64,000 nucleotides of DNA, taken from Clostridia bacterium. Its GTDB lineage: Bacteria; Bacillota; Clostridia; Oscillospirales; Acutalibacteraceae. The DNA lies in NCBI GenBank assembly GCA_024692685.1, contig JAILMJ010000041.1, positions 53,513-117,512 of the forward strand, written 5' to 3'. Position numbers and translations under genes: made by a program. Shown here piece by piece: positions 1 through 64,000 of the stretch. Each line of letters starts with the position of its first letter. The first letter of the stretch is position 1. The notes below the pieces were generated by a model. That model made no database searches. It had not been told where the DNA came from and worked only from the letters and a program-made list of their open reading frames with translations.

Positions 1-960
1 GGTCACGGTACTTTTATTGCCGGTCAAATAGCCGGAGTTACTCACGGCCTTCCGGTAAAAATAATGCCCGTTAAAGTTGCTGCCGATACCGACGCCTCCG
101 TAGACAGTGTTGCCGACGGGATACGTTTTGCAACCGATAACGGCGCGGATGTAATAAATCTCAGCGTCAGCGGTATCTCAAGCGATTGTGAAAAGATAGA
201 CTCGGCTGTTGAGTATGCTTTTTCAAATGGAATAACCGTTGTAGCTTGCGCCGGAAACGGTGCAACTCTGATTGATGAATACTGTCCTGCTCATAATGAA
301 TGTGCCATTACGGTATCCATGACCGATAATGAAGGAAATTTCGTAGATGCTTACTCAAATTACGGCAGGTATGTCGATGTCTGCGCTCCGGGGCTTGCCA
401 TATCGGGATATGACGTAAACAACGGTATTCATAAACTCAGCGGCACTTCAATGTCCGCCGCCTTTATATCTGCCGGAGCTGCACTTGTGAAACTTGACAA
501 TCCTTCTTACGTCAATACCCGGATTGAAGAAAAAATCAAATCCGTCTGTAAGGATTTGGGCGAAGACGGATTCGATAATTATTACGGTTACGGTATGCCT
601 GATTTCAGAGGTCTTATTGACTGTAAACTGTCAATCTCGGATTATGAAAACAGCAATGGAAGAAAGGTGCTGCCTGGTTCGTATATCACTTTCTTTGCCG
701 AGTCCGACAATTTGCCGGAGGGAAGTGAAATCACCTGGTATGTTAACGGAGATAAAATCGAAACCGGAGAAGAATGTAAGGTTGAATTTCAAAAGAACAC
801 AGAGATTTACTGTGAAAGTTCAGATTATCTCGGACGTCCGGTCAGGAGTGAAATACAGTCGGTAAAGGTCAGAAGCGGTCTCTTCGGCAGAATTGCCGCT
901 TTCTTTGCGAAACTGTTCCGGATTTCAACCGAATACGAGCAAAAAGCGCAGAACGACTGA
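1..960 (+). CDS. S8 (subtilisin-like) serine peptidase, 5'-truncated by window edge
   Basis: Frame 1 is open from base 1 (GHGTFIAGQIAG His box) to the TGA at 960; Ser box GTSMSAAFISAGAALV. Confidence 0.9.
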   Translation, partial: GHGTFIAGQIAGVTHGLPVKIMPVKVAADTDASVDSVADGIRFATDNGADVINLSVSGISSDCEKIDSAVEYAFSNGITVVACAGNGATLIDEYCPAHNECAITVSMTDNEGNFVDAYSNYGRYVDVCAPGLAISGYDVNNGIHKLSGTSMSAAFISAGAALVKLDNPSYVNTRIEEKIKSVCKDLGEDGFDNYYGYGMPDFRGLIDCKLSISDYENSNGRKVLPGSYITFFAESDNLPEGSEITWYVNGDKIETGEECKVEFQKNTEIYCESSDYLGRPVRSEIQSVKVRSGLFGRIAAFFAKLFRISTEYEQKAQND

Positions 961-975
961 AACGCGAAATAATTA

Positions 976-1010
976 ACAGCAGGTACCCTTACCGAACAGG
1001 TGCCTGCTGT
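976..1010 (+). terminator. Intrinsic terminator-like hairpin after the subtilase
   Basis: acagcaggtacc...ggtgcctgctgt, 12-bp stem with one G:U. Confidence 0.6.
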
Positions 1011-1031
1011 ATTTATTGATTAGGTTGAAGC

Positions 1032-1946
1032 TTATTTTTTATCCACCTCAAAGCCTGCGCAATAGTCTTTAACTATCTGTTCCCAGCGGTCTTCATACAT
1101 CTCCTTGATACATTCCGAGCGGTAAGATGCATAAAGTCCCTCGCCGAGTTCTTCTATATTTTCTTTTCTGACAATAAATATAACGTCGGAATATGTCAGC
1201 ACGGAAATAGTTCCGTACGGCATTTCATCAACAGAATCATAAAACCCGTCCGGATATCCCTGTGATTCTTTGCTCAGAATAATTGTGTCGGATGCCGAAT
1301 AGCCGTAAGACGAACATACATCGGAGAAAAGCTGATAGTCGCCGACGCTTGAAGCGGCAATTTCATTAAACTGGGCGATAAGGTCGGTTTTTTGCTGCTC
1401 CGTTATAGGCTTACCGTTGCTGTCGGTAAAGTATGCGCAGATGTTTCTGAAGGCAAGATAATTCGAATAGAAGTATTCCTTGTTCTTTTTTTCATTCGCT
1501 TCGTCCCTGACTCCCTTATCGAAAATACTGTTGAAAATAGCGTCCTCATAAGCTTCGGATGTCAGTATCTTATTGATTGTTTTTCTTGATATGTTTTTGC
1601 TTTCGTAAAGCTTTTTATTTCGGAGCCAGTCGTTGTTCACCCTGTCGGATACCGATACTTTTTCTGAAATCGTAAGGCTGAGACCGCGGTTTTTAAAGCT
1701 TGTATTAAAAGCAAGATATCTTGTGCACAATTCGATTGTTTTTTCTTTGATATCCTTTTCCGAGTCTGAATTGATACCGTAATCGGCAGGCCTCTGTTCA
1801 ACCCTGTTATAATAATAATTATAAACTTCTTCATCTATATCCGTGCCGGATATAACAAGGGCGGTTTTCGGCCCCCCAAATGTGCAGGAACTGAAATTCA
1901 GGACAGTAAATATCAGCGCAAACAGCAGCGCAAGCTTTCTCTTCAT
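1032..1946 (-). CDS. Lipoprotein, possibly PrsA/SurA-like chaperone, uncharacterised
   Basis: MKRKLALLFALIFTVLNFSSC lipobox; helical, charged body; start moved to the internal Met before the signal peptide. Confidence 0.55.
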   Translation of the reverse strand: MKRKLALLFALIFTVLNFSSCTFGGPKTALVISGTDIDEEVYNYYYNRVEQRPADYGINSDSEKDIKEKTIELCTRYLAFNTSFKNRGLSLTISEKVSVSDRVNNDWLRNKKLYESKNISRKTINKILTSEAYEDAIFNSIFDKGVRDEANEKKNKEYFYSNYLAFRNICAYFTDSNGKPITEQQKTDLIAQFNEIAASSVGDYQLFSDVCSSYGYSASDTIILSKESQGYPDGFYDSVDEMPYGTISVLTYSDVIFIVRKENIEELGEGLYASYRSECIKEMYEDRWEQIVKDYCAGFEVDKK

Positions 1947-2043
1947 ATTTATCACCGTTTTTTCGGAATGATTGAATTGCAATATTTTACGATACTGATT
2001 TTATCATAATACAATGTAATTTACAATAATTATAAAAAAATCT

Positions 2044-2071
2044 TTGAAATATTGAAGATTTGATGTATAAT
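2044..2071 (+). promoter_or_regulatory. Sigma-A-like promoter upstream of zapA
   Basis: TTGAAA, 16 bp, TATAAT. Confidence 0.5.
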
Positions 2072-2099
2072 ATAAGAACATTGATATAGGAGAAGTATT

Positions 2100-2435
2100 A
2101 TGGAAAAAGTTAAACTGACAATCGCCGGTGAAATATATAACCTTTCCACCGATGACAACGCGGAAAGCCTTATGGAACTCGGCGAGGATTTGAACAGAAA
2201 AATTAAAGGCCTTATGGAAACCAACGGTAAAATATCCGTCACCCAAGCCGCTGTTCTGACAGCTCTTGAATATATGGATTCATATAAGAAGTCTGAAATG
2301 ACCTGCGAAAATCTTCGCACCCAGATTCAGGATTATCTCGAAGATGCCGCAAGGTCAAGGACGGATGCCGAGATTTCAAAGCGTGAAGTTGAAAAGCTGA
2401 ACAAGGAACTCAACGCTCTCAAGTCTTCCAGATGA
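2100..2435 (+). CDS. zapA: Cell division protein ZapA
   Basis: KVKLTIAGEIYNLSTDDNAESLMELGEDLNRKI plus C-terminal coiled coil, 111 aa. Confidence 0.85.
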   Translation: MEKVKLTIAGEIYNLSTDDNAESLMELGEDLNRKIKGLMETNGKISVTQAAVLTALEYMDSYKKSEMTCENLRTQIQDYLEDAARSRTDAEISKREVEKLNKELNALKSSR

Positions 2436-4480
2436 AACCTGAGATTCTTGCTCCCGCAGGAAGTTTTGAGGCTTTGAAATCCGCCGTGAGGAGCGGAGCG
2501 GATGCTGTTTACTTCGGCGGCGAAGCTTTAAATGCGCGCAGAAATGCCTCCAATTTTTCCGATGGGGAAGTAGTCGAGGCAATTGACTATTGTCATAAAA
2601 GAAATGTCAAAGCTCACATCACGGTCAATACACTGGTTTCCGACGGAGAAGTGCCCGGTGTTATTGAAAAAATAAAAGAGTATGCCAAGGCCGGAGCGGA
2701 CGCCTTTATCATTCAGGATATAGGTCTTTCGGCCTTGGTTCGTCATATTTGCCCGGATGTTCCTTTGCACGCATCAACCCAGATGAGTGTTCAGAGTGCT
2801 GAGGGAATAAAAATACTTGAAAATATGGGCTTTTCAAGAGCTGTTTTACCAAGGGAACTGTCCGAAAAAGAAATAAAAACTATTGCTGACTCTGTGGATC
2901 TCGAGCTTGAATGCTTTGTTCACGGAGCGCTTTGCATGTGCGTTTCGGGTCAATGTCTTATGAGCAGTATTCTCGGCGGCAGAAGCGGAAACAGAGGCCT
3001 TTGCGCCCAGCCCTGCCGTCTGCCTTTCGGTGTAAATGAAAAAGGCGGGTATGCCCTGAGCCTGAAGGATTTATCACTGGTTGACAAAATATCCGCTCTT
3101 GCCGATGCGGGTGTTGATTCACTTAAAATTGAAGGCAGAATGAAACGCCCTGAATATGTTGCCGCGGCTGTCACCGCCTGCAAAAACAGTATCAGCGGAA
3201 AAGAGGATAAAGCGGTAACAAGCGCCCTTGACGCCGTATTTTCAAGGTCCGGTTTTACATCGGGTTATTTTGACGGAAAAACGGGCAGGGATATGTTCGG
3301 AATCAGAACAAAAGATGATGTCACGGGTGCCGCTCCCGTTTTAGCTTCACTGAGGAAGCTGTACGACGGTGAACAGCCTCTGATACCTGTTGATATGACT
3401 TTCGTTATGCGCAAAGGTGATTATCCTGCGCTTACCGTTCGTTCCGGAAATCATGAATGCACCTGTATATCCGAAGATCTTCCTTCGGAAGCACTGAGTA
3501 AAGAAGCAACATGTGAAAGTGTTTCTGCGCAGCTCAAAAAGTGCGGCGGCACGCAGTTCTATGCCGTTAATATAAAATGTGAAATAGACAGAGGTTTGTT
3601 TTTCTCTGTTTCGGAAATAAACAAACTCCGCAGAAACGCTCTCTGTAAACTTGAAGAAACGTTTGCTTCGGGCAAAGAACGCAGAACAGGTACGCTCCCT
3701 GAAAAGCCGCGCAAGCACAAAACGGGGGAGAAAAAGCTTCATGTAAGGTTCGGGGATTACACTCAGATTACGGGAGATTTAGCCGGCGTTGACAGAGTGA
3801 TTATTCCGCTTGACACTCCGCGTGATTTTGTTCATGGTATCCTCCGGACAGTCCCTGAGGTTGCGGTTGAAATACCGGTTAATGTTTTTTCGAATTTTGA
3901 TTATTTCGTTTCGGAAGCGCTTGAACTCAAAGAGGCGGGGGTTTCTCTTGCTGTTGCTTCCAATATTGACGGAATAGCCGTTGCAAAAAAGGCAGGCATG
4001 AAGTTCTCATCGGGGTTCGGTATGAATATCTTTAATTCATATTCCCTTCTTGAAATGGAAAAGGCGGGAGCAAAAGACTGCCTTCTTTCCTGCGAACTGT
4101 CTTTTGATGAAATTGAAGCCCTTGGAGCGGATATACCGAGAGGAGTTCTTGTTTACGGCAGATTGCCGCTTATGGTAACAAGAAATTGCCCTGTCAGAAC
4201 GAAGCTTTCCTGCGCTGAATGCGGCAAAAAAAGCAATCTGGTTGACCGTATGGGTATCAGTTTTCCGGTGAGATGTAAAAACGGATTCAGTTTTGTATAT
4301 AATTCCAGACCGCTTTGCGTTTATGATATTCAGTCCCATATAAAAGGAGTGGATTATGAACTTCTTTATTTTACGGTTGAGTCCGGATCCGAATGTTCTG
4401 AAATAATTAGCAGCTGCAAAGAAAAGAGACCTCCCGCATACGAATATACGAGAGGACTTTATAACAAGAAAGTATTGTGA
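2432..4480 (+). CDS. U32 family peptidase (collagenase-like, with DUF3656-type C-terminal region)
   Basis: MKPEILAPAGSFEALKSAVRSGADAVYFGG, ELECFVHGALCMCVSGQCLMSS, NRGLCAQPCR; ATGA overlap with zapA. Confidence 0.92.
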   Translation: MKPEILAPAGSFEALKSAVRSGADAVYFGGEALNARRNASNFSDGEVVEAIDYCHKRNVKAHITVNTLVSDGEVPGVIEKIKEYAKAGADAFIIQDIGLSALVRHICPDVPLHASTQMSVQSAEGIKILENMGFSRAVLPRELSEKEIKTIADSVDLELECFVHGALCMCVSGQCLMSSILGGRSGNRGLCAQPCRLPFGVNEKGGYALSLKDLSLVDKISALADAGVDSLKIEGRMKRPEYVAAAVTACKNSISGKEDKAVTSALDAVFSRSGFTSGYFDGKTGRDMFGIRTKDDVTGAAPVLASLRKLYDGEQPLIPVDMTFVMRKGDYPALTVRSGNHECTCISEDLPSEALSKEATCESVSAQLKKCGGTQFYAVNIKCEIDRGLFFSVSEINKLRRNALCKLEETFASGKERRTGTLPEKPRKHKTGEKKLHVRFGDYTQITGDLAGVDRVIIPLDTPRDFVHGILRTVPEVAVEIPVNVFSNFDYFVSEALELKEAGVSLAVASNIDGIAVAKKAGMKFSSGFGMNIFNSYSLLEMEKAGAKDCLLSCELSFDEIEALGADIPRGVLVYGRLPLMVTRNCPVRTKLSCAECGKKSNLVDRMGISFPVRCKNGFSFVYNSRPLCVYDIQSHIKGVDYELLYFTVESGSECSEIISSCKEKRPPAYEYTRGLYNKKVL

Positions 4481-4481
4481 T

Positions 4482-5585
4482 TTATCCGATAACAAGCATT
4501 TTCTCAGCCTCTTCACGGGTAAGACTGCCCGGGGATGACTTGAAGTTTCCGGGTATAACGTCACTCCATCTTCCCGAAAAAATATGTGCTTCATCAGGAG
4601 AGATTTTAACACCGTTAAGGTCAGTAAGTGATGCTATCACGGACTTGACGGTGTCTTTTTCTGCTGTCATTTTTTCGAACGCAGACATTTTTTCAGGCGA
4701 AAATTCAGCGCATCTGTCAAGAAAATATCCTTCAAAAGCGGCGCAGGCCATACCATGGGGAACGCCGAAGTTTTCGGTTAAAACATAACCGAGTGGATGC
4801 GGAAAACAGGTCCCGCAGGTGTTTATGACAAGTCCCGCATATATTGACCCGTAATAAAGTCTGTTCCTTATATCCTTATTTAGTTCCTTACCGTTTTTAA
4901 GGTCGACAAGGCAGGAATAAATCTCCGGTATACATTTTTCGGCAAAGAGTCTCTCAACGCCTTCGCACTTTACGGTGAAAAAGCCCTCAACGGCGTGCGC
5001 GAAGGCATCAAGCGCAGTTGATACCGTTGAGCGCAGGGGAAGCGAATAGGTGTATTTCGGATCGAGAAATGATATTTTTGCGTAGCAGTCGGGTCCCTTT
5101 ATGCTCTTTTTTATACCTGTTTCATCATTGGTCAGCACTGCAACTGCAGTAACCTCACTGCCTGTTCCCGCGGTTGTTCCTATCAGAGCGACAGGGAGGG
5201 GAGGATTATCATAAACCCTTTTGTAGATATCCGACGGTGAGAGTTCAGGGTTTGAGGCGTATATCGCAATTGCCTTTGATGAATCCAGAGCTGAGCCTCC
5301 TCCTATACCGAGAATGAAATCAGCGCCGGTTTCACGCGCCTGCTGACCTGCGCTGTAGCAGGAGGAAAGTAAAGGATTTTCACCGATTCCTGAAAAAACG
5401 GAGTATCCTATACCTTCGTTTTTAAGGTATTTCTCTGCGTCGTCAAGAGCACCGGATTTTCGGGCTCCGCTTTTCCCGGTCACAATCAGGCAATTGCTGC
5501 CGAGTTCTTTGAGTAAACCGGAGTTTTCCGCAAGTGCGTTTTCTCCCCATATACAACGCGTGGGCATATATACATTATAGGTCAT
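4482..5585 (-). CDS. Iron-containing alcohol dehydrogenase
   Basis: GGGSALDSSKA, GTTAGTGSEVT, CFPHPLGYVLTENFGVPHGMACA metal-binding His motifs. Confidence 0.9.
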   Translation of the reverse strand: MTYNVYMPTRCIWGENALAENSGLLKELGSNCLIVTGKSGARKSGALDDAEKYLKNEGIGYSVFSGIGENPLLSSCYSAGQQARETGADFILGIGGGSALDSSKAIAIYASNPELSPSDIYKRVYDNPPLPVALIGTTAGTGSEVTAVAVLTNDETGIKKSIKGPDCYAKISFLDPKYTYSLPLRSTVSTALDAFAHAVEGFFTVKCEGVERLFAEKCIPEIYSCLVDLKNGKELNKDIRNRLYYGSIYAGLVINTCGTCFPHPLGYVLTENFGVPHGMACAAFEGYFLDRCAEFSPEKMSAFEKMTAEKDTVKSVIASLTDLNGVKISPDEAHIFSGRWSDVIPGNFKSSPGSLTREEAEKMLVIG

Positions 5586-5675
5586 TTCTGTTCCGCCTTT
5601 CCTGTTTATCGATATCCACTAAATTAATTATATTGTTATAAATATAAAAAATCAATAATATTTTATATCTTCTTG

Positions 5676-5704
5676 TTGAAAGTGCGGATAAAATGTATTA
5701 AAAT
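5676..5704 (+). promoter_or_regulatory. Sigma-A-like promoter upstream of apbE/rnf operon
   Basis: TTGAAA, 17 bp, TAAAAT, 27 bp before the start codon. Confidence 0.5.
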
Positions 5705-5731
5705 AATTATTAATAGTATAATTGGGGAAGT

Positions 5732-6748
5732 ATGATGAAAGATAAGCCGGTAAGGAAACTGTATATATTGCCTTTTGTTTGCCTCATAATCTGCGCCGTT
5801 GTTTTCGGTGTGTATGCCGGTAACCGTTTCGGCGAAGACAGTATCGAATTTTTTGCCATGGATACCTATTGTACCGCAAAAACAAATGGCGCAAAAGCGG
5901 AAAAAGTTAACAACAGTATAAAAGAACTTGTAAAAAAGCTCGACGCTGATGTACTTTCAAGGCAGAATGAATCCTCGCTCGTTTATTCTCTGAATGAGAA
6001 CCGCGGCGGCCCGATTACCGAAATAAAGGATTATCTCGAAGTTATGAATAAAGTTTGCCGTGACAGCGGCGGGGCTTTTGACTATACACTCGGTAAGGTC
6101 AGTGACCTATGGGATTTCGGCGGAAACCCGCAGGTTCCCGGCGATGATGCTCTTGAAACGGTCCTTTCTTCATGCGGCGCTGATAAAGTTATTATTTCAT
6201 ACGGCTCTGTTTCTTTTCCCGAAGGATTAAGTCTTGATTTCGGCGCATGCGGTAAAGGAATCGGTCTTGACGAAATCAGAGATAACATCCTTGATGAAGG
6301 CGGTATCAAATCGTCGGTAGTCAGCCTCGGAGGGAGTATTCTTCTTTACGGTAACAGGGATTTTACCGTCGGCATACGCAACCCCGAAAGTATTACAGGC
6401 TACGTTGCAACCTTAAATTTACCTGCCTGCTGTGTTTCTACCTCGGGAAACTATGAAAGATACTTTGAAGAAAACGGCAAACGGTATCATCATATTCTGG
6501 ATCCCAAAACCGGATACCCTGTTGATAACGGTCTGGTCAGTGTAACTGTAGTGTCGGACAGCGGAATACTGTCGGACATTCTCTCAACTGCGTGTTTCGT
6601 GCTTGGTCTTGACAAAGGAATGAGTCTTGCCTCCAAATACGGCTGCACTGCCGTGTTCATAGATGATAATAAATGTATTACCGCATCAAAAGCGCTTGAA
6701 GGCAAAGTAAAAATCAATGCTGACAGTTATACTTTGAGGTTTCAATGA
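5732..6748 (+). CDS. apbE: FAD:protein FMN transferase (ApbE)
   Basis: FFAMDTYCTAKT, LDFGACGKGIGLDEI, HHILDPKTGYP motifs; N-terminal hydrophobic segment. Confidence 0.92.
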   Translation: MMKDKPVRKLYILPFVCLIICAVVFGVYAGNRFGEDSIEFFAMDTYCTAKTNGAKAEKVNNSIKELVKKLDADVLSRQNESSLVYSLNENRGGPITEIKDYLEVMNKVCRDSGGAFDYTLGKVSDLWDFGGNPQVPGDDALETVLSSCGADKVIISYGSVSFPEGLSLDFGACGKGIGLDEIRDNILDEGGIKSSVVSLGGSILLYGNRDFTVGIRNPESITGYVATLNLPACCVSTSGNYERYFEENGKRYHHILDPKTGYPVDNGLVSVTVVSDSGILSDILSTACFVLGLDKGMSLASKYGCTAVFIDDNKCITASKALEGKVKINADSYTLRFQ

Positions 6749-7116
6749 AATTAAAACTTTTCAGAAAAGCTGATATTATCATAATAGCGGCTGTTATTGC
6801 GGTTTCCGGAGTTTTTATTCTGTTAAATTCATTTGATGATTCTTCCCTTAACGCAGAAATAACTGTTAACGGCAAACTCTATGAAACAGTTGATTTAAAT
6901 GCAGTTAACGGAAAACGGGTTATAATCCCGGATACGGATCCTCATGTTGTGATTGTAGCGGAAAAAGGGAAAATCAGGTTTGAATCCGCCGAATGTAAAG
7001 ATAAAATATGTGTAAAAGCCGGAAATCTTACCCATAAGGGAGATGTAGCCGTCTGCCTGCCTTCGGGTACTGTAATCAGCATAACGGATTCCGCAACAGA
7101 CGCCGTAACATATTGA
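6745..7116 (+). CDS. NusG domain II-containing protein, membrane-anchored
   Basis: N-terminal TM then VIVAEKGKIRFESAECKDKICVKAGNLTHKGDVAVCLPSGTVI (typical NusG-II pattern); ATGA overlap with apbE. Confidence 0.8.
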   Translation: MKLKLFRKADIIIIAAVIAVSGVFILLNSFDDSSLNAEITVNGKLYETVDLNAVNGKRVIIPDTDPHVVIVAEKGKIRFESAECKDKICVKAGNLTHKGDVAVCLPSGTVISITDSATDAVTY

Positions 7117-7125
7117 GGATTTTGG

Positions 7126-7653
7126 ATGAAGAATAATATTGCATACAAAACGGCACTGGGGGCTATCCTCTGTGCCCAGGCAATCGCCCTGAGTTTTCTT
7201 GAAGGGCTGATTCCGGCAATCCCGTTTATGCCTCCCGGAGCTAAACCCGGTTTTTCAAATATCATCACTATGTTCGCCGCCGACAGTCTCGGCTTTCCGA
7301 TGGCTATGATTATAACCCTCGTCAAGAGCGGATTCGCGTTTATCACCAGGGGCGCGACAGCTTCTCTGATGAGTTTGTCGGGCGGTGTTCTTTCAACGGT
7401 TATTATGTATCTGCTGATAAGATACGCAAGTGAAAAGACGGGTTTAACTGGCATTTCCGTTATCGGCGCGCTCTGTCATAACGCCGGTCAGCTTTTTTGC
7501 TCAGCAATACTTACGGGAAATTCAAAAACTTTTTACTATGCGCCCGTTCTCGCCGTTTTTGCAGTTTTAACAGGCGTGCTGACAGGCGTAATACTAAAAG
7601 CGGTTTATCCCGCTTTGGAGAAGCAGAAAAAATATTTATTTCATATACATTAA
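7126..7653 (+). CDS. Gx transporter family protein (heptaprenyl diphosphate synthase component I-like membrane protein)
   Basis: LGAILCAQAIALSFLEGLIPAIPFMPPGAKPGFSNIITMFA multi-TM. Confidence 0.8.
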   Translation: MKNNIAYKTALGAILCAQAIALSFLEGLIPAIPFMPPGAKPGFSNIITMFAADSLGFPMAMIITLVKSGFAFITRGATASLMSLSGGVLSTVIMYLLIRYASEKTGLTGISVIGALCHNAGQLFCSAILTGNSKTFYYAPVLAVFAVLTGVLTGVILKAVYPALEKQKKYLFHIH

Positions 7654-7672
7654 GGACAAGGAGGAGATCAAT

Positions 7673-9022
7673 ATGTCCGGCATACCCAAAGGGGTGCTGA
7701 CTGCCGTCAAAAAAGTAAGAGGCGGAGTCAGGGTTGACCATTGTAAAAACACAATGGATTCAGAAGTAGTCAGGATCCCCACTCCGCAGACTGTCGTCAT
7801 TCCGATGCAGATGAGTATCGGGGCGCCTTGCGAGCCGCTTGTTAAACCCGGAGATGAGGTTTCGGTCGGCCAGCTTATAGGCGACACCGAGAAATTTGTC
7901 AGTGCGCCGATTCATGCATCGGTGTCCGGTATTGTCAAGGCTGTCGGAGACGTAAAAATGCCCACGGGAGTTCTTGCTAAGGCTGTTACCATTGAGTCAG
8001 ACGGTGAGATGAGGCTGTTTGAAGGCGTTGAACCGCCGAAGGCCGATACCCGTGAGGATTTCATCAAAGCTGTTCGAAACAGCGGTCTTGTAGGCCTTGG
8101 AGGAGCGGGTTTCCCCACTCACGTGAAACTCAGTTTTTCCCCTGATAAAAATATTGATACTCTCATTATAAACGCTGCCGAATGCGAGCCGTATATCACG
8201 GTTGATTACAGAGAATGTATTGAGAATTCCTGGGATATTCTTTCCGCCGTTTACACGATAAAGGAAATTCTCGGTTTTAAAAAAGTCATCATTGCGGCTG
8301 AGGATAATAAGCCGGAAGCGTTTAATGTGCTTAAAAGAATCGCCGATAAAGATATTGATGTCGGCAATGAAGTGCGCCTTATGGTACTTAAATCAAAGTA
8401 TCCGCAGGGAGCGGAGAAGATGATGGTTCAATCCGCAACCGGCAGAAAGGTTCCCCCGGGAAAACTTCCGGCGGATGTAGGCTGCGTTGTTATGAACGTT
8501 GCATCCGTTGCGTTTATTTCAAGGTATCTAAAAACCGGCAAACCTCTTGTCAGCAGGTCTCTTACTGTTGACGGTTCGGCAATAGCAGAGCCTAAAAATG
8601 TCAGGGTCCCAATCGGTACAATGATTTCCGAAGTGATTAATTTCTGCGGCGGATACAAAGAACAGCCGTATAAACTTATTACCGGCGGACCTATGATGGG
8701 ACTTTCTGTTGTCGGCGACGATTTCCCGATTCTGAAGCAGAATAATGCCATTCTTGCCTTCGGGAAGGAAGACGCCATATTAAAGAACGAAACCGACTGT
8801 ATTCATTGCGGACGCTGTGCGGCAGCCTGTCCGCTCAGCCTTACTCCGACAAATATTGTCAGGGCGGCCAAAATAAGAGATGTTGCCGCGCTTGAGAGAA
8901 TAGGCGTGAATGTCTGTATGGAATGCGGAAGCTGTGCTTATTCCTGCCCCGCAGGTATGCCGCTTGTACAGTATATGAGACTGGGCAAATCCATTTTGAG
9001 AGAGGAGGCGGCAAAGAAATGA
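7673..9022 (+). CDS. rnfC: Rnf electron transport complex subunit C
   Basis: GLVGLGGAGFPTHVKL, INAAECEPYITVDYRE, two 4Fe-4S motifs CIHCGRCAAACPLSL and CMECGSCAYSCPAG. Confidence 0.95.
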   Translation: MSGIPKGVLTAVKKVRGGVRVDHCKNTMDSEVVRIPTPQTVVIPMQMSIGAPCEPLVKPGDEVSVGQLIGDTEKFVSAPIHASVSGIVKAVGDVKMPTGVLAKAVTIESDGEMRLFEGVEPPKADTREDFIKAVRNSGLVGLGGAGFPTHVKLSFSPDKNIDTLIINAAECEPYITVDYRECIENSWDILSAVYTIKEILGFKKVIIAAEDNKPEAFNVLKRIADKDIDVGNEVRLMVLKSKYPQGAEKMMVQSATGRKVPPGKLPADVGCVVMNVASVAFISRYLKTGKPLVSRSLTVDGSAIAEPKNVRVPIGTMISEVINFCGGYKEQPYKLITGGPMMGLSVVGDDFPILKQNNAILAFGKEDAILKNETDCIHCGRCAAACPLSLTPTNIVRAAKIRDVAALERIGVNVCMECGSCAYSCPAGMPLVQYMRLGKSILREEAAKK

Positions 9023-10002
9023 TAAACGGTGAAAAACTGACTGTAAGTGCCTCCCCCCATTTCAGGGCAAAATCGTCAACACGCAAAATAATGCTCGATG
9101 TCATCATTGCTCTGGTTCCAGCTCTTATAGCAAGCACGGTTATTTTCGGTCTCCGAGCACTTATGATTACCTGTGTTTCGGTCATAACCTGTGTTCTGTT
9201 TGAGTATGTTTTCAGAAAACTGTCAAAGAAGAGCACAACAATAGGCGATTTGAGCGCGGTGGTAACCGGTATCCTGCTTGCATTCAACCTGCCGTCAACC
9301 ATTCCCGTGTGGATGGTCATTCTCGGCGATATGTTTGCAATAATAATCGTCAAGCAGTTCTTCGGAGGAATAGGGCAGAATTTCGTCAATCCCGCAATAG
9401 CAGGCAGAATTTTTATGCTCCTTTCATTCTCGGGACGTATGTCATCGTGGTCGGAGCCTTGTTCCGGCTTTATGAACCTCGGCGGAGCAGATGCCATCAG
9501 CGGTGCAACTCCTCTTGTTGAAGAGAGTGAGAATCTGCCTTCTCTTATTGATATGCTTCTCGGTATCAGAGGCGGATGTCTTGGTGAAACCTGCATAATC
9601 GCACTTTTAATCGGCGGCATATATCTTCTTTTCCGCAAGGTTATAACTCCGGTTATTCCTCTTTCCTTCATATGCACTGTTGCTGTTGTAATGCTCATTA
9701 AAGGCCGCGGAGATTTTACTTTCGTTGCCTATCAGCTTATGAGCGGCGGACTCATTCTCGGCGCAATATTTATGGCAACAGATTACGCAACAAGTCCGAT
9801 AACATTTAAGGGAAAAATCATTTTCGGTATCGGGTGCGGACTTATCACATGTTTAATTCGCCTGTTCGGTTCTTTGCCCGAGGGTGTATCATATTCAATT
9901 ATCCTTATGAATATTCTTTCTCCTCTCATCGAGAGAGCAACAACACCCAAACCCTTCGGTACTGTTAAGGAAAAGAAAACGAAGGAGGCGGCAAAAGCAT
10001 GA
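9019..10002 (+). CDS. rnfD: Rnf electron transport complex subunit D
   Basis: Start set at ATG 9019 overlapping rnfC; VSASPHFRAKSSTRKIMLDVIIALVPAL, FVNPAIAGR, DAISGATPL. Confidence 0.93.
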   Translation: MINGEKLTVSASPHFRAKSSTRKIMLDVIIALVPALIASTVIFGLRALMITCVSVITCVLFEYVFRKLSKKSTTIGDLSAVVTGILLAFNLPSTIPVWMVILGDMFAIIIVKQFFGGIGQNFVNPAIAGRIFMLLSFSGRMSSWSEPCSGFMNLGGADAISGATPLVEESENLPSLIDMLLGIRGGCLGETCIIALLIGGIYLLFRKVITPVIPLSFICTVAVVMLIKGRGDFTFVAYQLMSGGLILGAIFMATDYATSPITFKGKIIFGIGCGLITCLIRLFGSLPEGVSYSIILMNILSPLIERATTPKPFGTVKEKKTKEAAKA

Positions 10003-10562
10003 GCAAGATAAAAACCTATGTTGTGCCTACAATCACACTGTTTCTGATTTGCCTTGTTTCCGCTTTTCTTCTCGGCCTTACCAACGAGGCAACCAAAGGA
10101 ACAATAGAAGCAAACGACCTCAGAGCAAAACAGGAAGCTCAGAAATCCGTTCTTCCCGAAGGCGTGGATTTCAGCGAAGAAGGCGAAAATGAATTCGGCT
10201 CCTATGCCGTGGCCAAGGATGCCGACGGCAAAACAGTCGGCTATGCCGTCACGGCCACGGGTAAAGGCGGTTACGGCGGAGATATCGACCTGATGGTCGG
10301 TATTGATAACGAAGGCGTTGTTCGGAATATAAGCTTTTTGAGCATTGAGGAAACACCGAGTATAGGTATGAAACTCAAATCAAATATGAATTTCCTTAAA
10401 CAGCTCTTCGGTCTAAGCGGTTCAGCTGCGCTTACAAAAAACGGCGGCACAGTGATTGCAGTCACAGGCGCAACCAAAACGTCAACCGGCATTACAAATG
10501 CAGTCGACAATGCTTTGCATTGCTACAGTATTATCAACGGGGAGGTGAAGAACGATGGCTGA
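9999..10562 (+). CDS. rnfG: Rnf electron transport complex subunit G (FMN-binding)
   Basis: N-terminal TM; flavinylation-type motif VTGATKTSTGITNAV. Confidence 0.93.
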   Translation: MSKIKTYVVPTITLFLICLVSAFLLGLTNEATKGTIEANDLRAKQEAQKSVLPEGVDFSEEGENEFGSYAVAKDADGKTVGYAVTATGKGGYGGDIDLMVGIDNEGVVRNISFLSIEETPSIGMKLKSNMNFLKQLFGLSGSAALTKNGGTVIAVTGATKTSTGITNAVDNALHCYSIINGEVKNDG

Positions 10563-11313
10563 AAATAAAAAGTCACTCAGATATGAGTTCACAAAGGGTA
10601 TTATAAAAGAGAATCCGGTTCTCCGCCTCGTTCTCGGTACCTGTCCTACTCTTGCAACTTCTGTATCCGTTACCAACTCAATAGGAATGGGCATAGCGGC
10701 AACGATTGTTCTGATTTGCTCAAATATAGTTATTTCGGCGCTCAGGAAGGTTATCCCTTCAAAAATCAGAATCCCTGCTTATATAGTTGTTATCGCATCT
10801 TTTGTTACAATAGTTCAGATGCTTGTCAAGGCTTTTGTTCCGGCGCTGGATGATGCCCTCGGGGTATATCTTCCCCTGATAGTTGTTAATTGCATTATTC
10901 TTGGCAGAGCCGAAGCATTTGCAGGTAAGAATTCGGTTTTTGCCTCAGCTCTTGACGGTCTCGGAATGGGAATCGGCTTCACCTTCGCTCTGATTGTTAT
11001 GGCTACGGTAAGGGAAATTCTCGGTTCCGGTACCTTCCTTGACGGTATTGACAGTCTCACAAAACTTTTCGGTGTAACAAGCTTTACGGGTTTCCATATT
11101 TTCTCACAGCCCATTGGCCTTATGACTATGGCTCCCGGCGGCTTCCTCGTGTTCGGTCTGGTTATGGCTCTTGCAAACAAGGTGGCTGAGGGTAAGGGAA
11201 AGCCCAAAGCGGAGCTTAAAGGCTGCGCAGCCTGTCCCATGGCTCACTCCTGCGCTCTCATCGACACCGATGCCTCCTGTGATAACAGCGGAAGGGAGAG
11301 TGAAACTGAATGA
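10555..11313 (+). CDS. rnfE: Rnf electron transport complex subunit E
   Basis: KGIIKENPVLRLVLGTCPTLATSVSVTNSIGMG, VPALDDALGVYLPLIVVNCIILGRAEAFA. Confidence 0.95.
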   Translation: MAENKKSLRYEFTKGIIKENPVLRLVLGTCPTLATSVSVTNSIGMGIAATIVLICSNIVISALRKVIPSKIRIPAYIVVIASFVTIVQMLVKAFVPALDDALGVYLPLIVVNCIILGRAEAFAGKNSVFASALDGLGMGIGFTFALIVMATVREILGSGTFLDGIDSLTKLFGVTSFTGFHIFSQPIGLMTMAPGGFLVFGLVMALANKVAEGKGKPKAELKGCAACPMAHSCALIDTDASCDNSGRESETE

Positions 11314-11888
11314 TTGCTATTTTCCTTACTGCGATTCTCACTGAGAACTTCATTCTGTGTCAGTTCCTCGGTATATGTCCTTTCCTCGGAGTTTCCAAGA
11401 AACTCAACACGGCTGTCGGTATGAGCGTTGCGGTTATATTTGTTATGGCTCTTGCAACCGCGGTAACATATCCGATAAATCAGGTGCTTGTAAAGAAGGA
11501 CCTGGAATATCTTCAGACTATAGTTTTCATTCTGGTTATCGCCGCGCTTGTTCAGTTTGTTGAGATAGTACTTAAAAAGTTTATTCCCTCTCTTTACAAA
11601 GCCCTCGGTATTTATCTGCCTCTTATCACTACCAACTGTGCAGTGCTCGGCGTTGTTCTTCTTAACATTGATAAAGAATTCAATTTCCTTCAGTCAATGG
11701 TTAACTCAATCGGCGGCGGTGTCGGCTTTATGGTAGCTATGATAATGTTTGCGGGAGTACGCGAAAGACTTGAAAGCTGCGATATTCCCAAGATCCTCAA
11801 AGGACTTCCGTCCACGCTTATCGCGGCTTCTCTCGTTTCCCTGTCTTTCCAGGGATTCTCAGGCGTGGTTGACGGAATATTCGGTTAA
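11310..11888 (+). CDS. rnfA: Rnf electron transport complex subunit A
   Basis: ILTENFILCQFLGICPFLGVSKKLNTAVGM, LGIYLPLITTNCAVLG. Confidence 0.95.
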   Translation: MIAIFLTAILTENFILCQFLGICPFLGVSKKLNTAVGMSVAVIFVMALATAVTYPINQVLVKKDLEYLQTIVFILVIAALVQFVEIVLKKFIPSLYKALGIYLPLITTNCAVLGVVLLNIDKEFNFLQSMVNSIGGGVGFMVAMIMFAGVRERLESCDIPKILKGLPSTLIAASLVSLSFQGFSGVVDGIFG

Positions 11889-11899
11889 GAAAGGCGGTA

Positions 11900-12718
11900 A
11901 TGAATATGGATATTAAACTCATTATCATTGCCGTGGCCATTGTTTCGGTTATCGGAGCGATTGCCGCTTTGATTCTTTCAGTGGCATCAAAAATCTTTGC
12001 TGTTCCCGTTGATGAAAAAGCGGAAGCGATCAGGGAATGTCTTCCCGGTGCCAACTGCGGTGCCTGCGGCTTTTCGGGCTGTGACGGTTATGCGGCTGCG
12101 CTTTCAAAAGGCGAAACAGATAACACAGCTTTGTGTAATCCCGGAGGCAATGAAGCAGCAAAGGCAATAAGTGAAATCCTCGGAGTTGAAGCAAGCACAG
12201 TCAAACCTATGGCCGCAGTTGTTATGTGCAGGGGCCATAACGGAAATTCCGTTCAGAAGCTCAATTATCAGGGCGTTATGAGTTGTCGCCTTGCAAGCCA
12301 GGTTTACGGCGGACCAAAGGAATGTATTTACGGCTGTATCGGTTACGGCGACTGTATGAAGGCCTGCGAATACGGAGCAATTCAGATTTGCGACGGCATT
12401 GCGAGAATCAATCCGCATATATGCAGAGCATGTAAAAAATGTGTCAAGACCTGCCCGAAAGGCCTTATAGAAATGCTTCCCCTTGAGGAGACTCAGGCAG
12501 CGGTTCTATGTAAGAACCACGATAAAGGAGCCCAGACCCGTAAGGAATGCTCAGCAGGTTGTATCGGCTGTATGAAGTGTGTTAAGTCCTGTGAGCAGGG
12601 AGCAATCACAATTGACAGATTCTGCGCCAAAGTTGATTACGATAAATGTATCGGCTGCGGTAAATGTCATGAGGAGTGTCCTGTCGGGGCGATTGACATC
12701 ATCAGTCTTATCGGCTGA
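11900..12718 (+). CDS. rnfB: Rnf electron transport complex subunit B
   Basis: LPGANCGACGFSGCDGYAAAL plus ferredoxin-type Cys clusters (CRACKKCVKTCP, CIGCGKCHEECP). Confidence 0.95.
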   Translation: MNMDIKLIIIAVAIVSVIGAIAALILSVASKIFAVPVDEKAEAIRECLPGANCGACGFSGCDGYAAALSKGETDNTALCNPGGNEAAKAISEILGVEASTVKPMAAVVMCRGHNGNSVQKLNYQGVMSCRLASQVYGGPKECIYGCIGYGDCMKACEYGAIQICDGIARINPHICRACKKCVKTCPKGLIEMLPLEETQAAVLCKNHDKGAQTRKECSAGCIGCMKCVKSCEQGAITIDRFCAKVDYDKCIGCGKCHEECPVGAIDIISLIG

Positions 12719-12736
12719 CAGAACAAGTAAAAAAAG

Positions 12737-12764
12737 AGCGCAGTCATCATTCGATGGCTGCGCT
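12737..12764. terminator. Terminator hairpin between convergent rnfB and NhaC genes
   Basis: agcgcagtcatc-attc-gatggctgcgct with flanking A and T tracts. Confidence 0.75.
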
Positions 12765-12779
12765 TTAAGTTATCCTGTT

Positions 12780-14660
12780 TTATGCCTTCTTAGCCGCAAC
12801 TCCTCTGATAATGAAGAGTGTGGCAACCATAAGTACTATTCCGATGGGAAGAGCAATTATGGATATTGAAGTGGAATTGCCCAGAACACCGGCAATGATA
12901 TATGTAACAAATGAAACTGCGGCAACGGTCAGTGCGTAAGGCAACTGAGTCGATACGTGATTGATATGGTCACACTGTGCTCCTGCCGAAGACATAATGG
13001 TTGTATCCGAAATGGGGGAGCAATGGTCGCCGCAAACAGCGCCCGCCATACAAGCGGAGATGGAAATGATTGTGAGCGGATTGCTTGCGGAGAAAACACT
13101 GAGAACGATAGGAATAAGAATTCCGAATGTACCCCATGAAGTGCCCGTTGCAAACGAAAGGCCGACCGCTATCGCGAAGATGATTGCGGGAAGGAACATC
13201 TGGAATGAACCGGCGCTGCCTTCAACAAGCCTTGAAATGAATATCTTTGCGCCCAGAGAATCGGTCATGGTTTTAAGCGTCCATGCACAGGCAAGGATAA
13301 GAATTGCGGGTACCATGGCTTTGAAGCCGTCGGGAAGAGATTCCATGATTTCCTTGAACGAGATAACTCTTCTTATGAGATAGTAAATGATTGCTATAAC
13401 AAATGTTACGGCTGAACCGAGCGCAAGTCCGACAGAAGCGTCGGAGTCGGAGAATGAGGAGATAAATCCGTTTCCGTCAAAGAAACCGCCGGAATAAATC
13501 ATACCGATAACACAGCTTATGATAAGAATGACAACCGGGAATATAAGATCGATTACTTTGCCTTTTTCGTTGACGTTCATATCTTCAACAGCCTTGATTG
13601 TTCCGCCTGAGAAGATGTCGCCGTTTTCAACAGCATTTTGTTCGTGTTTTTTCATCGGGCCGTAATCGAATTTGCAAACTGCGAGAATAATCATCATAAC
13701 GATGGTAAACAGAGCATAGAAGTTATAGGGAATAGCACGGATAAACAGGCTGATACCGTTCTCGGCGCCTGCGCTTCTGGCGAATCCGGCAACTGCTGCC
13801 GCCCATGAAGAAATGGGAGCTATGATACAAACCGGAGCTGCGGTCGCATCAATAAGATAGGAGAGCTTTGCCCTGGAAATCTTCTTGCTGTCCGTAACGG
13901 GTCTCATAACCGAGCCCACGGTCAGACAGTTGAAATAGTCATCAACAAAGATAAGAACGCCGAGCGCAATGGTAGCAAGCTGAGCTCCGGTTCTGCTCTT
14001 TATGTGGGCTGTTGCCCAGCGGCCGAAAGCAGCTGAACCGCCCGCTTTATTCATCATTGCAACAAGTGCTCCGAGGATGACGAGGAACAGCAGTATACCA
14101 ACATTATAGGAGTCGGCAATATTAGCGACAAAACCGTCCTGAATAATATGATTGAGTGTTGTTTCAAAATTACCGCCGGCATAAATAACACCGCCGACAA
14201 TGATACCGATAATGAGCGAAGAATAAACCTCTTTGGTGATAAGAGCAAGAATGATTGCGATTATTGCGGGTAAAAGAGCAGCGACGGTGGCGTAACTCTT
14301 TGTACTTTCGCGGACTTTTGCAATAGCCTTATCGATGTGATTGCTGAAAGCGGGGTCGCCTTCAAGGTTATCGGCATATCCGTCAACATATTCCTGTGCC
14401 GATTCACCGTCGTTCAGGTCGTATTCAACAGCATCTTCGCCTTCACCGAGCGTGAAGATATCTGAGGCGACGGCATCGGGAGCCGGAGCAATCAGCACGT
14501 CGTTGCCCTCTTCGGGAGCCGCGGCGATAAGAACCTCGGCTTCTGCCTCAGCTGCGGGATCTGTTGCTGTCTCAACATCCGCAAATGCTGTTGTTGTAAA
14601 GAGTGCTGCCGCAAGCATCAATACGAGAGCGAGAGCGAGCAGCTTTCTTTTTCCTTTCAT
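12780..14660 (-). CDS. NhaC-family antiporter, likely lysine-linked (LysW-type), with N-terminal signal peptide and acidic extension
   Basis: VDDYFNCLTVGSVMRPVTDSKKISRAKLSYLIDATAAPVCIIAPISSWAA, GDHCSPISDTTIMSSAGA; preceded by a lysine riboswitch. Confidence 0.88.
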   Translation of the reverse strand: MKGKRKLLALALVLMLAAALFTTTAFADVETATDPAAEAEAEVLIAAAPEEGNDVLIAPAPDAVASDIFTLGEGEDAVEYDLNDGESAQEYVDGYADNLEGDPAFSNHIDKAIAKVRESTKSYATVAALLPAIIAIILALITKEVYSSLIIGIIVGGVIYAGGNFETTLNHIIQDGFVANIADSYNVGILLFLVILGALVAMMNKAGGSAAFGRWATAHIKSRTGAQLATIALGVLIFVDDYFNCLTVGSVMRPVTDSKKISRAKLSYLIDATAAPVCIIAPISSWAAAVAGFARSAGAENGISLFIRAIPYNFYALFTIVMMIILAVCKFDYGPMKKHEQNAVENGDIFSGGTIKAVEDMNVNEKGKVIDLIFPVVILIISCVIGMIYSGGFFDGNGFISSFSDSDASVGLALGSAVTFVIAIIYYLIRRVISFKEIMESLPDGFKAMVPAILILACAWTLKTMTDSLGAKIFISRLVEGSAGSFQMFLPAIIFAIAVGLSFATGTSWGTFGILIPIVLSVFSASNPLTIISISACMAGAVCGDHCSPISDTTIMSSAGAQCDHINHVSTQLPYALTVAAVSFVTYIIAGVLGNSTSISIIALPIGIVLMVATLFIIRGVAAKKA

Positions 14661-14674
14661 GGAAATCCCTCCGA

Positions 14675-14713
14675 TAATAATAAAAATAGCTCCGATAACA
14701 CACGGTTACGGAG
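14675..14713 (-). terminator. Expression-platform terminator of lysine riboswitch
   Basis: Minus strand CTCCGTAAC-CGTGT-GTTATCGGAG followed by CTATTTTTATTATT, before the NhaC start. Confidence 0.65.
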
Positions 14714-14719
14714 AAAAGG

Positions 14720-14897
14720 AAACAGCTTATCCGCAGATAGCACTCCACAAACCGTGACAGTCCGTTACATATTCTGCAACGGCCCAATATTTTACCTCGG
14801 GCGCGGTAAAATATTTCGGCAAAAACTCCTTTCGGTCTCTCATATCTGCCCTTTTTACCGGAGACTTACTTATAGTTTTTGCACCTCTATCTTTGCG
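14720..14897 (-). ncRNA. Lysine riboswitch (L box) aptamer
   Basis: Minus strand GATAGAGGTGCAAAAACTATAAGTAAGTC..AAAGGAGTTTTTGCCGAA..CTGTCACGGTTTGTGGAGTGCTATC matches remembered L-box consensus blocks in order and spacing. Confidence 0.9.
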
Positions 14898-14903
14898 TTT
14901 ATG

Positions 14904-14932
14904 ACAATATCACAATTTTTCTGTTTTGTCAA
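14904..14932 (-). promoter_or_regulatory. Promoter for lysine riboswitch/NhaC transcript
   Basis: Minus strand TTGACA, 17 bp, TATTGT immediately upstream of the aptamer. Confidence 0.65.
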
Positions 14933-15046
14933 GATTACGCAAACTGTACAGTTAATATAATTATACTGTTATTATTTTTTATGATTTACTTTATTTTTTT
15001 AATTTTATATGCTATAGTTAAACAGAATAATGAGAGGGGTGTCTTG

Positions 15047-17092
15047 GTGAATAAAGAAAACAGAATGGAATTTGACAGGCAGGCGAGAGAACTTGTGTCC
15101 CGCCTGACTCTTGAGGAAAAAATAGCCCTTATGGGAGGAAATACTCCCATACCTAAAATCCTCATCGATTTCATGGTAGGTCACGGCTATAATTATATAC
15201 CATGGACTGCCGGCGGGAACAAAAAAGAGGGCATTCCCCCTATGGCATTCTGCGATGGCCCGAGGGGAGTGGTTCCCGGTACAAATACTTGCTTCCCCTG
15301 TTCAATGGCCAGAGGAGCTTCGTTTGATACCGACCTTGAAACAAGAGTTGGTGAAGCCATAGGCAAAGAAGTAAGGGCGGTAGGCGGCAATCTTTATGCC
15401 GGTGTATGCATAAATCTGCCTTATAATGCCGGCTGGGGAAGAAGCCAGGAAACCTACGGTGAGGAGTCATATCATCTGGGAGAAATGGGCTCTGCTCTTG
15501 TCAAAGGTGTTCAAAAGCATAATGTAATTGCCTGCATAAAGCATTTCGCTTTCAATTCAATGGAAAACTCGCGCTTTAAGGTTAGTGTAACTGCCGATAA
15601 GCGTACGGAGAGAGAAGTTTTCTTCCCTCATTTCAAGAAGTGTATAGATGCAGGCGCCGGTTCGGTAATGAGTGCTTACAATAAATATGAAGGCGTGCAC
15701 TGCGGTCACAGTGATTATCTGCTCAACCGTGTCCTCAAAAATGAATGGGGCTTTGACGGATTTGTGATGAGTGATTTCTTCTTCGGACTCAAAAGTACAA
15801 AAGGCGGTCTCAACGGCGGCCTGGATATCGAAATGCCGCTGACGATGAGATACAATAAATTTCTCGTAAAGCACGCGATTAAGTCAGGTAAGGTTGATGA
15901 ATCGATTATTGACGAGTCCGCTGTCAGAATAGTCAGAACTCTTCTTGCTTATTCGCTTGCAGAAGACCCGCAGACTTATCCCGATTCCCTCTGTGCCTGT
16001 GATGAACACCTTGCGCTTTCAAAAGAGGTGGCAGATAAATCCCTGACTCTTCTTAAAAACTCAGGTGTTTTGCCTTTCAGCAGAAATTGCTCTAAAATCG
16101 CTGTTATCGGTGACCTTGCAAAATTAGGCAATACCGGTGATCATGGTTCAAGTTATATCAAGAGAGGCAAAGAGGATAATATCTTTGATGCCCTGACAGA
16201 AAAATTCGGCGACAGAGTATTCTTTGTGCCTACAAAGAATGTCGGAGACAATATATCGGAAATCGCAGACGCGGATGCTGTTGTGACTGTTGTGGGCTAT
16301 ACATACAAGGACGAAGGAGAATATGTTACAACCGGCGCGCGATACGGCGGAGACAGAAAAGACGGCCTCGGCCTTCATGCGGAAGATATCCGTATGATTA
16401 AAGATATTAATATTATTAACAAAAACAACTGCGTGGTTGTTATTGCCGGTAATGCCGTAACAATGGAGGAGTGGTATAAAAAGACTCCCGCAATCCTTTT
16501 TGCTTATTATGCCGGAGCCTTTGCCGGCCATTCGATAGCAGATACACTTTTCGGCGAGAATACTCCTTCGGGTAAACTGCCGTTTGCAATTCCTCAGAAT
16601 GAGGGCGATCTTGCTGCTGTTGACTGGAAAGCAAAGGAGCAGCATTATGATTATTACTGCGGATATATGAAACTTGAAAAAGAAAATCTGCCCGTCAGAT
16701 TTCCTTACGGTTTCGGTTTGTCCTATACGGAATTCAAAGTCGATAACATTTACCTGAAGTATCTCAGCTCTGAGACCGCCGTTTTCTCAGTTGATGTCGA
16801 GAATTCCGGAACTTTATACGGCGGCGAGGTTATTCAGTGTTATGTCGGATTTAAGAATTCGGCAGTTGACCGCCCCGTAAAGGTGCTGAGAGCGTTCAAC
16901 AAGGTGTATCTCATACCCGGCGAAAAGAAAAGCGTAGAATTGAGAATCAAAAAGTCGGATCTGGCATATTATGACCGGGAGAAAGCCGATTATGTAAAAG
17001 AAGACATAACCTATATTGCTTATATCGGAACGAGTTCAAGGCCGGAGGATCTGACAGCCGGAGAGTTTGAATTCAGAAAGGCAGAGTTATGA
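15047..17092 (+). CDS. Glycoside hydrolase family 3 (beta-glucosidase/xylosidase-like), no signal peptide visible
   Basis: GTG start with nearby purine-rich RBS; GFVMSDFFFG..GGLDIEMP nucleophile region, VIACIKHFAFNSMENSRF, C-terminal FnIII-like region. Confidence 0.9.
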   Translation: MNKENRMEFDRQARELVSRLTLEEKIALMGGNTPIPKILIDFMVGHGYNYIPWTAGGNKKEGIPPMAFCDGPRGVVPGTNTCFPCSMARGASFDTDLETRVGEAIGKEVRAVGGNLYAGVCINLPYNAGWGRSQETYGEESYHLGEMGSALVKGVQKHNVIACIKHFAFNSMENSRFKVSVTADKRTEREVFFPHFKKCIDAGAGSVMSAYNKYEGVHCGHSDYLLNRVLKNEWGFDGFVMSDFFFGLKSTKGGLNGGLDIEMPLTMRYNKFLVKHAIKSGKVDESIIDESAVRIVRTLLAYSLAEDPQTYPDSLCACDEHLALSKEVADKSLTLLKNSGVLPFSRNCSKIAVIGDLAKLGNTGDHGSSYIKRGKEDNIFDALTEKFGDRVFFVPTKNVGDNISEIADADAVVTVVGYTYKDEGEYVTTGARYGGDRKDGLGLHAEDIRMIKDINIINKNNCVVVIAGNAVTMEEWYKKTPAILFAYYAGAFAGHSIADTLFGENTPSGKLPFAIPQNEGDLAAVDWKAKEQHYDYYCGYMKLEKENLPVRFPYGFGLSYTEFKVDNIYLKYLSSETAVFSVDVENSGTLYGGEVIQCYVGFKNSAVDRPVKVLRAFNKVYLIPGEKKSVELRIKKSDLAYYDREKADYVKEDITYIAYIGTSSRPEDLTAGEFEFRKAEL

Positions 17093-18564
17093 TATATTTA
17101 GGGGTCGACCTGGGAACCTCCGCTGTCAAAATTCTTGCCGTTGATGAAAAAGGCAATATCATCAAAACGGTCAGCGAAGAGTACCCCGTTTGTTATCCGC
17201 ATCCCGGTTGGTCGGAGCAGGCGCCCGAGGATTGGTGGGATGCTGTAAAGAAAGGCATTAAAGCGCTTACAGCGTGTATTGACAGGTCGCAGATTGCCGG
17301 AATAGGCTGTGCCGGTCAGATGCACGGCCTGGTAATCCTTGATAAGAATGATGAGGTAATCAGACCGGCCATTCTGTGGAATGACGGACGCACGGCAAAA
17401 GAAACAGACTATCTCAATGAAGTAATCGGAAAAGAAACTCTTTCTGATGAAACTGCGAATATAGCTTTTGCCGGCTTTACCGCTCCCAAAATTCTGTGGG
17501 TAAAAAAGAATGAGCCGGAGAATTTTTCGCGCATAAGCAAGATTATGCTTCCCAAGGACTATATTGTTTATAAGCTGACAGGAGTGTTTTCAAGCGACTA
17601 TTCGGATTTTTCAGGCACACTTTTACTTGATGTAAAAAACAGAAAGATTTCAAAGAAAATGTGCGAAATATGCTGTGTCAGAGAGGAACAGCTTCCCCGG
17701 TTGTACGAAAGCTACGAAAAAGTCGGCGCTGTTAAAAATGAAACAGCCGCAGAGCTCGGGCTGAATGAGAATACAACTGTTGTTGCCGGCGCGGGAGACA
17801 ATGCCGCCGCGGCAATAGGCACAGGGACAGTTGGTGAAGGACGCTGCAATATTTCCCTCGGAACATCCGGCACTCTTTTCATATCTTCAACCCGCTTCGG
17901 CGTTGATTCAAATAATGCGCTTCATTCATTCTGCCATGCAGACGGAAACTATCACTTGATGGGGTGTATGCTGTCCGCCGCCTCATGCAATAAATGGTTT
18001 ATGGAGGATATCCTTCACGATAATGACTATACGGCAGCTCAGAAGCTGATTCCTGACGGATTATTGGGCAGCAATCACACCTTTTTCTTGCCCTATCTGA
18101 TGGGAGAAAGAAGCCCTATTAATGACACAAATGCCAGAGGAACATTCACAGGAATGACCTCCGCAACTACTCGTGAGGAGATGCTCCTTGCCGTTCTCGA
18201 AGGCGTGGCTTTCGCCATAAGAGACAGCCTTGAAGTTGCCCGCTCACTCGGTAATGACATAAAGTCAAGCACAATTTGCGGCGGGGGGTCAAAAAGCAAA
18301 CTCTGGAAACAAATAGTTGCCAATATCCTGAATGTCAGACTTGAAACACCGGTTACGGAACAGGGACCCGGTTACGGCGGCGCTGTTCTTGCAATGACGG
18401 CGTGCGGTGAATATGAAAACGTGAAGAAAGCCGCAGAGTGTCTTGTAAGCTATTCCGAGGTCATTGAGCCTGACCCGAAACTCGTTGACTGTTATAATCT
18501 CAGATACTCTGAATTCAGCAAAATATATCCCGCTATGAAATCACTTTTTTCTCAGTTAATATAA
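17089..18564 (+). CDS. xylB: FGGY-family carbohydrate kinase, xylulokinase-like
   Basis: YLGVDLGTSAVKILAVDEKG, GIGCAGQMHGLVILD, GAGDNAAAAIGTG, GGGSKSKLWKQIVANI; ATGA overlap with GH3. Confidence 0.85.
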   Translation: MIYLGVDLGTSAVKILAVDEKGNIIKTVSEEYPVCYPHPGWSEQAPEDWWDAVKKGIKALTACIDRSQIAGIGCAGQMHGLVILDKNDEVIRPAILWNDGRTAKETDYLNEVIGKETLSDETANIAFAGFTAPKILWVKKNEPENFSRISKIMLPKDYIVYKLTGVFSSDYSDFSGTLLLDVKNRKISKKMCEICCVREEQLPRLYESYEKVGAVKNETAAELGLNENTTVVAGAGDNAAAAIGTGTVGEGRCNISLGTSGTLFISSTRFGVDSNNALHSFCHADGNYHLMGCMLSAASCNKWFMEDILHDNDYTAAQKLIPDGLLGSNHTFFLPYLMGERSPINDTNARGTFTGMTSATTREEMLLAVLEGVAFAIRDSLEVARSLGNDIKSSTICGGGSKSKLWKQIVANILNVRLETPVTEQGPGYGGAVLAMTACGEYENVKKAAECLVSYSEVIEPDPKLVDCYNLRYSEFSKIYPAMKSLFSQLI

Positions 18565-18576
18565 GGAGGAATTGAA

Positions 18577-20052
18577 ATGAAAAATATACCTGATGTGAAA
18601 CTCGGAATTGTTGCCGTGAGCCGTGACTGTTTTCCGATCGGACTTTCAGTAAAACGAAGAGAGGCAATAGTTGAAGCGTACAGCGGTGATATCTATGAAA
18701 GCAAGGTTACGGTTGAGAATGAAGCTGATATGATTAAAGCCGTTGACGACGTAAAGAATGCAGGCTGTAATGTACTTGTCGTCTTTCTCGGAAACTTCGG
18801 TCCGGAAACTCCCGAAACTCTTATCGCCCGCAATTTTGACGGTCCGTGTATGTTTGTTGCCGCAGCCGAAGGTGACGGTGATTTAATAAACGGCAGAGGT
18901 GACGCTTACTGCGGTATGCTCAATTGTTCATATAACCTCGGTATGAGGAAGATTAAAGGCTATATTCCTTCTTATCCCGTCGGCACGGCAAAGGATATTG
19001 CCCGTATGATAGCTGAGTTTGTTCCCGTTGCAAGAGCAGTAATAGGCGTTAAAAATCTTAAGATTATCACATTCGGTCCGAGGCCCCAGGACTTCTTTGC
19101 CTGCAATGCTCCGATAAAAGGCCTCTATGAACTCGGTGCAGAGATTGAAGAGAACAGCGAGCTTGATCTCCTTGTGGCTTATAAAGCACATAAAGATGAT
19201 GAAAGAATTCCCTCTGTATGCGAGGCAATGAAGAATGAACTCGGCGAGGGTAAATATTATGATGATATGCTCGTTCGTATGGCACAGTTTGAGCTCACTC
19301 TTCTCGACTGGGCTGAGCAGCATAAGGGATCAAGAAAATATGTTGCGTTTGCGGATAAATGCTGGCCTGCTTTCCCGGAACAGTTTGGCTTTGAGCCCTG
19401 CTACGTTAATTCACGGCTTGCATCAATAGGTATACCCGTCAGCTGTGAAGTTGATATTTACGGCGCTCTCAGTGAATATATCGGCGCCTGCATTTCGGAG
19501 GATGCGGTTACCCTTCTTGATATCAACAATTCCGTTCCCGCCTCAATGTATGAGGAGAGCATCAAAGGAAAGTTTGATTATAAACTTACCGACACATTTA
19601 TGGGCTTCCACTGCGGCAATACTCCTGCCTGTAAGATGTGCTCGGACAGAGCAATCAAATATCAGCTTATTCAGCACAGATTGCTTGAGCCTCAGGGCAG
19701 TGAACCTGATTTTACCAGAGGAACCCTTGAGGGCGATATTGCTCCGTCCGACATCACGTTTTATCGTTTGCAGTGCGACAGTGAGGGTGTTGTCAGAAGC
19801 TACATCGCACAGGGTGAGGTTCTTCCCGTTAAAACAGGTTCGTTCGGCGGCATAGGAGTTTTCGCCATCAGGGAAATGGGCAGATTTTACCGCCACGTTC
19901 TCATCGAGAAACGTTTCCCGCATCACGGCGCAGTTGCCTTCGGTCATTACGGCAGGATTCTATATGAGGTGTTCAGGTTCCTCGGTGTTGAAAACATTGA
20001 TTATAATCATCCCGCTTCTTTGCCTTATAAAACCGAAAATCCATTTGATTGA
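18577..20052 (+). CDS. L-fucose/L-arabinose isomerase family protein
   Basis: Overall fold pattern and C-terminal GSFGGIGVFAIREMGRFYRHVLIEKRFPHHGAVAFGHYG. Confidence 0.75.
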   Translation: MKNIPDVKLGIVAVSRDCFPIGLSVKRREAIVEAYSGDIYESKVTVENEADMIKAVDDVKNAGCNVLVVFLGNFGPETPETLIARNFDGPCMFVAAAEGDGDLINGRGDAYCGMLNCSYNLGMRKIKGYIPSYPVGTAKDIARMIAEFVPVARAVIGVKNLKIITFGPRPQDFFACNAPIKGLYELGAEIEENSELDLLVAYKAHKDDERIPSVCEAMKNELGEGKYYDDMLVRMAQFELTLLDWAEQHKGSRKYVAFADKCWPAFPEQFGFEPCYVNSRLASIGIPVSCEVDIYGALSEYIGACISEDAVTLLDINNSVPASMYEESIKGKFDYKLTDTFMGFHCGNTPACKMCSDRAIKYQLIQHRLLEPQGSEPDFTRGTLEGDIAPSDITFYRLQCDSEGVVRSYIAQGEVLPVKTGSFGGIGVFAIREMGRFYRHVLIEKRFPHHGAVAFGHYGRILYEVFRFLGVENIDYNHPASLPYKTENPFD

Positions 20053-20072
20053 TTTGGTTCGGCACCGGTATC

Positions 20073-20101
20073 TTGACAATCTCTTACAGAAAATATATAA
20101 T
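20073..20101 (+). promoter_or_regulatory. Exact consensus sigma-A promoter upstream of the lysR gene
   Basis: TTGACA, 17 bp, TATAAT. Confidence 0.8.
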
Positions 20102-20124
20102 ATGCCTACCGCAACGGTAGGCAT
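20102..20124. promoter_or_regulatory. Perfect palindrome ATGCCTACCG-CAA-CGGTAGGCAT at predicted +1 (operator, attenuator or upstream terminator)
   Basis: 10-bp perfect inverted repeat with 3-nt spacer directly abutting the -10 element; followed by TTTTGCTTTG. Confidence 0.6.
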
Positions 20125-20149
20125 TTTGCTTTGTCGGGGAAGTGATAAT

Positions 20150-21082
20150 ATGACAATTCAACAACTTAATTATATCGTGACAATTTCCGAAGCGGGCTCA
20201 ATGAACAAGGCTTCGGAGCTGCTCTATGTTGCTCAGCCTTCTCTGACTTCGGCTGTTCGCGAACTTGAAAACGAGATAGGTTTCAAAATATTCAACAGGA
20301 GCGGACGGGGAGTGACTCTTACTCCCGAAGGCGCAGATTTTATTCCCTATGCCAGGCAGGTTTGCAATCAGTATAAAGATTTGCTTGAATATACAGGAAA
20401 AGCCTCAGGGAGAAAAAAGAAGTTTGCGGTTTCCACTCAGCATTATTCTTTCGCGGTCAAAGCCTTCGTAGAACTTGTAAAGGAGTTTGATACCTCCCGA
20501 TATGAGTTCGCTGTTAGGGAAACGCAAACGAAGGATGTTATAAGAGATGTAGCTAACCTCAGAAGCGAAATCGGAATACTGTATCTGAGTGATTTCAACA
20601 GAGCTGCGATAGGTAAACTTCTGAGAACAAATGATCTTGAATTCCATCACCTTATTGACTGCGAGCCTTATGTTTATATCTGGAAAGGCCACCCGCTTGC
20701 AGGAAAGAAGTCAATAACTTTTGACGAACTCCGGGACTATCCGTGTCTTTCGTTTGAACAGGGAGACACCGCTTCTTTTTATTATGCCGAGGAAATTTTA
20801 AGCACAGAGGAATATATCAGAACCGTTAAAGCAAATGACAGGGCAACAATGCTGAATCTTATGGTAGGCCTTAACGGATATACCCTGTGTTCCGGCATTA
20901 TATGTGAAGAGCTGAATGGTGATGACCATGTTGCTGTTCCGTTTGAATCGGATTCCGTCAAAGAAAACAGTACAATGGAAATCGGTTATATTACAAAGAA
21001 GAATATGGTTTTGAGTACTCTCGGGATTAAATATATTGAAAAAATATGTGAATACCTTAATATTGAAAAAACCGGGTTATAG
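20150..21082 (+). CDS. LysR family transcriptional regulator
   Basis: MTIQQLNYIVTISEAGSMNKASELLYVAQPSLTSAVRELENEIGFKIFNRSGRGVTLTPEG HTH; start at ATG 20150 with GGGGAAG RBS. Confidence 0.92.
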   Translation: MTIQQLNYIVTISEAGSMNKASELLYVAQPSLTSAVRELENEIGFKIFNRSGRGVTLTPEGADFIPYARQVCNQYKDLLEYTGKASGRKKKFAVSTQHYSFAVKAFVELVKEFDTSRYEFAVRETQTKDVIRDVANLRSEIGILYLSDFNRAAIGKLLRTNDLEFHHLIDCEPYVYIWKGHPLAGKKSITFDELRDYPCLSFEQGDTASFYYAEEILSTEEYIRTVKANDRATMLNLMVGLNGYTLCSGIICEELNGDDHVAVPFESDSVKENSTMEIGYITKKNMVLSTLGIKYIEKICEYLNIEKTGL

Positions 21083-21100
21083 TTTCAGACTATAACCCGG
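21072..21100 (+). terminator. Terminator hairpin overlapping the lysR stop codon
   Basis: ccgggttatagt-ttcag-actataacccgg, 12-bp perfect stem; weak T tract. Confidence 0.6.
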
Positions 21101-21115
21101 CATTGTATTTGTGTA

Positions 21116-21145
21116 TTGGACAGAATTGTCATTCGGGTTTATAAT
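21116..21145 (+). promoter_or_regulatory. Promoter for leader ORF and O-acetylhomoserine sulfhydrylase
   Basis: TTGGAC, 18 bp, TATAAT. Confidence 0.6.
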
Positions 21146-21175
21146 TCAGTCATCAAAACGAAGGAGGCAAAAGCC

Positions 21176-21244
21176 GTGAAGAAAAACATTTGTACAAAGC
21201 CTGCGGCCTATGTATTCTCTTGTTTCCGAATGTGCTGCAAATAA
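21176..21244 (+). CDS. Putative Cys-rich leader peptide, 22 aa (MKKNICTKPAAYVFSCFRMCCK)
   Basis: GTG start, strong SD AAGGAGG 8 nt upstream, 4 Cys incl. tandem TGC TGC before the stop, located between promoter and the sulfhydrylase gene; absent from the supplied ORF track because of its length. Confidence 0.65.
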   Translation: MKKNICTKPAAYVFSCFRMCCK

Positions 21245-21288
21245 AATACTAACAACGTAAGCCCAAACAAAATAAAGGAGAGATTAAA

Positions 21289-22593
21289 ATGTCAGATATA
21301 AAAAACTCAAATAACTGGGGATTTGAAACCAAGCAGGTTCATATAGGTCAGGAGCAGGCAGACCCTGCAACAGACGCAAGAGCAGTTCCTATTTACGCTT
21401 CCGCTTCGTATGTCTTCCACAACAGCGAGCACGCAGCCGACCGTTTCGGTCTCAGGGATGCAGGTAACATTTACGGCAGACTTACCAATCCGACAGAGGA
21501 TGTATTTGAAAAGAGAATTGCGGCACTTGAAGGCGGTGTCGCAGCTCTTGCAACCGCTTCAGGAGCGGCGGCAATCAATTATACCATAAGTGCTCTTGCA
21601 AGAAGCGGTGAGCATATCGTATCCTCAAAAACGATTTACGGCGGAACCTTTAATCTTCTTGCCCACACGCTTCCTCTTTCATCAGGTATCACTACTACCT
21701 TTGTCGATCCCTATGAAGAAGGTTCATTTGAAAACGCAATTAAGGATAATACAAAGGCTATTTTCATTGAAACACTCGGCAATCCGAATTCAAACATTGT
21801 TGATATTGAGAAGATTGCAGGCATTGCTCACAGCCACGGAATTCCTCTTGTTGTTGATTCAACATTTGCTACCCCTTATCTTGTTAGGCCCATCGAATAC
21901 GGAGCGGACATAGTAGTTCACTCTGCGACAAAGTTTATCGGCGGTCACGGTACAGCAGTTGGCGGTGTTATTATAGACGGCGGTACCTTTGACTGGAAGG
22001 CATCCGGAAAATATCCTTGGATATCCGAGGCCAACCCAAGCTATCACGGTATATCTTTTTCCGATGCCGTCGGTCCGGCCGCATTTGCAACATATATACG
22101 TGCCATTCTCCTGAGAGACACGGGAGCGACCCTTTCACCGTTCCACGCTTTTCTGTTTCTGCAAGGTCTTGAAACTCTTTCGCTCAGAGTTCAGCGCCAT
22201 GTAGAGAACGCGCTCAGAATAGTTAAATACCTTGCCGGTCATCCTCTGGTTGAAGCGGTGCATCATCCTTCTCTTGCGGGTGAACCCGGAAATGAGTTAT
22301 ACAACAAGTATTTCCCAAACGGCGGCGGTTCAATCTTTACATTTGACATAAAAGGAAACGCCGAAACGGCAAAGAGGTTTATTGATAATCTGGATATCTT
22401 TTCGCTTCTTGCAAACGTTGCCGATGTAAAATCTCTTGTCATCCATCCGGCAAGCACAACTCATTCACAGCTCAGCGAAGCAGAGCTTCTTGACCAGGGC
22501 ATCAAGCCGAATACCATCAGACTTTCAATAGGTATTGAGAATGCAGATGATTTGATTTCGGCCCTTGACAATGCTTTCGGTTCCATCAGCTGA
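21289..22593 (+). CDS. O-acetylhomoserine aminocarboxypropyltransferase/cysteine synthase-type PLP enzyme
   Basis: FETKQVHIGQEQADPATDARAVPIYASASYVF, VVHSATKFIGGHGTAVGGVIIDGG, HPASTTHSQL. Confidence 0.95.
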   Translation: MSDIKNSNNWGFETKQVHIGQEQADPATDARAVPIYASASYVFHNSEHAADRFGLRDAGNIYGRLTNPTEDVFEKRIAALEGGVAALATASGAAAINYTISALARSGEHIVSSKTIYGGTFNLLAHTLPLSSGITTTFVDPYEEGSFENAIKDNTKAIFIETLGNPNSNIVDIEKIAGIAHSHGIPLVVDSTFATPYLVRPIEYGADIVVHSATKFIGGHGTAVGGVIIDGGTFDWKASGKYPWISEANPSYHGISFSDAVGPAAFATYIRAILLRDTGATLSPFHAFLFLQGLETLSLRVQRHVENALRIVKYLAGHPLVEAVHHPSLAGEPGNELYNKYFPNGGGSIFTFDIKGNAETAKRFIDNLDIFSLLANVADVKSLVIHPASTTHSQLSEAELLDQGIKPNTIRLSIGIENADDLISALDNAFGSIS

Positions 22594-22608
22594 AAGTGAT
22601 TTATAAAA

Positions 22609-22644
22609 TCAGCACCCGCAGCATTTTTCTGTTGCGGGTGCTGA
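22609..22644 (+). terminator. Intrinsic terminator, sulfhydrylase gene
   Basis: tcagcacccgca...tgcgggtgctga, 12-bp stem then aaattttt. Confidence 0.8.
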
Positions 22645-22660
22645 AATTTTTCACGATATG

Positions 22661-24085
22661 CTATCTGGAAAAAAGTGCTTGGAAAAAGCCGATGTCGATT
22701 CCGTCATCTTTCAGCCGTGAATAAACGCTTATGTTATTGAAAAACTGGTATATTGTTCCGATAGTATAGATAAATATATTCTGCGGAGGAGCAATTTTTG
22801 AAGGATGGCCTCCGTTTTTATCTGTTTTGCAGAGTGTCAGGGTATTAAAAGGATCATCGGAATCGGTTGAGTAGGAGCTGACCTTGATTGTTTCTTTTCC
22901 GAAGTCAATGATATTGTAAAGAATTTTATCACCCTGTTCGTCATATATATATCCTGCCGTATCGTTTAGACCGAGTGTGCTTTCGTCATCGTTCCTCGGT
23001 CTGTTAATTGAGCCGGATACCATACAGACAGTTCCTTCGGCGTTGTTTATGACGCAGTCTTTCGATGTTTCAGAAACAATCCTGTTGTTATACATTACAT
23101 CGGAGACCGAATAGTAGTGGCTGTGACCGGTTAAAACAAGGTCAATACCGAATTCATCAAAAAGGGGAGCCCAGATGATTCTCATAAGTTTGGTTTCCGA
23201 TTCCCTGTGAGGAATCCTGCCGCTGTAAAGGTCGTGATGCATCATAACAACCCGCCATCTGATATCTTTATTTGCTTTTACCGCGTTCTTCATAAATATA
23301 TGATGGTCAAGTCCGCTTCCTGAGTTGCTGTCCATTACCATAAAGAGAACATCGCCTTTTACAAACCAGTAGTCACCGGAAATATAAGAGGAATTTATGT
23401 TGACTTTCTGTTCATTCGGGACATTCTTGAAATACTTGTAGGCGACACCTTTTCTGTCGTGGTTTCCGACTGCTGTCGCAAAACTGAGTTCTCTGCTTTC
23501 CCTTGATGCCGTAAGACCTTTGTATTCATCTTCTCTTCCTTCGCTTGCCTGATCTCCCGCCGAAAGAATAAGTGAAATATTCGATTTGCTTTCCGCTTTT
23601 TTGAGTACCTGTGTAAAGTTGTATGACTGGTCTCTTATACTGTCGGGATTTCCGTCATCATGGGAAATGTGAATGTCGGTAACATACATTGCCGAGAAAA
23701 CTTCTGCTTCGGTAGAGAAAGTATAGCTCTGCGATTCATAATCACGGCTTATACATTTGTAAGAGTAGGTTGTATCCGGCTGCAAGCCGGTCAGTGTAAC
23801 CTTGTTTGCAAAGTCTCCGTCGTATGTCTTTATGCAATATCCTTCAACTTTTTCAACATCACCCGTTGCGGTATTTGTCACTTCAACAAGCGGAGTACCT
23901 TCAGCTTCCGAATACCAGGAAATATTTCTCTGAGTTTCATCTGCGCCGGGGAAGCACACTATACCGCTTTGAGCTTCGTACGTATTCCAATATTCATTCC
24001 ACTCTTCACTGACGGCGGCGTAAGACGGAACAAATGCTGTTATTGCAAAACAAATTGATAGGAGAACGGCTGCAATTTTTTTCAT
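22661..24085 (-). CDS. Secreted metallophosphoesterase with purple-acid-phosphatase-like N-terminal domain
   Basis: Signal peptide; VTDIHISHDDG, AGDQASEG, GNHDRKG, HHDLYSG, LTGHSHYYS. Confidence 0.85.
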   Translation of the reverse strand: MKKIAAVLLSICFAITAFVPSYAAVSEEWNEYWNTYEAQSGIVCFPGADETQRNISWYSEAEGTPLVEVTNTATGDVEKVEGYCIKTYDGDFANKVTLTGLQPDTTYSYKCISRDYESQSYTFSTEAEVFSAMYVTDIHISHDDGNPDSIRDQSYNFTQVLKKAESKSNISLILSAGDQASEGREDEYKGLTASRESRELSFATAVGNHDRKGVAYKYFKNVPNEQKVNINSSYISGDYWFVKGDVLFMVMDSNSGSGLDHHIFMKNAVKANKDIRWRVVMMHHDLYSGRIPHRESETKLMRIIWAPLFDEFGIDLVLTGHSHYYSVSDVMYNNRIVSETSKDCVINNAEGTVCMVSGSINRPRNDDESTLGLNDTAGYIYDEQGDKILYNIIDFGKETIKVSSYSTDSDDPFNTLTLCKTDKNGGHPSKIAPPQNIFIYTIGTIYQFFNNISVYSRLKDDGIDIGFFQALFSR

Positions 24086-24086
24086 A

Positions 24087-25595
24087 TCAGAATGTATCCT
24101 CTTCTATGTAAACTCTTATTATATCAGGTACGATTGAAAGAAATCTGGGAAGCCAGCCGGTAAATGTATAAACGGCGAGTGCGCAGAAGCTGGGCACAAC
24201 ACCAAGATAAAACTCTGCAGCGCTTGTAGTGTTGTCTCCGCTGAATGTTGCGATGTTTTTGCCTGTCTCTTTTGTTACGGTGTAGGTATCAATATTTGTT
24301 ATGATTCTCCCGCCGTTTTCATCTTTAAGTTCATCCGACAGAATATACGAGTTGAGAGTCAGAGTGCCGTCTTTTATGCTGAGGCAGTTGAAGCATCCGC
24401 CTACGTTTGTATCCTTTGTGCTTTCGAAGTCCGTGCCGTTGAAATAATTTGCATACCCGTCACGCTGAACAGTCATTGCGGCAATCTTATCAACATCCGT
24501 GAAAGAATTTTCAAGGAATGAACGGATTTGATATCTTTTTGTGCCCGCGGTGCCCGAAAGGATATAGGTGGTACCGTTGTCATTAAGTTTGTTTGCTTTA
24601 AGAGGTTTTGTTCTCAGATACTGATGGTCGTGACCGCTCATAACAAGATCAACGCCGCATTCATCGCAGACTTTTGTGAGTGATTTTTGCAGATAAAGGG
24701 CGTCAGGCCATTTGCCGTCTTTACCAAGAGTGTAGGGTGATTTATGCGCAAATACTATTTTCCAGTCCTTGTCGGTTGAATTCATATCGTTCCTGAGCCA
24801 TTTAAGCTGCGCAAGACTGACAGAAAGAACGTCGTTGGTGTTGATTACGGCAAAGTGAGCATTGCCATAGTCAAAAGAATAATTAACGCCGTTCAGATTC
24901 TGAACGCTCTCCGAATCGTCAAGGTTAAACATATTCTCAAACCAGTGCCATACACCGAGACCGTCATGGTTTCCGGCGATGGGAACAAGCGATGTTTTTA
25001 AACTTATCGGATCAAAGTTTTTGGCATAGTAGTCCCATTCTTCGTTGGTGGAGTCATTGGTGAAGTCGCCGAGATTGGCAATAAATTCCGCGTCCGGCAT
25101 TACGGAGAAAGAAGCCTCAACGGTTTCTGCGCCTCTCCTGAAGTTTTCGTCCGAGCTTGCCTGAACATCAGCAACAACAATAAAGTTAAGTTCGGAGTCT
25201 CCGTCATCGGTTCTGAACTTTCCCTCATTGCTCCTGACCTGTGCGCTGCCTACCGTATAAGTGTATTCTTTGCCGCCTTCAAGGCCTTTAACCTTTGCTT
25301 TGTGGCAGTAGTTGCCTTCCCATTCAAATACATCGTTATATTCAATAACGGCGTCGGGGGCTTCGTTTATAACAACGAGAGAGTCTGTATCCGCTTTGGT
25401 GAACCAGGTGAATCCTCTTTCACTTGCCGTGTCGCCGTTTACCGTCAGCGAAATTCTGAACGGCTGTGTATCGCTCGTTACATACTCGCCGGCGTCTGTC
25501 GGAGTTGCCTCCTGAGCCAGAGCAGGTGAGAAGCAGCAAATCATAACAGTCAGCGCCAATACCAGAGATAATGCTTTTTTGCAGTTCTTAATCAC
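24087..25595 (-). CDS. Secreted metallophosphoesterase with purple-acid-phosphatase-like N-terminal domain
   Basis: Signal peptide; VADVQAS, NLGDFTND, IAGNHDG, FAHKSPY, MSGHDHQYLRTK. Confidence 0.88.
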   Translation of the reverse strand: MIKNCKKALSLVLALTVMICCFSPALAQEATPTDAGEYVTSDTQPFRISLTVNGDTASERGFTWFTKADTDSLVVINEAPDAVIEYNDVFEWEGNYCHKAKVKGLEGGKEYTYTVGSAQVRSNEGKFRTDDGDSELNFIVVADVQASSDENFRRGAETVEASFSVMPDAEFIANLGDFTNDSTNEEWDYYAKNFDPISLKTSLVPIAGNHDGLGVWHWFENMFNLDDSESVQNLNGVNYSFDYGNAHFAVINTNDVLSVSLAQLKWLRNDMNSTDKDWKIVFAHKSPYTLGKDGKWPDALYLQKSLTKVCDECGVDLVMSGHDHQYLRTKPLKANKLNDNGTTYILSGTAGTKRYQIRSFLENSFTDVDKIAAMTVQRDGYANYFNGTDFESTKDTNVGGCFNCLSIKDGTLTLNSYILSDELKDENGGRIITNIDTYTVTKETGKNIATFSGDNTTSAAEFYLGVVPSFCALAVYTFTGWLPRFLSIVPDIIRVYIEEDTF

Positions 25596-25615
25596 TTTGA
25601 TTCTCCTTTACAAAC

Positions 25616-26575
25616 TTATTTATCAGTGCCGTAGGAAATTCGGATATCATATTGAGGCAACCATTCTCCTTTAATCATATCCCTTGCTCTGAAGAGAACA
25701 GAGTCCTCATAAACCTCAACTATGTAACCCTGACCGTATTCATTGTAATCGCCGTCTGCGTTTGTGCAGCACATTGAGGGTAAATTGACTGAGTCGAAGT
25801 TGCCTATCTTTTCATATGTGTATGGTCCGAAGCCTGTGTGCTCATGACCGGTCAGCAGGATAATATTGTCATATTTATTGAGTATGGCTTTGAGGTCATC
25901 GCTCTGGTTCCCTATGGAACCGGCTGAATCAATGGGGCTGTTCCACACCTGCGGAAGACCGTGTGTAAGTTTGAGCGGCTGATGAACAACGACAAAAGTA
26001 AGGGAGCCGTTCTGAGCGGCAAGTTCATCATCAAGCCATTTAAGCTGTTCCTCTCCGAGATAGGACTCTTCAAATTCGGTCCTGTCCGAGCCGAGGATTA
26101 TAAATTTGATGCCGTTGATTAATTCAGAGTGATGGAGACAGTCTGCGTCAGTGTCGTTGTTGAGTGCATTTACAAAGCCGTTGAATCTTTTGCACGTGCT
26201 GTTGTAGTTTCTCAGTCTTATATCGTGGTTTCCGACGCAGGCAATGTATCTTACGTCCATGCCGCCAATATGTTCAAGCACAAGCTGATACTCCATATCA
26301 AGGCCGTTTTCGGCAATATCGCCCGCAAGCAATACGGCGTCAAGTCCCTGTGAAGCCTTCAGGTCGGCGGAAGCCTGCTCAAAATAGACATATCTGTCCA
26401 TCATATAATTGCTGACCTGCGGGTCTGCGAGAGCAGCAAATGTAAGTTTCGAGCTGTTGTCGGCGGGTTTGATAGGGTCAGCCGTTGAGGGCATTGCCGG
26501 TGTGCCGTTAACAGAGCAGTAAATTGAAAAAATAAAGAGAAAAATCTTGATGAGTAGCGATGTCAGTGCAGACAT
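25616..26575 (-). CDS. Secreted metallophosphoesterase
   Basis: Start moved to internal Met before the hydrophobic N-terminus; ALADPQVS, LAGDIAENG, CVGNHDIR, VVHQPLK, LTGHEHTGFG. Confidence 0.87.
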   Translation of the reverse strand: MSALTSLLIKIFLFIFSIYCSVNGTPAMPSTADPIKPADNSSKLTFAALADPQVSNYMMDRYVYFEQASADLKASQGLDAVLLAGDIAENGLDMEYQLVLEHIGGMDVRYIACVGNHDIRLRNYNSTCKRFNGFVNALNNDTDADCLHHSELINGIKFIILGSDRTEFEESYLGEEQLKWLDDELAAQNGSLTFVVVHQPLKLTHGLPQVWNSPIDSAGSIGNQSDDLKAILNKYDNIILLTGHEHTGFGPYTYEKIGNFDSVNLPSMCCTNADGDYNEYGQGYIVEVYEDSVLFRARDMIKGEWLPQYDIRISYGTDK

Positions 26576-26730
26576 AAAGCCTCGCCTCCTGTTATGTTTT
26601 ACATCATAAATTATAGCATTATTTTTAAAAATGTAAACATATAAACCTAACAAATCGAAAGCTGATATTGTGTAAAAAACACTGAAAGGGTTTTACAAAA
26701 CGGCTTGGCCGAAACCTGTTTATTATTTCC

Positions 26731-26759
26731 TTGACAAACAATTTACTATATAATAAAAT
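26731..26759 (+). promoter_or_regulatory. Sigma-A promoter for tyrS
   Basis: TTGACA, 17 bp, TAAAAT. Confidence 0.65.
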
Positions 26760-26781
26760 ATAATCAGTTATACCGAAAGGA

Positions 26782-28029
26782 ATGATAAACTTGCAGATTT
26801 ACGATGAACTTGTGGCGAGAGGACTTATTGCGCAGGTTACCGATGAAAAGAAAGTCAGAGATTTGATAAACAGCGGAAACGCCACTTTTTATATTGGATT
26901 TGATCCTACCGCAGACAGTCTCCATGTAGGTCATTTTATGGCTCTCTGCCTTATGAAAAGACTTCAGATGGCGGGCAATAAGCCCATTGCTCTTCTCGGC
27001 GGCGGCACCGGTATGATAGGCGATCCGTCCGGCAAGACGGATATGCGTAAAATGATGACGAAGGAAACAATAAATCACAATATCGAGTGTTTCAAAAAGC
27101 AGATGAGCAGATTTATTGATTTTTCTGACGGGAAAGCCCTTCTTGTCAATAACGCAGACTGGCTTCTTGATTTGAATTATATCGACGTTCTGCGGGATGT
27201 CGGTCCGTATTTTTCTGTCAATAATATGCTCAGAGCCGAGTGTTACAAGCAGAGGATGGAAAAAGGACTTTCCTTCCTTGAGTTCAACTATATGATAATG
27301 CAGGCGTATGACTTCTACGTTCTTTACAACAAATACGGCTGCAATCTCCAGTTCGGCGGCGATGACCAGTGGAGCAATATGCTCGCCGGCAGAGAACTAA
27401 TCAGGAAAAAGCTCGGCCTTGAGGAAGCAGACGCAAAGGCTCAGTCAATGACCATTACTCTTTTGCTGAATTCAGAAGGCAAAAAGATGGGCAAAACCGT
27501 TTCCGGTGCCGTATGGCTTGACCCGGAAAAGACATCGCCCTATGATTTCTATCAGTACTGGCGCAATGTTGACGATGCCGATGTGCTCAAATGTATCAGA
27601 ATGCTCACGTTCCTGCCGCTCGATCAGATTGATGAGATGGATAAGTGGGAAGGCAGCGAGCTCAACAAGGCAAAGGAAATTCTCGCTTATGAGCTGACTA
27701 AACTTGTTCACGGAGAAGAAGAAGCAGAGAAGGCGAGCGCAACCGCAAGGTCTCTGTTCAGCGGCGGCGGTGACGCAGAAAATATGCCTTCAACTAAGCT
27801 TGAAGAAGCTGATTTTACCGACGGAAAAATTGACATTCTCGGTATTCTTGTCAAAACCGGAATAGCCAAGTCCAGAAGCGAAGCAAGAAAACTCTGCGAA
27901 CAAAATGCGGTTTCCGTTGATGATGTCAAAGTAACCGACACTTACACTGCCTATTCCCGGGATTCTCTCGCGGAAAAGGCGATAATTGTCAAAAAAGGTA
28001 AAAAGGTATTCCATAAGGTTGAAGCATAA
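26782..28029 (+). CDS. tyrS: Tyrosine--tRNA ligase
   Basis: FDPTADSLHVGHFMALCLMKRLQ, FGGDDQWSNMLAGREL, GKKMGKTVSGAVWLD, C-terminal S4-like domain. Confidence 0.97.
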   Translation: MINLQIYDELVARGLIAQVTDEKKVRDLINSGNATFYIGFDPTADSLHVGHFMALCLMKRLQMAGNKPIALLGGGTGMIGDPSGKTDMRKMMTKETINHNIECFKKQMSRFIDFSDGKALLVNNADWLLDLNYIDVLRDVGPYFSVNNMLRAECYKQRMEKGLSFLEFNYMIMQAYDFYVLYNKYGCNLQFGGDDQWSNMLAGRELIRKKLGLEEADAKAQSMTITLLLNSEGKKMGKTVSGAVWLDPEKTSPYDFYQYWRNVDDADVLKCIRMLTFLPLDQIDEMDKWEGSELNKAKEILAYELTKLVHGEEEAEKASATARSLFSGGGDAENMPSTKLEEADFTDGKIDILGILVKTGIAKSRSEARKLCEQNAVSVDDVKVTDTYTAYSRDSLAEKAIIVKKGKKVFHKVEA

Positions 28030-28058
28030 ATCTCAAATTATTTCCGGGGGATTTGAAT

Positions 28059-29027
28059 ATGGGTAAAACTGCAAAAAAAGTTAAAAAATTCGCTATTGGT
28101 GCCGGTCTGGCATATCTCGGTATCGGAGAATTGGTATACGAAAATGTTCTCAATATTCGCCTCAATGAACTGATTCGTAAAACCGGCCTCTTTGATGACA
28201 AGGAAGAAGGCGAAATCTGGGACAGCTTTGAGCTTAAGAAGGAAGCGGATGCCTGGTATGATGCCCAGACCTGTGCCGATACCGTTTTTTTCTCAAACAG
28301 ACTTCACAGAAATACCTTTGCAAAAGTGTTTTTTGCGGATGAAAAAACCGATAGATTTGTCATTTGCGTTCACGGTTACTCCGATACGCCTAAGAATATG
28401 GCGCACTGGATAATCAAGTATCTCAGTATGGGCTTCAATGTTATCGCTCCTTATATGGTAGGTCACGGACCGGATAACAGGCATTACTGCTCAATGGGTT
28501 ATTATGACAGATATGTTGTGCTGGACTGGATTGATTACTGCTTTGAAATCAATAAGGACGCAAGAATAGTAATTCACGGCGTTTCTATGGGCGCCGCTAC
28601 AACTATGATGGCTACCGGAGAGGACTTGCCTTCAAATGTCATTGCTGCGGTTGCCGATTGCGGATATACTTCCTGCTGGGAAGAGTATTACAGTCAGGTC
28701 GGTCCGATGCTTCATCTGAGCGCAGTTGCCCTCCCGCTTCTTACGGCTGCAAATACTGTTTCAAAACTCAGAGGGAACTTTGATTTTAAGGAAGCTGCCC
28801 CTATCAAGGCTGTTGTTAATTCCGTCACCCCGACTCTGTTTATTCACGGTTCGGGCGACACCTTTGTTCCCTATGAGATGATGCAGCCTCTTTATGAGGC
28901 GTGCGGCGCTCCGGATAAAGAAATGCTTACCGTTCCCGACGCCATTCACGCGGCCGCTGCCTTTTATGATAACGACCTTTACTGGAACACGGTCAAGAAG
29001 TTCCTCGGCAAATATAATCTTGTATAA
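28059..29027 (+). CDS. Alpha/beta hydrolase
   Basis: VICVHGYSDTPKNMAHW, VIHGVSMGAATTMMA nucleophile elbow, LFIHGSGDTFVPYEM. Confidence 0.88.
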   Translation: MGKTAKKVKKFAIGAGLAYLGIGELVYENVLNIRLNELIRKTGLFDDKEEGEIWDSFELKKEADAWYDAQTCADTVFFSNRLHRNTFAKVFFADEKTDRFVICVHGYSDTPKNMAHWIIKYLSMGFNVIAPYMVGHGPDNRHYCSMGYYDRYVVLDWIDYCFEINKDARIVIHGVSMGAATTMMATGEDLPSNVIAAVADCGYTSCWEEYYSQVGPMLHLSAVALPLLTAANTVSKLRGNFDFKEAAPIKAVVNSVTPTLFIHGSGDTFVPYEMMQPLYEACGAPDKEMLTVPDAIHAAAAFYDNDLYWNTVKKFLGKYNLV

Positions 29028-29044
29028 ACAATAATTCACTGCTT

Positions 29045-29072
29045 ACCGGCCGGCTCAGAAAAACCGGTCGGT
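29045..29072 (+). terminator. Terminator-like hairpin after the hydrolase gene
   Basis: accggccgg...ccggtcggt with TTTT. Confidence 0.55.
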
Positions 29073-29091
29073 TTTAAACAGGAGCGATTAT

Positions 29092-30006
29092 ATGGCTAAG
29101 TATTACAGGGAAATAATCAATGCTGCGGCAAAAACCGCTCCCGATATTTTTGTCTCCCAGTGTGATGATAATTACCGGGCAAGTATTTCAACCTGTGTAA
29201 ATCTGATTCTCGATAAAAGCAAGAAGATTATCCTTCTTGCAGGTCCTTCATCATCCGGCAAGACAACGACTGCCAAAATGATTGTTAACGGTCTTGAGAA
29301 AAAAGGCTGTGCTGCTTACCTCGTTTCACTTGACGACTTTTATATCGCAGACAGAGAACAGTATCCCCGCAACAAAGACGGCAGTATCGACTATGAAAGT
29401 CCGGATGCGCTTGATATAAAACTCATAGGCAAATGTTTCAACGATCTTATGAAGAACGGAGGAAGTGATTTGCCCATATTTGATTTCAACACTCATTCGA
29501 GGAGCGAGCGAAAGAACAGCATTAGACTTGATGATGACAGCCTTATCGTAGTTGAAGGTATTCACGGTTTAAATCCCCGCATAACTGCAGGTCTTTCGAA
29601 AGATAAAATCGCAAAAATATATGTCAGTGTCTCATCAAGAGTTTACACAAGGGATAACGATCTCGTTTTCACCAGGCGCGATTTGAGACTTATGCGCAGA
29701 ATGGTCAGGGATTATTATTTTCGCAGTACATCCGTTGATGAAACCCTTGATAACTGGCAGAAGGTGTGCAACGGAGAAAACAAATTCATTTTTCCGTTCA
29801 GAAACCACGCCGATTTCAAACTGGATTCATTTCATCCTTGTGAAGTCGGCATCATTTCACCGATTGTATCGGAGCTTTTTGCCTCTGCGGGTGACGGTGC
29901 TCATACCGATGAGAAAAACGATTTTATCAAAAAAATACGGCTTTTTGAGAGCATAGATAAAAATATGATTTCTGATGAATCCCTGTTGCGTGAGTTTGTT
30001 GTCTGA
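29092..30006 (+). CDS. Uridine kinase-like / phosphoribulokinase-family NTPase
   Basis: ILLAGPSSSGKTTTAKMIVNGL Walker A, LVSLDDFYIAD, IVVEGIHGLNP. Confidence 0.82.
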   Translation: MAKYYREIINAAAKTAPDIFVSQCDDNYRASISTCVNLILDKSKKIILLAGPSSSGKTTTAKMIVNGLEKKGCAAYLVSLDDFYIADREQYPRNKDGSIDYESPDALDIKLIGKCFNDLMKNGGSDLPIFDFNTHSRSERKNSIRLDDDSLIVVEGIHGLNPRITAGLSKDKIAKIYVSVSSRVYTRDNDLVFTRRDLRLMRRMVRDYYFRSTSVDETLDNWQKVCNGENKFIFPFRNHADFKLDSFHPCEVGIISPIVSELFASAGDGAHTDEKNDFIKKIRLFESIDKNMISDESLLREFVV

Positions 30007-30039
30007 TAATTCATGCATCTGTTAATAGGAGAGACTTAT

Positions 30040-31860
30040 ATGGAACAGCTTAAAATGTATAAACTCACAGCTGAACCCTATGAAGAACTGACTTTGCCGG
30101 CGGATTTTTCATTTTCGAATTTTAAAAACTGCGAAGCGGATGTCAGGGCATGGGCTGATTGTCTGAGAAACGGCAGACTGATAGGGGATGATACTCCCGA
30201 AGACGCGTTCAGAGGTTCAATTCTCAGAATACCGGAGATTGATCCCGAAAGAGATATCTGGTTTATAGACTATAAGGGGGAGCACGTAGGAACTGTTTGT
30301 GCTTTCGTAACTGATAATCCCAAAATGGGAGATATGCATATGGTCGGTATAAGAGAAGATTTCAGGGGAAAGGGCCTTGCCAAATATCTTTCTTATATTA
30401 CTGTCAAATCGCTTACGGAAAGAAATACCGAGTATATTTCGCTGACAACCGATGAATTTCGCAAAGCCGCCGTCAAAAGCTATATGTCGGCAGGTTTCCT
30501 GCCTGTTGAGTACGATTACGGTATGCAGGGTAGATGGGAAGCCATTTTGCGCGAATATAATGTTGACAGTATCAGGATGCTTTATGAGGATGCAACCTAT
30601 TACAAAACAATCTACAAGGATAAAACCGACCCCAGAGTGAAAATCGGTGTCCTCGGAGCAGGCCGCGGAAAGACATTGATGGATTACTGTGAAAAGAGCG
30701 ATAACGCCGTTCTTGTGGCTGTTTGCGACCGCGATTTTTCCTGTCTGGAGAATATAAAGGAAAAATATAAAGACACAATTACATATTACGAGGATTACGA
30801 TGAATTTCTCAAACATGATATGGACCTTGTCGTTCTTGCCAATTATGCCAATGAACACGCTCCCTTTGCGATTAAAGCACTTAATGCGGGTATCAATGTT
30901 CTGAGTGAGCTTCTTCCCGTCCAGACTATGAAGGAAGCCGTCGATCTTGTTGAAGCGGTAGAGAGAAGCGGAAAAAAATACATCTACGGTGAAAACTGTT
31001 GCTATATGCCCGCTCCGAAGAAAATGAGAAAACTTTTCCGTAAAGGCAGAATGGGAGAATTCCAATACGGTGAAGGCGAATACCTTCATAATCTGGAAAA
31101 TGATTGGGATCAGCACAGCCATTGCGATCCGAAGCATTGGCGCAACACGATGAGCGCGTTTTATTATTGCACTCACGCAACCGGTCCTCTTATTCACATT
31201 TCAGGTTTAAGGCCGGTCAGTGTGACGGGATTTGAAGCGCCATATAATAAAAAAATGTTCCGTATGGGGGCACTCGGCGCTCCATTCGGTGAAGAAATTA
31301 TCACCCTTGAAAACGGTGCGATTCTCAAATGCATACAAGGCGTAGGTCCCTCAAAGGATTCTCTTTGGTACAGCTGTATGGGTGAAAACGGGGTGCTTGA
31401 ATCAGTAAGAAATGTATCCGATAAGGAGGGTGTCCTTACTCTGCTTATGAACTGTGACGAAGAAGAGGGAAGTAACAAAGGGGATTTCAAAGACGATAAG
31501 ACGGATGACGGCCTGACTCCTTTGGCAGGCACCTCCGATCATGGCGGCGGAGACTATTACCTGATGTATAACGCCTGCGAATGCGTCAAAGGCAATAAGC
31601 AGGCCGATGTAATTGATGTCTATGAAGCCCTTGATATGTTCCTGCCCGGTATTTTTGCCTATTTTTCGGTTCTTGAAGGAAATATCCCGCAGGCAATACC
31701 TGATCTCAGGAATAAAACAGATAGAGAGAAGTGGAGAAATGACACAAGATGTACCGATCCTGCGGTTGCCGGTTGTCAGCTTCTTCCAAGCTGTTCAAAA
31801 GGCAATGCCGATATCCCTGAGAGTGTGTTTGAAAAACTCAGAAATAAGAATAAAAAATAG
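30040..31860 (+). CDS. GNAT acetyltransferase - Gfo/Idh/MocA oxidoreductase fusion
   Basis: N-terminal GNAT motif GIREDFRGKGLAKYLSYITVKSL; then KIGVLGAGRGKTLMDYC Rossmann and ECxPxQ-like ELLPVQTMKEA with Gfo/Idh C-terminal domain. Confidence 0.75.
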   Translation: MEQLKMYKLTAEPYEELTLPADFSFSNFKNCEADVRAWADCLRNGRLIGDDTPEDAFRGSILRIPEIDPERDIWFIDYKGEHVGTVCAFVTDNPKMGDMHMVGIREDFRGKGLAKYLSYITVKSLTERNTEYISLTTDEFRKAAVKSYMSAGFLPVEYDYGMQGRWEAILREYNVDSIRMLYEDATYYKTIYKDKTDPRVKIGVLGAGRGKTLMDYCEKSDNAVLVAVCDRDFSCLENIKEKYKDTITYYEDYDEFLKHDMDLVVLANYANEHAPFAIKALNAGINVLSELLPVQTMKEAVDLVEAVERSGKKYIYGENCCYMPAPKKMRKLFRKGRMGEFQYGEGEYLHNLENDWDQHSHCDPKHWRNTMSAFYYCTHATGPLIHISGLRPVSVTGFEAPYNKKMFRMGALGAPFGEEIITLENGAILKCIQGVGPSKDSLWYSCMGENGVLESVRNVSDKEGVLTLLMNCDEEEGSNKGDFKDDKTDDGLTPLAGTSDHGGGDYYLMYNACECVKGNKQADVIDVYEALDMFLPGIFAYFSVLEGNIPQAIPDLRNKTDREKWRNDTRCTDPAVAGCQLLPSCSKGNADIPESVFEKLRNKNKK

Positions 31861-31880
31861 TATCCGTTAAATATGAAAAA

Positions 31881-31910
31881 AGCCGTAATGAAACAGTGTT
31901 CATTACGGCT
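31881..31910. terminator. Bidirectional terminator between convergent genes
   Basis: agccgtaatgaa-acagtg-ttcattacggct, A tract before and T8 after. Confidence 0.85.
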
Positions 31911-31950
31911 GATTTTTTTTATGTTGACAGCAACTTCCGGTTTTTAAAAG

Positions 31951-33417
31951 TTATTCTTCCGTTTTATCTTCTCCGCCTTCGCTGTTAACCTTTCTGACAT
32001 AGGCATATACAGGTTCCAGCTTTTCTTTGGTAAGAGGATAGGCAAACTGATAGAGTATAAATATAAGGGTGTATGTTACAGCCGGAATAAGAGTGCAGAT
32101 TTTCAGAATACCTTCGCTGACTCCGGGCACAAAACCGGCGTTTGCCATAGAAGCGTCGTAGCCGATTTTGCCCAGCAACATCAGTCCGCCGTAATCTGCA
32201 GCGGTCTGGCCGAGTTTTCTGCAGAAGGTGTAAATGGCGTATATTGCGCTTTCGCTCTTTATGTTGGTTTTGTATTCCTGATAGTCAATAACATCGGCTA
32301 CAACTGCCCAGTTTGTAATGGAAACAAACGAATAACCGAAACCGATTATGAAAAGGATAATAATAAATATCATTGACTGGTCGGGATTTGGTTTAATAAC
32401 ATAAGCGGCGATTGCTGCAATAGCTGAAAAAAACGCACCGAATCCGGAGAGTTCTTTCTTTCCGAATTTCTTGACAAGTTTGGGCACAAACGGGATCATC
32501 AGCGCCATAGGTGCATACTGGGCTATGGTGCCGAGAACCGATAAGTTTGTATTGCAGAAATAGTTTTTGTAGAGATACTGATTGAGCGAAGCAAACTGAA
32601 GCTGACCGCTTATCAGTATTCCTGTCAGCGCAAGAACAACAAACGGTTTGCTCTTAATCATACCGAGATAGGTTTTCTTAAGGTCAAATTTCGGTTCTGC
32701 CTCAGATTTAACACGTTCTCTTGTGGTGTTGTAGCAGGAAATGTAGAAGATTACGGATAACACGGCCATGGCTATGGCAAAATAAAACATTCCGTTTGAG
32801 TCGGCAACATTGAAGGTGCCGCCCTTTCCGTCAGTAACCTTTTTATATATAAGGAAGGGAGCGAGCAGAAGCGGAGCTGCCCCGCCGATGCCTCCGCCAA
32901 TCGTCCTGAATGTTGAAAGAAGGGTTCTGCCGTCGGGGTCGTCGGTTATAACGCTTGCAAGTGAGCCGAACGGTACGTTCATTCCGGTGTACAGCATGCC
33001 GAATGCGATATATGTGACATAGGCAAACGCCAGCAGCACAGCGGAGTTTGATGTGAATTTACCGATATCAAAGAAGCAGAGTAACTGTGAAAGGGCGAGA
33101 GGAACTGCCACCCATTTGATATAAGGCCTGAATTTGCCGGCCTTGGAGGGCTTGCGTTTTGCAACTATCGCTCCCCACATAGGGTCGTTGACAGCGTCCC
33201 AGAGCCTTGTAACAAGGAATAGATTGGCAACGCTCTTGGTCTTTATTTGGAGTATATCGGTGTAAAATACTTTAAGAAAGGAGGAAACATATGTGAGTAC
33301 AAACAGGTTTCCTGCATCGCCCAGCATATATCCGAGCCCTTCCTTTATGCCGATTTTATTGGGATGTTCGGCAACGTTGATATCTCTGTTTACGGTTTTG
33401 TCATCCATTAAAAACAC
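31951..33417 (-). CDS. GPH-type MFS sugar:cation symporter
   Basis: KEGLGYMLGDAGNLFVLTYVSSFLKVFYTDILQI, RLWDAVNDPMWGAIV. Confidence 0.88.
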   Translation of the reverse strand: MFLMDDKTVNRDINVAEHPNKIGIKEGLGYMLGDAGNLFVLTYVSSFLKVFYTDILQIKTKSVANLFLVTRLWDAVNDPMWGAIVAKRKPSKAGKFRPYIKWVAVPLALSQLLCFFDIGKFTSNSAVLLAFAYVTYIAFGMLYTGMNVPFGSLASVITDDPDGRTLLSTFRTIGGGIGGAAPLLLAPFLIYKKVTDGKGGTFNVADSNGMFYFAIAMAVLSVIFYISCYNTTRERVKSEAEPKFDLKKTYLGMIKSKPFVVLALTGILISGQLQFASLNQYLYKNYFCNTNLSVLGTIAQYAPMALMIPFVPKLVKKFGKKELSGFGAFFSAIAAIAAYVIKPNPDQSMIFIIILFIIGFGYSFVSITNWAVVADVIDYQEYKTNIKSESAIYAIYTFCRKLGQTAADYGGLMLLGKIGYDASMANAGFVPGVSEGILKICTLIPAVTYTLIFILYQFAYPLTKEKLEPVYAYVRKVNSEGGEDKTEE

Positions 33418-33482
33418 CTCGAAAATACAATACCATATTTAGACTTTCATTTCAAGTGATAATGCTACCGTGATTGTTTGAT

Positions 33483-34673
33483 TTATAACGAATTGTTTGC
33501 TCCTGTTCCGTCAGTTGTGCCGATAAAGACCGATTTATATTTGTCTTTAAAAGCCGGAAAAGCTCTGAGGTATGCCTCTTTGACTTTCTCTTCAATTTCG
33601 ATTTCAAAATCCGGGTCTGTCAAAGCAAAACAGTTGCCTTTGAAACCGGCTCCGCAGAATCTGGCTCCGAGAACCCCACGGGTTGATTTAAGTATTTCCC
33701 AAAGCGCTGTCAGTTCGGGGGAACCTGCCTCATAGTTCTCAACCGAGCTTTGTCCGCTTTCCGTTATCAGTCTGCCGTATTCTTCCGTTTTTCCTTCACG
33801 GAAAAGCTTTGTCCCTTCTTTAACCCGCTGCATTTCAGTATAATAATGCAGACATCGTCTGTAAACATTGTCCGGGAGCTCACCGCCGTATTTCTCGAAT
33901 ACGTCCGCGGGAATTCTTCTCAGCACAGGCTCGGAATCATCTTTAATGCAGGTGTGCCTTCTGAGTATATCAAAGCCTTCGCGGAGTTCAGCGGTTCTTT
34001 TGTTATAATCACTGCTTATGAGTGAGTGTTCAACTCCGCTGAAAAATATACCGATTCGGAATTTCTTTGATTGTGACGGGAACGGAATGCTTTCGATTTC
34101 ACCGGTCAATGTATCATAGTAAAGCAGACTGTCCTTTTTGCTCAGAATTATGCACGCCTGATCCAGAACTCCGCAGTTAAGCCCGATATGATTTCTTTCC
34201 GCTCCGTGCGCAACCGTAATCAGTTTGTCGTTTGAAATGTGATAATTAGCGGCAGTACAAAAAGCATTTATATACTGTATTGTCACCGCCGCGGATGATG
34301 AAAGTCCGCCCACCGGGAAGGAGCCGCTGATAATTGCATCAAATCCCCGGGTTATTTCATAGCCGTAATCTTTTAATGAACTCAAAGCAGCCTGTGAATA
34401 TGAAATCCAGCGCCCCTTTTCAATTTTATAATTACTGATATCAAAACTTGCTTTTTCGGCGTAGTCTTCGCTGTAAATATTTACCTTTTTTCCTGCGTTT
34501 GGCGAAAAAACCATATTTATACCGATATCGGGTGTAAAGCCGTTTATTATTCCTTTCTGGTGGTCAATATGTGCCCCGAGTGTACATATTCTGTAAGGAA
34601 CAAAATAGTAATAAGAGGGCTGATACCCGAAAACCAATTTGAATTTTTCCCTGAGGGTCTCGCTGTTATTCAT
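33483..34673 (-). CDS. GHMP-family sugar kinase, galactokinase/galacturonokinase-like
   Basis: VPYRICTLGAHIDHQKG substrate motif, GGLSSSAAVTI, GARFCGAGFKGNCFAL; start set at MNNSETLREK. Confidence 0.8.
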   Translation of the reverse strand: MNNSETLREKFKLVFGYQPSYYYFVPYRICTLGAHIDHQKGIINGFTPDIGINMVFSPNAGKKVNIYSEDYAEKASFDISNYKIEKGRWISYSQAALSSLKDYGYEITRGFDAIISGSFPVGGLSSSAAVTIQYINAFCTAANYHISNDKLITVAHGAERNHIGLNCGVLDQACIILSKKDSLLYYDTLTGEIESIPFPSQSKKFRIGIFFSGVEHSLISSDYNKRTAELREGFDILRRHTCIKDDSEPVLRRIPADVFEKYGGELPDNVYRRCLHYYTEMQRVKEGTKLFREGKTEEYGRLITESGQSSVENYEAGSPELTALWEILKSTRGVLGARFCGAGFKGNCFALTDPDFEIEIEEKVKEAYLRAFPAFKDKYKSVFIGTTDGTGANNSL

Positions 34674-36228
34674 AAATATCATCCGTTCCGTATTCGTTAT
34701 ACCAGTTATAATTTGCTTTTTTGTCGTCAATTAAATATTCAGACGGATAGCTGTTTTCAGTCCAGTCAAGAGGAGCGGGCACCTCTCTTTTTTCTGATGC
34801 GATACCGAATGCGGTTTTAAGGTCGGAATAAACTTCTCCTTCGGCGCAGGGAGGATAACAGGAAACAAACAGAGGAGTCCCGCTTTTTGCGAGCAAATCG
34901 AGCCACTGCTTGTTTAGATTCCAGTCAATTTTACCCGTGATACCCACGCAGTCTGCGTCAACCTGATAGAAAGAGTTATGCTGACAGAGCCTGAATGCCA
35001 GTGTATTTACTCCCATTTTTCTTGTGCGTGACCATTCTTTGCCGCTCGTATCGTCACCTGTTCTGAATATATGGGCAAGGCCGGCGGTAAGGTGACTGAA
35101 ACAGTTGCAGGCGAGAATCAGACAATCTCCCGCTTCAGTTAATATCTGATTATAGAAATCAATCACAATTTCCGCGGTTGTTTTCGTGCGGTCGTAAAAT
35201 CCTTCATTATAATCCGAAATATCAACCTTCATTGATTTGCCCCATATGCCGGTAAGGTCGTAACAGGAAAAATCGTGTTTTATCAGCAAATAACCCCAGT
35301 TTGTAAGCTTTTTTACCGTTTCGGATATGTGTTTTTTTACGTCCGGATGAGTGGGATCAAGGTATTTCTTATCACGACCTCTTCTTGCTTCGTGCGGAAG
35401 AGGAAGCTCCTTGTATTCATCGGAAAGAAAGCGAACCCATATTCCGGGCTTTACACCTTCGTTTTTCATTTTCTGCGCGAGTTCGCCCATATCCCCGAAT
35501 TTTTCATTCGGACACCAGGGAGGATTTGTTCCGTGTTTCTGCCATCCGTCATCTATGACCATATACGGTTTGCAGCTGCAGCCGCTGCAAAGTCCGGCTA
35601 TCAACCTTGTATCATCAAGGATCTCTCTTTCCGAGCTGTTGCCGTAAGCGTAATACCAGTTGTTTGAGCCGTAAACCGTCTCTTCCGTTTTAAGGCAAAA
35701 CGGAGACATCAGCGAGCAGAATTCTTTCAGAGCGTCAAAGGTGGAAATATTGTGGTAATCGCGGAATAAAACAGTGGCAGCCTTTATTTTTCTGCCGTTC
35801 AGAAGAACCGGCTGCCCACCGTTTTTGACGTTGAGATTAAGAGTAATGCCTTTGTTGTCAATCTGCCACGAGCAGAATGCCGCAGGTCTTACTTTTACAC
35901 CGAAGCAGGAGGTAAGCCGCCCTTCTGTTTCTCTGTTTTTGTCTGTTCCGTTTGTTACGGCAAAATACCAGGGCATAATTCTGTCGGGTTCGATGCCTTT
36001 GAATGTCAGGTCTCCGTAGCTTCTTTCCCAGGCATCACCCATAATTCTAAAATCACCCGACGGCGCCTCTCCGTGAGCGAAATTCCAGCGCAATACAACG
36101 AAAGATAGTTCTGCCGAAGAAGCGACTTCAATATCAAGGCCTGCATTATTGATATCAAAAAGTACATCGGTGGATTTTTCTGAACTTTCCGGTATTATTT
36201 TGATTCTGTCCGGTTTTCTGAGTTGCAT
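34666..36228 (-). CDS. Alpha-galactosidase-like glycoside hydrolase (GH36/clan GH-D-like)
   Basis: PYMVIDDGWQ, GIWVRFL, LLIKHDFSCYD candidate nucleophile, RTGDDTSG. Confidence 0.65.
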   Translation of the reverse strand: MQLRKPDRIKIIPESSEKSTDVLFDINNAGLDIEVASSAELSFVVLRWNFAHGEAPSGDFRIMGDAWERSYGDLTFKGIEPDRIMPWYFAVTNGTDKNRETEGRLTSCFGVKVRPAAFCSWQIDNKGITLNLNVKNGGQPVLLNGRKIKAATVLFRDYHNISTFDALKEFCSLMSPFCLKTEETVYGSNNWYYAYGNSSEREILDDTRLIAGLCSGCSCKPYMVIDDGWQKHGTNPPWCPNEKFGDMGELAQKMKNEGVKPGIWVRFLSDEYKELPLPHEARRGRDKKYLDPTHPDVKKHISETVKKLTNWGYLLIKHDFSCYDLTGIWGKSMKVDISDYNEGFYDRTKTTAEIVIDFYNQILTEAGDCLILACNCFSHLTAGLAHIFRTGDDTSGKEWSRTRKMGVNTLAFRLCQHNSFYQVDADCVGITGKIDWNLNKQWLDLLAKSGTPLFVSCYPPCAEGEVYSDLKTAFGIASEKREVPAPLDWTENSYPSEYLIDDKKANYNWYNEYGTDDIYE

Positions 36229-36365
36229 ACTTGACAGCTCCTTAAAATGTAATTATCCGATTGGGAAATTGACTTTATAAAATGAGGTAAAAATTATTCA
36301 AAAAATCTTGAATTGAGATTTGAATTATTATATAATCAATCCGATATATATTTGAGGTGGCTGAA

Positions 36366-37853
36366 ATGAAAAAAATCGGTTTTGACAACGACAAATATCT
36401 TACAATGCAGTCTGAAATGATATCAAAGAGAATCGGCGAATTCGGCGGCAAGCTTTATCTTGAATTCGGCGGTAAAATTTTTGATGATTTTCATGCATCA
36501 AGAGTATTGCCGGGCTTTGCTCCTGACAGTAAGCTTCAGATGCTGAAAAAACTTGCAGATGATGTTGAAGTCGTTATCGTTATAAATTCGAGCGACATTG
36601 AGAATAATAAAATCAGAAGTGACCTGGGCATCACATATGACAGCGACGTTCTCCGTCTTATCGATGCATACAGGGGAGCCGGTCTTTATGTCGGAAGCGT
36701 TGTCCTTGCCCAGTATGCCGGCCAGAATGTCGCAAGAGCTTTTAAGGAAAAACTTGAGGCGCTCGGAATAAAGGTGTTTATCCATTATCCCATTCAGGGT
36801 TATCCATATGATGTTACACATATCGTCAGTGATGAAGGCTTTGGCAAAAATGAATATATCGAAACCGAAAGACCGCTTGTTGTTGTCTCTGCTCCCGGAC
36901 CGGGAAGCGGAAAAATGGCAACCTGTCTCTCTCAACTATATCACGACAATAAAAGAGGCGTAAAAGCAGGCTACGCCAAATTTGAAACTTTTCCAATCTG
37001 GAATCTGCCTTTGAAGCATCCCGTTAATCTTGCCTATGAGGCAGCAACAGCAGACCTTAACGATGTTAATATGATTGACCCCTATCACCTTGAGGCTTAC
37101 GGCAAAACCACGGTCAATTATAACAGGGATGTTGAAGTATTCCCTGTATTAAATGCGATTTTTGAAAAGATTGAAGGCGTTTCTCCCTACAAATCTCCCA
37201 CTGATATGGGCGTCAATATGGCAGGGTACTGCATCAGCGACGATGAGGTGACAAGAGAGGCTTCCAAAGCCGAAATCATCCGCAGATATTTTGCAGCTAT
37301 GTGTGACACTAAACAGGGCAGAGGAAAGAAAAGCGCTGTCGATAAGATAGTCAGCCTTATGAATCAGGCCGGAATCTCTGTTGACGACAGGGCTGTTATA
37401 GGAGTAGCCGCAAAGAAAAGCGAAGAAACGGGAGGCCAGCCGGCAGTAGCTATCGAATTGCCGGACGGTCAGATTGTTACCGGTAAAACCTCTGAGCTTC
37501 TCGGTGCATCGTCTGCCGCTTTGCTCAATTCCGTCAAACATCTTGCAAATCTTCCCGATGATTTGCTTATGATTACTCCGTCTATCATTGAACCGATTCA
37601 GGAAGTCAAAACCAAAATTCTGAAGAATCACAATCCAAGACTTCATCTGGATGAAACTCTCATCGCTCTTTCTATGAGCGCTAATATGAATCCCGTGGCA
37701 AAGAAAGCGCTTGAAGCGGTTGGCAAATTGAGCGGGTCCGAGGCTCATTCAACGGTAATTCTTTCCCAAGTTGACCTTGATGTTTTCAGAAAGCTCGGTA
37801 TAAACATTACCTGTGAACCTGTTTATCAGACCAAGAAGCTTTACCATAAATAA
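36366..37853 (+). CDS. DUF1846 domain-containing (UPF0371) protein
   Basis: GFDNDKYLTMQSEMISKRIGEFGGKLYLEFGGKIFDDFHASRVLPGFAPDSK, VVSAPGPGSGKMATCLSQLYHD. Confidence 0.92.
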   Translation: MKKIGFDNDKYLTMQSEMISKRIGEFGGKLYLEFGGKIFDDFHASRVLPGFAPDSKLQMLKKLADDVEVVIVINSSDIENNKIRSDLGITYDSDVLRLIDAYRGAGLYVGSVVLAQYAGQNVARAFKEKLEALGIKVFIHYPIQGYPYDVTHIVSDEGFGKNEYIETERPLVVVSAPGPGSGKMATCLSQLYHDNKRGVKAGYAKFETFPIWNLPLKHPVNLAYEAATADLNDVNMIDPYHLEAYGKTTVNYNRDVEVFPVLNAIFEKIEGVSPYKSPTDMGVNMAGYCISDDEVTREASKAEIIRRYFAAMCDTKQGRGKKSAVDKIVSLMNQAGISVDDRAVIGVAAKKSEETGGQPAVAIELPDGQIVTGKTSELLGASSAALLNSVKHLANLPDDLLMITPSIIEPIQEVKTKILKNHNPRLHLDETLIALSMSANMNPVAKKALEAVGKLSGSEAHSTVILSQVDLDVFRKLGINITCEPVYQTKKLYHK

Positions 37854-37873
37854 TACTGAGGTTAATACCGCTT

Positions 37874-40063
37874 ATGAAATCATTCGATAAATTTTATATT
37901 TATTCCGGTGCTCCGCTGTCTGCCTTTGCAGCGGAGCTTATTTGTAATGAGCTGAACAGCAGATTAAATCAGGTAGCGGAGATTACGGCGGATAATTCAC
38001 AGGCAAATATTATTTTTATAACAAACAGTAATTTCGGCAGGGATGAATTTGAATTAGCTTTACAAGACAGAAAAATACTGTTCACTGCAAGCGGAATGAG
38101 GGGCTTTATTTTCTCTGTCGGTAAATTTCTGAGAAGTATTGTGAAAACAGGCAGTACGATTTCTGTTGACTGCATTTGCTCAGGACATTATATTCCCTCA
38201 AAGCGAATCAGAGGTCATCAGCTCGGCTACAGGACTACTCCTAATTCTTATGACGCCTGGGATTACGGACAATACAGAAGATATTATCTGGATCTTATGT
38301 ATTTCGGCGTCAATACTGTCGAGCATATACCATATCAGAACGGGCGTTCAAAAAGGAACAGACTTATGAAATATGATGAAGAGGAATTCCTCATCAAAGC
38401 TGTTGATATGGCGGACGGCTTCGATCTCGATGTCTCTCTGTGGTATCCAAATTACGACGGCGAAACTCCTGACGAAGCGGTAAAAACGAGAGGACAGCTT
38501 TTTTCAAAGCTGAAACGTCTTGATCAGTGTATGATACCCGGCGGAGACCCGGGTAATTTGCCTGCCGATGAGTTTGTCAGACGCTGCATTGCAATTTCCC
38601 GGGAGATGAAGAAATACCATCCCGATGCCCTTATGTTCCCGTCAGCCCAATCTCCCCATGTTAAAGGGTGGGGTGAAGTGTTTGCCGAAGAAATGAATAA
38701 GGAACCCACGGAAATTGACGGAATAGTTTACGGTCCGAATCATGCTTTTCCTCTTGAGGAACTTTGCAGCAGACTTCCCGAAAGATATCCAGTAAGATTT
38801 TATCCGGATATAACTCATAATGTCAGATGTGAGTATCCTGTTCATTTTGATAAGGACGACTGGCATTTTGCCTTAGCAACCGGCCTGAGCCGTGAATGTA
38901 CAAATCCAAGGCCCCGCGAATATGAAAAACTGTATCGCCTGACAAAAGACTTTGTCATCGGCTCGGTCAGTTATTCTGAGGGCGTAACCGATGATGTAAA
39001 TAAAGCAGTCTGGTCATCTCTTGATTATGATGAAAAATACAGCGCAGATGCCGCTGTACTTGATTATTCAAGGCTTTTCTTTTTCGGTGCCGATGTCCAA
39101 AGAATTAAAGATCTGATTTTTGCCCTTGAAAGCAACTGGGTCGGCGACCCTGCGCTCAATGACGGAATCGATAAAACTTATAACGGTTTCTGTGAGCTGT
39201 CGGAAAACTATCCTATTTTGAATAATAACTGGCGTTTTCTTCAGCTCTATTTCAGATCCATGTGTGATAAACTGGTCCGTGAAAGACGTATATTTGAGCT
39301 GAATCTGATTTCTTCAGCCCGCATCTCTCTGGAAAGCGGTGATTTCAGATATGCTGTTGAAATCCTTAAAACCGATTTTACAGATGAATACAAAAAATTA
39401 AGGCAAAGTATAAACAGCATTGCATCAAAATTGTTTGACCTTATAGGCCTTCAGACCGATGTTGATAATTACTGCGCAGACAATTGGGAAAGGGGAGCGG
39501 TACTTGAAACAATCGATCTTCCCGTAACCGACAGAAATTATCTTTTGAGTAAGGAGTCATCCTGTGAGAACGCCGCTCAGTTTCTTTCTTATTTTGACAG
39601 AAACAAGGTTTCCGAAAATGAATATCATTACTCTGTTGCTTATGACGGAATTCCTCCGGGACAGAGCGGTGAGGTTTATCTGAACTTTCAGGGAGACAGA
39701 CCGGATGTCAACAGGGGTGATTTGCCTACAGCCCTGTTCAATGTTTATGATAACTATTCTTTTAAGAAAACAATTAAGGACCTTAGTGATACCTGCGATT
39801 ATTTATTGAGAGTAATATATTTTGACAAAAAAGACCCTGAGGTAACCGCTCTTACCGTTAAAGCAAACGGTGAAACGGTTTACGTCGGCGGACAGTTCGG
39901 GCAGGGAAATCCCGGATTTGACAGCCGGTTCTGTAAAAAAGGATTTACCTGTGCCGAATACAGAATCAAAACGGGAATTATAAAGAATGGCGAACTGAAT
40001 CTTGAAATATGCGAAGATAAAAACGGAGTTATGCTCAGCGAGTTCTTCCTTTTGAAGATTTGA
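37874..40063 (+). CDS. Glycosidase-like protein of uncertain family (alpha-glucuronidase/hexosaminidase-type N-terminal domain plus probable TIM barrel)
   Basis: Domain layout and RIRGHQLGYRTTPNSYDAWDYGQYRRYYLDLMYFGVNTVEHIPYQ; no signal peptide. Confidence 0.5.
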   Translation: MKSFDKFYIYSGAPLSAFAAELICNELNSRLNQVAEITADNSQANIIFITNSNFGRDEFELALQDRKILFTASGMRGFIFSVGKFLRSIVKTGSTISVDCICSGHYIPSKRIRGHQLGYRTTPNSYDAWDYGQYRRYYLDLMYFGVNTVEHIPYQNGRSKRNRLMKYDEEEFLIKAVDMADGFDLDVSLWYPNYDGETPDEAVKTRGQLFSKLKRLDQCMIPGGDPGNLPADEFVRRCIAISREMKKYHPDALMFPSAQSPHVKGWGEVFAEEMNKEPTEIDGIVYGPNHAFPLEELCSRLPERYPVRFYPDITHNVRCEYPVHFDKDDWHFALATGLSRECTNPRPREYEKLYRLTKDFVIGSVSYSEGVTDDVNKAVWSSLDYDEKYSADAAVLDYSRLFFFGADVQRIKDLIFALESNWVGDPALNDGIDKTYNGFCELSENYPILNNNWRFLQLYFRSMCDKLVRERRIFELNLISSARISLESGDFRYAVEILKTDFTDEYKKLRQSINSIASKLFDLIGLQTDVDNYCADNWERGAVLETIDLPVTDRNYLLSKESSCENAAQFLSYFDRNKVSENEYHYSVAYDGIPPGQSGEVYLNFQGDRPDVNRGDLPTALFNVYDNYSFKKTIKDLSDTCDYLLRVIYFDKKDPEVTALTVKANGETVYVGGQFGQGNPGFDSRFCKKGFTCAEYRIKTGIIKNGELNLEICEDKNGVMLSEFFLLKI

Positions 40064-40068
40064 TTTCC

Positions 40069-41058
40069 TTATAACTGAACCGATACATAGGCGATTTTCT
40101 TTCGTTCCCAGGTATAGCTTATGTGCAGTTTACCATCTGAATATACTATTGCCGGATATGAGAATTCACTGTCCGGCTTTTCTTTTTCCAATTCGCAAAC
40201 GGTTTCAAATGATTTCCCGTTATCAACGGATACTCCAAGTGTCAGCGGAGAACGCTCGCCCCAGTTTTTGCTTACGGGATTTGAAACCAGAAACAGCCTT
40301 CCGTCCGGAGTTCTCTCAACATCTATTCCGCTGTTGTTATTCGGCATATCGGTGGCGTAAGCGGTGCACCAGGTTACTCCGTAATCCGGGCTGTCGCTTC
40401 TGTATATTTTTCCTGCCGATGTTCTCGTGAACATCGAAACCTGACCCTTTTCGCTTTCCCATAAAGTAGGCTGAATCATCGGAATTCTGTTTTTGCAATG
40501 TCCGTTTGCCCTGTTAAACAGCGGTAAGCAGTGCTTTGTGGCGATGATATCACTCTTTTTCCAGGTGTAGCCGTCATCATCGGATATATCCACAAAGCAG
40601 TTCCAGCCGGTGTGCTCAAACGAGGCGGGAGCAAGTATCCTCGAGTTTGAAAGTCTTATGCATTTGTTTTTGACCGGGCCCCGGCCTCCGCTGTTGTCGC
40701 CCGGAACAAGCTCCGACGGAGAGGAAAATGATTTGCCGTTATCCGATGAAATGCATCTGTAGGTTTTCCATTCCGCTATTTTTTTGCCGACTTTAAAAAA
40801 CAACGAAATTTTGCCGTCAATGTGTTCAAACAATACCGGATTCCAGTGAGGCAGAGAGGAGTCCGCCGTAATTCTTACGGGCTCTCCGAATACACCGTTT
40901 TCCCTGACGGAATACCAGATGTCCACATCGTCTTTTCCTTCTTTTGTGCCTCCAAACCAGGCACAAATAACGTTTCCGTTTTGCAAAGGCAAAACAGTGG
41001 AGGCGTGACAGTTGGCTGTCGGCATATTTTCACATACAAATTCTTTTTCAATATTCAT
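40069..41058 (-). CDS. Exo-alpha-sialidase-like BNR-repeat protein
   Basis: NCHASTVLPLQNGNVICAWFGGTKEGKDDVDIW, SSDNGKSFSSP, Asp-box-like repeats; start set at internal Met. Confidence 0.8.
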   Translation of the reverse strand: MNIEKEFVCENMPTANCHASTVLPLQNGNVICAWFGGTKEGKDDVDIWYSVRENGVFGEPVRITADSSLPHWNPVLFEHIDGKISLFFKVGKKIAEWKTYRCISSDNGKSFSSPSELVPGDNSGGRGPVKNKCIRLSNSRILAPASFEHTGWNCFVDISDDDGYTWKKSDIIATKHCLPLFNRANGHCKNRIPMIQPTLWESEKGQVSMFTRTSAGKIYRSDSPDYGVTWCTAYATDMPNNNSGIDVERTPDGRLFLVSNPVSKNWGERSPLTLGVSVDNGKSFETVCELEKEKPDSEFSYPAIVYSDGKLHISYTWERKKIAYVSVQL

Positions 41059-41059
41059 T

Positions 41060-41278
41060 TCAAAGTTTAAACTCTCCCGGGTCAATGTCATCAATAAGTT
41101 TTGCCTCAGGCGGTTTTCTTTTAAGTACGTCATATTTATATGAACTGCAACTGCTGTCTTTATTGACTATACCTTTTTTGCGGCATAATACATTCTCTCC
41201 GTCGGGGGATATTCTTCCGTTTAAACAGTATCCGCATTTCGGCGGATATTTTTTTGAGTCGATAACTTTCTTTTTCAT
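41060..41278 (-). CDS. Small Cys-rich protein, putative zinc/metal binding
   Basis: 72 aa, CGYCLNGRISPDGENVLCRKKGIVNKDSSCSSY; ATGA overlap with the upstream GH92 gene. Confidence 0.65.
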   Translation of the reverse strand: MKKKVIDSKKYPPKCGYCLNGRISPDGENVLCRKKGIVNKDSSCSSYKYDVLKRKPPEAKLIDDIDPGEFKL

Positions 41279-43320
41279 ATCAGTTCACCGTAAGGGATTG
41301 TGTTTCCGCTGAATTTATCTGCATCAATTGTTTTTCCGCAAATCACAGCCTCGTCAACCTGCTTTATGCCTTTAACGAATTCCGCTTTTCCCGGGCAAAA
41401 CGGATAGAATCCGAGCAAACCGAATATATACCAGATTGCCATAGTGCCGTTATCTTCATCTCCGGGAAAGCCGTCATCTTCATTGCTGAAAGCAAATTCG
41501 CACAGCTCTTTTACTCTTTTTGCGGTTTTATCTGTATAACCGAGAGCGGAATATATATACGGGATATGGAAACTCGGTTGATTTGAAATTGCGCACTGGC
41601 CGAAGTCAACAGCCGCCATCTCTGTTATTTCGTGAATTTCACAGTTGTAACCGACAATTTCGTAATCGGGCTTTGTCCGGAAAAGCTCGTCTATTTTCTC
41701 GGCAAGTTTTTCTTTTCCGCCGTAAAGCTCAGCAAGGCCTTCAATATCGTGGGGAACAGCAAAGGAATTTTGCCAGGCGCTGCCTTCGGTGTAATCTCTG
41801 CCCCAGCCGGTTGGTGAGAAACCGGGACGGAAGTTCCCTTTTGAGTCCCTTGCTCTCATAAAACCTGTTTCTTTGTCGAATATATTTTTATAGTTGAGTG
41901 AACGTTTCAGATATTCTTTTTTTATATCCTCTTTTCCGAGCATGCCCGCAATCACCGATATGCACCAGTCTCCGTATGCCGCGTCAAGAGTAAGGTTGAC
42001 GCTCTCGTTTTGTTCATCGTAAGGCACATAGCCCAATCTGCAATACGATTCTGCTCCGTTTCTTCCGAAGTAGTCATAAGGCGCATCTGTAACTGAGTGC
42101 TTTATCATACCTTCAAGTGCGGTTTCAAGGTCTTCTTTATCAATAAATCCTTTTACAGCTCCGTCACAGATAACTGCGTCTATAAGTGTGCTGGGCATAC
42201 ATCCGCGTTCTCCTATTGAGAGCCATCTCGGCAGCCAGCCGCTGTCCTTGTATTCGTTTATGAAAGACCTGAGCATCAGTTTCAGTTCTTCTTTTGCAAC
42301 CAGAGAGAAAAACGGATAAACCGTTCTGTATGTATCCCAGAACCCGTTGTCTGTAAAACGTATGCCTTCTCTTATTATTCCGTCGTGCGGGCAATAATGG
42401 ATTTCAACATTGTTCCCGTTTATTTCAGAGCACCGGTGCGGATACAGGAAGGCTCTGTACATACAGGAGTAAAAGGTTTTTAATTTCTTTTCGTCCGTAG
42501 TCTTTATCCTGACACGTGAAAGATATTCCTCCCATATCTCTTCAGACTCCGAGCAAAGAGAATCAAAATCCTTGCTCTTAATTTCGTGTTCAAGATTCAG
42601 CTTTGCCTGTTCAAATGAAATATAAGAAGAAGCAACCTTAACTTGAGTTTCCTTGTTCCTCAACTTGATGTGAATAGAAGAATTTTCACCGTCAACGCAG
42701 GCGGCACGGTCAATCCTTTCGTTTATGCCGACAGAAATACCGCCGGTATCAACGCTGTTGTCGGGGAATCTGATAATCAGGTATTCTTTAAAATTTTTGC
42801 CTTCGGACTCTTCGTGATTGTCTGTGACGGCGTATAGAGTGTTCTCGTATTCGTTATATGAAAATGCACAGTTATCCTTTACGGAGTGAACGCAAAAATA
42901 ATTGTCACCTTCATCCTTGAATGTAACCCTGAATATTGCGCATCTTTCGGAGGTCGTTACCTCAAAAACCGATTTTGTTCTGAGCAGGTTATATCTCAAA
43001 TAAAACGGTTTCATAACAGTATTTTCCGGCCTGAATCCGGACCATCTTTCCTCACCGCTTAAACCGAGTTTCCCGTTTTGCGGTATAAAACAAAAAGCGC
43101 CGTAATCTCCTATCCAGGGAGACGGCTGATGCGTGAGCCTGAACCCTTCAAGAGATCTGTCTTCGGGGTGATAATACCATCTGATGTTTCCGTCACTTGT
43201 TTGCGGAGCAAAGGCAATCATTCCGAACGGGCGCTGAATAAGCGGCAAAGTGTTGCCGTTACTGTATCTGTGGCGCGAGGCAGAGCCTTGCTTTATGTTA
43301 ACATAATCACAATACTTCAT
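41275..43320 (-). CDS. Glycoside hydrolase family 92 (alpha-mannosidase-like)
   Basis: FRLTHQPSPWIGDYGAFCF, DNGFWDTYRTVYPFFSL, GDEDNGTMAIWYIFGLLGFYPFCPG. Confidence 0.92.
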   Translation of the reverse strand: MKYCDYVNIKQGSASRHRYSNGNTLPLIQRPFGMIAFAPQTSDGNIRWYYHPEDRSLEGFRLTHQPSPWIGDYGAFCFIPQNGKLGLSGEERWSGFRPENTVMKPFYLRYNLLRTKSVFEVTTSERCAIFRVTFKDEGDNYFCVHSVKDNCAFSYNEYENTLYAVTDNHEESEGKNFKEYLIIRFPDNSVDTGGISVGINERIDRAACVDGENSSIHIKLRNKETQVKVASSYISFEQAKLNLEHEIKSKDFDSLCSESEEIWEEYLSRVRIKTTDEKKLKTFYSCMYRAFLYPHRCSEINGNNVEIHYCPHDGIIREGIRFTDNGFWDTYRTVYPFFSLVAKEELKLMLRSFINEYKDSGWLPRWLSIGERGCMPSTLIDAVICDGAVKGFIDKEDLETALEGMIKHSVTDAPYDYFGRNGAESYCRLGYVPYDEQNESVNLTLDAAYGDWCISVIAGMLGKEDIKKEYLKRSLNYKNIFDKETGFMRARDSKGNFRPGFSPTGWGRDYTEGSAWQNSFAVPHDIEGLAELYGGKEKLAEKIDELFRTKPDYEIVGYNCEIHEITEMAAVDFGQCAISNQPSFHIPYIYSALGYTDKTAKRVKELCEFAFSNEDDGFPGDEDNGTMAIWYIFGLLGFYPFCPGKAEFVKGIKQVDEAVICGKTIDADKFSGNTIPYGELI

Positions 43321-43438
43321 AGCTATCATCCTCCGGTTTCATATTAAATTAAAATAAAAAGGATGTCAAGATTTAGTTGCACACGTAAAGGAAAAATGAT
43401 ATTATATAAAAGATATAAAACTACTATGAGGCGATACT

Positions 43439-44860
43439 ATGTCAAAATATCCCGATTATGTTAAATATGCAGCTTCTGTTGTTCCTTCGGAAAGGCAGAT
43501 AAAATGGCAGGAAACCGAGTTTAACGCCTTTGTTCATTTCGGTATGAATACTTTTACTGATTCAGAATGGGGAAACGGCAACGATGACCCTGATTTGTTT
43601 AATCCGGAAAAGTTGAATTGCAGGAAATGGGCCAAGCTTTTTAAACTTTCGGGTATGAACGGTCTTATTCTCACTGCCAAACATCATGACGGCTTCTGCC
43701 TCTGGCCGAGCAAATATACCGATTACAGTGTCAAATCAAGCTCCTGGCGTGACGGCAAAGGCGATGTTGTCGGGGAATGTTCCGCCGCCTGCAAAGATGC
43801 CGGGCTTAAATTCGGCATATATCTTTCCCCGTGGGACAGGCATGAAGCTTCCTATGGTTCGGGAGAAGAATATAACAATTTTTATAAGCACCAGCTCACT
43901 GAATTGCTTACAAATTACGGCGAGATTTTCTGTGTTTGGCTTGACGGAGCCTGCGGTGAAGGTCCCAACGGGAAAAAACAGGAGTATGATTGGGACGGCT
44001 ATTTCAGCCTCATACGTGAATTGCAGCCCGAAGCAGCAATATGCATATGCGGACCGGATGTCCGCTGGTGCGGCAATGAGTCCGGAGTGTGCAGAAAAAG
44101 CGAGTGGAGCGTGGTGCCCTATTATCACTCAAAATATGAGCTTATCTCCTCCGAATCTCAGACAGATGTTTCCAGACCTCCCAAAAAAATCAACCCCACC
44201 GCTCTTGATCTCGGCAGCAGAAAACAGATAAGAAACTGCAATAAGCTTATCTGGTATCCCGCTGAGGTTGATGTGTCAATAAGAAAAGGATGGTTTTACC
44301 ATACTTCGGATGATTATAGTGTCAAGCCTCTTACAAAGCTTATGGATATCTATTATAATTCCGTAGGAGCAAATGCAAATCTTCTGCTCAATATTCCTCC
44401 TATGCCCGACGGCACGATAAATGAAAGGGATATGAATACTCTCCTTTCAATGGGCGCGCAGCTTGAAATTGATTTTAACGAAAATCTCGCCGAAGGTTCT
44501 GTGATGACGGATAACAATCATGCTGACGATGCGCATACCGCTCAGCATATTCTCATCAATGATTCGGAGGAATACTGGTTATCCGGTGATAAACCCGAGG
44601 GCAGTGAAATTGTGCTTGACCTCTGCGACGAATATGACATAGATAAGATTGTACTCGGCGAGCACATAAGAACCGGTCAGCAAATTGAGAGTTTCTCACT
44701 TTATGCAAAAATTAACAATAAATGGAAGAAGATTGATGACGGCACGGTAATCGGATATAAAAGGATAATCCGTTTCAAAGAGATGAGGGTTCGTTATTTC
44801 AAGCTTGTTATCAACGAAACAAGATGTTTTGCCACCATCAGTAAATTTGAGGCTTATTGA
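43439..44860 (+). CDS. Glycoside hydrolase family 29 alpha-L-fucosidase
   Basis: FNAFVHFGMNTFTDSEWG, LILTAKHHDGFCLWPSKYTDYSVKSS, FCVWLDGACGEG; C-terminal F5/8C-like domain. Confidence 0.92.
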   Translation: MSKYPDYVKYAASVVPSERQIKWQETEFNAFVHFGMNTFTDSEWGNGNDDPDLFNPEKLNCRKWAKLFKLSGMNGLILTAKHHDGFCLWPSKYTDYSVKSSSWRDGKGDVVGECSAACKDAGLKFGIYLSPWDRHEASYGSGEEYNNFYKHQLTELLTNYGEIFCVWLDGACGEGPNGKKQEYDWDGYFSLIRELQPEAAICICGPDVRWCGNESGVCRKSEWSVVPYYHSKYELISSESQTDVSRPPKKINPTALDLGSRKQIRNCNKLIWYPAEVDVSIRKGWFYHTSDDYSVKPLTKLMDIYYNSVGANANLLLNIPPMPDGTINERDMNTLLSMGAQLEIDFNENLAEGSVMTDNNHADDAHTAQHILINDSEEYWLSGDKPEGSEIVLDLCDEYDIDKIVLGEHIRTGQQIESFSLYAKINNKWKKIDDGTVIGYKRIIRFKEMRVRYFKLVINETRCFATISKFEAY

Positions 44861-44861
44861 T

Positions 44862-45202
44862 ATGAATATTCAGATTTTCGGCACCAATAAATGCTTTGAC
44901 ACAAAGAAGGCACAGCGTTATTTCAAGGAGAGAAATATTAAATTTCAGTTTATTGACCTACCCAGAAAAGCCTGAGCAGAGGAGAACTGAGTTCGGTTAT
45001 TTCGGCTGTGGGTACACTTGATGACCTGATTAACGAAAAATCAAAATATTATGAGCAGTCGTTTATCAGATATCTTGCTTCCACGGATGCAAAGATAGAA
45101 AAAATCCTCGAAAACGGCGAGCTCCTCAAAACTCCGATAGTCAGAAACGGAAAACTGGCCACAGTCGGTTATCAGCCGGAAATTTGGAAAAAATGGGAAT
45201 AA
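44862..45202 (+). pseudogene. ArsC/Spx-family thioredoxin-fold protein, interrupted by an apparent 1-nt frameshift
   Basis: Frame 0: MNIQIFGTNKCFDTKKAQRYFKERNIKFQFIDLPRKA*; -1 frame from 44969: SLSRGELSSVISAVGTLDDLINEKSKYYEQ...TPIVRNGKLATVGYQPEIWKKWE. One extra A in the AGAAAAG run restores one ORF. Confidence 0.8.
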
Positions 45203-45206
45203 TAAT

Positions 45207-46562
45207 ATGAATACAGAGTTGTCAACGCAGGTTAAGGTTGTTCTGAACAAACTTAATCTAAGCGGGCACAGGGCTTATATTGTCGGCGGAGCGATACGAA
45301 ATATAATTATGGGGCTTCCCGTTCATGATTGGGATATAGCAACCGATGCTTCGCCTGAAACCGTTTCTGAAGTTTTCAGCGGTTTCAGGGTAGTTGAAAC
45401 AGGGATAAAACACGGCACGGTTACCGTAATTATTGACCGTGCGCCCATTGAAATCACTACTTTCCGTGCCGAAAAAGGCTATTCGGATCATCGCCGTCCC
45501 GATGAGGTCCTTTTTGTAAATGATCTCACCCGGGATCTTTCCAGAAGAGACTTTACCTGTAATGCAATTGCGTATAATCCCGATGAGGGAATTACAGATC
45601 CATTTAACGGGCTAAGTGACATTAATAATAAAATAATCCGATGCGTCGGCAACAGCACAGAAAGGTTTGAGGAAGACGCATTGAGAATACTCAGGGCTCT
45701 GAGGTTTTCTTCGGTTCTTAATTTTGATATTTGTATCGAAACCTCAAAAGCAATACACAAATATTACGGTTTGCTGAAGTTTATATCTGTTGAAAGAATA
45801 TACGCGGAGCTTCGCAAACTGGTTTGCGGAGACAGAGCGGCAAAGGTTCTTGATGAATACAGCGATGTGTTTTTCTTCCTGATGCCCGAACTCGAAGCCA
45901 TGAAGGGCTGTGAGCAAAACCACATCAGGCATATTTATGATGTATGGGGGCATACACTTAAAGCCGTTGACTCTGTCAGACCCGTGCCTGAGTTAAGACT
46001 CGCAATGCTCTTTCACGATTGCGGCAAACCCTGCGTTAAATCCACTGACGAAAAGGGAATTGACCATTTTTACTCTCACAGCGAAAAAAGCAAAGAACTT
46101 GCTTCCGATATTCTTTACCGTTTCAAAGCGTCTAACAGTGAACGGAATCATATATGTACTCTTGTTGAAAAGCACGGCTTTGAGCCTGATATAATCAGCA
46201 GGAAGACTTACAGAAAATATATTGGCAGTTACGGTCCGGAAATAGTGAAAGAGCTTTTTGAAGTACGCGAGGCTGATTTCAGAGCCCAGAACCCGGTTTT
46301 TATTGAAAGCGAAATAAAGAGAAATGAAGCGGGTCTTGAAACACTTAATCTCATTCTCGGTGAAGAGCCTTGTTTTTCACTTAAAGATCTTAAGATTAAC
46401 GGAAATGATTTGCTTTCTTTGGGAATCTCGCCAACTCATTTGCTTGGCTCTGTGCTCAACAGATTACTTGAAGAAGTAATGGACGGAAGAATAAAGAATA
46501 ACAAGGCAGACCTCTTGAAAAGAGCGGAGGACATTTATTATGGAAACAGTAAAACTGAATAA
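45207..46562 (+). CDS. cca: CCA tRNA nucleotidyltransferase with HD domain
   Basis: AYIVGGAIRNIIMGLPVHDWDIATDA, RRDFTCNAIAYNP, EDALRILRALRF, LAMLFHDCGKP. Confidence 0.93.
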   Translation: MNTELSTQVKVVLNKLNLSGHRAYIVGGAIRNIIMGLPVHDWDIATDASPETVSEVFSGFRVVETGIKHGTVTVIIDRAPIEITTFRAEKGYSDHRRPDEVLFVNDLTRDLSRRDFTCNAIAYNPDEGITDPFNGLSDINNKIIRCVGNSTERFEEDALRILRALRFSSVLNFDICIETSKAIHKYYGLLKFISVERIYAELRKLVCGDRAAKVLDEYSDVFFFLMPELEAMKGCEQNHIRHIYDVWGHTLKAVDSVRPVPELRLAMLFHDCGKPCVKSTDEKGIDHFYSHSEKSKELASDILYRFKASNSERNHICTLVEKHGFEPDIISRKTYRKYIGSYGPEIVKELFEVREADFRAQNPVFIESEIKRNEAGLETLNLILGEEPCFSLKDLKINGNDLLSLGISPTHLLGSVLNRLLEEVMDGRIKNNKADLLKRAEDIYYGNSKTE

Positions 46563-47589
46563 CGCCGAAGAATATGATGATTTTGTGCGCAACCATCCCA
46601 AAGGTCATATGATGCAGACATCGGCCTGGGGTAAAATAAAAAGAGAATGGGACTGGACCGGTTTTATCTGCAGGGATGATAACGGGCAAATTAAAGGCGT
46701 TTGCGGTGTTCTTATCAGGAAGATACCGTATACAAGTTTTAAAATGCTTTACGCTCCGAGGGGCCCGGTTTGCGATCTTTCAGACAAGCAGACCGTGACC
46801 GAACTGATAAAAGCTGTTTCGGAATACGGTAAAAACAATAAGGCATACACTTTCAAAATAGACACCGACACCCTCGCTACCGATAAGGAATATATTGATT
46901 TGCTTAAATCCCTCGGTTTTGTATTCAAGGAGCACGGCAGCGGTTTTGATACTGTCCAGGCAAGGTATATTTTCAGACTTAACATTGACGGCAAAACCGA
47001 AGAGGAAGTTATGGCCGGTTTTCATTCTAAAACCAGGTATAACACCAGGCTTGCCGAGCGAAAAGGTATAAGAATTGAGATTAAAGGCAAAGAGTCGTGT
47101 GAGGACTTTCACAGTCTTATGCTTTTAACAGGTGACAGGGATAATTTTGCAGTAAGAAGCACGGAATATTTTGAGAGAATTATGGATGCTTTCGGTGAAG
47201 ATGCCCGTCTGTATTTCGCCTATTATGAGGATGAACTCCTTGCCGGCGCACTTGATGTTCATGTAGGTGATAAGGTATGGTATGTTTACGGGGCAAGTTC
47301 CAATGAACACAGGAATCTGATGCCCACATATCTCGTGCAATGGTCCTGCATAAAGTGGGCTATTGAAAAGGGATGTAAATGGTATGATTTCAGAGGCGGA
47401 TATCCCGATGAAAACAACCCGCTTCACGGTATCTATAAATTCAAAAAAGGGTTCTGCAATGACTATATGGAATTTATGGGTGAAGCCGATTTGATTATGG
47501 ACGAGTTCGGTTATAAGACAGTTGAAAAAGCGCAAAAACTGGTAAAATCCGCAAGAACTTTTAAAAGAAAGCTCATGGGAAACCGGTGA
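46540..47589 (+). CDS. FemA/FemB/FemX-family aminoacyltransferase (lipid II peptide bridge)
   Basis: HPKGHMMQTSAWGKIK, MYAPRGP-type LYAPRGPVCDL, WYVYGASSNEHRNLMPTYLVQW, YDFRGGYP. Confidence 0.92.
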   Translation: METVKLNNAEEYDDFVRNHPKGHMMQTSAWGKIKREWDWTGFICRDDNGQIKGVCGVLIRKIPYTSFKMLYAPRGPVCDLSDKQTVTELIKAVSEYGKNNKAYTFKIDTDTLATDKEYIDLLKSLGFVFKEHGSGFDTVQARYIFRLNIDGKTEEEVMAGFHSKTRYNTRLAERKGIRIEIKGKESCEDFHSLMLLTGDRDNFAVRSTEYFERIMDAFGEDARLYFAYYEDELLAGALDVHVGDKVWYVYGASSNEHRNLMPTYLVQWSCIKWAIEKGCKWYDFRGGYPDENNPLHGIYKFKKGFCNDYMEFMGEADLIMDEFGYKTVEKAQKLVKSARTFKRKLMGNR

Positions 47590-47606
47590 TTGCAGTCAAA
47601 AAAATG

Positions 47607-47635
47607 ACCCGTCGGTTCTTTTTGAACCGACGGGT
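47607..47635. terminator. Bidirectional terminator between convergent genes
   Basis: acccgtcggttc-ttttt-gaaccgacgggt. Confidence 0.8.
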
Positions 47636-47653
47636 TTCGTTGTATAACTGTCA

Positions 47654-49057
47654 TCAAAAATCAAAATATTTCTTTCTGTGAGCGTTAAGCCGATCGCCTA
47701 TGATATCCAGCAGAGCGGCAGCTTCTTTTCTTTCTTCTTCCGTACCTGTTGCGTATTGACGCATCGCTCTTCCTTCTTCAAAGCATAAATCATCGTGGAG
47801 CGGAAAATAATTTTTCAGGAGGAAACAACCGTATCTGACAAATCTGTTTTCTCCGACAATGCGAAACTCCTCGCTTATTGTGTCAATGGCTGCCGAGTAG
47901 AAATCCCTGATTGATTGTATAATTGCTTTTCTTTCATTTTCAGGTGAGAAAACAAGGGTTGAACAGATAAAAGCGTTCCTGTTAGTAGGATATGATGAAT
48001 GACTGTCCGTGCTGCCCACTATCGGGTATCTTATTCCTTTAGCCTTATCCTCATAATACTTTATTGTCTGGAAGCCGTTGTGTTCAAAATAGTTTTCGCC
48101 GCCCAGGACTTCAAATGCATCAAAGAATCTGTTTTCTGTTATATAATCCACAAATGAATTCGGCACGTGGTAAACGTTGTTTATCCAGGTGGGATGAACA
48201 AATATACCCAGACCGTTTGCCTTTCTTATTTCGTCGAATATCCACTTGCATACAGCTGCCGGAATCGCGTCAACATCTGCCGGGGTGTTCATGGCATCAG
48301 CACGGGCCTTAATCATAGCCTCCCACTCTTTAAGAGGAGTGAATTCAGGGCATTCACCGTTTATTGACCTTGATTCTTTTCCTGTTCCTCTGTCTTCTGT
48401 GTGACTGCCGTCGGTAAGCGCATTTATGCTGTATTCACCGCCGAAGTTGACAATATGAAAATCCGAACGCTGTCCGTAAACAGACGGCATATGGACTTCC
48501 TCACCCGGTATTATTGCAAGACCGGTTTTAACATCATCATAGAATTTCTTGGTTTCAATTGACGGATAGTATCTTCCGTGGTCCGATACAACCATAAAAT
48601 CGAGGCCGTGTTTGCGGTAATTGGCGCAGACCACTTTGGGGTCCTGATTTCCGTCCGAGCAGGTTGAGTGCATATGAAGGTCACCGCGCAAAGGCCATCT
48701 TCCTTCAAGATCTTTGTCAACGCAGTAAACAGAAAACTGTTTTAATCTTTTTCCGTCATCGTCGAGAAAGCGGAGAAAATACATTTCCTCTTTATCAAAT
48801 GTATGATTTATAACAAATCCGCCTTCATTGTTGCATTTGATTTTGAATTCTTTGAAATCGCCTGTTGCGGGATAATCGGGTGGATTTCCGGTTTCAAGAC
48901 CGCAAATGACAAGTGTATATTCCCTTTCGGGTTCGAATATCTTTCTTCCGCCCGTAGGCCTGATATTTATTTCAGCAGGTTTATCTTTGACAAGGACCTT
49001 CGGGAAGACATCAAAATCTCTCAGAATATCATCGTAGGGGAACCCATTGAACGGCAT
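47654..49057 (-). CDS. PHP-domain metallohydrolase (CehA/McbA-like)
   Basis: GDLHMHSTCSDGNQDP, DFMVVSDHGRYYPS, GSTDSHSSYPT. Confidence 0.82.
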   Translation of the reverse strand: MPFNGFPYDDILRDFDVFPKVLVKDKPAEINIRPTGGRKIFEPEREYTLVICGLETGNPPDYPATGDFKEFKIKCNNEGGFVINHTFDKEEMYFLRFLDDDGKRLKQFSVYCVDKDLEGRWPLRGDLHMHSTCSDGNQDPKVVCANYRKHGLDFMVVSDHGRYYPSIETKKFYDDVKTGLAIIPGEEVHMPSVYGQRSDFHIVNFGGEYSINALTDGSHTEDRGTGKESRSINGECPEFTPLKEWEAMIKARADAMNTPADVDAIPAAVCKWIFDEIRKANGLGIFVHPTWINNVYHVPNSFVDYITENRFFDAFEVLGGENYFEHNGFQTIKYYEDKAKGIRYPIVGSTDSHSSYPTNRNAFICSTLVFSPENERKAIIQSIRDFYSAAIDTISEEFRIVGENRFVRYGCFLLKNYFPLHDDLCFEEGRAMRQYATGTEEERKEAAALLDIIGDRLNAHRKKYFDF

Positions 49058-49262
49058 AATGACGCACCTCTTTTTTTAGTTTTAATTATTATAATTTGAT
49101 GTAAATCGTATGTCAATATTACTTAAAAAATTATCTGAAGTTACCTTTTTAAAATGTTTGCACAGCTTGACCGCAAATCCCGCAGTATAAATAATCTGTT
49201 GTTTTTTTGTGGCCCCGGGTGTATAATATATTAAAAGTCCGGTAGTTTATGGTGGTGACACA

Positions 49263-50222
49263 ATGAAGCATTATCTTGGTATGGATATCGGAGGCACGAA
49301 GTGCGCAGTTGTTCTAGGTGAAAAAAAGGGAAACGGCGTATCTATCAAGAATAAAATTGTTTTTGACACCAATTCCGAAAAAGGATGGGAGAAGGTTGTT
49401 GACCGGCTCATTTCCTGCGCAAAAAAGCTTGCCGATGATGAGGGCGTTGTATTTAGCGATATTCTATCATGCGGCGTCAGCTGCGGCGGACCTTTAGACA
49501 GCGAAACCGGTATAATAATGAGTCCTCCGAATCTTCCCGGCTGGGATAATGTGCCTCTTGTGGATATAATCAGGAGAGAACTCGGAGTCCCTTGTAAACT
49601 TGAAAATGACGCCGATGCCTGTGCGTTGGCCGAGTGGCAGTTTGGCGCAGGAAGAGGAAGTAAGAATATGATTTTCCTCACCTTCGGCACCGGTATGGGC
49701 GCAGGGCTTATAATTGACGGTAAACTCTATTCCGGCACCTGCGGTACAGCAGGAGAAGTCGGACATATCAGAATAGATTCAGACGGACCGGCGGGATACG
49801 GTAAAGCGGGCTCATTTGAAGGATACTGTTCGGGCGGAGGAATAGCAAATCTCGGCAAAAGAATGATTAAGTTCTATTCGGGAGATACTTCTCTGGATTC
49901 ATCAGATATGTCCGCCAAATCCATTGCCGAAGCAGCAAGAAACGGCGACGCGCTTGCTCTTGCAATTTATAAAAAGAGCGGTGAGATGCTCGGCAGGGGC
50001 CTTTCTGTCCTTATCGATATACTGAATCCCGAAAAGATAATAATCGGAAGTATTTTTCAGCGTTCGGGTGAATTAATGGTTCAGTCTATGAGGGAGACTC
50101 TCAATAAAGAGGCCCTGCCCGTAGCTTTAAGCGTCTGTCAGATTATTCCGTCACTGCTTGGGGATGAAATAGGCGATTATGCCGCCCTCGGTGTTGCCAA
50201 AGAATCAGCGGAGGCAAAATGA
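49263..50222 (+). CDS. ROK-family sugar kinase
   Basis: YLGMDIGGTKCAVVLGEKKG, LENDADACALAEWQFGAGRGSKNMIFLTFGTGMGAGLI. Confidence 0.9.
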   Translation: MKHYLGMDIGGTKCAVVLGEKKGNGVSIKNKIVFDTNSEKGWEKVVDRLISCAKKLADDEGVVFSDILSCGVSCGGPLDSETGIIMSPPNLPGWDNVPLVDIIRRELGVPCKLENDADACALAEWQFGAGRGSKNMIFLTFGTGMGAGLIIDGKLYSGTCGTAGEVGHIRIDSDGPAGYGKAGSFEGYCSGGGIANLGKRMIKFYSGDTSLDSSDMSAKSIAEAARNGDALALAIYKKSGEMLGRGLSVLIDILNPEKIIIGSIFQRSGELMVQSMRETLNKEALPVALSVCQIIPSLLGDEIGDYAALGVAKESAEAK

Positions 50223-50842
50223 TGGTTGAGAATATTTTTGAAGAATTATTTGTCCGTTATCCGTCTTTGACAGTTTGCAGGGACAGTATCTATAAAGCTT
50301 ATTTGCTCTTGAAGAACTGTTATGACAATTCGGGAAAGGTTCTCTGCTGCGGCAACGGCGGAAGCAGTGCCGATTGTGACCACCTGGTCGGCGAACTTAT
50401 GAAAGGCTTTCTGAAAAAGAGACCGTTGACTCAGAGTGAAAAATCATCTTTTTCTGACAAAAAAACTGCCGAAGGACTTCAAAAAGCTCTTGCGGCTATT
50501 TCTCTTACCACCCAGTCCGGACTTATGACTGCGTTTGAGAACGACTGTGATCCGTCGCTTGTTTTCGCTCAGCAGGTTTATGCCTATGCCAGGTCGTATG
50601 ATGTTTTGATTGCATTTTCCACTTCCGGCAATTCGGCAAATATTGTCAGTGCTCTTGATGCGGCAAAAGCCTCCGGTATTTCCTGTATTGCCGTTACAGG
50701 CTGTGAAGAGAGTATGTGCAGTAAACTTTCGGATGTATGCATCAGACTGCCCGAAAACGAAACATTCAAAATTCAGGAACTTACCCTTCCTGTTTATCAT
50801 TGTCTTGCCGCAATGATTGAAGAAACATATTTTACCGAATAG
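50219..50842 (+). CDS. SIS-domain phosphosugar isomerase (GmhA-like)
   Basis: VLCCGNGGSSADCDHLVGELMKGF, VLIAFSTSGNSANIVSALDAAK; ATGATG overlap with ROK. Confidence 0.85.
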   Translation: MMVENIFEELFVRYPSLTVCRDSIYKAYLLLKNCYDNSGKVLCCGNGGSSADCDHLVGELMKGFLKKRPLTQSEKSSFSDKKTAEGLQKALAAISLTTQSGLMTAFENDCDPSLVFAQQVYAYARSYDVLIAFSTSGNSANIVSALDAAKASGISCIAVTGCEESMCSKLSDVCIRLPENETFKIQELTLPVYHCLAAMIEETYFTE

Positions 50843-50858
50843 AGGAGGACTATCGTCG

Positions 50859-52559
50859 ATGTCAATACCGAGAATGGAATTTCCGGTTCCGCAATTTGAA
50901 AGAAAAAATTGGCTTAACCTCAACGGTGAGTGGGATTTTGAGTTTGATTTCGGCTCATCTTTGGCGCAGACCGATATTCTTCAGAGAGATGTATGGAGCA
51001 AAAAAATAACCGTTCCGTTTTGCCCTGAAAGCGAATTGTCAGGTATCGGCTATAAAGATTTCATTCCTTCAGTCTGGTACAGAAAAAAGGTCAATATCGA
51101 TAAGCAGAACGGCAGGACTTTTATTCACTTCGGAGCGGTTGATTATTTTACAACCGTTTATGTAAACGGAAAAGTCGCCGGAACCCACAAGGGCGGATAT
51201 ACATCTTTTTGCTTTGAAATAACGGATCTTATTGTTCCGGGTGAAAATACAATAATTGTTAATGCGGTTGATGACACACGTTCTCCGTATCAGGCTACGG
51301 GTAAACAGAGCTGCCTTCTTAAGTCCCACGGCTGCCTCTATACAAGGACAACCGGTATATGGCAGACAGTTTGGCTTGAGTTTACACCTCTTGAATATGT
51401 TGAAAGTTTCAGGCTCTTTCCTGATGCCGAAAACGGAAGCATAGCCTTTGAGGCCAAGGTGAACGGCAAAGCTGAGTTCTCTTTTATTACTTCCTATGAA
51501 GGAAAGCTTACCGGTTCTGTTACAAAAAAAGCGGATAATACAGTTAGCGGTGAAATCAAACTGAGCGAAATCCATCTCTGGGAGCCGGGGAACGGAAGAC
51601 TCTATGATATTGAAATGAAATTCGGCGAAGATATAGTTAAAAGCTATTTCGGTCTTCGTGATATTTCATTCAGCGGTTATAAGTTCCTCATTAACGGCAA
51701 GAGTGTATTTCAGAGACTTGTTCTTGATCAGGGCTTTTATCCCGACGGAATCTACACCGCTCCCAATGATGCGGCTTTGCTTAATGATATTAAATTGTCA
51801 AAAGCGGCAGGCTTTAACGGCGCAAGACTGCACGAGAAGGTGTTTGAGCCCCGTTTCCTTTATTATGCGGATAAAGAGGGCTATCTGACCTGGGGAGAAT
51901 ATCCGAACTGGGGATTGGACTACTCAGATCCCAAGGTTACCGAAGTTTACGTCAATGAATGGATTGAGGCGGTTGAGCGTGACTTCAACCACCCGTCAAT
52001 AATCGGTTGGTGTCCGTTCAATGAAACATGGAATTATGAAGGCAGAGAGCAGAGAAATGAACTTCTTTCTACTGTTTACCATGTAACAAAAGCTCTTGAT
52101 AAGTCAAGACCATGCATAGATACCAGCGGTAATTACCATGTTATAACCGATATTTATGATACTCACGATTATGAGCAGAATCCCGAAATCTTTAAAGAAC
52201 ATTATGATTCCTTTGCCGAAGGCGGAGAGCTTTACGACCACGTCAATGACAGGGGAGTGGGATATAACGGCGGTCTGTTCTTTATCAGTGAATACGGCGG
52301 AATACGTTGGAGCGTTAAGCCTGACGGAGACGGCTGGGGTTACGGCAATGCACCGAAAACCGGTGAAGAATTTATTGAAAGATATAAGGGACTTACCGAA
52401 ACCCTGCTCGGCAACAAAAAAATGTTCGGTTTCTGTTATACACAGCTTACGGATGTTGAACAGGAACAGAACGGTATTTATACCTATGAAAGAAAGGAAA
52501 AGTTCGATCCTGAGATTTTCAGAAAAATAAATTCCGCAAAAGCAGCGGTTGAGGATTAA
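50859..52559 (+). CDS. Glycoside hydrolase family 2
   Basis: LNLNGEWDFEFD, GWCPFNETW acid/base, FFISEYGGIRW nucleophile; ATG at 50859. Confidence 0.9.
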   Translation: MSIPRMEFPVPQFERKNWLNLNGEWDFEFDFGSSLAQTDILQRDVWSKKITVPFCPESELSGIGYKDFIPSVWYRKKVNIDKQNGRTFIHFGAVDYFTTVYVNGKVAGTHKGGYTSFCFEITDLIVPGENTIIVNAVDDTRSPYQATGKQSCLLKSHGCLYTRTTGIWQTVWLEFTPLEYVESFRLFPDAENGSIAFEAKVNGKAEFSFITSYEGKLTGSVTKKADNTVSGEIKLSEIHLWEPGNGRLYDIEMKFGEDIVKSYFGLRDISFSGYKFLINGKSVFQRLVLDQGFYPDGIYTAPNDAALLNDIKLSKAAGFNGARLHEKVFEPRFLYYADKEGYLTWGEYPNWGLDYSDPKVTEVYVNEWIEAVERDFNHPSIIGWCPFNETWNYEGREQRNELLSTVYHVTKALDKSRPCIDTSGNYHVITDIYDTHDYEQNPEIFKEHYDSFAEGGELYDHVNDRGVGYNGGLFFISEYGGIRWSVKPDGDGWGYGNAPKTGEEFIERYKGLTETLLGNKKMFGFCYTQLTDVEQEQNGIYTYERKEKFDPEIFRKINSAKAAVED

Positions 52560-52570
52560 GGTTAACTGTT

Positions 52571-52601
52571 ACGTCCCCGGTGAATAAAACACCGGGGACG
52601 T
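52571..52601. terminator. Strong intrinsic terminator after GH2
   Basis: acgtccccggtg-aataaaa-caccggggacgt then T7. Confidence 0.9.
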
Positions 52602-52616
52602 TTTTTTTATAAACTA

Positions 52617-53231
52617 TTATTTGTTCTGCCTCTGCTGATTAAGCAAGAAATCCGTGTCATCGGGCCTGTCGGATTCCGTAATTTCTCTGCGAATTTTACA
52701 CGGAGAGCCAAACGCCAGACAGTTTGCGGGTATATCTTTGGTTACAACACTTCCTGCTCCTATAACAGTATTATCTCCTATTGATACTCCCGGGACAATA
52801 ACAGACCCTGCGCCTATCCATACGTTATTTCCGATGTGAACATCTTTGTTGAACTGGAAACCCTTTGCCCTGAGTTCAGGCCATAGCGGATGACTTGCCG
52901 TTGCAACGGTTACATTCGGGCCGAACAGTACATTGTCGCCGATATAAATATTCCCGTCATCAACTAAAGTGAGGTTGAAATTCGCATAAACATTGTTTCC
53001 CATATAAACGTGTTTACCGCCCCAGTTAGCGTGAAAAGGCGGTTCAATGTAACAGTTTTCACCGACTTTGCCCAGCATCTTTTTCATTATCTCTTTTCTT
53101 TCGTCAAGGCGGCTCGGCGGGAGTGAGTTGAATTCATACAATAACTCCACATACCCGAACTGCTCGGAAAGAATCTTTTCATCATTCGGGTCATAAATCT
53201 GACCGTCAATCATTCTTTTGCGGTTATCCAT
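52617..53231 (-). CDS. Maltose/galactoside O-acetyltransferase-like (left-handed beta-helix)
   Basis: NCYIEPPFHANWGGKHVYMGNNVYANFNLTLVDDG, VWIGAGSVIVPGVSIGDNTVIGAGSVVTKDIP. Confidence 0.93.
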   Translation of the reverse strand: MDNRKRMIDGQIYDPNDEKILSEQFGYVELLYEFNSLPPSRLDERKEIMKKMLGKVGENCYIEPPFHANWGGKHVYMGNNVYANFNLTLVDDGNIYIGDNVLFGPNVTVATASHPLWPELRAKGFQFNKDVHIGNNVWIGAGSVIVPGVSIGDNTVIGAGSVVTKDIPANCLAFGSPCKIRREITESDRPDDTDFLLNQQRQNK

Positions 53232-53240
53232 TGTACCGAA

Positions 53241-55346
53241 TCATTCCTTATCAATCAATTTGTAATATACTGCAATCCAATACGGAAGAAGAAAAATTGT
53301 TGGATCCTGAGCCGCGTTCCGGGCGGGACTGTCAAGCTGAAAAGCGCCCCCATCCGGCCTGGAAAGATTTCTCTCATCGTACGCAAGCGGATATTTTATC
53401 TGAGGTTTGTGGTTGTATTCGGCCTGTTCATTATCATAAATGATATCTTTGCGGTCGGAGTTCTTCATTGCGTATTGAATGAGGTCTAAGGGAATTTCCC
53501 TCAGTGACTGTATGCCCTCGGATAAATCTGTATCCCTGCCTGTAAATGCGGCATGTATAAAGCAAAACATAGGCTGACGTTCTATTCTTTCATATTGCCA
53601 ATGGTCTTCCATACCGCATAGAATATAAGACCGGATTGCGGCACTTTCTTCCAGTCTCAACAGGGCAAAAGATGCCAGGAAAGCGAGATTGTCGTCTATG
53701 TGACAGATGTGAGCGTCCTGAACCTTGTGCTGAATAATATTGAGAAGGTAGTGATGCTTTTTTATGAAAGTGTCATATAATTTTTGGTATTTGTCATTTC
53801 CGGAAACATGGAACGCAACTTTCAAAAACATCAGTAATTCAAGAGAGTTGACCCCTCTTTCAGCAAACCATCTGTCACTGTGATTGAGAAGTTCGGGATC
53901 CCAGCATGCCCAGGTTGTGGGCAGATTATCTCTGTCTATAAGTCTGTAATTATTTTCAATGATATGATCCATAATATTGCAGACAGCGGTTTTTATCTCT
54001 TCTTTTTCCTCCTTATCGGCACAAAGGTCATAATAAACGGAATAACCGGTAAAGTGACCTGTCATTTCATCACTGGATGTTTCGCCCTTCCATTCGCAAC
54101 TCCCGTCGGGAGAAAGAGCCCATTCACTGTCTCCGTTTCCGTATCCTTCGTCTCCCGGATATCTTACAGCTCTTGCCGTAAAGCCCTTTATGCCGGTAAT
54201 CTTTGTCAAAAACAGCATGGCTTTAACGCCTCTGCGCGCCTTTTCGAGGGCCTCTTTTTCGCCGGTTGAAGCATATCTGAGAGATTCGGCAGTAACATAA
54301 CAAGCGGTCCATAATCCGTCGTTGTCCGATATGATTACATTTCCGCTGTCGTAGGAATTGTTAATTATATTTCTTGCTGCCGTAAACCCTCTTCTGATAT
54401 GATACTTTTCTATTATTTTTTCAAACTCTGCCGCTTTTGATTTCAGTGTATCCTCAAATGAACTTATAACGGATATACCCTTATCTGTTGCGGCAACTAT
54501 AAGTGAGCCGTCTTTGCTTACGGCTATGTCATTAACTCTGTTATCCTGAACCCAGCGTTCGGCGGTCAGGTATTTGAGTTTCCCTTTTATCTGGCAAATA
54601 ACACCCGAATCGGTAGCAAAATATCTGTTTCCGATGTCATCGGTTGCAATCGCATAAACTCCGTTTTTAGGCAGAGACCTGATTTCGTCCGAAGTCATCC
54701 AGAATGATGAGTTATTATAAATTGCGCAGCCTTCGTCAAATCCGAGCCACAGATAACCGTTGCTGTCAAAGGTCATTGTGTTTATTCTTTTGTCAGGCAT
54801 CGGGGAATGCTTTGACGAAATGTTTTTCCATTCCATTCTTTTGCCGTGGACAACGCTCAGGTTTGTCTGCGTTGCGGCGTAAATATTATCTCCGGAAACG
54901 GCAAGGCATAGACCTTTTCCCCCTTCCAGTTCTCTTTTGAGAATGATACGGTCAAAGGTTTTGTCGGTACACAATATATAACTTTCTGTCAGTATCCAGA
55001 GACGGTTGTTATCTTCTCTGACATTCACAATCTTATCCTCAAGATCATTCGATTTTGTAACAACTCCGCCGGAGATGAAATACAGAATGTTTTCCTGAGC
55101 AACAATATATGTGTTATCGCTGCGGATACATATATCGCCAATGTTTCCTTTAAGTTTTTTCGGCAGAATTCTCTCTGCGGAGCCGTCTTTGATTCTGAAC
55201 AATCCATTTTCCGTTCCGGCAAGAATACTGCCATCGGTATCAAAGCATACTTTCCTGACTTTTTCGCACGAAAGTCCGGTATTCGCATTGATATATTTTC
55301 TGCGAAACTGAGTGAATGAACCAGATTTATAAATTCCGTTATTCAT
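53241..55346 (-). CDS. Beta-propeller (two-component-regulator-propeller-like) protein with C-terminal alpha-helical domain
   Basis: Repeated blades GLSCEKVRKVCFDTDGSILAGTENGLFRIKDG, MPDKRINTMTFDSNGYLWLGFDEG; C-terminal (alpha/alpha)-barrel-like region; no TM, kinase or HTH. Confidence 0.6.
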   Translation of the reverse strand: MNNGIYKSGSFTQFRRKYINANTGLSCEKVRKVCFDTDGSILAGTENGLFRIKDGSAERILPKKLKGNIGDICIRSDNTYIVAQENILYFISGGVVTKSNDLEDKIVNVREDNNRLWILTESYILCTDKTFDRIILKRELEGGKGLCLAVSGDNIYAATQTNLSVVHGKRMEWKNISSKHSPMPDKRINTMTFDSNGYLWLGFDEGCAIYNNSSFWMTSDEIRSLPKNGVYAIATDDIGNRYFATDSGVICQIKGKLKYLTAERWVQDNRVNDIAVSKDGSLIVAATDKGISVISSFEDTLKSKAAEFEKIIEKYHIRRGFTAARNIINNSYDSGNVIISDNDGLWTACYVTAESLRYASTGEKEALEKARRGVKAMLFLTKITGIKGFTARAVRYPGDEGYGNGDSEWALSPDGSCEWKGETSSDEMTGHFTGYSVYYDLCADKEEKEEIKTAVCNIMDHIIENNYRLIDRDNLPTTWACWDPELLNHSDRWFAERGVNSLELLMFLKVAFHVSGNDKYQKLYDTFIKKHHYLLNIIQHKVQDAHICHIDDNLAFLASFALLRLEESAAIRSYILCGMEDHWQYERIERQPMFCFIHAAFTGRDTDLSEGIQSLREIPLDLIQYAMKNSDRKDIIYDNEQAEYNHKPQIKYPLAYDERNLSRPDGGAFQLDSPARNAAQDPTIFLLPYWIAVYYKLIDKE

Positions 55347-55470
55347 AAAGCCCCTCATTTCTGTTTTATTTGTTGGTCTGTTGACAGGTCGGTTTCAGGG
55401 AATAAATATGGTTTACTTTTTCTCCTTTGTGTAGTAAAATAACCGTTAGTAGATTGAAGGTGGTATTTCT

Positions 55471-56208
55471 GTGAGTTATGATTTATTCAGCTGCTATTAC
55501 GATTTGCTTATCGATGATGAAGACAGCGAAAAGAGAAACAAATTCTATGCGGAGTTATTAAATAAAAATGGAGCGGACAGCGGAATTCTTCTTGACCTCG
55601 GATGCGGTACGGGAACCATGAGCATATATATGGCATCAATAGGCTACGACGTAATCGGGGTTGATGCCAGCACAGGTATGCTGATAAAAGCAAGGGAAAA
55701 AATCGATGATTCCGGCAAAAGCATTCTGCTCCTTAATCAGGATATGACCGCCCTTGATCTTTACGGTACGATTGACTGTGCGGTATGCGCCCTGGATTGC
55801 TTAAATCATTTACCGGATAAAGATGCGGTAAGCCAAGCCCTGTCGGGAGTTTCGCTGTTTATGAATTCCGGAGGAATCTTTGTCTTTGATGTCAACACTG
55901 TATATAAGCACAGAGAAATCCTTGCCGATAACGCTTTTATATATGATACCGATGAAGTCTTCTGTGTCTGGCAGAATTTTCTGAATGCAGACAATTCCGT
56001 TGATATTTCACTGGATTTCTTTGAAAAAACAGGGGAGTTGTATTCCCGGGAAACGGAGTTTTTCACCGAAAGAGCATACAGTATATGTGAGCTTGAAGAT
56101 ATTGTCGATAAAGCAGGATTTGATGTACTGAGTATTAATGATGATTTATCATATGACGGATTAAAAGAAAACAGTGAAAGGGCTGTATTTACGGTTAAAA
56201 AGAGGTAG
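55471..56208 (+). CDS. Class I SAM-dependent methyltransferase
   Basis: ILLDLGCGTGTMSIYMASIGYDVIGVDAS. Confidence 0.9.
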   Translation: MSYDLFSCYYDLLIDDEDSEKRNKFYAELLNKNGADSGILLDLGCGTGTMSIYMASIGYDVIGVDASTGMLIKAREKIDDSGKSILLLNQDMTALDLYGTIDCAVCALDCLNHLPDKDAVSQALSGVSLFMNSGGIFVFDVNTVYKHREILADNAFIYDTDEVFCVWQNFLNADNSVDISLDFFEKTGELYSRETEFFTERAYSICELEDIVDKAGFDVLSINDDLSYDGLKENSERAVFTVKKR

Positions 56209-56211
56209 AAA

Positions 56212-57081
56212 ATGGGAAAAGCAGTAAGAATGATTTCAAGTGACGGCACTTTGACCGTTATAGCAATAGACTCATCGGATATCGTAGCGGTTATGCACGA
56301 CATTCATAAAACTTCCAAGGTTGCTTCCGCTGCCCTCGGCAGGCTTCTTACGGCGGCATCAATGATGGGGGCTGTTCTTAAAGGAAAGGACGACAGTATA
56401 ACCCTGATAATGGACGGGGCCGGGCCGGCCGGTACAGTGGTTGCCGTTTCAGACAGCCGGGGAAATGTCAGAGGATATATAGGCAATCCTGATGTTGAGC
56501 TTCCTTTAAACAACAAGGGTAAACTTGATGTTTCGGGGGCTATAGGTAAAGACGGAACGCTCAAAGTTCTTAAAGATTTAGGCCTTAAAGAGCCTTACAG
56601 AGGGCTTGTTCCGATAGTATCGGGTGAAGTTGCCGAAGACATCACGAGCTATTTTGCCGTAAGCGAACAGATCCCGACAGTATGTGCGCTCGGTGTTCTT
56701 GTTGCTCCTGATAAATCTGTGATTGTATCCGGCGGCTTTATTATTCAGCTTCTCCCGACTGCTCTTGATGATACAATAGACAGACTAGAGGAATGTATAA
56801 AAGATATTAAACCCATAACAACAATGCTGACTGACGGTCTTTCTCCGGAGGAAATCTGCAAAACGGTTCTCAAAAGCTTTGACCTTGAATTGCTTGATGA
56901 ATTCTATCCCGAATATCGTTGTAATTGCTCAAGAGACCGGGTGTCAAAGGCTCTGCTTACCCTCGGAAAAGAAGAACTGCTTAAAATGGCCGATGACCCC
57001 ATTACCGAGGTCAGTTGTCAGTTTTGTGATAAAAAATATTCTTTCACGCCGGAGGAAATAAGTGCTCTTGCAGAAAGGTGA
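56212..57081 (+). CDS. hslO: Hsp33 redox-regulated chaperone
   Basis: C-terminal CNCSRD...CQFCDKKY redox-zinc cysteines (CxC..CxxC); GNVRGYIGNPDVELPLNNKGKLDV. Confidence 0.95.
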   Translation: MGKAVRMISSDGTLTVIAIDSSDIVAVMHDIHKTSKVASAALGRLLTAASMMGAVLKGKDDSITLIMDGAGPAGTVVAVSDSRGNVRGYIGNPDVELPLNNKGKLDVSGAIGKDGTLKVLKDLGLKEPYRGLVPIVSGEVAEDITSYFAVSEQIPTVCALGVLVAPDKSVIVSGGFIIQLLPTALDDTIDRLEECIKDIKPITTMLTDGLSPEEICKTVLKSFDLELLDEFYPEYRCNCSRDRVSKALLTLGKEELLKMADDPITEVSCQFCDKKYSFTPEEISALAER

Positions 57082-57087
57082 CCGATA

Positions 57088-57867
57088 TTATTTTAGAAAA
57101 ATAAAAGCATTGTAAAAATTCAATAAGGCTACTGCAGTGACAACAACCGTAAATACTGTTTTTATCGGTTTGTTACTGCATTTTTTATTAAGTGTCGCTC
57201 CTATGATTCCGCCGGACACCGCCGATATAACAGCAACGGCAATAACCGAGGTTTTGACAGCGGGAATGCTTGATGTGACAAATAAGGTTATAAGTTTTGA
57301 TAATTGGCTGAAGAAAACAATACCTATGCTGTAAACGGTTGAAGATTTTATATCAAGGCCTGAGAGAAACATGAGAAATGCAACGTTTATCGGGCCTCCG
57401 CCGACGCCCAGAAATGAGGCCAGGGCGCCAAGGAAAAGACCGGAGAGAAACAAACATACAGGATTCTTTGTGTTTAACGAAGGCGGATTTTTGAGATTTA
57501 TATAAATGACAGCGAGCACGAGTACCGTGCCGAGTATTATTCCCTGTATGCTTTTCATGGAATTGTTACCGAATTTTTCAAGCAGAGTATTGAAAGCGTG
57601 GCTCCCGGGTACGCCGCCGATAAGTGAACCGCATGAAACAAGCAGTAAATATTTTAAATCATATTTTGTTTTTGCCGTTATCTGTTTCAGCGAAGAGCTT
57701 ATGCTCATCGCAAAAACTGCACAGCAGGAGATAAAATTAACCGTATCAATTGAATCAATATTTATTGCGTCAAGGGCCGGCTTTATTATGACTCCGCCTC
57801 CGAGGCCCACAAAAGCGCCGCAGAATGTAGCGATAAGTATAACCGCCGAATAAATTAATACATACAT
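57088..57867 (-). CDS. TauE/SafE-family sulfite/anion exporter
   Basis: ATFCGAFVGLGGGVIIKPAL, GALASFLGVGGGPINVAFLM. Confidence 0.88.
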   Translation of the reverse strand: MYVLIYSAVILIATFCGAFVGLGGGVIIKPALDAINIDSIDTVNFISCCAVFAMSISSSLKQITAKTKYDLKYLLLVSCGSLIGGVPGSHAFNTLLEKFGNNSMKSIQGIILGTVLVLAVIYINLKNPPSLNTKNPVCLFLSGLFLGALASFLGVGGGPINVAFLMFLSGLDIKSSTVYSIGIVFFSQLSKLITLFVTSSIPAVKTSVIAVAVISAVSGGIIGATLNKKCSNKPIKTVFTVVVTAVALLNFYNAFIFLK

Positions 57868-57912
57868 ACTTTAACCGGTCTTTCTGTTTTCTGATAATGC
57901 ATTTCATCTTAA

Positions 57913-57939
57913 AAGACCGACCGTTGAGCGGTCGGTCTT
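57913..57939 (-). terminator. Intrinsic terminator downstream of MFS gene
   Basis: aagaccgaccg-ttgag-cggtcggtctt. Confidence 0.75.
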
Positions 57940-57962
57940 AATTAATAGCTGTTCAGGTTGTA

Positions 57963-59489
57963 TTATTGCCCGGCTGCGTTTTCTTCATCGATTCTATCTG
58001 CGAAAGAATTTACTTCCTGAGCAATAGCCGCTCTTCTTTCATAAAGCTCGCGGTACATCCTGTCTCTCTTCTCACCGTTCAGATCATAGAAGAGTTTGGG
58101 GATAATACTTGCAATGCTGGTTATTACAGGCAGGAGGGTGCACATCCAGAACAGTGAGTACTCAGTCTGTTCACTCTGACCGCCGAAGCCGCCTCCCTGA
58201 TTATAACCTATTCTTGCAAGAATAAAAGCTTTGAGTGTTGAGCCGAGCGTGTTGACAAGTTTCTTGGCAAGGTCTTTTGCAACGCCGGTCATACCTTCGT
58301 TTCTGTAGCCGGTTTTCCATTCGCCGTAGTCGATGGCTTCGTTTCTCATCTCTTCGGGGATAACGCTTCTGATTCCCCAGAAGAACATCCAGATCGTTTC
58401 TCTGAGCATAAACGCGGGAATCATTGCGCTGAGTTTTTTGTAATTCTTATTAACTGAACCGACAAGGAAAACTCCCAGCATAAGTACATCGCTGATATGT
58501 GAGCCGGCAATCCACAGAGCTTTGGTAGAAAACTTTTGTCTTGCCCAGGGAACATAGGAATAGCTGATGGGGGAGACAATGGCGCCGGGAATTCCGACTA
58601 TTGTTGACATCGTGGCAAGACCGAGAACATTTATATAATAATAATTTGTGCCGGAGTTTATGCTGAATGCTCCGAGGAATTCGGACAACGTAATGAGAAG
58701 CAGCGGTTTATTGGTGAAAATGGATTTTATTCCGCTGATAATGCTCGGCTTGTCAACCGTTTGTGAAACCCTCTCTTTTGCAACAAATGCAAAGTAAAGC
58801 GCGAGCAGTCCGCTGACAATGCTTGTAAACATACCGGCGGAGACATAAAGTGTTCTCATCTTGATTTTGATTGTGCCGTGGCTTACGAGGTCAATGAAAA
58901 GACCCATAAGGATTTCCGGCGCTTTTTCAACAAAACCGGAGAGAAGATTAGCTTCTGTGATAAGTCTTGTCCTGTCAATTATATTCGGAGTAATAGTAGC
59001 GAGCATACCCGTTCTTGCAATGCTTGCAAGAGATGTGGCAAGGTTGGTTATCATTTGCAGTATGAGATAGAAAACCAGCTTTGAAACATCATAGAGTCCT
59101 TTGTCACCGAAGAAAACAGGCATTGCCCAGAAGAAGAGGCTGAGAAAAACTCCCGGTATGGCGTAAACGATAAGCCAGGGCTTGAATTTTCCCCAGCGCG
59201 TACGGGTGCGGTCTACAATGGCAGCAAGGAAAACATCGTTGATAATATCCCAGATACCTACGATGAATGTTACTACTGTCTGAAACCTAAGTCCGACTTT
59301 GATTATATCGGTAACAAAAATGTCGTTGTATTTGCTTATATTAAATGACTGGGCTATGTCATAAAGGATGTAAGCAACCGTTTCTTTTGAACCGACATAG
59401 CGCCTGTCTTTGTGGGCAGCGCTTGTGCCCGAAACAGGTGTTGAGGATTCTGATACGTTATCAACAGCTGTGGCGTTATTTGATTCCAT
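57963..59489 (-). CDS. GPH-type MFS transporter
   Basis: ETVAYILYDIAQSFNISKYNDIFVTDIIKV, FIVGIWDIINDVFLAAIVDRTRTRWGKFKPWL. Confidence 0.85.
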   Translation of the reverse strand: MESNNATAVDNVSESSTPVSGTSAAHKDRRYVGSKETVAYILYDIAQSFNISKYNDIFVTDIIKVGLRFQTVVTFIVGIWDIINDVFLAAIVDRTRTRWGKFKPWLIVYAIPGVFLSLFFWAMPVFFGDKGLYDVSKLVFYLILQMITNLATSLASIARTGMLATITPNIIDRTRLITEANLLSGFVEKAPEILMGLFIDLVSHGTIKIKMRTLYVSAGMFTSIVSGLLALYFAFVAKERVSQTVDKPSIISGIKSIFTNKPLLLITLSEFLGAFSINSGTNYYYINVLGLATMSTIVGIPGAIVSPISYSYVPWARQKFSTKALWIAGSHISDVLMLGVFLVGSVNKNYKKLSAMIPAFMLRETIWMFFWGIRSVIPEEMRNEAIDYGEWKTGYRNEGMTGVAKDLAKKLVNTLGSTLKAFILARIGYNQGGGFGGQSEQTEYSLFWMCTLLPVITSIASIIPKLFYDLNGEKRDRMYRELYERRAAIAQEVNSFADRIDEENAAGQ

Positions 59490-59670
59490 ACTGAATCTCC
59501 CTTTTTATCAAATTCATTTTATTTTAACACATTATTAAATAATTTACAATGAATATAATTTTTTTGTCAACTTTCACAGAAAGCCCGACACTTTATTGTT
59601 GAAAAAGATATCATCAGAAATCTATGTGCGGAAATTGCCGTTTTGAACTTAAAATCGGTATCGTCATTTG

Positions 59671-59700
59671 TTGACATTTTGAATAATGTTATGATATAAT
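59671..59700 (+). promoter_or_regulatory. Sigma-A promoter for SPFH/zinc-ribbon cluster
   Basis: TTGACA, 18 bp, TATAAT, 33 bp before the start codon. Confidence 0.7.
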
Positions 59701-59732
59701 TTTTTTAATATAAAACTGAAAGGAGTTTTATT

Positions 59733-61064
59733 ATGGGTCTTATCAGAGCAGCTAAGGGCGCCGTTGGAGGAGTCCTTGCAGATCAATGGAAGGAATTTTT
59801 CTATTGTGAATCTATTCCCAAAGAAGTTCTTATCACAAAAGGTCAGAAACGTATCACAAGCCGCAGCTCAAATACCTCAGGTAATGATAATATTATCTCC
59901 AACGGTTCGGGTATTGCGGTTGCAGACGGCCAGTGCATGCTTATAGTTGACCAGGGTAAAATCGTTGAAGTCTGTGCGGAGCCCGGTGAATTTACCTATG
60001 ATACTTCCTCCGAACCCAGCATTTTTACCGGCGACCTTAAAAAGTCCATCGTTGATTCGTTTAAGACTCTCGGCAGAAGATTTACATACGGCGGAGACAC
60101 AGGCAAAGACCAGAGAATTTACTATGTAAATACAAAGGAATTGATAGATAATAAGTTCGGTACACCCAATCCTGTGCCTTTCCGTGTTGTTGATTCAAAA
60201 ATAGGCCTTGATATGGACGTATCCGTTCGCTGCAGCGGTGTTTATTCCTACAGAATAGTCGACCCCGTTCTCTTTTATGTCAATATCGGCGGTAATGTTG
60301 CCAGAGAGTATCGCCGCGATGAAATCGAGAATCAGCTTAAGACCGAGTTTATAAGCGCCCTTCAGCCTGCATTCGGTCGCCTCAGCGAACTTGAACTCAG
60401 ACCGAATCAGATTGTCAATCATAACACAGATCTTGAAAACGCAATGAATGATGTTCTTTCAGAAAAATGGGGAGAACTTCGCGGTCTTGAAGTTGTATCT
60501 GTGGCAATCGGTTCCGTCACTCTTCCCGAAGAAGATCAGGAACGCATCAAGAATGCCCAGTTTGCCGCTATCAATAAGGATATCAATATGGCTGCAGCAT
60601 ACAGAGCAACGGCAGAAGCTGAGGCAATGAGAGATGCCGCCAATAACGCTTCCGGTGCGATGACCGGCTTTATGGGCATGGGTTTTGCCCAGCAGGCGGG
60701 CGGTCAGGCTACATCCAATCTCTTTGCTCAGGCTGCTCAGCAGCAGGCACAGGCTCAGGCAAATCCCGCTCCCGCAGTTGCAGCTGTCGGCGGTGCTGTA
60801 GGCGGTTGGAAATGCAAATGCGGTGCGGTTGCAACCGGTAACTTCTGCCCTGAGTGCGGTTCTCCTAAACCTGCAGACGGCTGGAAATGCTCCTGCGGTG
60901 CGGTAAATAAGGGTAAATTCTGCTCTGAATGCGGCGCCAAGAAACCCGCTGACGCTCCTCTTTATAAATGCGACAAGTGCGGTTGGGAGCCCGAGGATCC
61001 TCATAATCCTCCTAAGTTCTGCCCTGAGTGCGGAGATCCATTTGATGATAAAGACGCCAACTGA
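59733..61064 (+). CDS. SPFH-domain protein with C-terminal zinc ribbons (YdjI/virion-core-like)
   Basis: VLADQWKEFFYCESIPKEVLITKGQKR, DQERIKNAQFAAINKDINMAAAYR, then WKCKCGAVATGNFCPECG / WKCSCGAVNKGKFCSECG / YKCDKCGWEPEDPHNPPKFCPECG. Confidence 0.88.
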   Translation: MGLIRAAKGAVGGVLADQWKEFFYCESIPKEVLITKGQKRITSRSSNTSGNDNIISNGSGIAVADGQCMLIVDQGKIVEVCAEPGEFTYDTSSEPSIFTGDLKKSIVDSFKTLGRRFTYGGDTGKDQRIYYVNTKELIDNKFGTPNPVPFRVVDSKIGLDMDVSVRCSGVYSYRIVDPVLFYVNIGGNVAREYRRDEIENQLKTEFISALQPAFGRLSELELRPNQIVNHNTDLENAMNDVLSEKWGELRGLEVVSVAIGSVTLPEEDQERIKNAQFAAINKDINMAAAYRATAEAEAMRDAANNASGAMTGFMGMGFAQQAGGQATSNLFAQAAQQQAQAQANPAPAVAAVGGAVGGWKCKCGAVATGNFCPECGSPKPADGWKCSCGAVNKGKFCSECGAKKPADAPLYKCDKCGWEPEDPHNPPKFCPECGDPFDDKDAN

Positions 61065-61112
61065 TTAACGGTATTCCGTTTCAGCAGGTATTCCGCGTCT
61101 TAAATAAATCAA

Positions 61113-61173
61113 CCGATCAAATCGGAGTGTGCTATTCCGTAACACCATTGGCTATGTGCACCGTTTTGATCGG
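61113..61173 (+). terminator. Long terminator-like hairpin between SPFH and zinc-ribbon genes
   Basis: ccgatcaaatcgg...ccgttttgatcgg followed by CTTTTTATT. Confidence 0.5.
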
Positions 61174-61199
61174 CTTTTTATTCAGAAGGTAGGTTTATT

Positions 61200-62279
61200 A
61201 TGTCTGAAATACACGAATACAAGTGCCCGAGTTGCGGAGGGGCAATAGAATTCAATGCCGATATCCAGAAGATGAAGTGCCCGTATTGCGAAACCGAATT
61301 TGATATGGATGCATTAAAGGCTTATGACGAAGCGCTGGACAGCAATAGTGAAAACATGGAGTGGGAAAAACCCCTATCTCAGTGGACGGAAGAAGAAACA
61401 GACGGGCTTCTCACTTATGTTTGCAATTCCTGCGGCGGTTCTATTATCGGGGATGAAAATATGGCGGCTTCTGCCTGCCCTTATTGCGGTAACCCGGTTA
61501 TAGTTATGGGCAATTTCAAAGGCGACCTCAAGCCTGAATATATTATTCCGTTTAAAGTCAATAAAGAATCCGCTAAAAATGCTCTGATGAAGCATTACAA
61601 CGGTAAACGTCTGTTGCCGAAGTCTTTCCGAGATCAGAACCATATTGATAAAATATCCGGTGTATATGTTCCTTTCTGGCTTTTTGATGCTACAGTTGAC
61701 ACCGATTTTAATTACAAGGCTACCAAGGAAAAGAAGTGGGAAGACAGCAAAAACAGTTACACGGAAACCTCTTATTACAGTGTTACAAGAGGCGGCACAC
61801 TCGATTTTAAAGATGTTCCCGTTGACGGATCGTCAAAGTTCGATGATACACTGATGGAGTCCATTGAGCCGTTCGATTTTTCCGATGCTGTTGAATTTCA
61901 GACAGCCTATCTCGCCGGCTATCTTGCGGACAGGTATGACGTTGATTCAGAGGAAACCTTTCAGCGTGCCAATGAAAGAATAAAAAATACCGCACAAGAA
62001 GCGTTTATGAATACGGTTCAGGGCTACGAATCTGTCACTCAGGAAGGCGGCAGAATTGACCTTGCCGAGAGCAAGGCCAAATACACCCTTTTACCCGTAT
62101 GGCTCTTAAACACTTCATGGAACGGAAAAAACTATACATTTGCAATGAACGGACAAACAGGAAAATTTGTAGGCGACCTGCCGGTTGATAAATCACTCGC
62201 ACGAAAATGGATGCTCGGCATTGCAGCCGCTTCCGGAGCAGGAGCGTTACTTCTTTCGCTGATTATTTCACTTCTTTAA
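61200..62279 (+). CDS. TFIIB-type zinc-ribbon membrane protein (YdjG-like)
   Basis: YKCPSCGGAIEFNADIQKMKCPYCETEF, CNSCGGSIIGDENMAASACPYCG, PEYIIPFKVNKESAKNAL, C-terminal TM. Confidence 0.82.
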   Translation: MSEIHEYKCPSCGGAIEFNADIQKMKCPYCETEFDMDALKAYDEALDSNSENMEWEKPLSQWTEEETDGLLTYVCNSCGGSIIGDENMAASACPYCGNPVIVMGNFKGDLKPEYIIPFKVNKESAKNALMKHYNGKRLLPKSFRDQNHIDKISGVYVPFWLFDATVDTDFNYKATKEKKWEDSKNSYTETSYYSVTRGGTLDFKDVPVDGSSKFDDTLMESIEPFDFSDAVEFQTAYLAGYLADRYDVDSEETFQRANERIKNTAQEAFMNTVQGYESVTQEGGRIDLAESKAKYTLLPVWLLNTSWNGKNYTFAMNGQTGKFVGDLPVDKSLARKWMLGIAAASGAGALLLSLIISLL

Positions 62280-62291
62280 GGAGGCGGGAAA

Positions 62292-63176
62292 ATGAAAAGA
62301 AAAACAATTAATATTTTGCCTGTTCTCCTTTCCCTGTGTTTTATGTTTATGTCCTGCTTTTCAGCATATGCCCGACTTGAGAGAATGGTTGACGGTGCCG
62401 GTCTGCTGACAGAATATGAGCGGGACGAATTGTCCGATATGCTCGATACCCTCAGTGAAGACGATAATATTGACTATGTAATACTGACAGCCGATGATAT
62501 TGCGAATGAAGGTTATGCCGATATAAACGAATACGCCGATTACTACTATGAGAATAACGGCTTTATGCCGGACGGCGTTATGCTGGCAATAAATATGGCA
62601 GGGTCGGATTATTGTTTATTGACTAAAGGTGAATGTAATGTAAAAATGAATGAAGATAACCTTGACATTCTTGAGTCCGTCGTTGTTCCTTATCTTTCAT
62701 CCGGAGATTATTATTCTGCCTTTGTTGCATTTGCCGAAAACAGCTCACAGCTTATCACAAATACCGGAGATGATGTTTTCTTAACGGATTCCGGAGTTGC
62801 GGATACTTCGAATTTTATTGAGCCTGAATATGCGTCTGAACCAAAGACTTTATTGGATAAACTCGTTTCGATAAACTGGCCGGTGAGAATTATTGTCTGC
62901 CTCGGTATAGGTCTGCTGATAGGTTTCATAGTTACCGGTTCAATGAAAAGCAAGCACAAATCTGTTGCTTCACTGCATGGAGCTGCGGATTATGAAGTAT
63001 CCGACAGTTTGAATGTATTAAGGCATAACGATGTTTTCCTCTATAAATCCGTGAATACCGCTCCGAAGGCTAAGGCATCCGATTCATCTGTAATATCATC
63101 CTCAGACACCTTCCGTTCATCGGTTAATATTCCTTCTTCTGGCTCTTCGCACGGAGGAAGGTCGGGAAAATTCTGA
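62292..63176 (+). CDS. TPM-domain membrane protein (YdjH-like)
   Basis: Signal peptide, RMVDGAGLLTEYERDELSDMLDTLSEDDNIDYVILTADD, central TM, Ser-rich tail ending HGGRSGKF. Confidence 0.8.
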   Translation: MKRKTINILPVLLSLCFMFMSCFSAYARLERMVDGAGLLTEYERDELSDMLDTLSEDDNIDYVILTADDIANEGYADINEYADYYYENNGFMPDGVMLAINMAGSDYCLLTKGECNVKMNEDNLDILESVVVPYLSSGDYYSAFVAFAENSSQLITNTGDDVFLTDSGVADTSNFIEPEYASEPKTLLDKLVSINWPVRIIVCLGIGLLIGFIVTGSMKSKHKSVASLHGAADYEVSDSLNVLRHNDVFLYKSVNTAPKAKASDSSVISSSDTFRSSVNIPSSGSSHGGRSGKF

Positions 63177-63189
63177 CAATTAAAATGAG

Positions 63190-63219
63190 AGAGCAGTTTC
63201 CGAAATAAGAAACTGCTCT
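63190..63219. terminator. Bidirectional terminator between convergent genes
   Basis: agagcagtttc-cgaaataa-gaaactgctct then T tract. Confidence 0.85.
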
Positions 63220-63224
63220 TTTTT

Positions 63225-63668
63225 TTAAATTATGTAATTATCAGATGAATTCTGCCTGTCGGCAATATCCTGAAGTGTGATGTTTCCCAAATAATTGTTT
63301 ACAACATCATAAAGTCCCTGCCAGACCGCAATTGTCTGGCATTGTTCTTTCCTGTTACATTCAGACGGCTCACATCCGACACAGGGAACAGGACTGAAAT
63401 CGCCTTCGGTTAATCTCAGGACATCGGAAATTGTTATCTTGTCCGGCGATTGGGCGAGTTGATATCCGCCCTGGGACCCGCGGTTTGTCCTGAGAATTCC
63501 CGCTTTAACAAAAACCGGAACGATTTGCTCAAGATATTTTTTCGAAATGTCCTGTCGCTTGGATATGTCATTCAGCGGTAAAAAGCCTTCATCTTTATGC
63601 ATGGCAAGGTCTATTAGGATTCTCAAACCGTAACGCCCTTTTGTTGAAATAATCATCATTTCAATCAC
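63225..63668 (-). CDS. Rrf2-family transcriptional regulator, possible Fe-S sensor
   Basis: MIISTKGRYGLRILIDLAMH, ISKKYLEQIVPVFVKAGILRTNRGSQGGYQLA, Cys cluster CVGCEPSECNRKEQC. Confidence 0.93.
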   Translation of the reverse strand: MIEMMIISTKGRYGLRILIDLAMHKDEGFLPLNDISKRQDISKKYLEQIVPVFVKAGILRTNRGSQGGYQLAQSPDKITISDVLRLTEGDFSPVPCVGCEPSECNRKEQCQTIAVWQGLYDVVNNYLGNITLQDIADRQNSSDNYII

Positions 63669-63771
63669 CTTCGGAATATAAAGAAGTTCTGTTTCCGGTT
63701 GACCGGATTGATATATAAAGGCTGTTCAGCCGCAAATAAACACAAGTGCGATAGCATTATATACAATATGT

Positions 63772-64000
63772 TTATTCATTCGAAAAAACGAGAGTATATG
63801 TCGAATCATTATGATAATAGGTAAATGAGGTTATGCCCTTATTCTTTCTGTAAATTTCGCCGACCTCTTTAATTTTTGATTTAGCAAGAGAATATGTCGG
63901 CTTATCGGCAAACTTAATATAAGTATACTTGTTATCGCTCTGAGACTCAAAAATCTTGTTTATCGTTTCTGTATTATATTCAGAGGCGACATATCCGTTT
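63772..64000 (-). CDS. Hypothetical protein, 5'-truncated by window edge
   Basis: Minus frame open from the window end: NGYVASEYNTETINKIFESQSDNKYTYIKFADKPTYSLAKSKIKEVGEIYRKNKGITSFTYYHNDSTYTLVFSNE*. Confidence 0.65.
   Translation of the reverse strand, partial: NGYVASEYNTETINKIFESQSDNKYTYIKFADKPTYSLAKSKIKEVGEIYRKNKGITSFTYYHNDSTYTLVFSNE

Follow-up and report, generated by a model that had tools for sequence, protein, structure and literature searches.

Translational attenuators of the ermC/ermB type consist of a short ORF led by its own Shine-Dalgarno (SD) sequence, with the SD of the downstream gene sequestered until a stalled ribosome frees it, and need no terminator. In this study, we analyzed a window of 64,000 nucleotides from a Clostridia bacterium of the Acutalibacteraceae, in which a short leader ORF precedes a type-I O-acetylhomoserine sulfhydrylase (OAHS) gene. 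This ORF and its relatives, the CGA-AUG leaders, resemble the ermC/ermB type in these respects, and a stalled ribosome would likewise free the downstream SD. However, they precede sulfur amino-acid genes, and stalling is proposed to occur without a drug, at a fixed codon pair with Met/Cys codons. The his, trp, and leu transcription attenuators place a leader ORF before a biosynthetic gene, with codons for the end product whose role the Met and Cys codons here may share, and their alternative antiterminator/terminator pairings are like those of a second class of the leaders described here. In contrast, class 1, which includes the window leader, has no terminator, and in place of a long run it has a single Met codon, often joined by one or two for Cys.

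Short Cys-containing uORFs before sulfur genes have been proposed to respond to cysteine supply in mycobacteria (Canestrari et al. 2020, cited in PMC13236596). By the title of that report they are leaderless and polycysteine, whereas the window ORF is SD-led, the core of its family is CGA-AUG, many members lack Cys, and a Cys run is not required. T-box, SAM, and other methionine riboswitches are also cis-acting controls of Met/Cys genes in Firmicutes, but Rfam covariance models (riboswitch, T-box) gave no match at gathering score for the window leader and 18 related loci. The window also resembles the CmhR/MtaR (LysR) regulon with its MET-box, since a LysR gene lies nearby and a MET-box-like site precedes the promoter; that control acts on DNA, and the leader would be an extra layer.

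Organization of the window locus

The features of the locus are listed in Table 1. The first-pass annotation had described a GTG-started ORF with its own SD, a promoter, and a 44-nt gap between the leader stop and the OAHS start, and all of these were accurate. TTGGAC (21116-21121) and TATAAT (21140-21145) form the promoter-like pair; the match given in Table 1 is for the TGGACA register, in which the spacer is 17 nt. The assignment of the downstream gene was also correct, with a TIGR01326 score of 600.6 bits against a cut-off of 495.1. As had been claimed, no intrinsic terminator was found between the leader ORF and OAHS (21245-21288). NCBIfam curated models returned no family for the 22-aa peptide, a query so short that it has little power.

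Table 1. Features of the OAHS leader locus (window positions)
Feature	Position	Strand	Basis
LysR-type regulator gene	20150..21082	+	start judged by eye from translation
MET-box-like operator (putative) TATAGTTTCAGACTATA	21078..21094	.	inside palindrome 21072-21100; 16/17 match to TATAGTTTSAAACTATA
Sigma-70-type promoter TTGGAC(A)...TATAAT	21116..21145	+	11/12 positions
Leader-ORF SD GAAGGAGG	21160..21167	+	sequence; 8 nt 5' of GTG
Leader ORF VKKNICTKPAAYVFSCFRMCCK*, 22 codons, GTG start	21176..21244	+	sequence, conservation
Anti-SD TCTCTTGTTT within leader ORF	21216..21225	+	predicted fold, pairs with 21274-21283
Conserved motif CGA-ATG-TG(C), proposed stall site	21227..21234	+	
OAHS SD arm AAAGGAGAGA	21274..21283	+	P(unpaired) from predicted fold
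Type-I OAHS, 434 aa	21289..22593	+	TIGR01326 above cut-off

The published CmhR/MtaR site is TATAGTTTSAAACTATA (PMC5359408). Since the putative operator near the promoter matches it so closely and adjoins a LysR gene, OAHS transcription is probably also controlled by LysR and the MET-box. TATAG-N7-CTATA-like sites were found in 18/80 relatives. The palindrome that contains the operator also scores as a terminator downstream of the LysR gene and may serve as both.

Elsewhere in the window, a lysine riboswitch (RF00168, 119.6 bits) lies on the minus strand at 14730-14897, and three adjacent metallophosphoesterase-like genes, assigned to one family by eye from their translations, occupy 22661-26653 on the same strand.

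Distribution of the CGA-AUG leaders

The 250 nt upstream of OAHS were collected from 80 relatives and the window, giving 81 regions. The strongest shared word was CGAATGTG, present in 28/81 regions and in none of the same regions reversed. A single frame, CGA-ATG-TGN, is used, and the word falls close to the 3' end of short, mostly SD-led ORFs. In an independent protein-family sample of 59 genomes of the order, it occurred at 17/30 type-I OAHS loci, and with the reversed-sequence control this ruled out chance or non-conservation. Type-II OAHS carried the leader at 0/24 recognisable loci in the same 59 genomes. The second OAHS gene of the window's genome (L262, G000:C7:18500-19040) is type-II, and its upstream region has no CGA-AUG leader.

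When 150 genomes of the family were scanned starting from the motif, leaders were found before OAHS, MetQ-N-I, and SsuA-like sulfonate transporter genes. The window's own genome contains 41 CGAATGTG sites, among which the window leader is the sole convincing leader of its kind. Within the genus, whose OAHS orthologues are only 70-73% identical to the window OAHS, a CGA-ATG leader is present at 12/14 loci, and eight of those belong to the second class with a terminator. Matches to the peptide pattern NFRxGRM, a subtype of class 1, span 14 families of the order. The 69 class-1 leaders fall into 63 clusters at 72% identity; related leaders are thus not fully independent.

These results support well the existence of a widespread family of CGA-AUG leader peptides, predicted from sequence, of which the window ORF is one member, and they bear out the suggestion that a sulfur amino-acid gene is preceded by a conserved leader ORF with a regulatory role. 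The family appears, provisionally, to be undescribed: a literature search of open-access papers returned the octamer in primers and other unrelated sequences. Among the type-I OAHS loci sampled, however, those with a CGAATGTG leader are a minority (43/109), which counts against the attenuator model below.

Predicted folding and the proposed mechanism

As in a ribosome-mediated attenuator, a short, SD-led, frame-conserved ORF, predicted to be translated, lies upstream of the gene. In silico, leader RNA sequesters the SD of the gene, and a ribosome halted at the proposed site would expose it. In the window fold, TCTCTT-G-TTT pairs with the OAHS SD arm (Table 1), and the predicted P(unpaired) of the OAHS SD rises from 0.17 in the full leader to 0.73 when the RNA up to about CGA+20 is removed. 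The signal from simple duplex and swap tests was modest, and composition may contribute to it; full folding against shuffled and recoded nulls was therefore used instead. Across 68 leaders, SD accessibility was 0.348 compared with 0.485 in dinucleotide shuffles (difference -0.137 ± 0.030). When the RNA was masked up to CGA+18, real and shuffled leaders were equal (0.537 and 0.542). Synonymous recoding of the leader ORF also weakened sequestration (-0.062 ± 0.018). The SD partners in 62 cluster representatives were concentrated at -30 to -1 and +6 to +23 of CGA and avoided CGAATG itself; the octamer was ruled out as the SD partner, positions 0-5 being depleted. In a minority of leaders, such as L098, the SD is accessible.

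Sequestration of the class-1 OAHS SD by the bases flanking CGA-AUG is thus well supported by modeling. These paired bases are those that a ribosome on CGA-AUG would be expected to cover, which argues for translational attenuation. A translational mechanism rather than a terminator, as the first-pass annotation had proposed, is therefore probable, the predicted sequestration being significant against two nulls.

We consider it fairly likely that class 1 is a ribosome-mediated translational attenuator that responds to Met/Cys limitation through a stall at CGA-AUG. Bases just 5' or 3' of CGA-AUG would pair with the OAHS SD and keep OAHS translation low, as the folding suggests. The leader ribosome would slow at CGA-AUG and, when Met-tRNA is short, wait with AUG in the A site; when Cys-tRNA is short, its waiting place would be a UGY codon, one to a few codons downstream. 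The footprint of the waiting ribosome would cover the anti-SD, so that the OAHS start is exposed and homocysteine synthesis goes up. The third motif codon lies 50-88 nt from the gene start in 61/69 leaders.

We infer the signal sensed and the role of CGA. CGA, read only by tRNA-Arg(ICG) via an I.A pair, may delay decoding of the codon after it to an unusual degree, and one Met or Cys codon could then be enough as a sensor. The Arg anticodons found in the window's genome are ACG, CCG, TCT, and CCT; TCG was not found in this assembly, which is 91% complete. CGA is also the rarest Arg codon in the window genes (4/127 Arg codons in eight genes). CGA is slow in a Salmonella his-leader assay (PMC4046918), but in view of work in subtilis (PMC10454642) slow CGA in Clostridia is a presumption, which counts against the attenuator model.

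The second class of leaders, [C/W][C/W]RM-L-x-S-R-A with CGA-ATG, was found in 8/14 genus relatives and at several other loci in Clostridia and Coriobacteriia (L351, L355-L360, L362, L087, L089, L197, L200, L295, and L296, partly aligned; L091 is diverged). The order of parts is leader, CTCCCGGGC, GCCCGGGAG, a G+C-rich arm, and a T-run. The arms are predicted to form alternative antiterminator and terminator pairings, with CTCCCGGGC, GCCCGGGAG, and the terminator mutually exclusive. Class 2 is probably an undescribed transcription attenuator; no Rfam family matched the class-2 leaders tested. With the Arg codon left free in a looser pattern, CGA was used in 9/9 hits in 398 genomes of the family, and a scan of the class with the strict pattern gave only two hits. 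Class-2 members lie upstream of OAHS, an amino-acid ABC permease, and MetQ.

Among MetQ-like substrate-binding proteins, those at L165 and L212 have their Pfam halves swapped, with profile positions 95-234 ahead of 1-95, an order that suggests circular permutation. Swapped-order PF03180 hits also occur in G002, G003, G022, G036, G042, G076, and G179, and L296 has the usual order.

Codon conservation and the signal sensed

When the peptide NFRxGRM was used for selection and any codon was allowed for either Arg, 295 genomes gave 50 hits, compared with about four in the reversed control. The last Arg was CGA in 46/50 hits, and the first used all six codons; two of the four exceptions (L270 and L281) were inspected and are not leader-like. 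Among the 69 class-1 leaders, gathered with T required at the first place after AUG, the next codon was TGC in 27, TGA in 23, TGT in 15, TGG in 2, and TAT and TAC in one each. About one third of class-1 leaders end in RM*, and 18/23 of these have no Cys. Because CGA is nearly fixed, the codon after AUG varies, and most RM* leaders lack Cys, the sequences indicate that CGA-AUG is the core and that Cys codons are a frequent addition.

The first-pass annotation had placed Cys codons at the core, with Cys-tRNA supply as the signal, and an attenuator that senses Cys-tRNA through Cys codons alone is a minor possibility. Cys is enriched downstream of the motif, at 50/364 (13.7%) compared with 13/729 (1.8%) before it, and UGY follows AUG in most leaders (42/69). 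In class-2 leaders, Cys codons stand immediately 5' of CGA. However, Trp takes the place of Cys in some of these, UGA and UGG stand in for UGY in class 1, and Cys is not the defining element in view of the Cys-free RM* leaders. No sulfur amino acid other than Met is found at the site in every member, and sensing of Cys-tRNA alone is therefore unsupported. The proposed check of OAHS upstream regions did find a conserved short ORF, but the shared element is CGA-AUG and not C..C..CC. Most matches of a degenerate-codon search of 300 genomes for CFRMCCK were attributable to chance (14 genomes, compared with about six reversed-pattern hits), as conservation does not lie in this stretch.

A ligand-sensing arrest peptide of the TnaC/SpeFL kind is given the same small weight. 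With the nascent chain ending in RM in the P site and UGN in the A site, a bound sulfur metabolite would block peptide transfer or release. The synonymous versus non-synonymous check proposed earlier is compatible with this, as NFRxG is kept at the amino-acid level with synonymous variation at N, F, G, and the first Arg. CGA is codon 17 in 32/39 NFRxG-subtype leaders, and together these two observations hint at a nascent-chain effect. Directly after RM, the only stop is TGA (23/23); later stops are TAA (25), TGA (19), and TAG (2). The attenuator model explains neither the fixed position of CGA in this subtype, nor the UG after AUG, nor the TGA-only stops. On the other hand, many leaders have just RM in common, class 2 encodes a different peptide, and a peptide does not account for the fixed synonymous codon CGA.

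It is less probable still that CGAAUGUG is a nucleotide-level element that merely lies inside the ORF, such as an RNA-binding protein or sRNA site or an RNA polymerase pause. The UG after AUG is usually kept whether it spells Cys, stop, or Trp, and codon -1 mostly starts with G; we take GNNCGAATGTG to resemble the RNA polymerase pause consensus G-10..TGYG. Such an element would not explain why one leader-ORF frame is always used in the unselected OAHS set, and class 2 and two genus relatives (with TCA or CGC next) keep CGA-ATG without the following UG.

The least probable reading, and very unlikely, is that CGA directly before Met/Cys codons is itself the sensor, through tRNA thiolation rather than aminoacylation: s2C32-modified tRNA-Arg(ICG) cannot read CGA, as shown in E. 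coli (PMC5372741), and sulfur status would set the dwell time. CGA precedes ATG in 16/28 and TGT in 9/28 class-2 leaders (another codon in 3), and the window's genome has a TtcA-like gene, a tRNA-Arg(ACG) with C32, and no TCG anticodon among those found, but the TtcA match is below its curated cut-off, the tRNA modification is putative, and the effect would run the wrong way, with extra sulfur raising both stalling and OAHS, unless the parts are arranged differently.

If the attenuator model is true, the leaders would form an undescribed regulatory family through which many gut Clostridia control the synthesis of homocysteine and the uptake of sulfur amino acids. They would be an example from nature of selection holding on to a single synonymous codon pair, CGA-AUG, in peptides that are otherwise diverse, and the codon pair as a regulatory stall signal in bacteria would be directly testable. 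Within one genus, the same dicodon precedes orthologous genes in two predicted architectures, one with SD sequestration and the other with a terminator.
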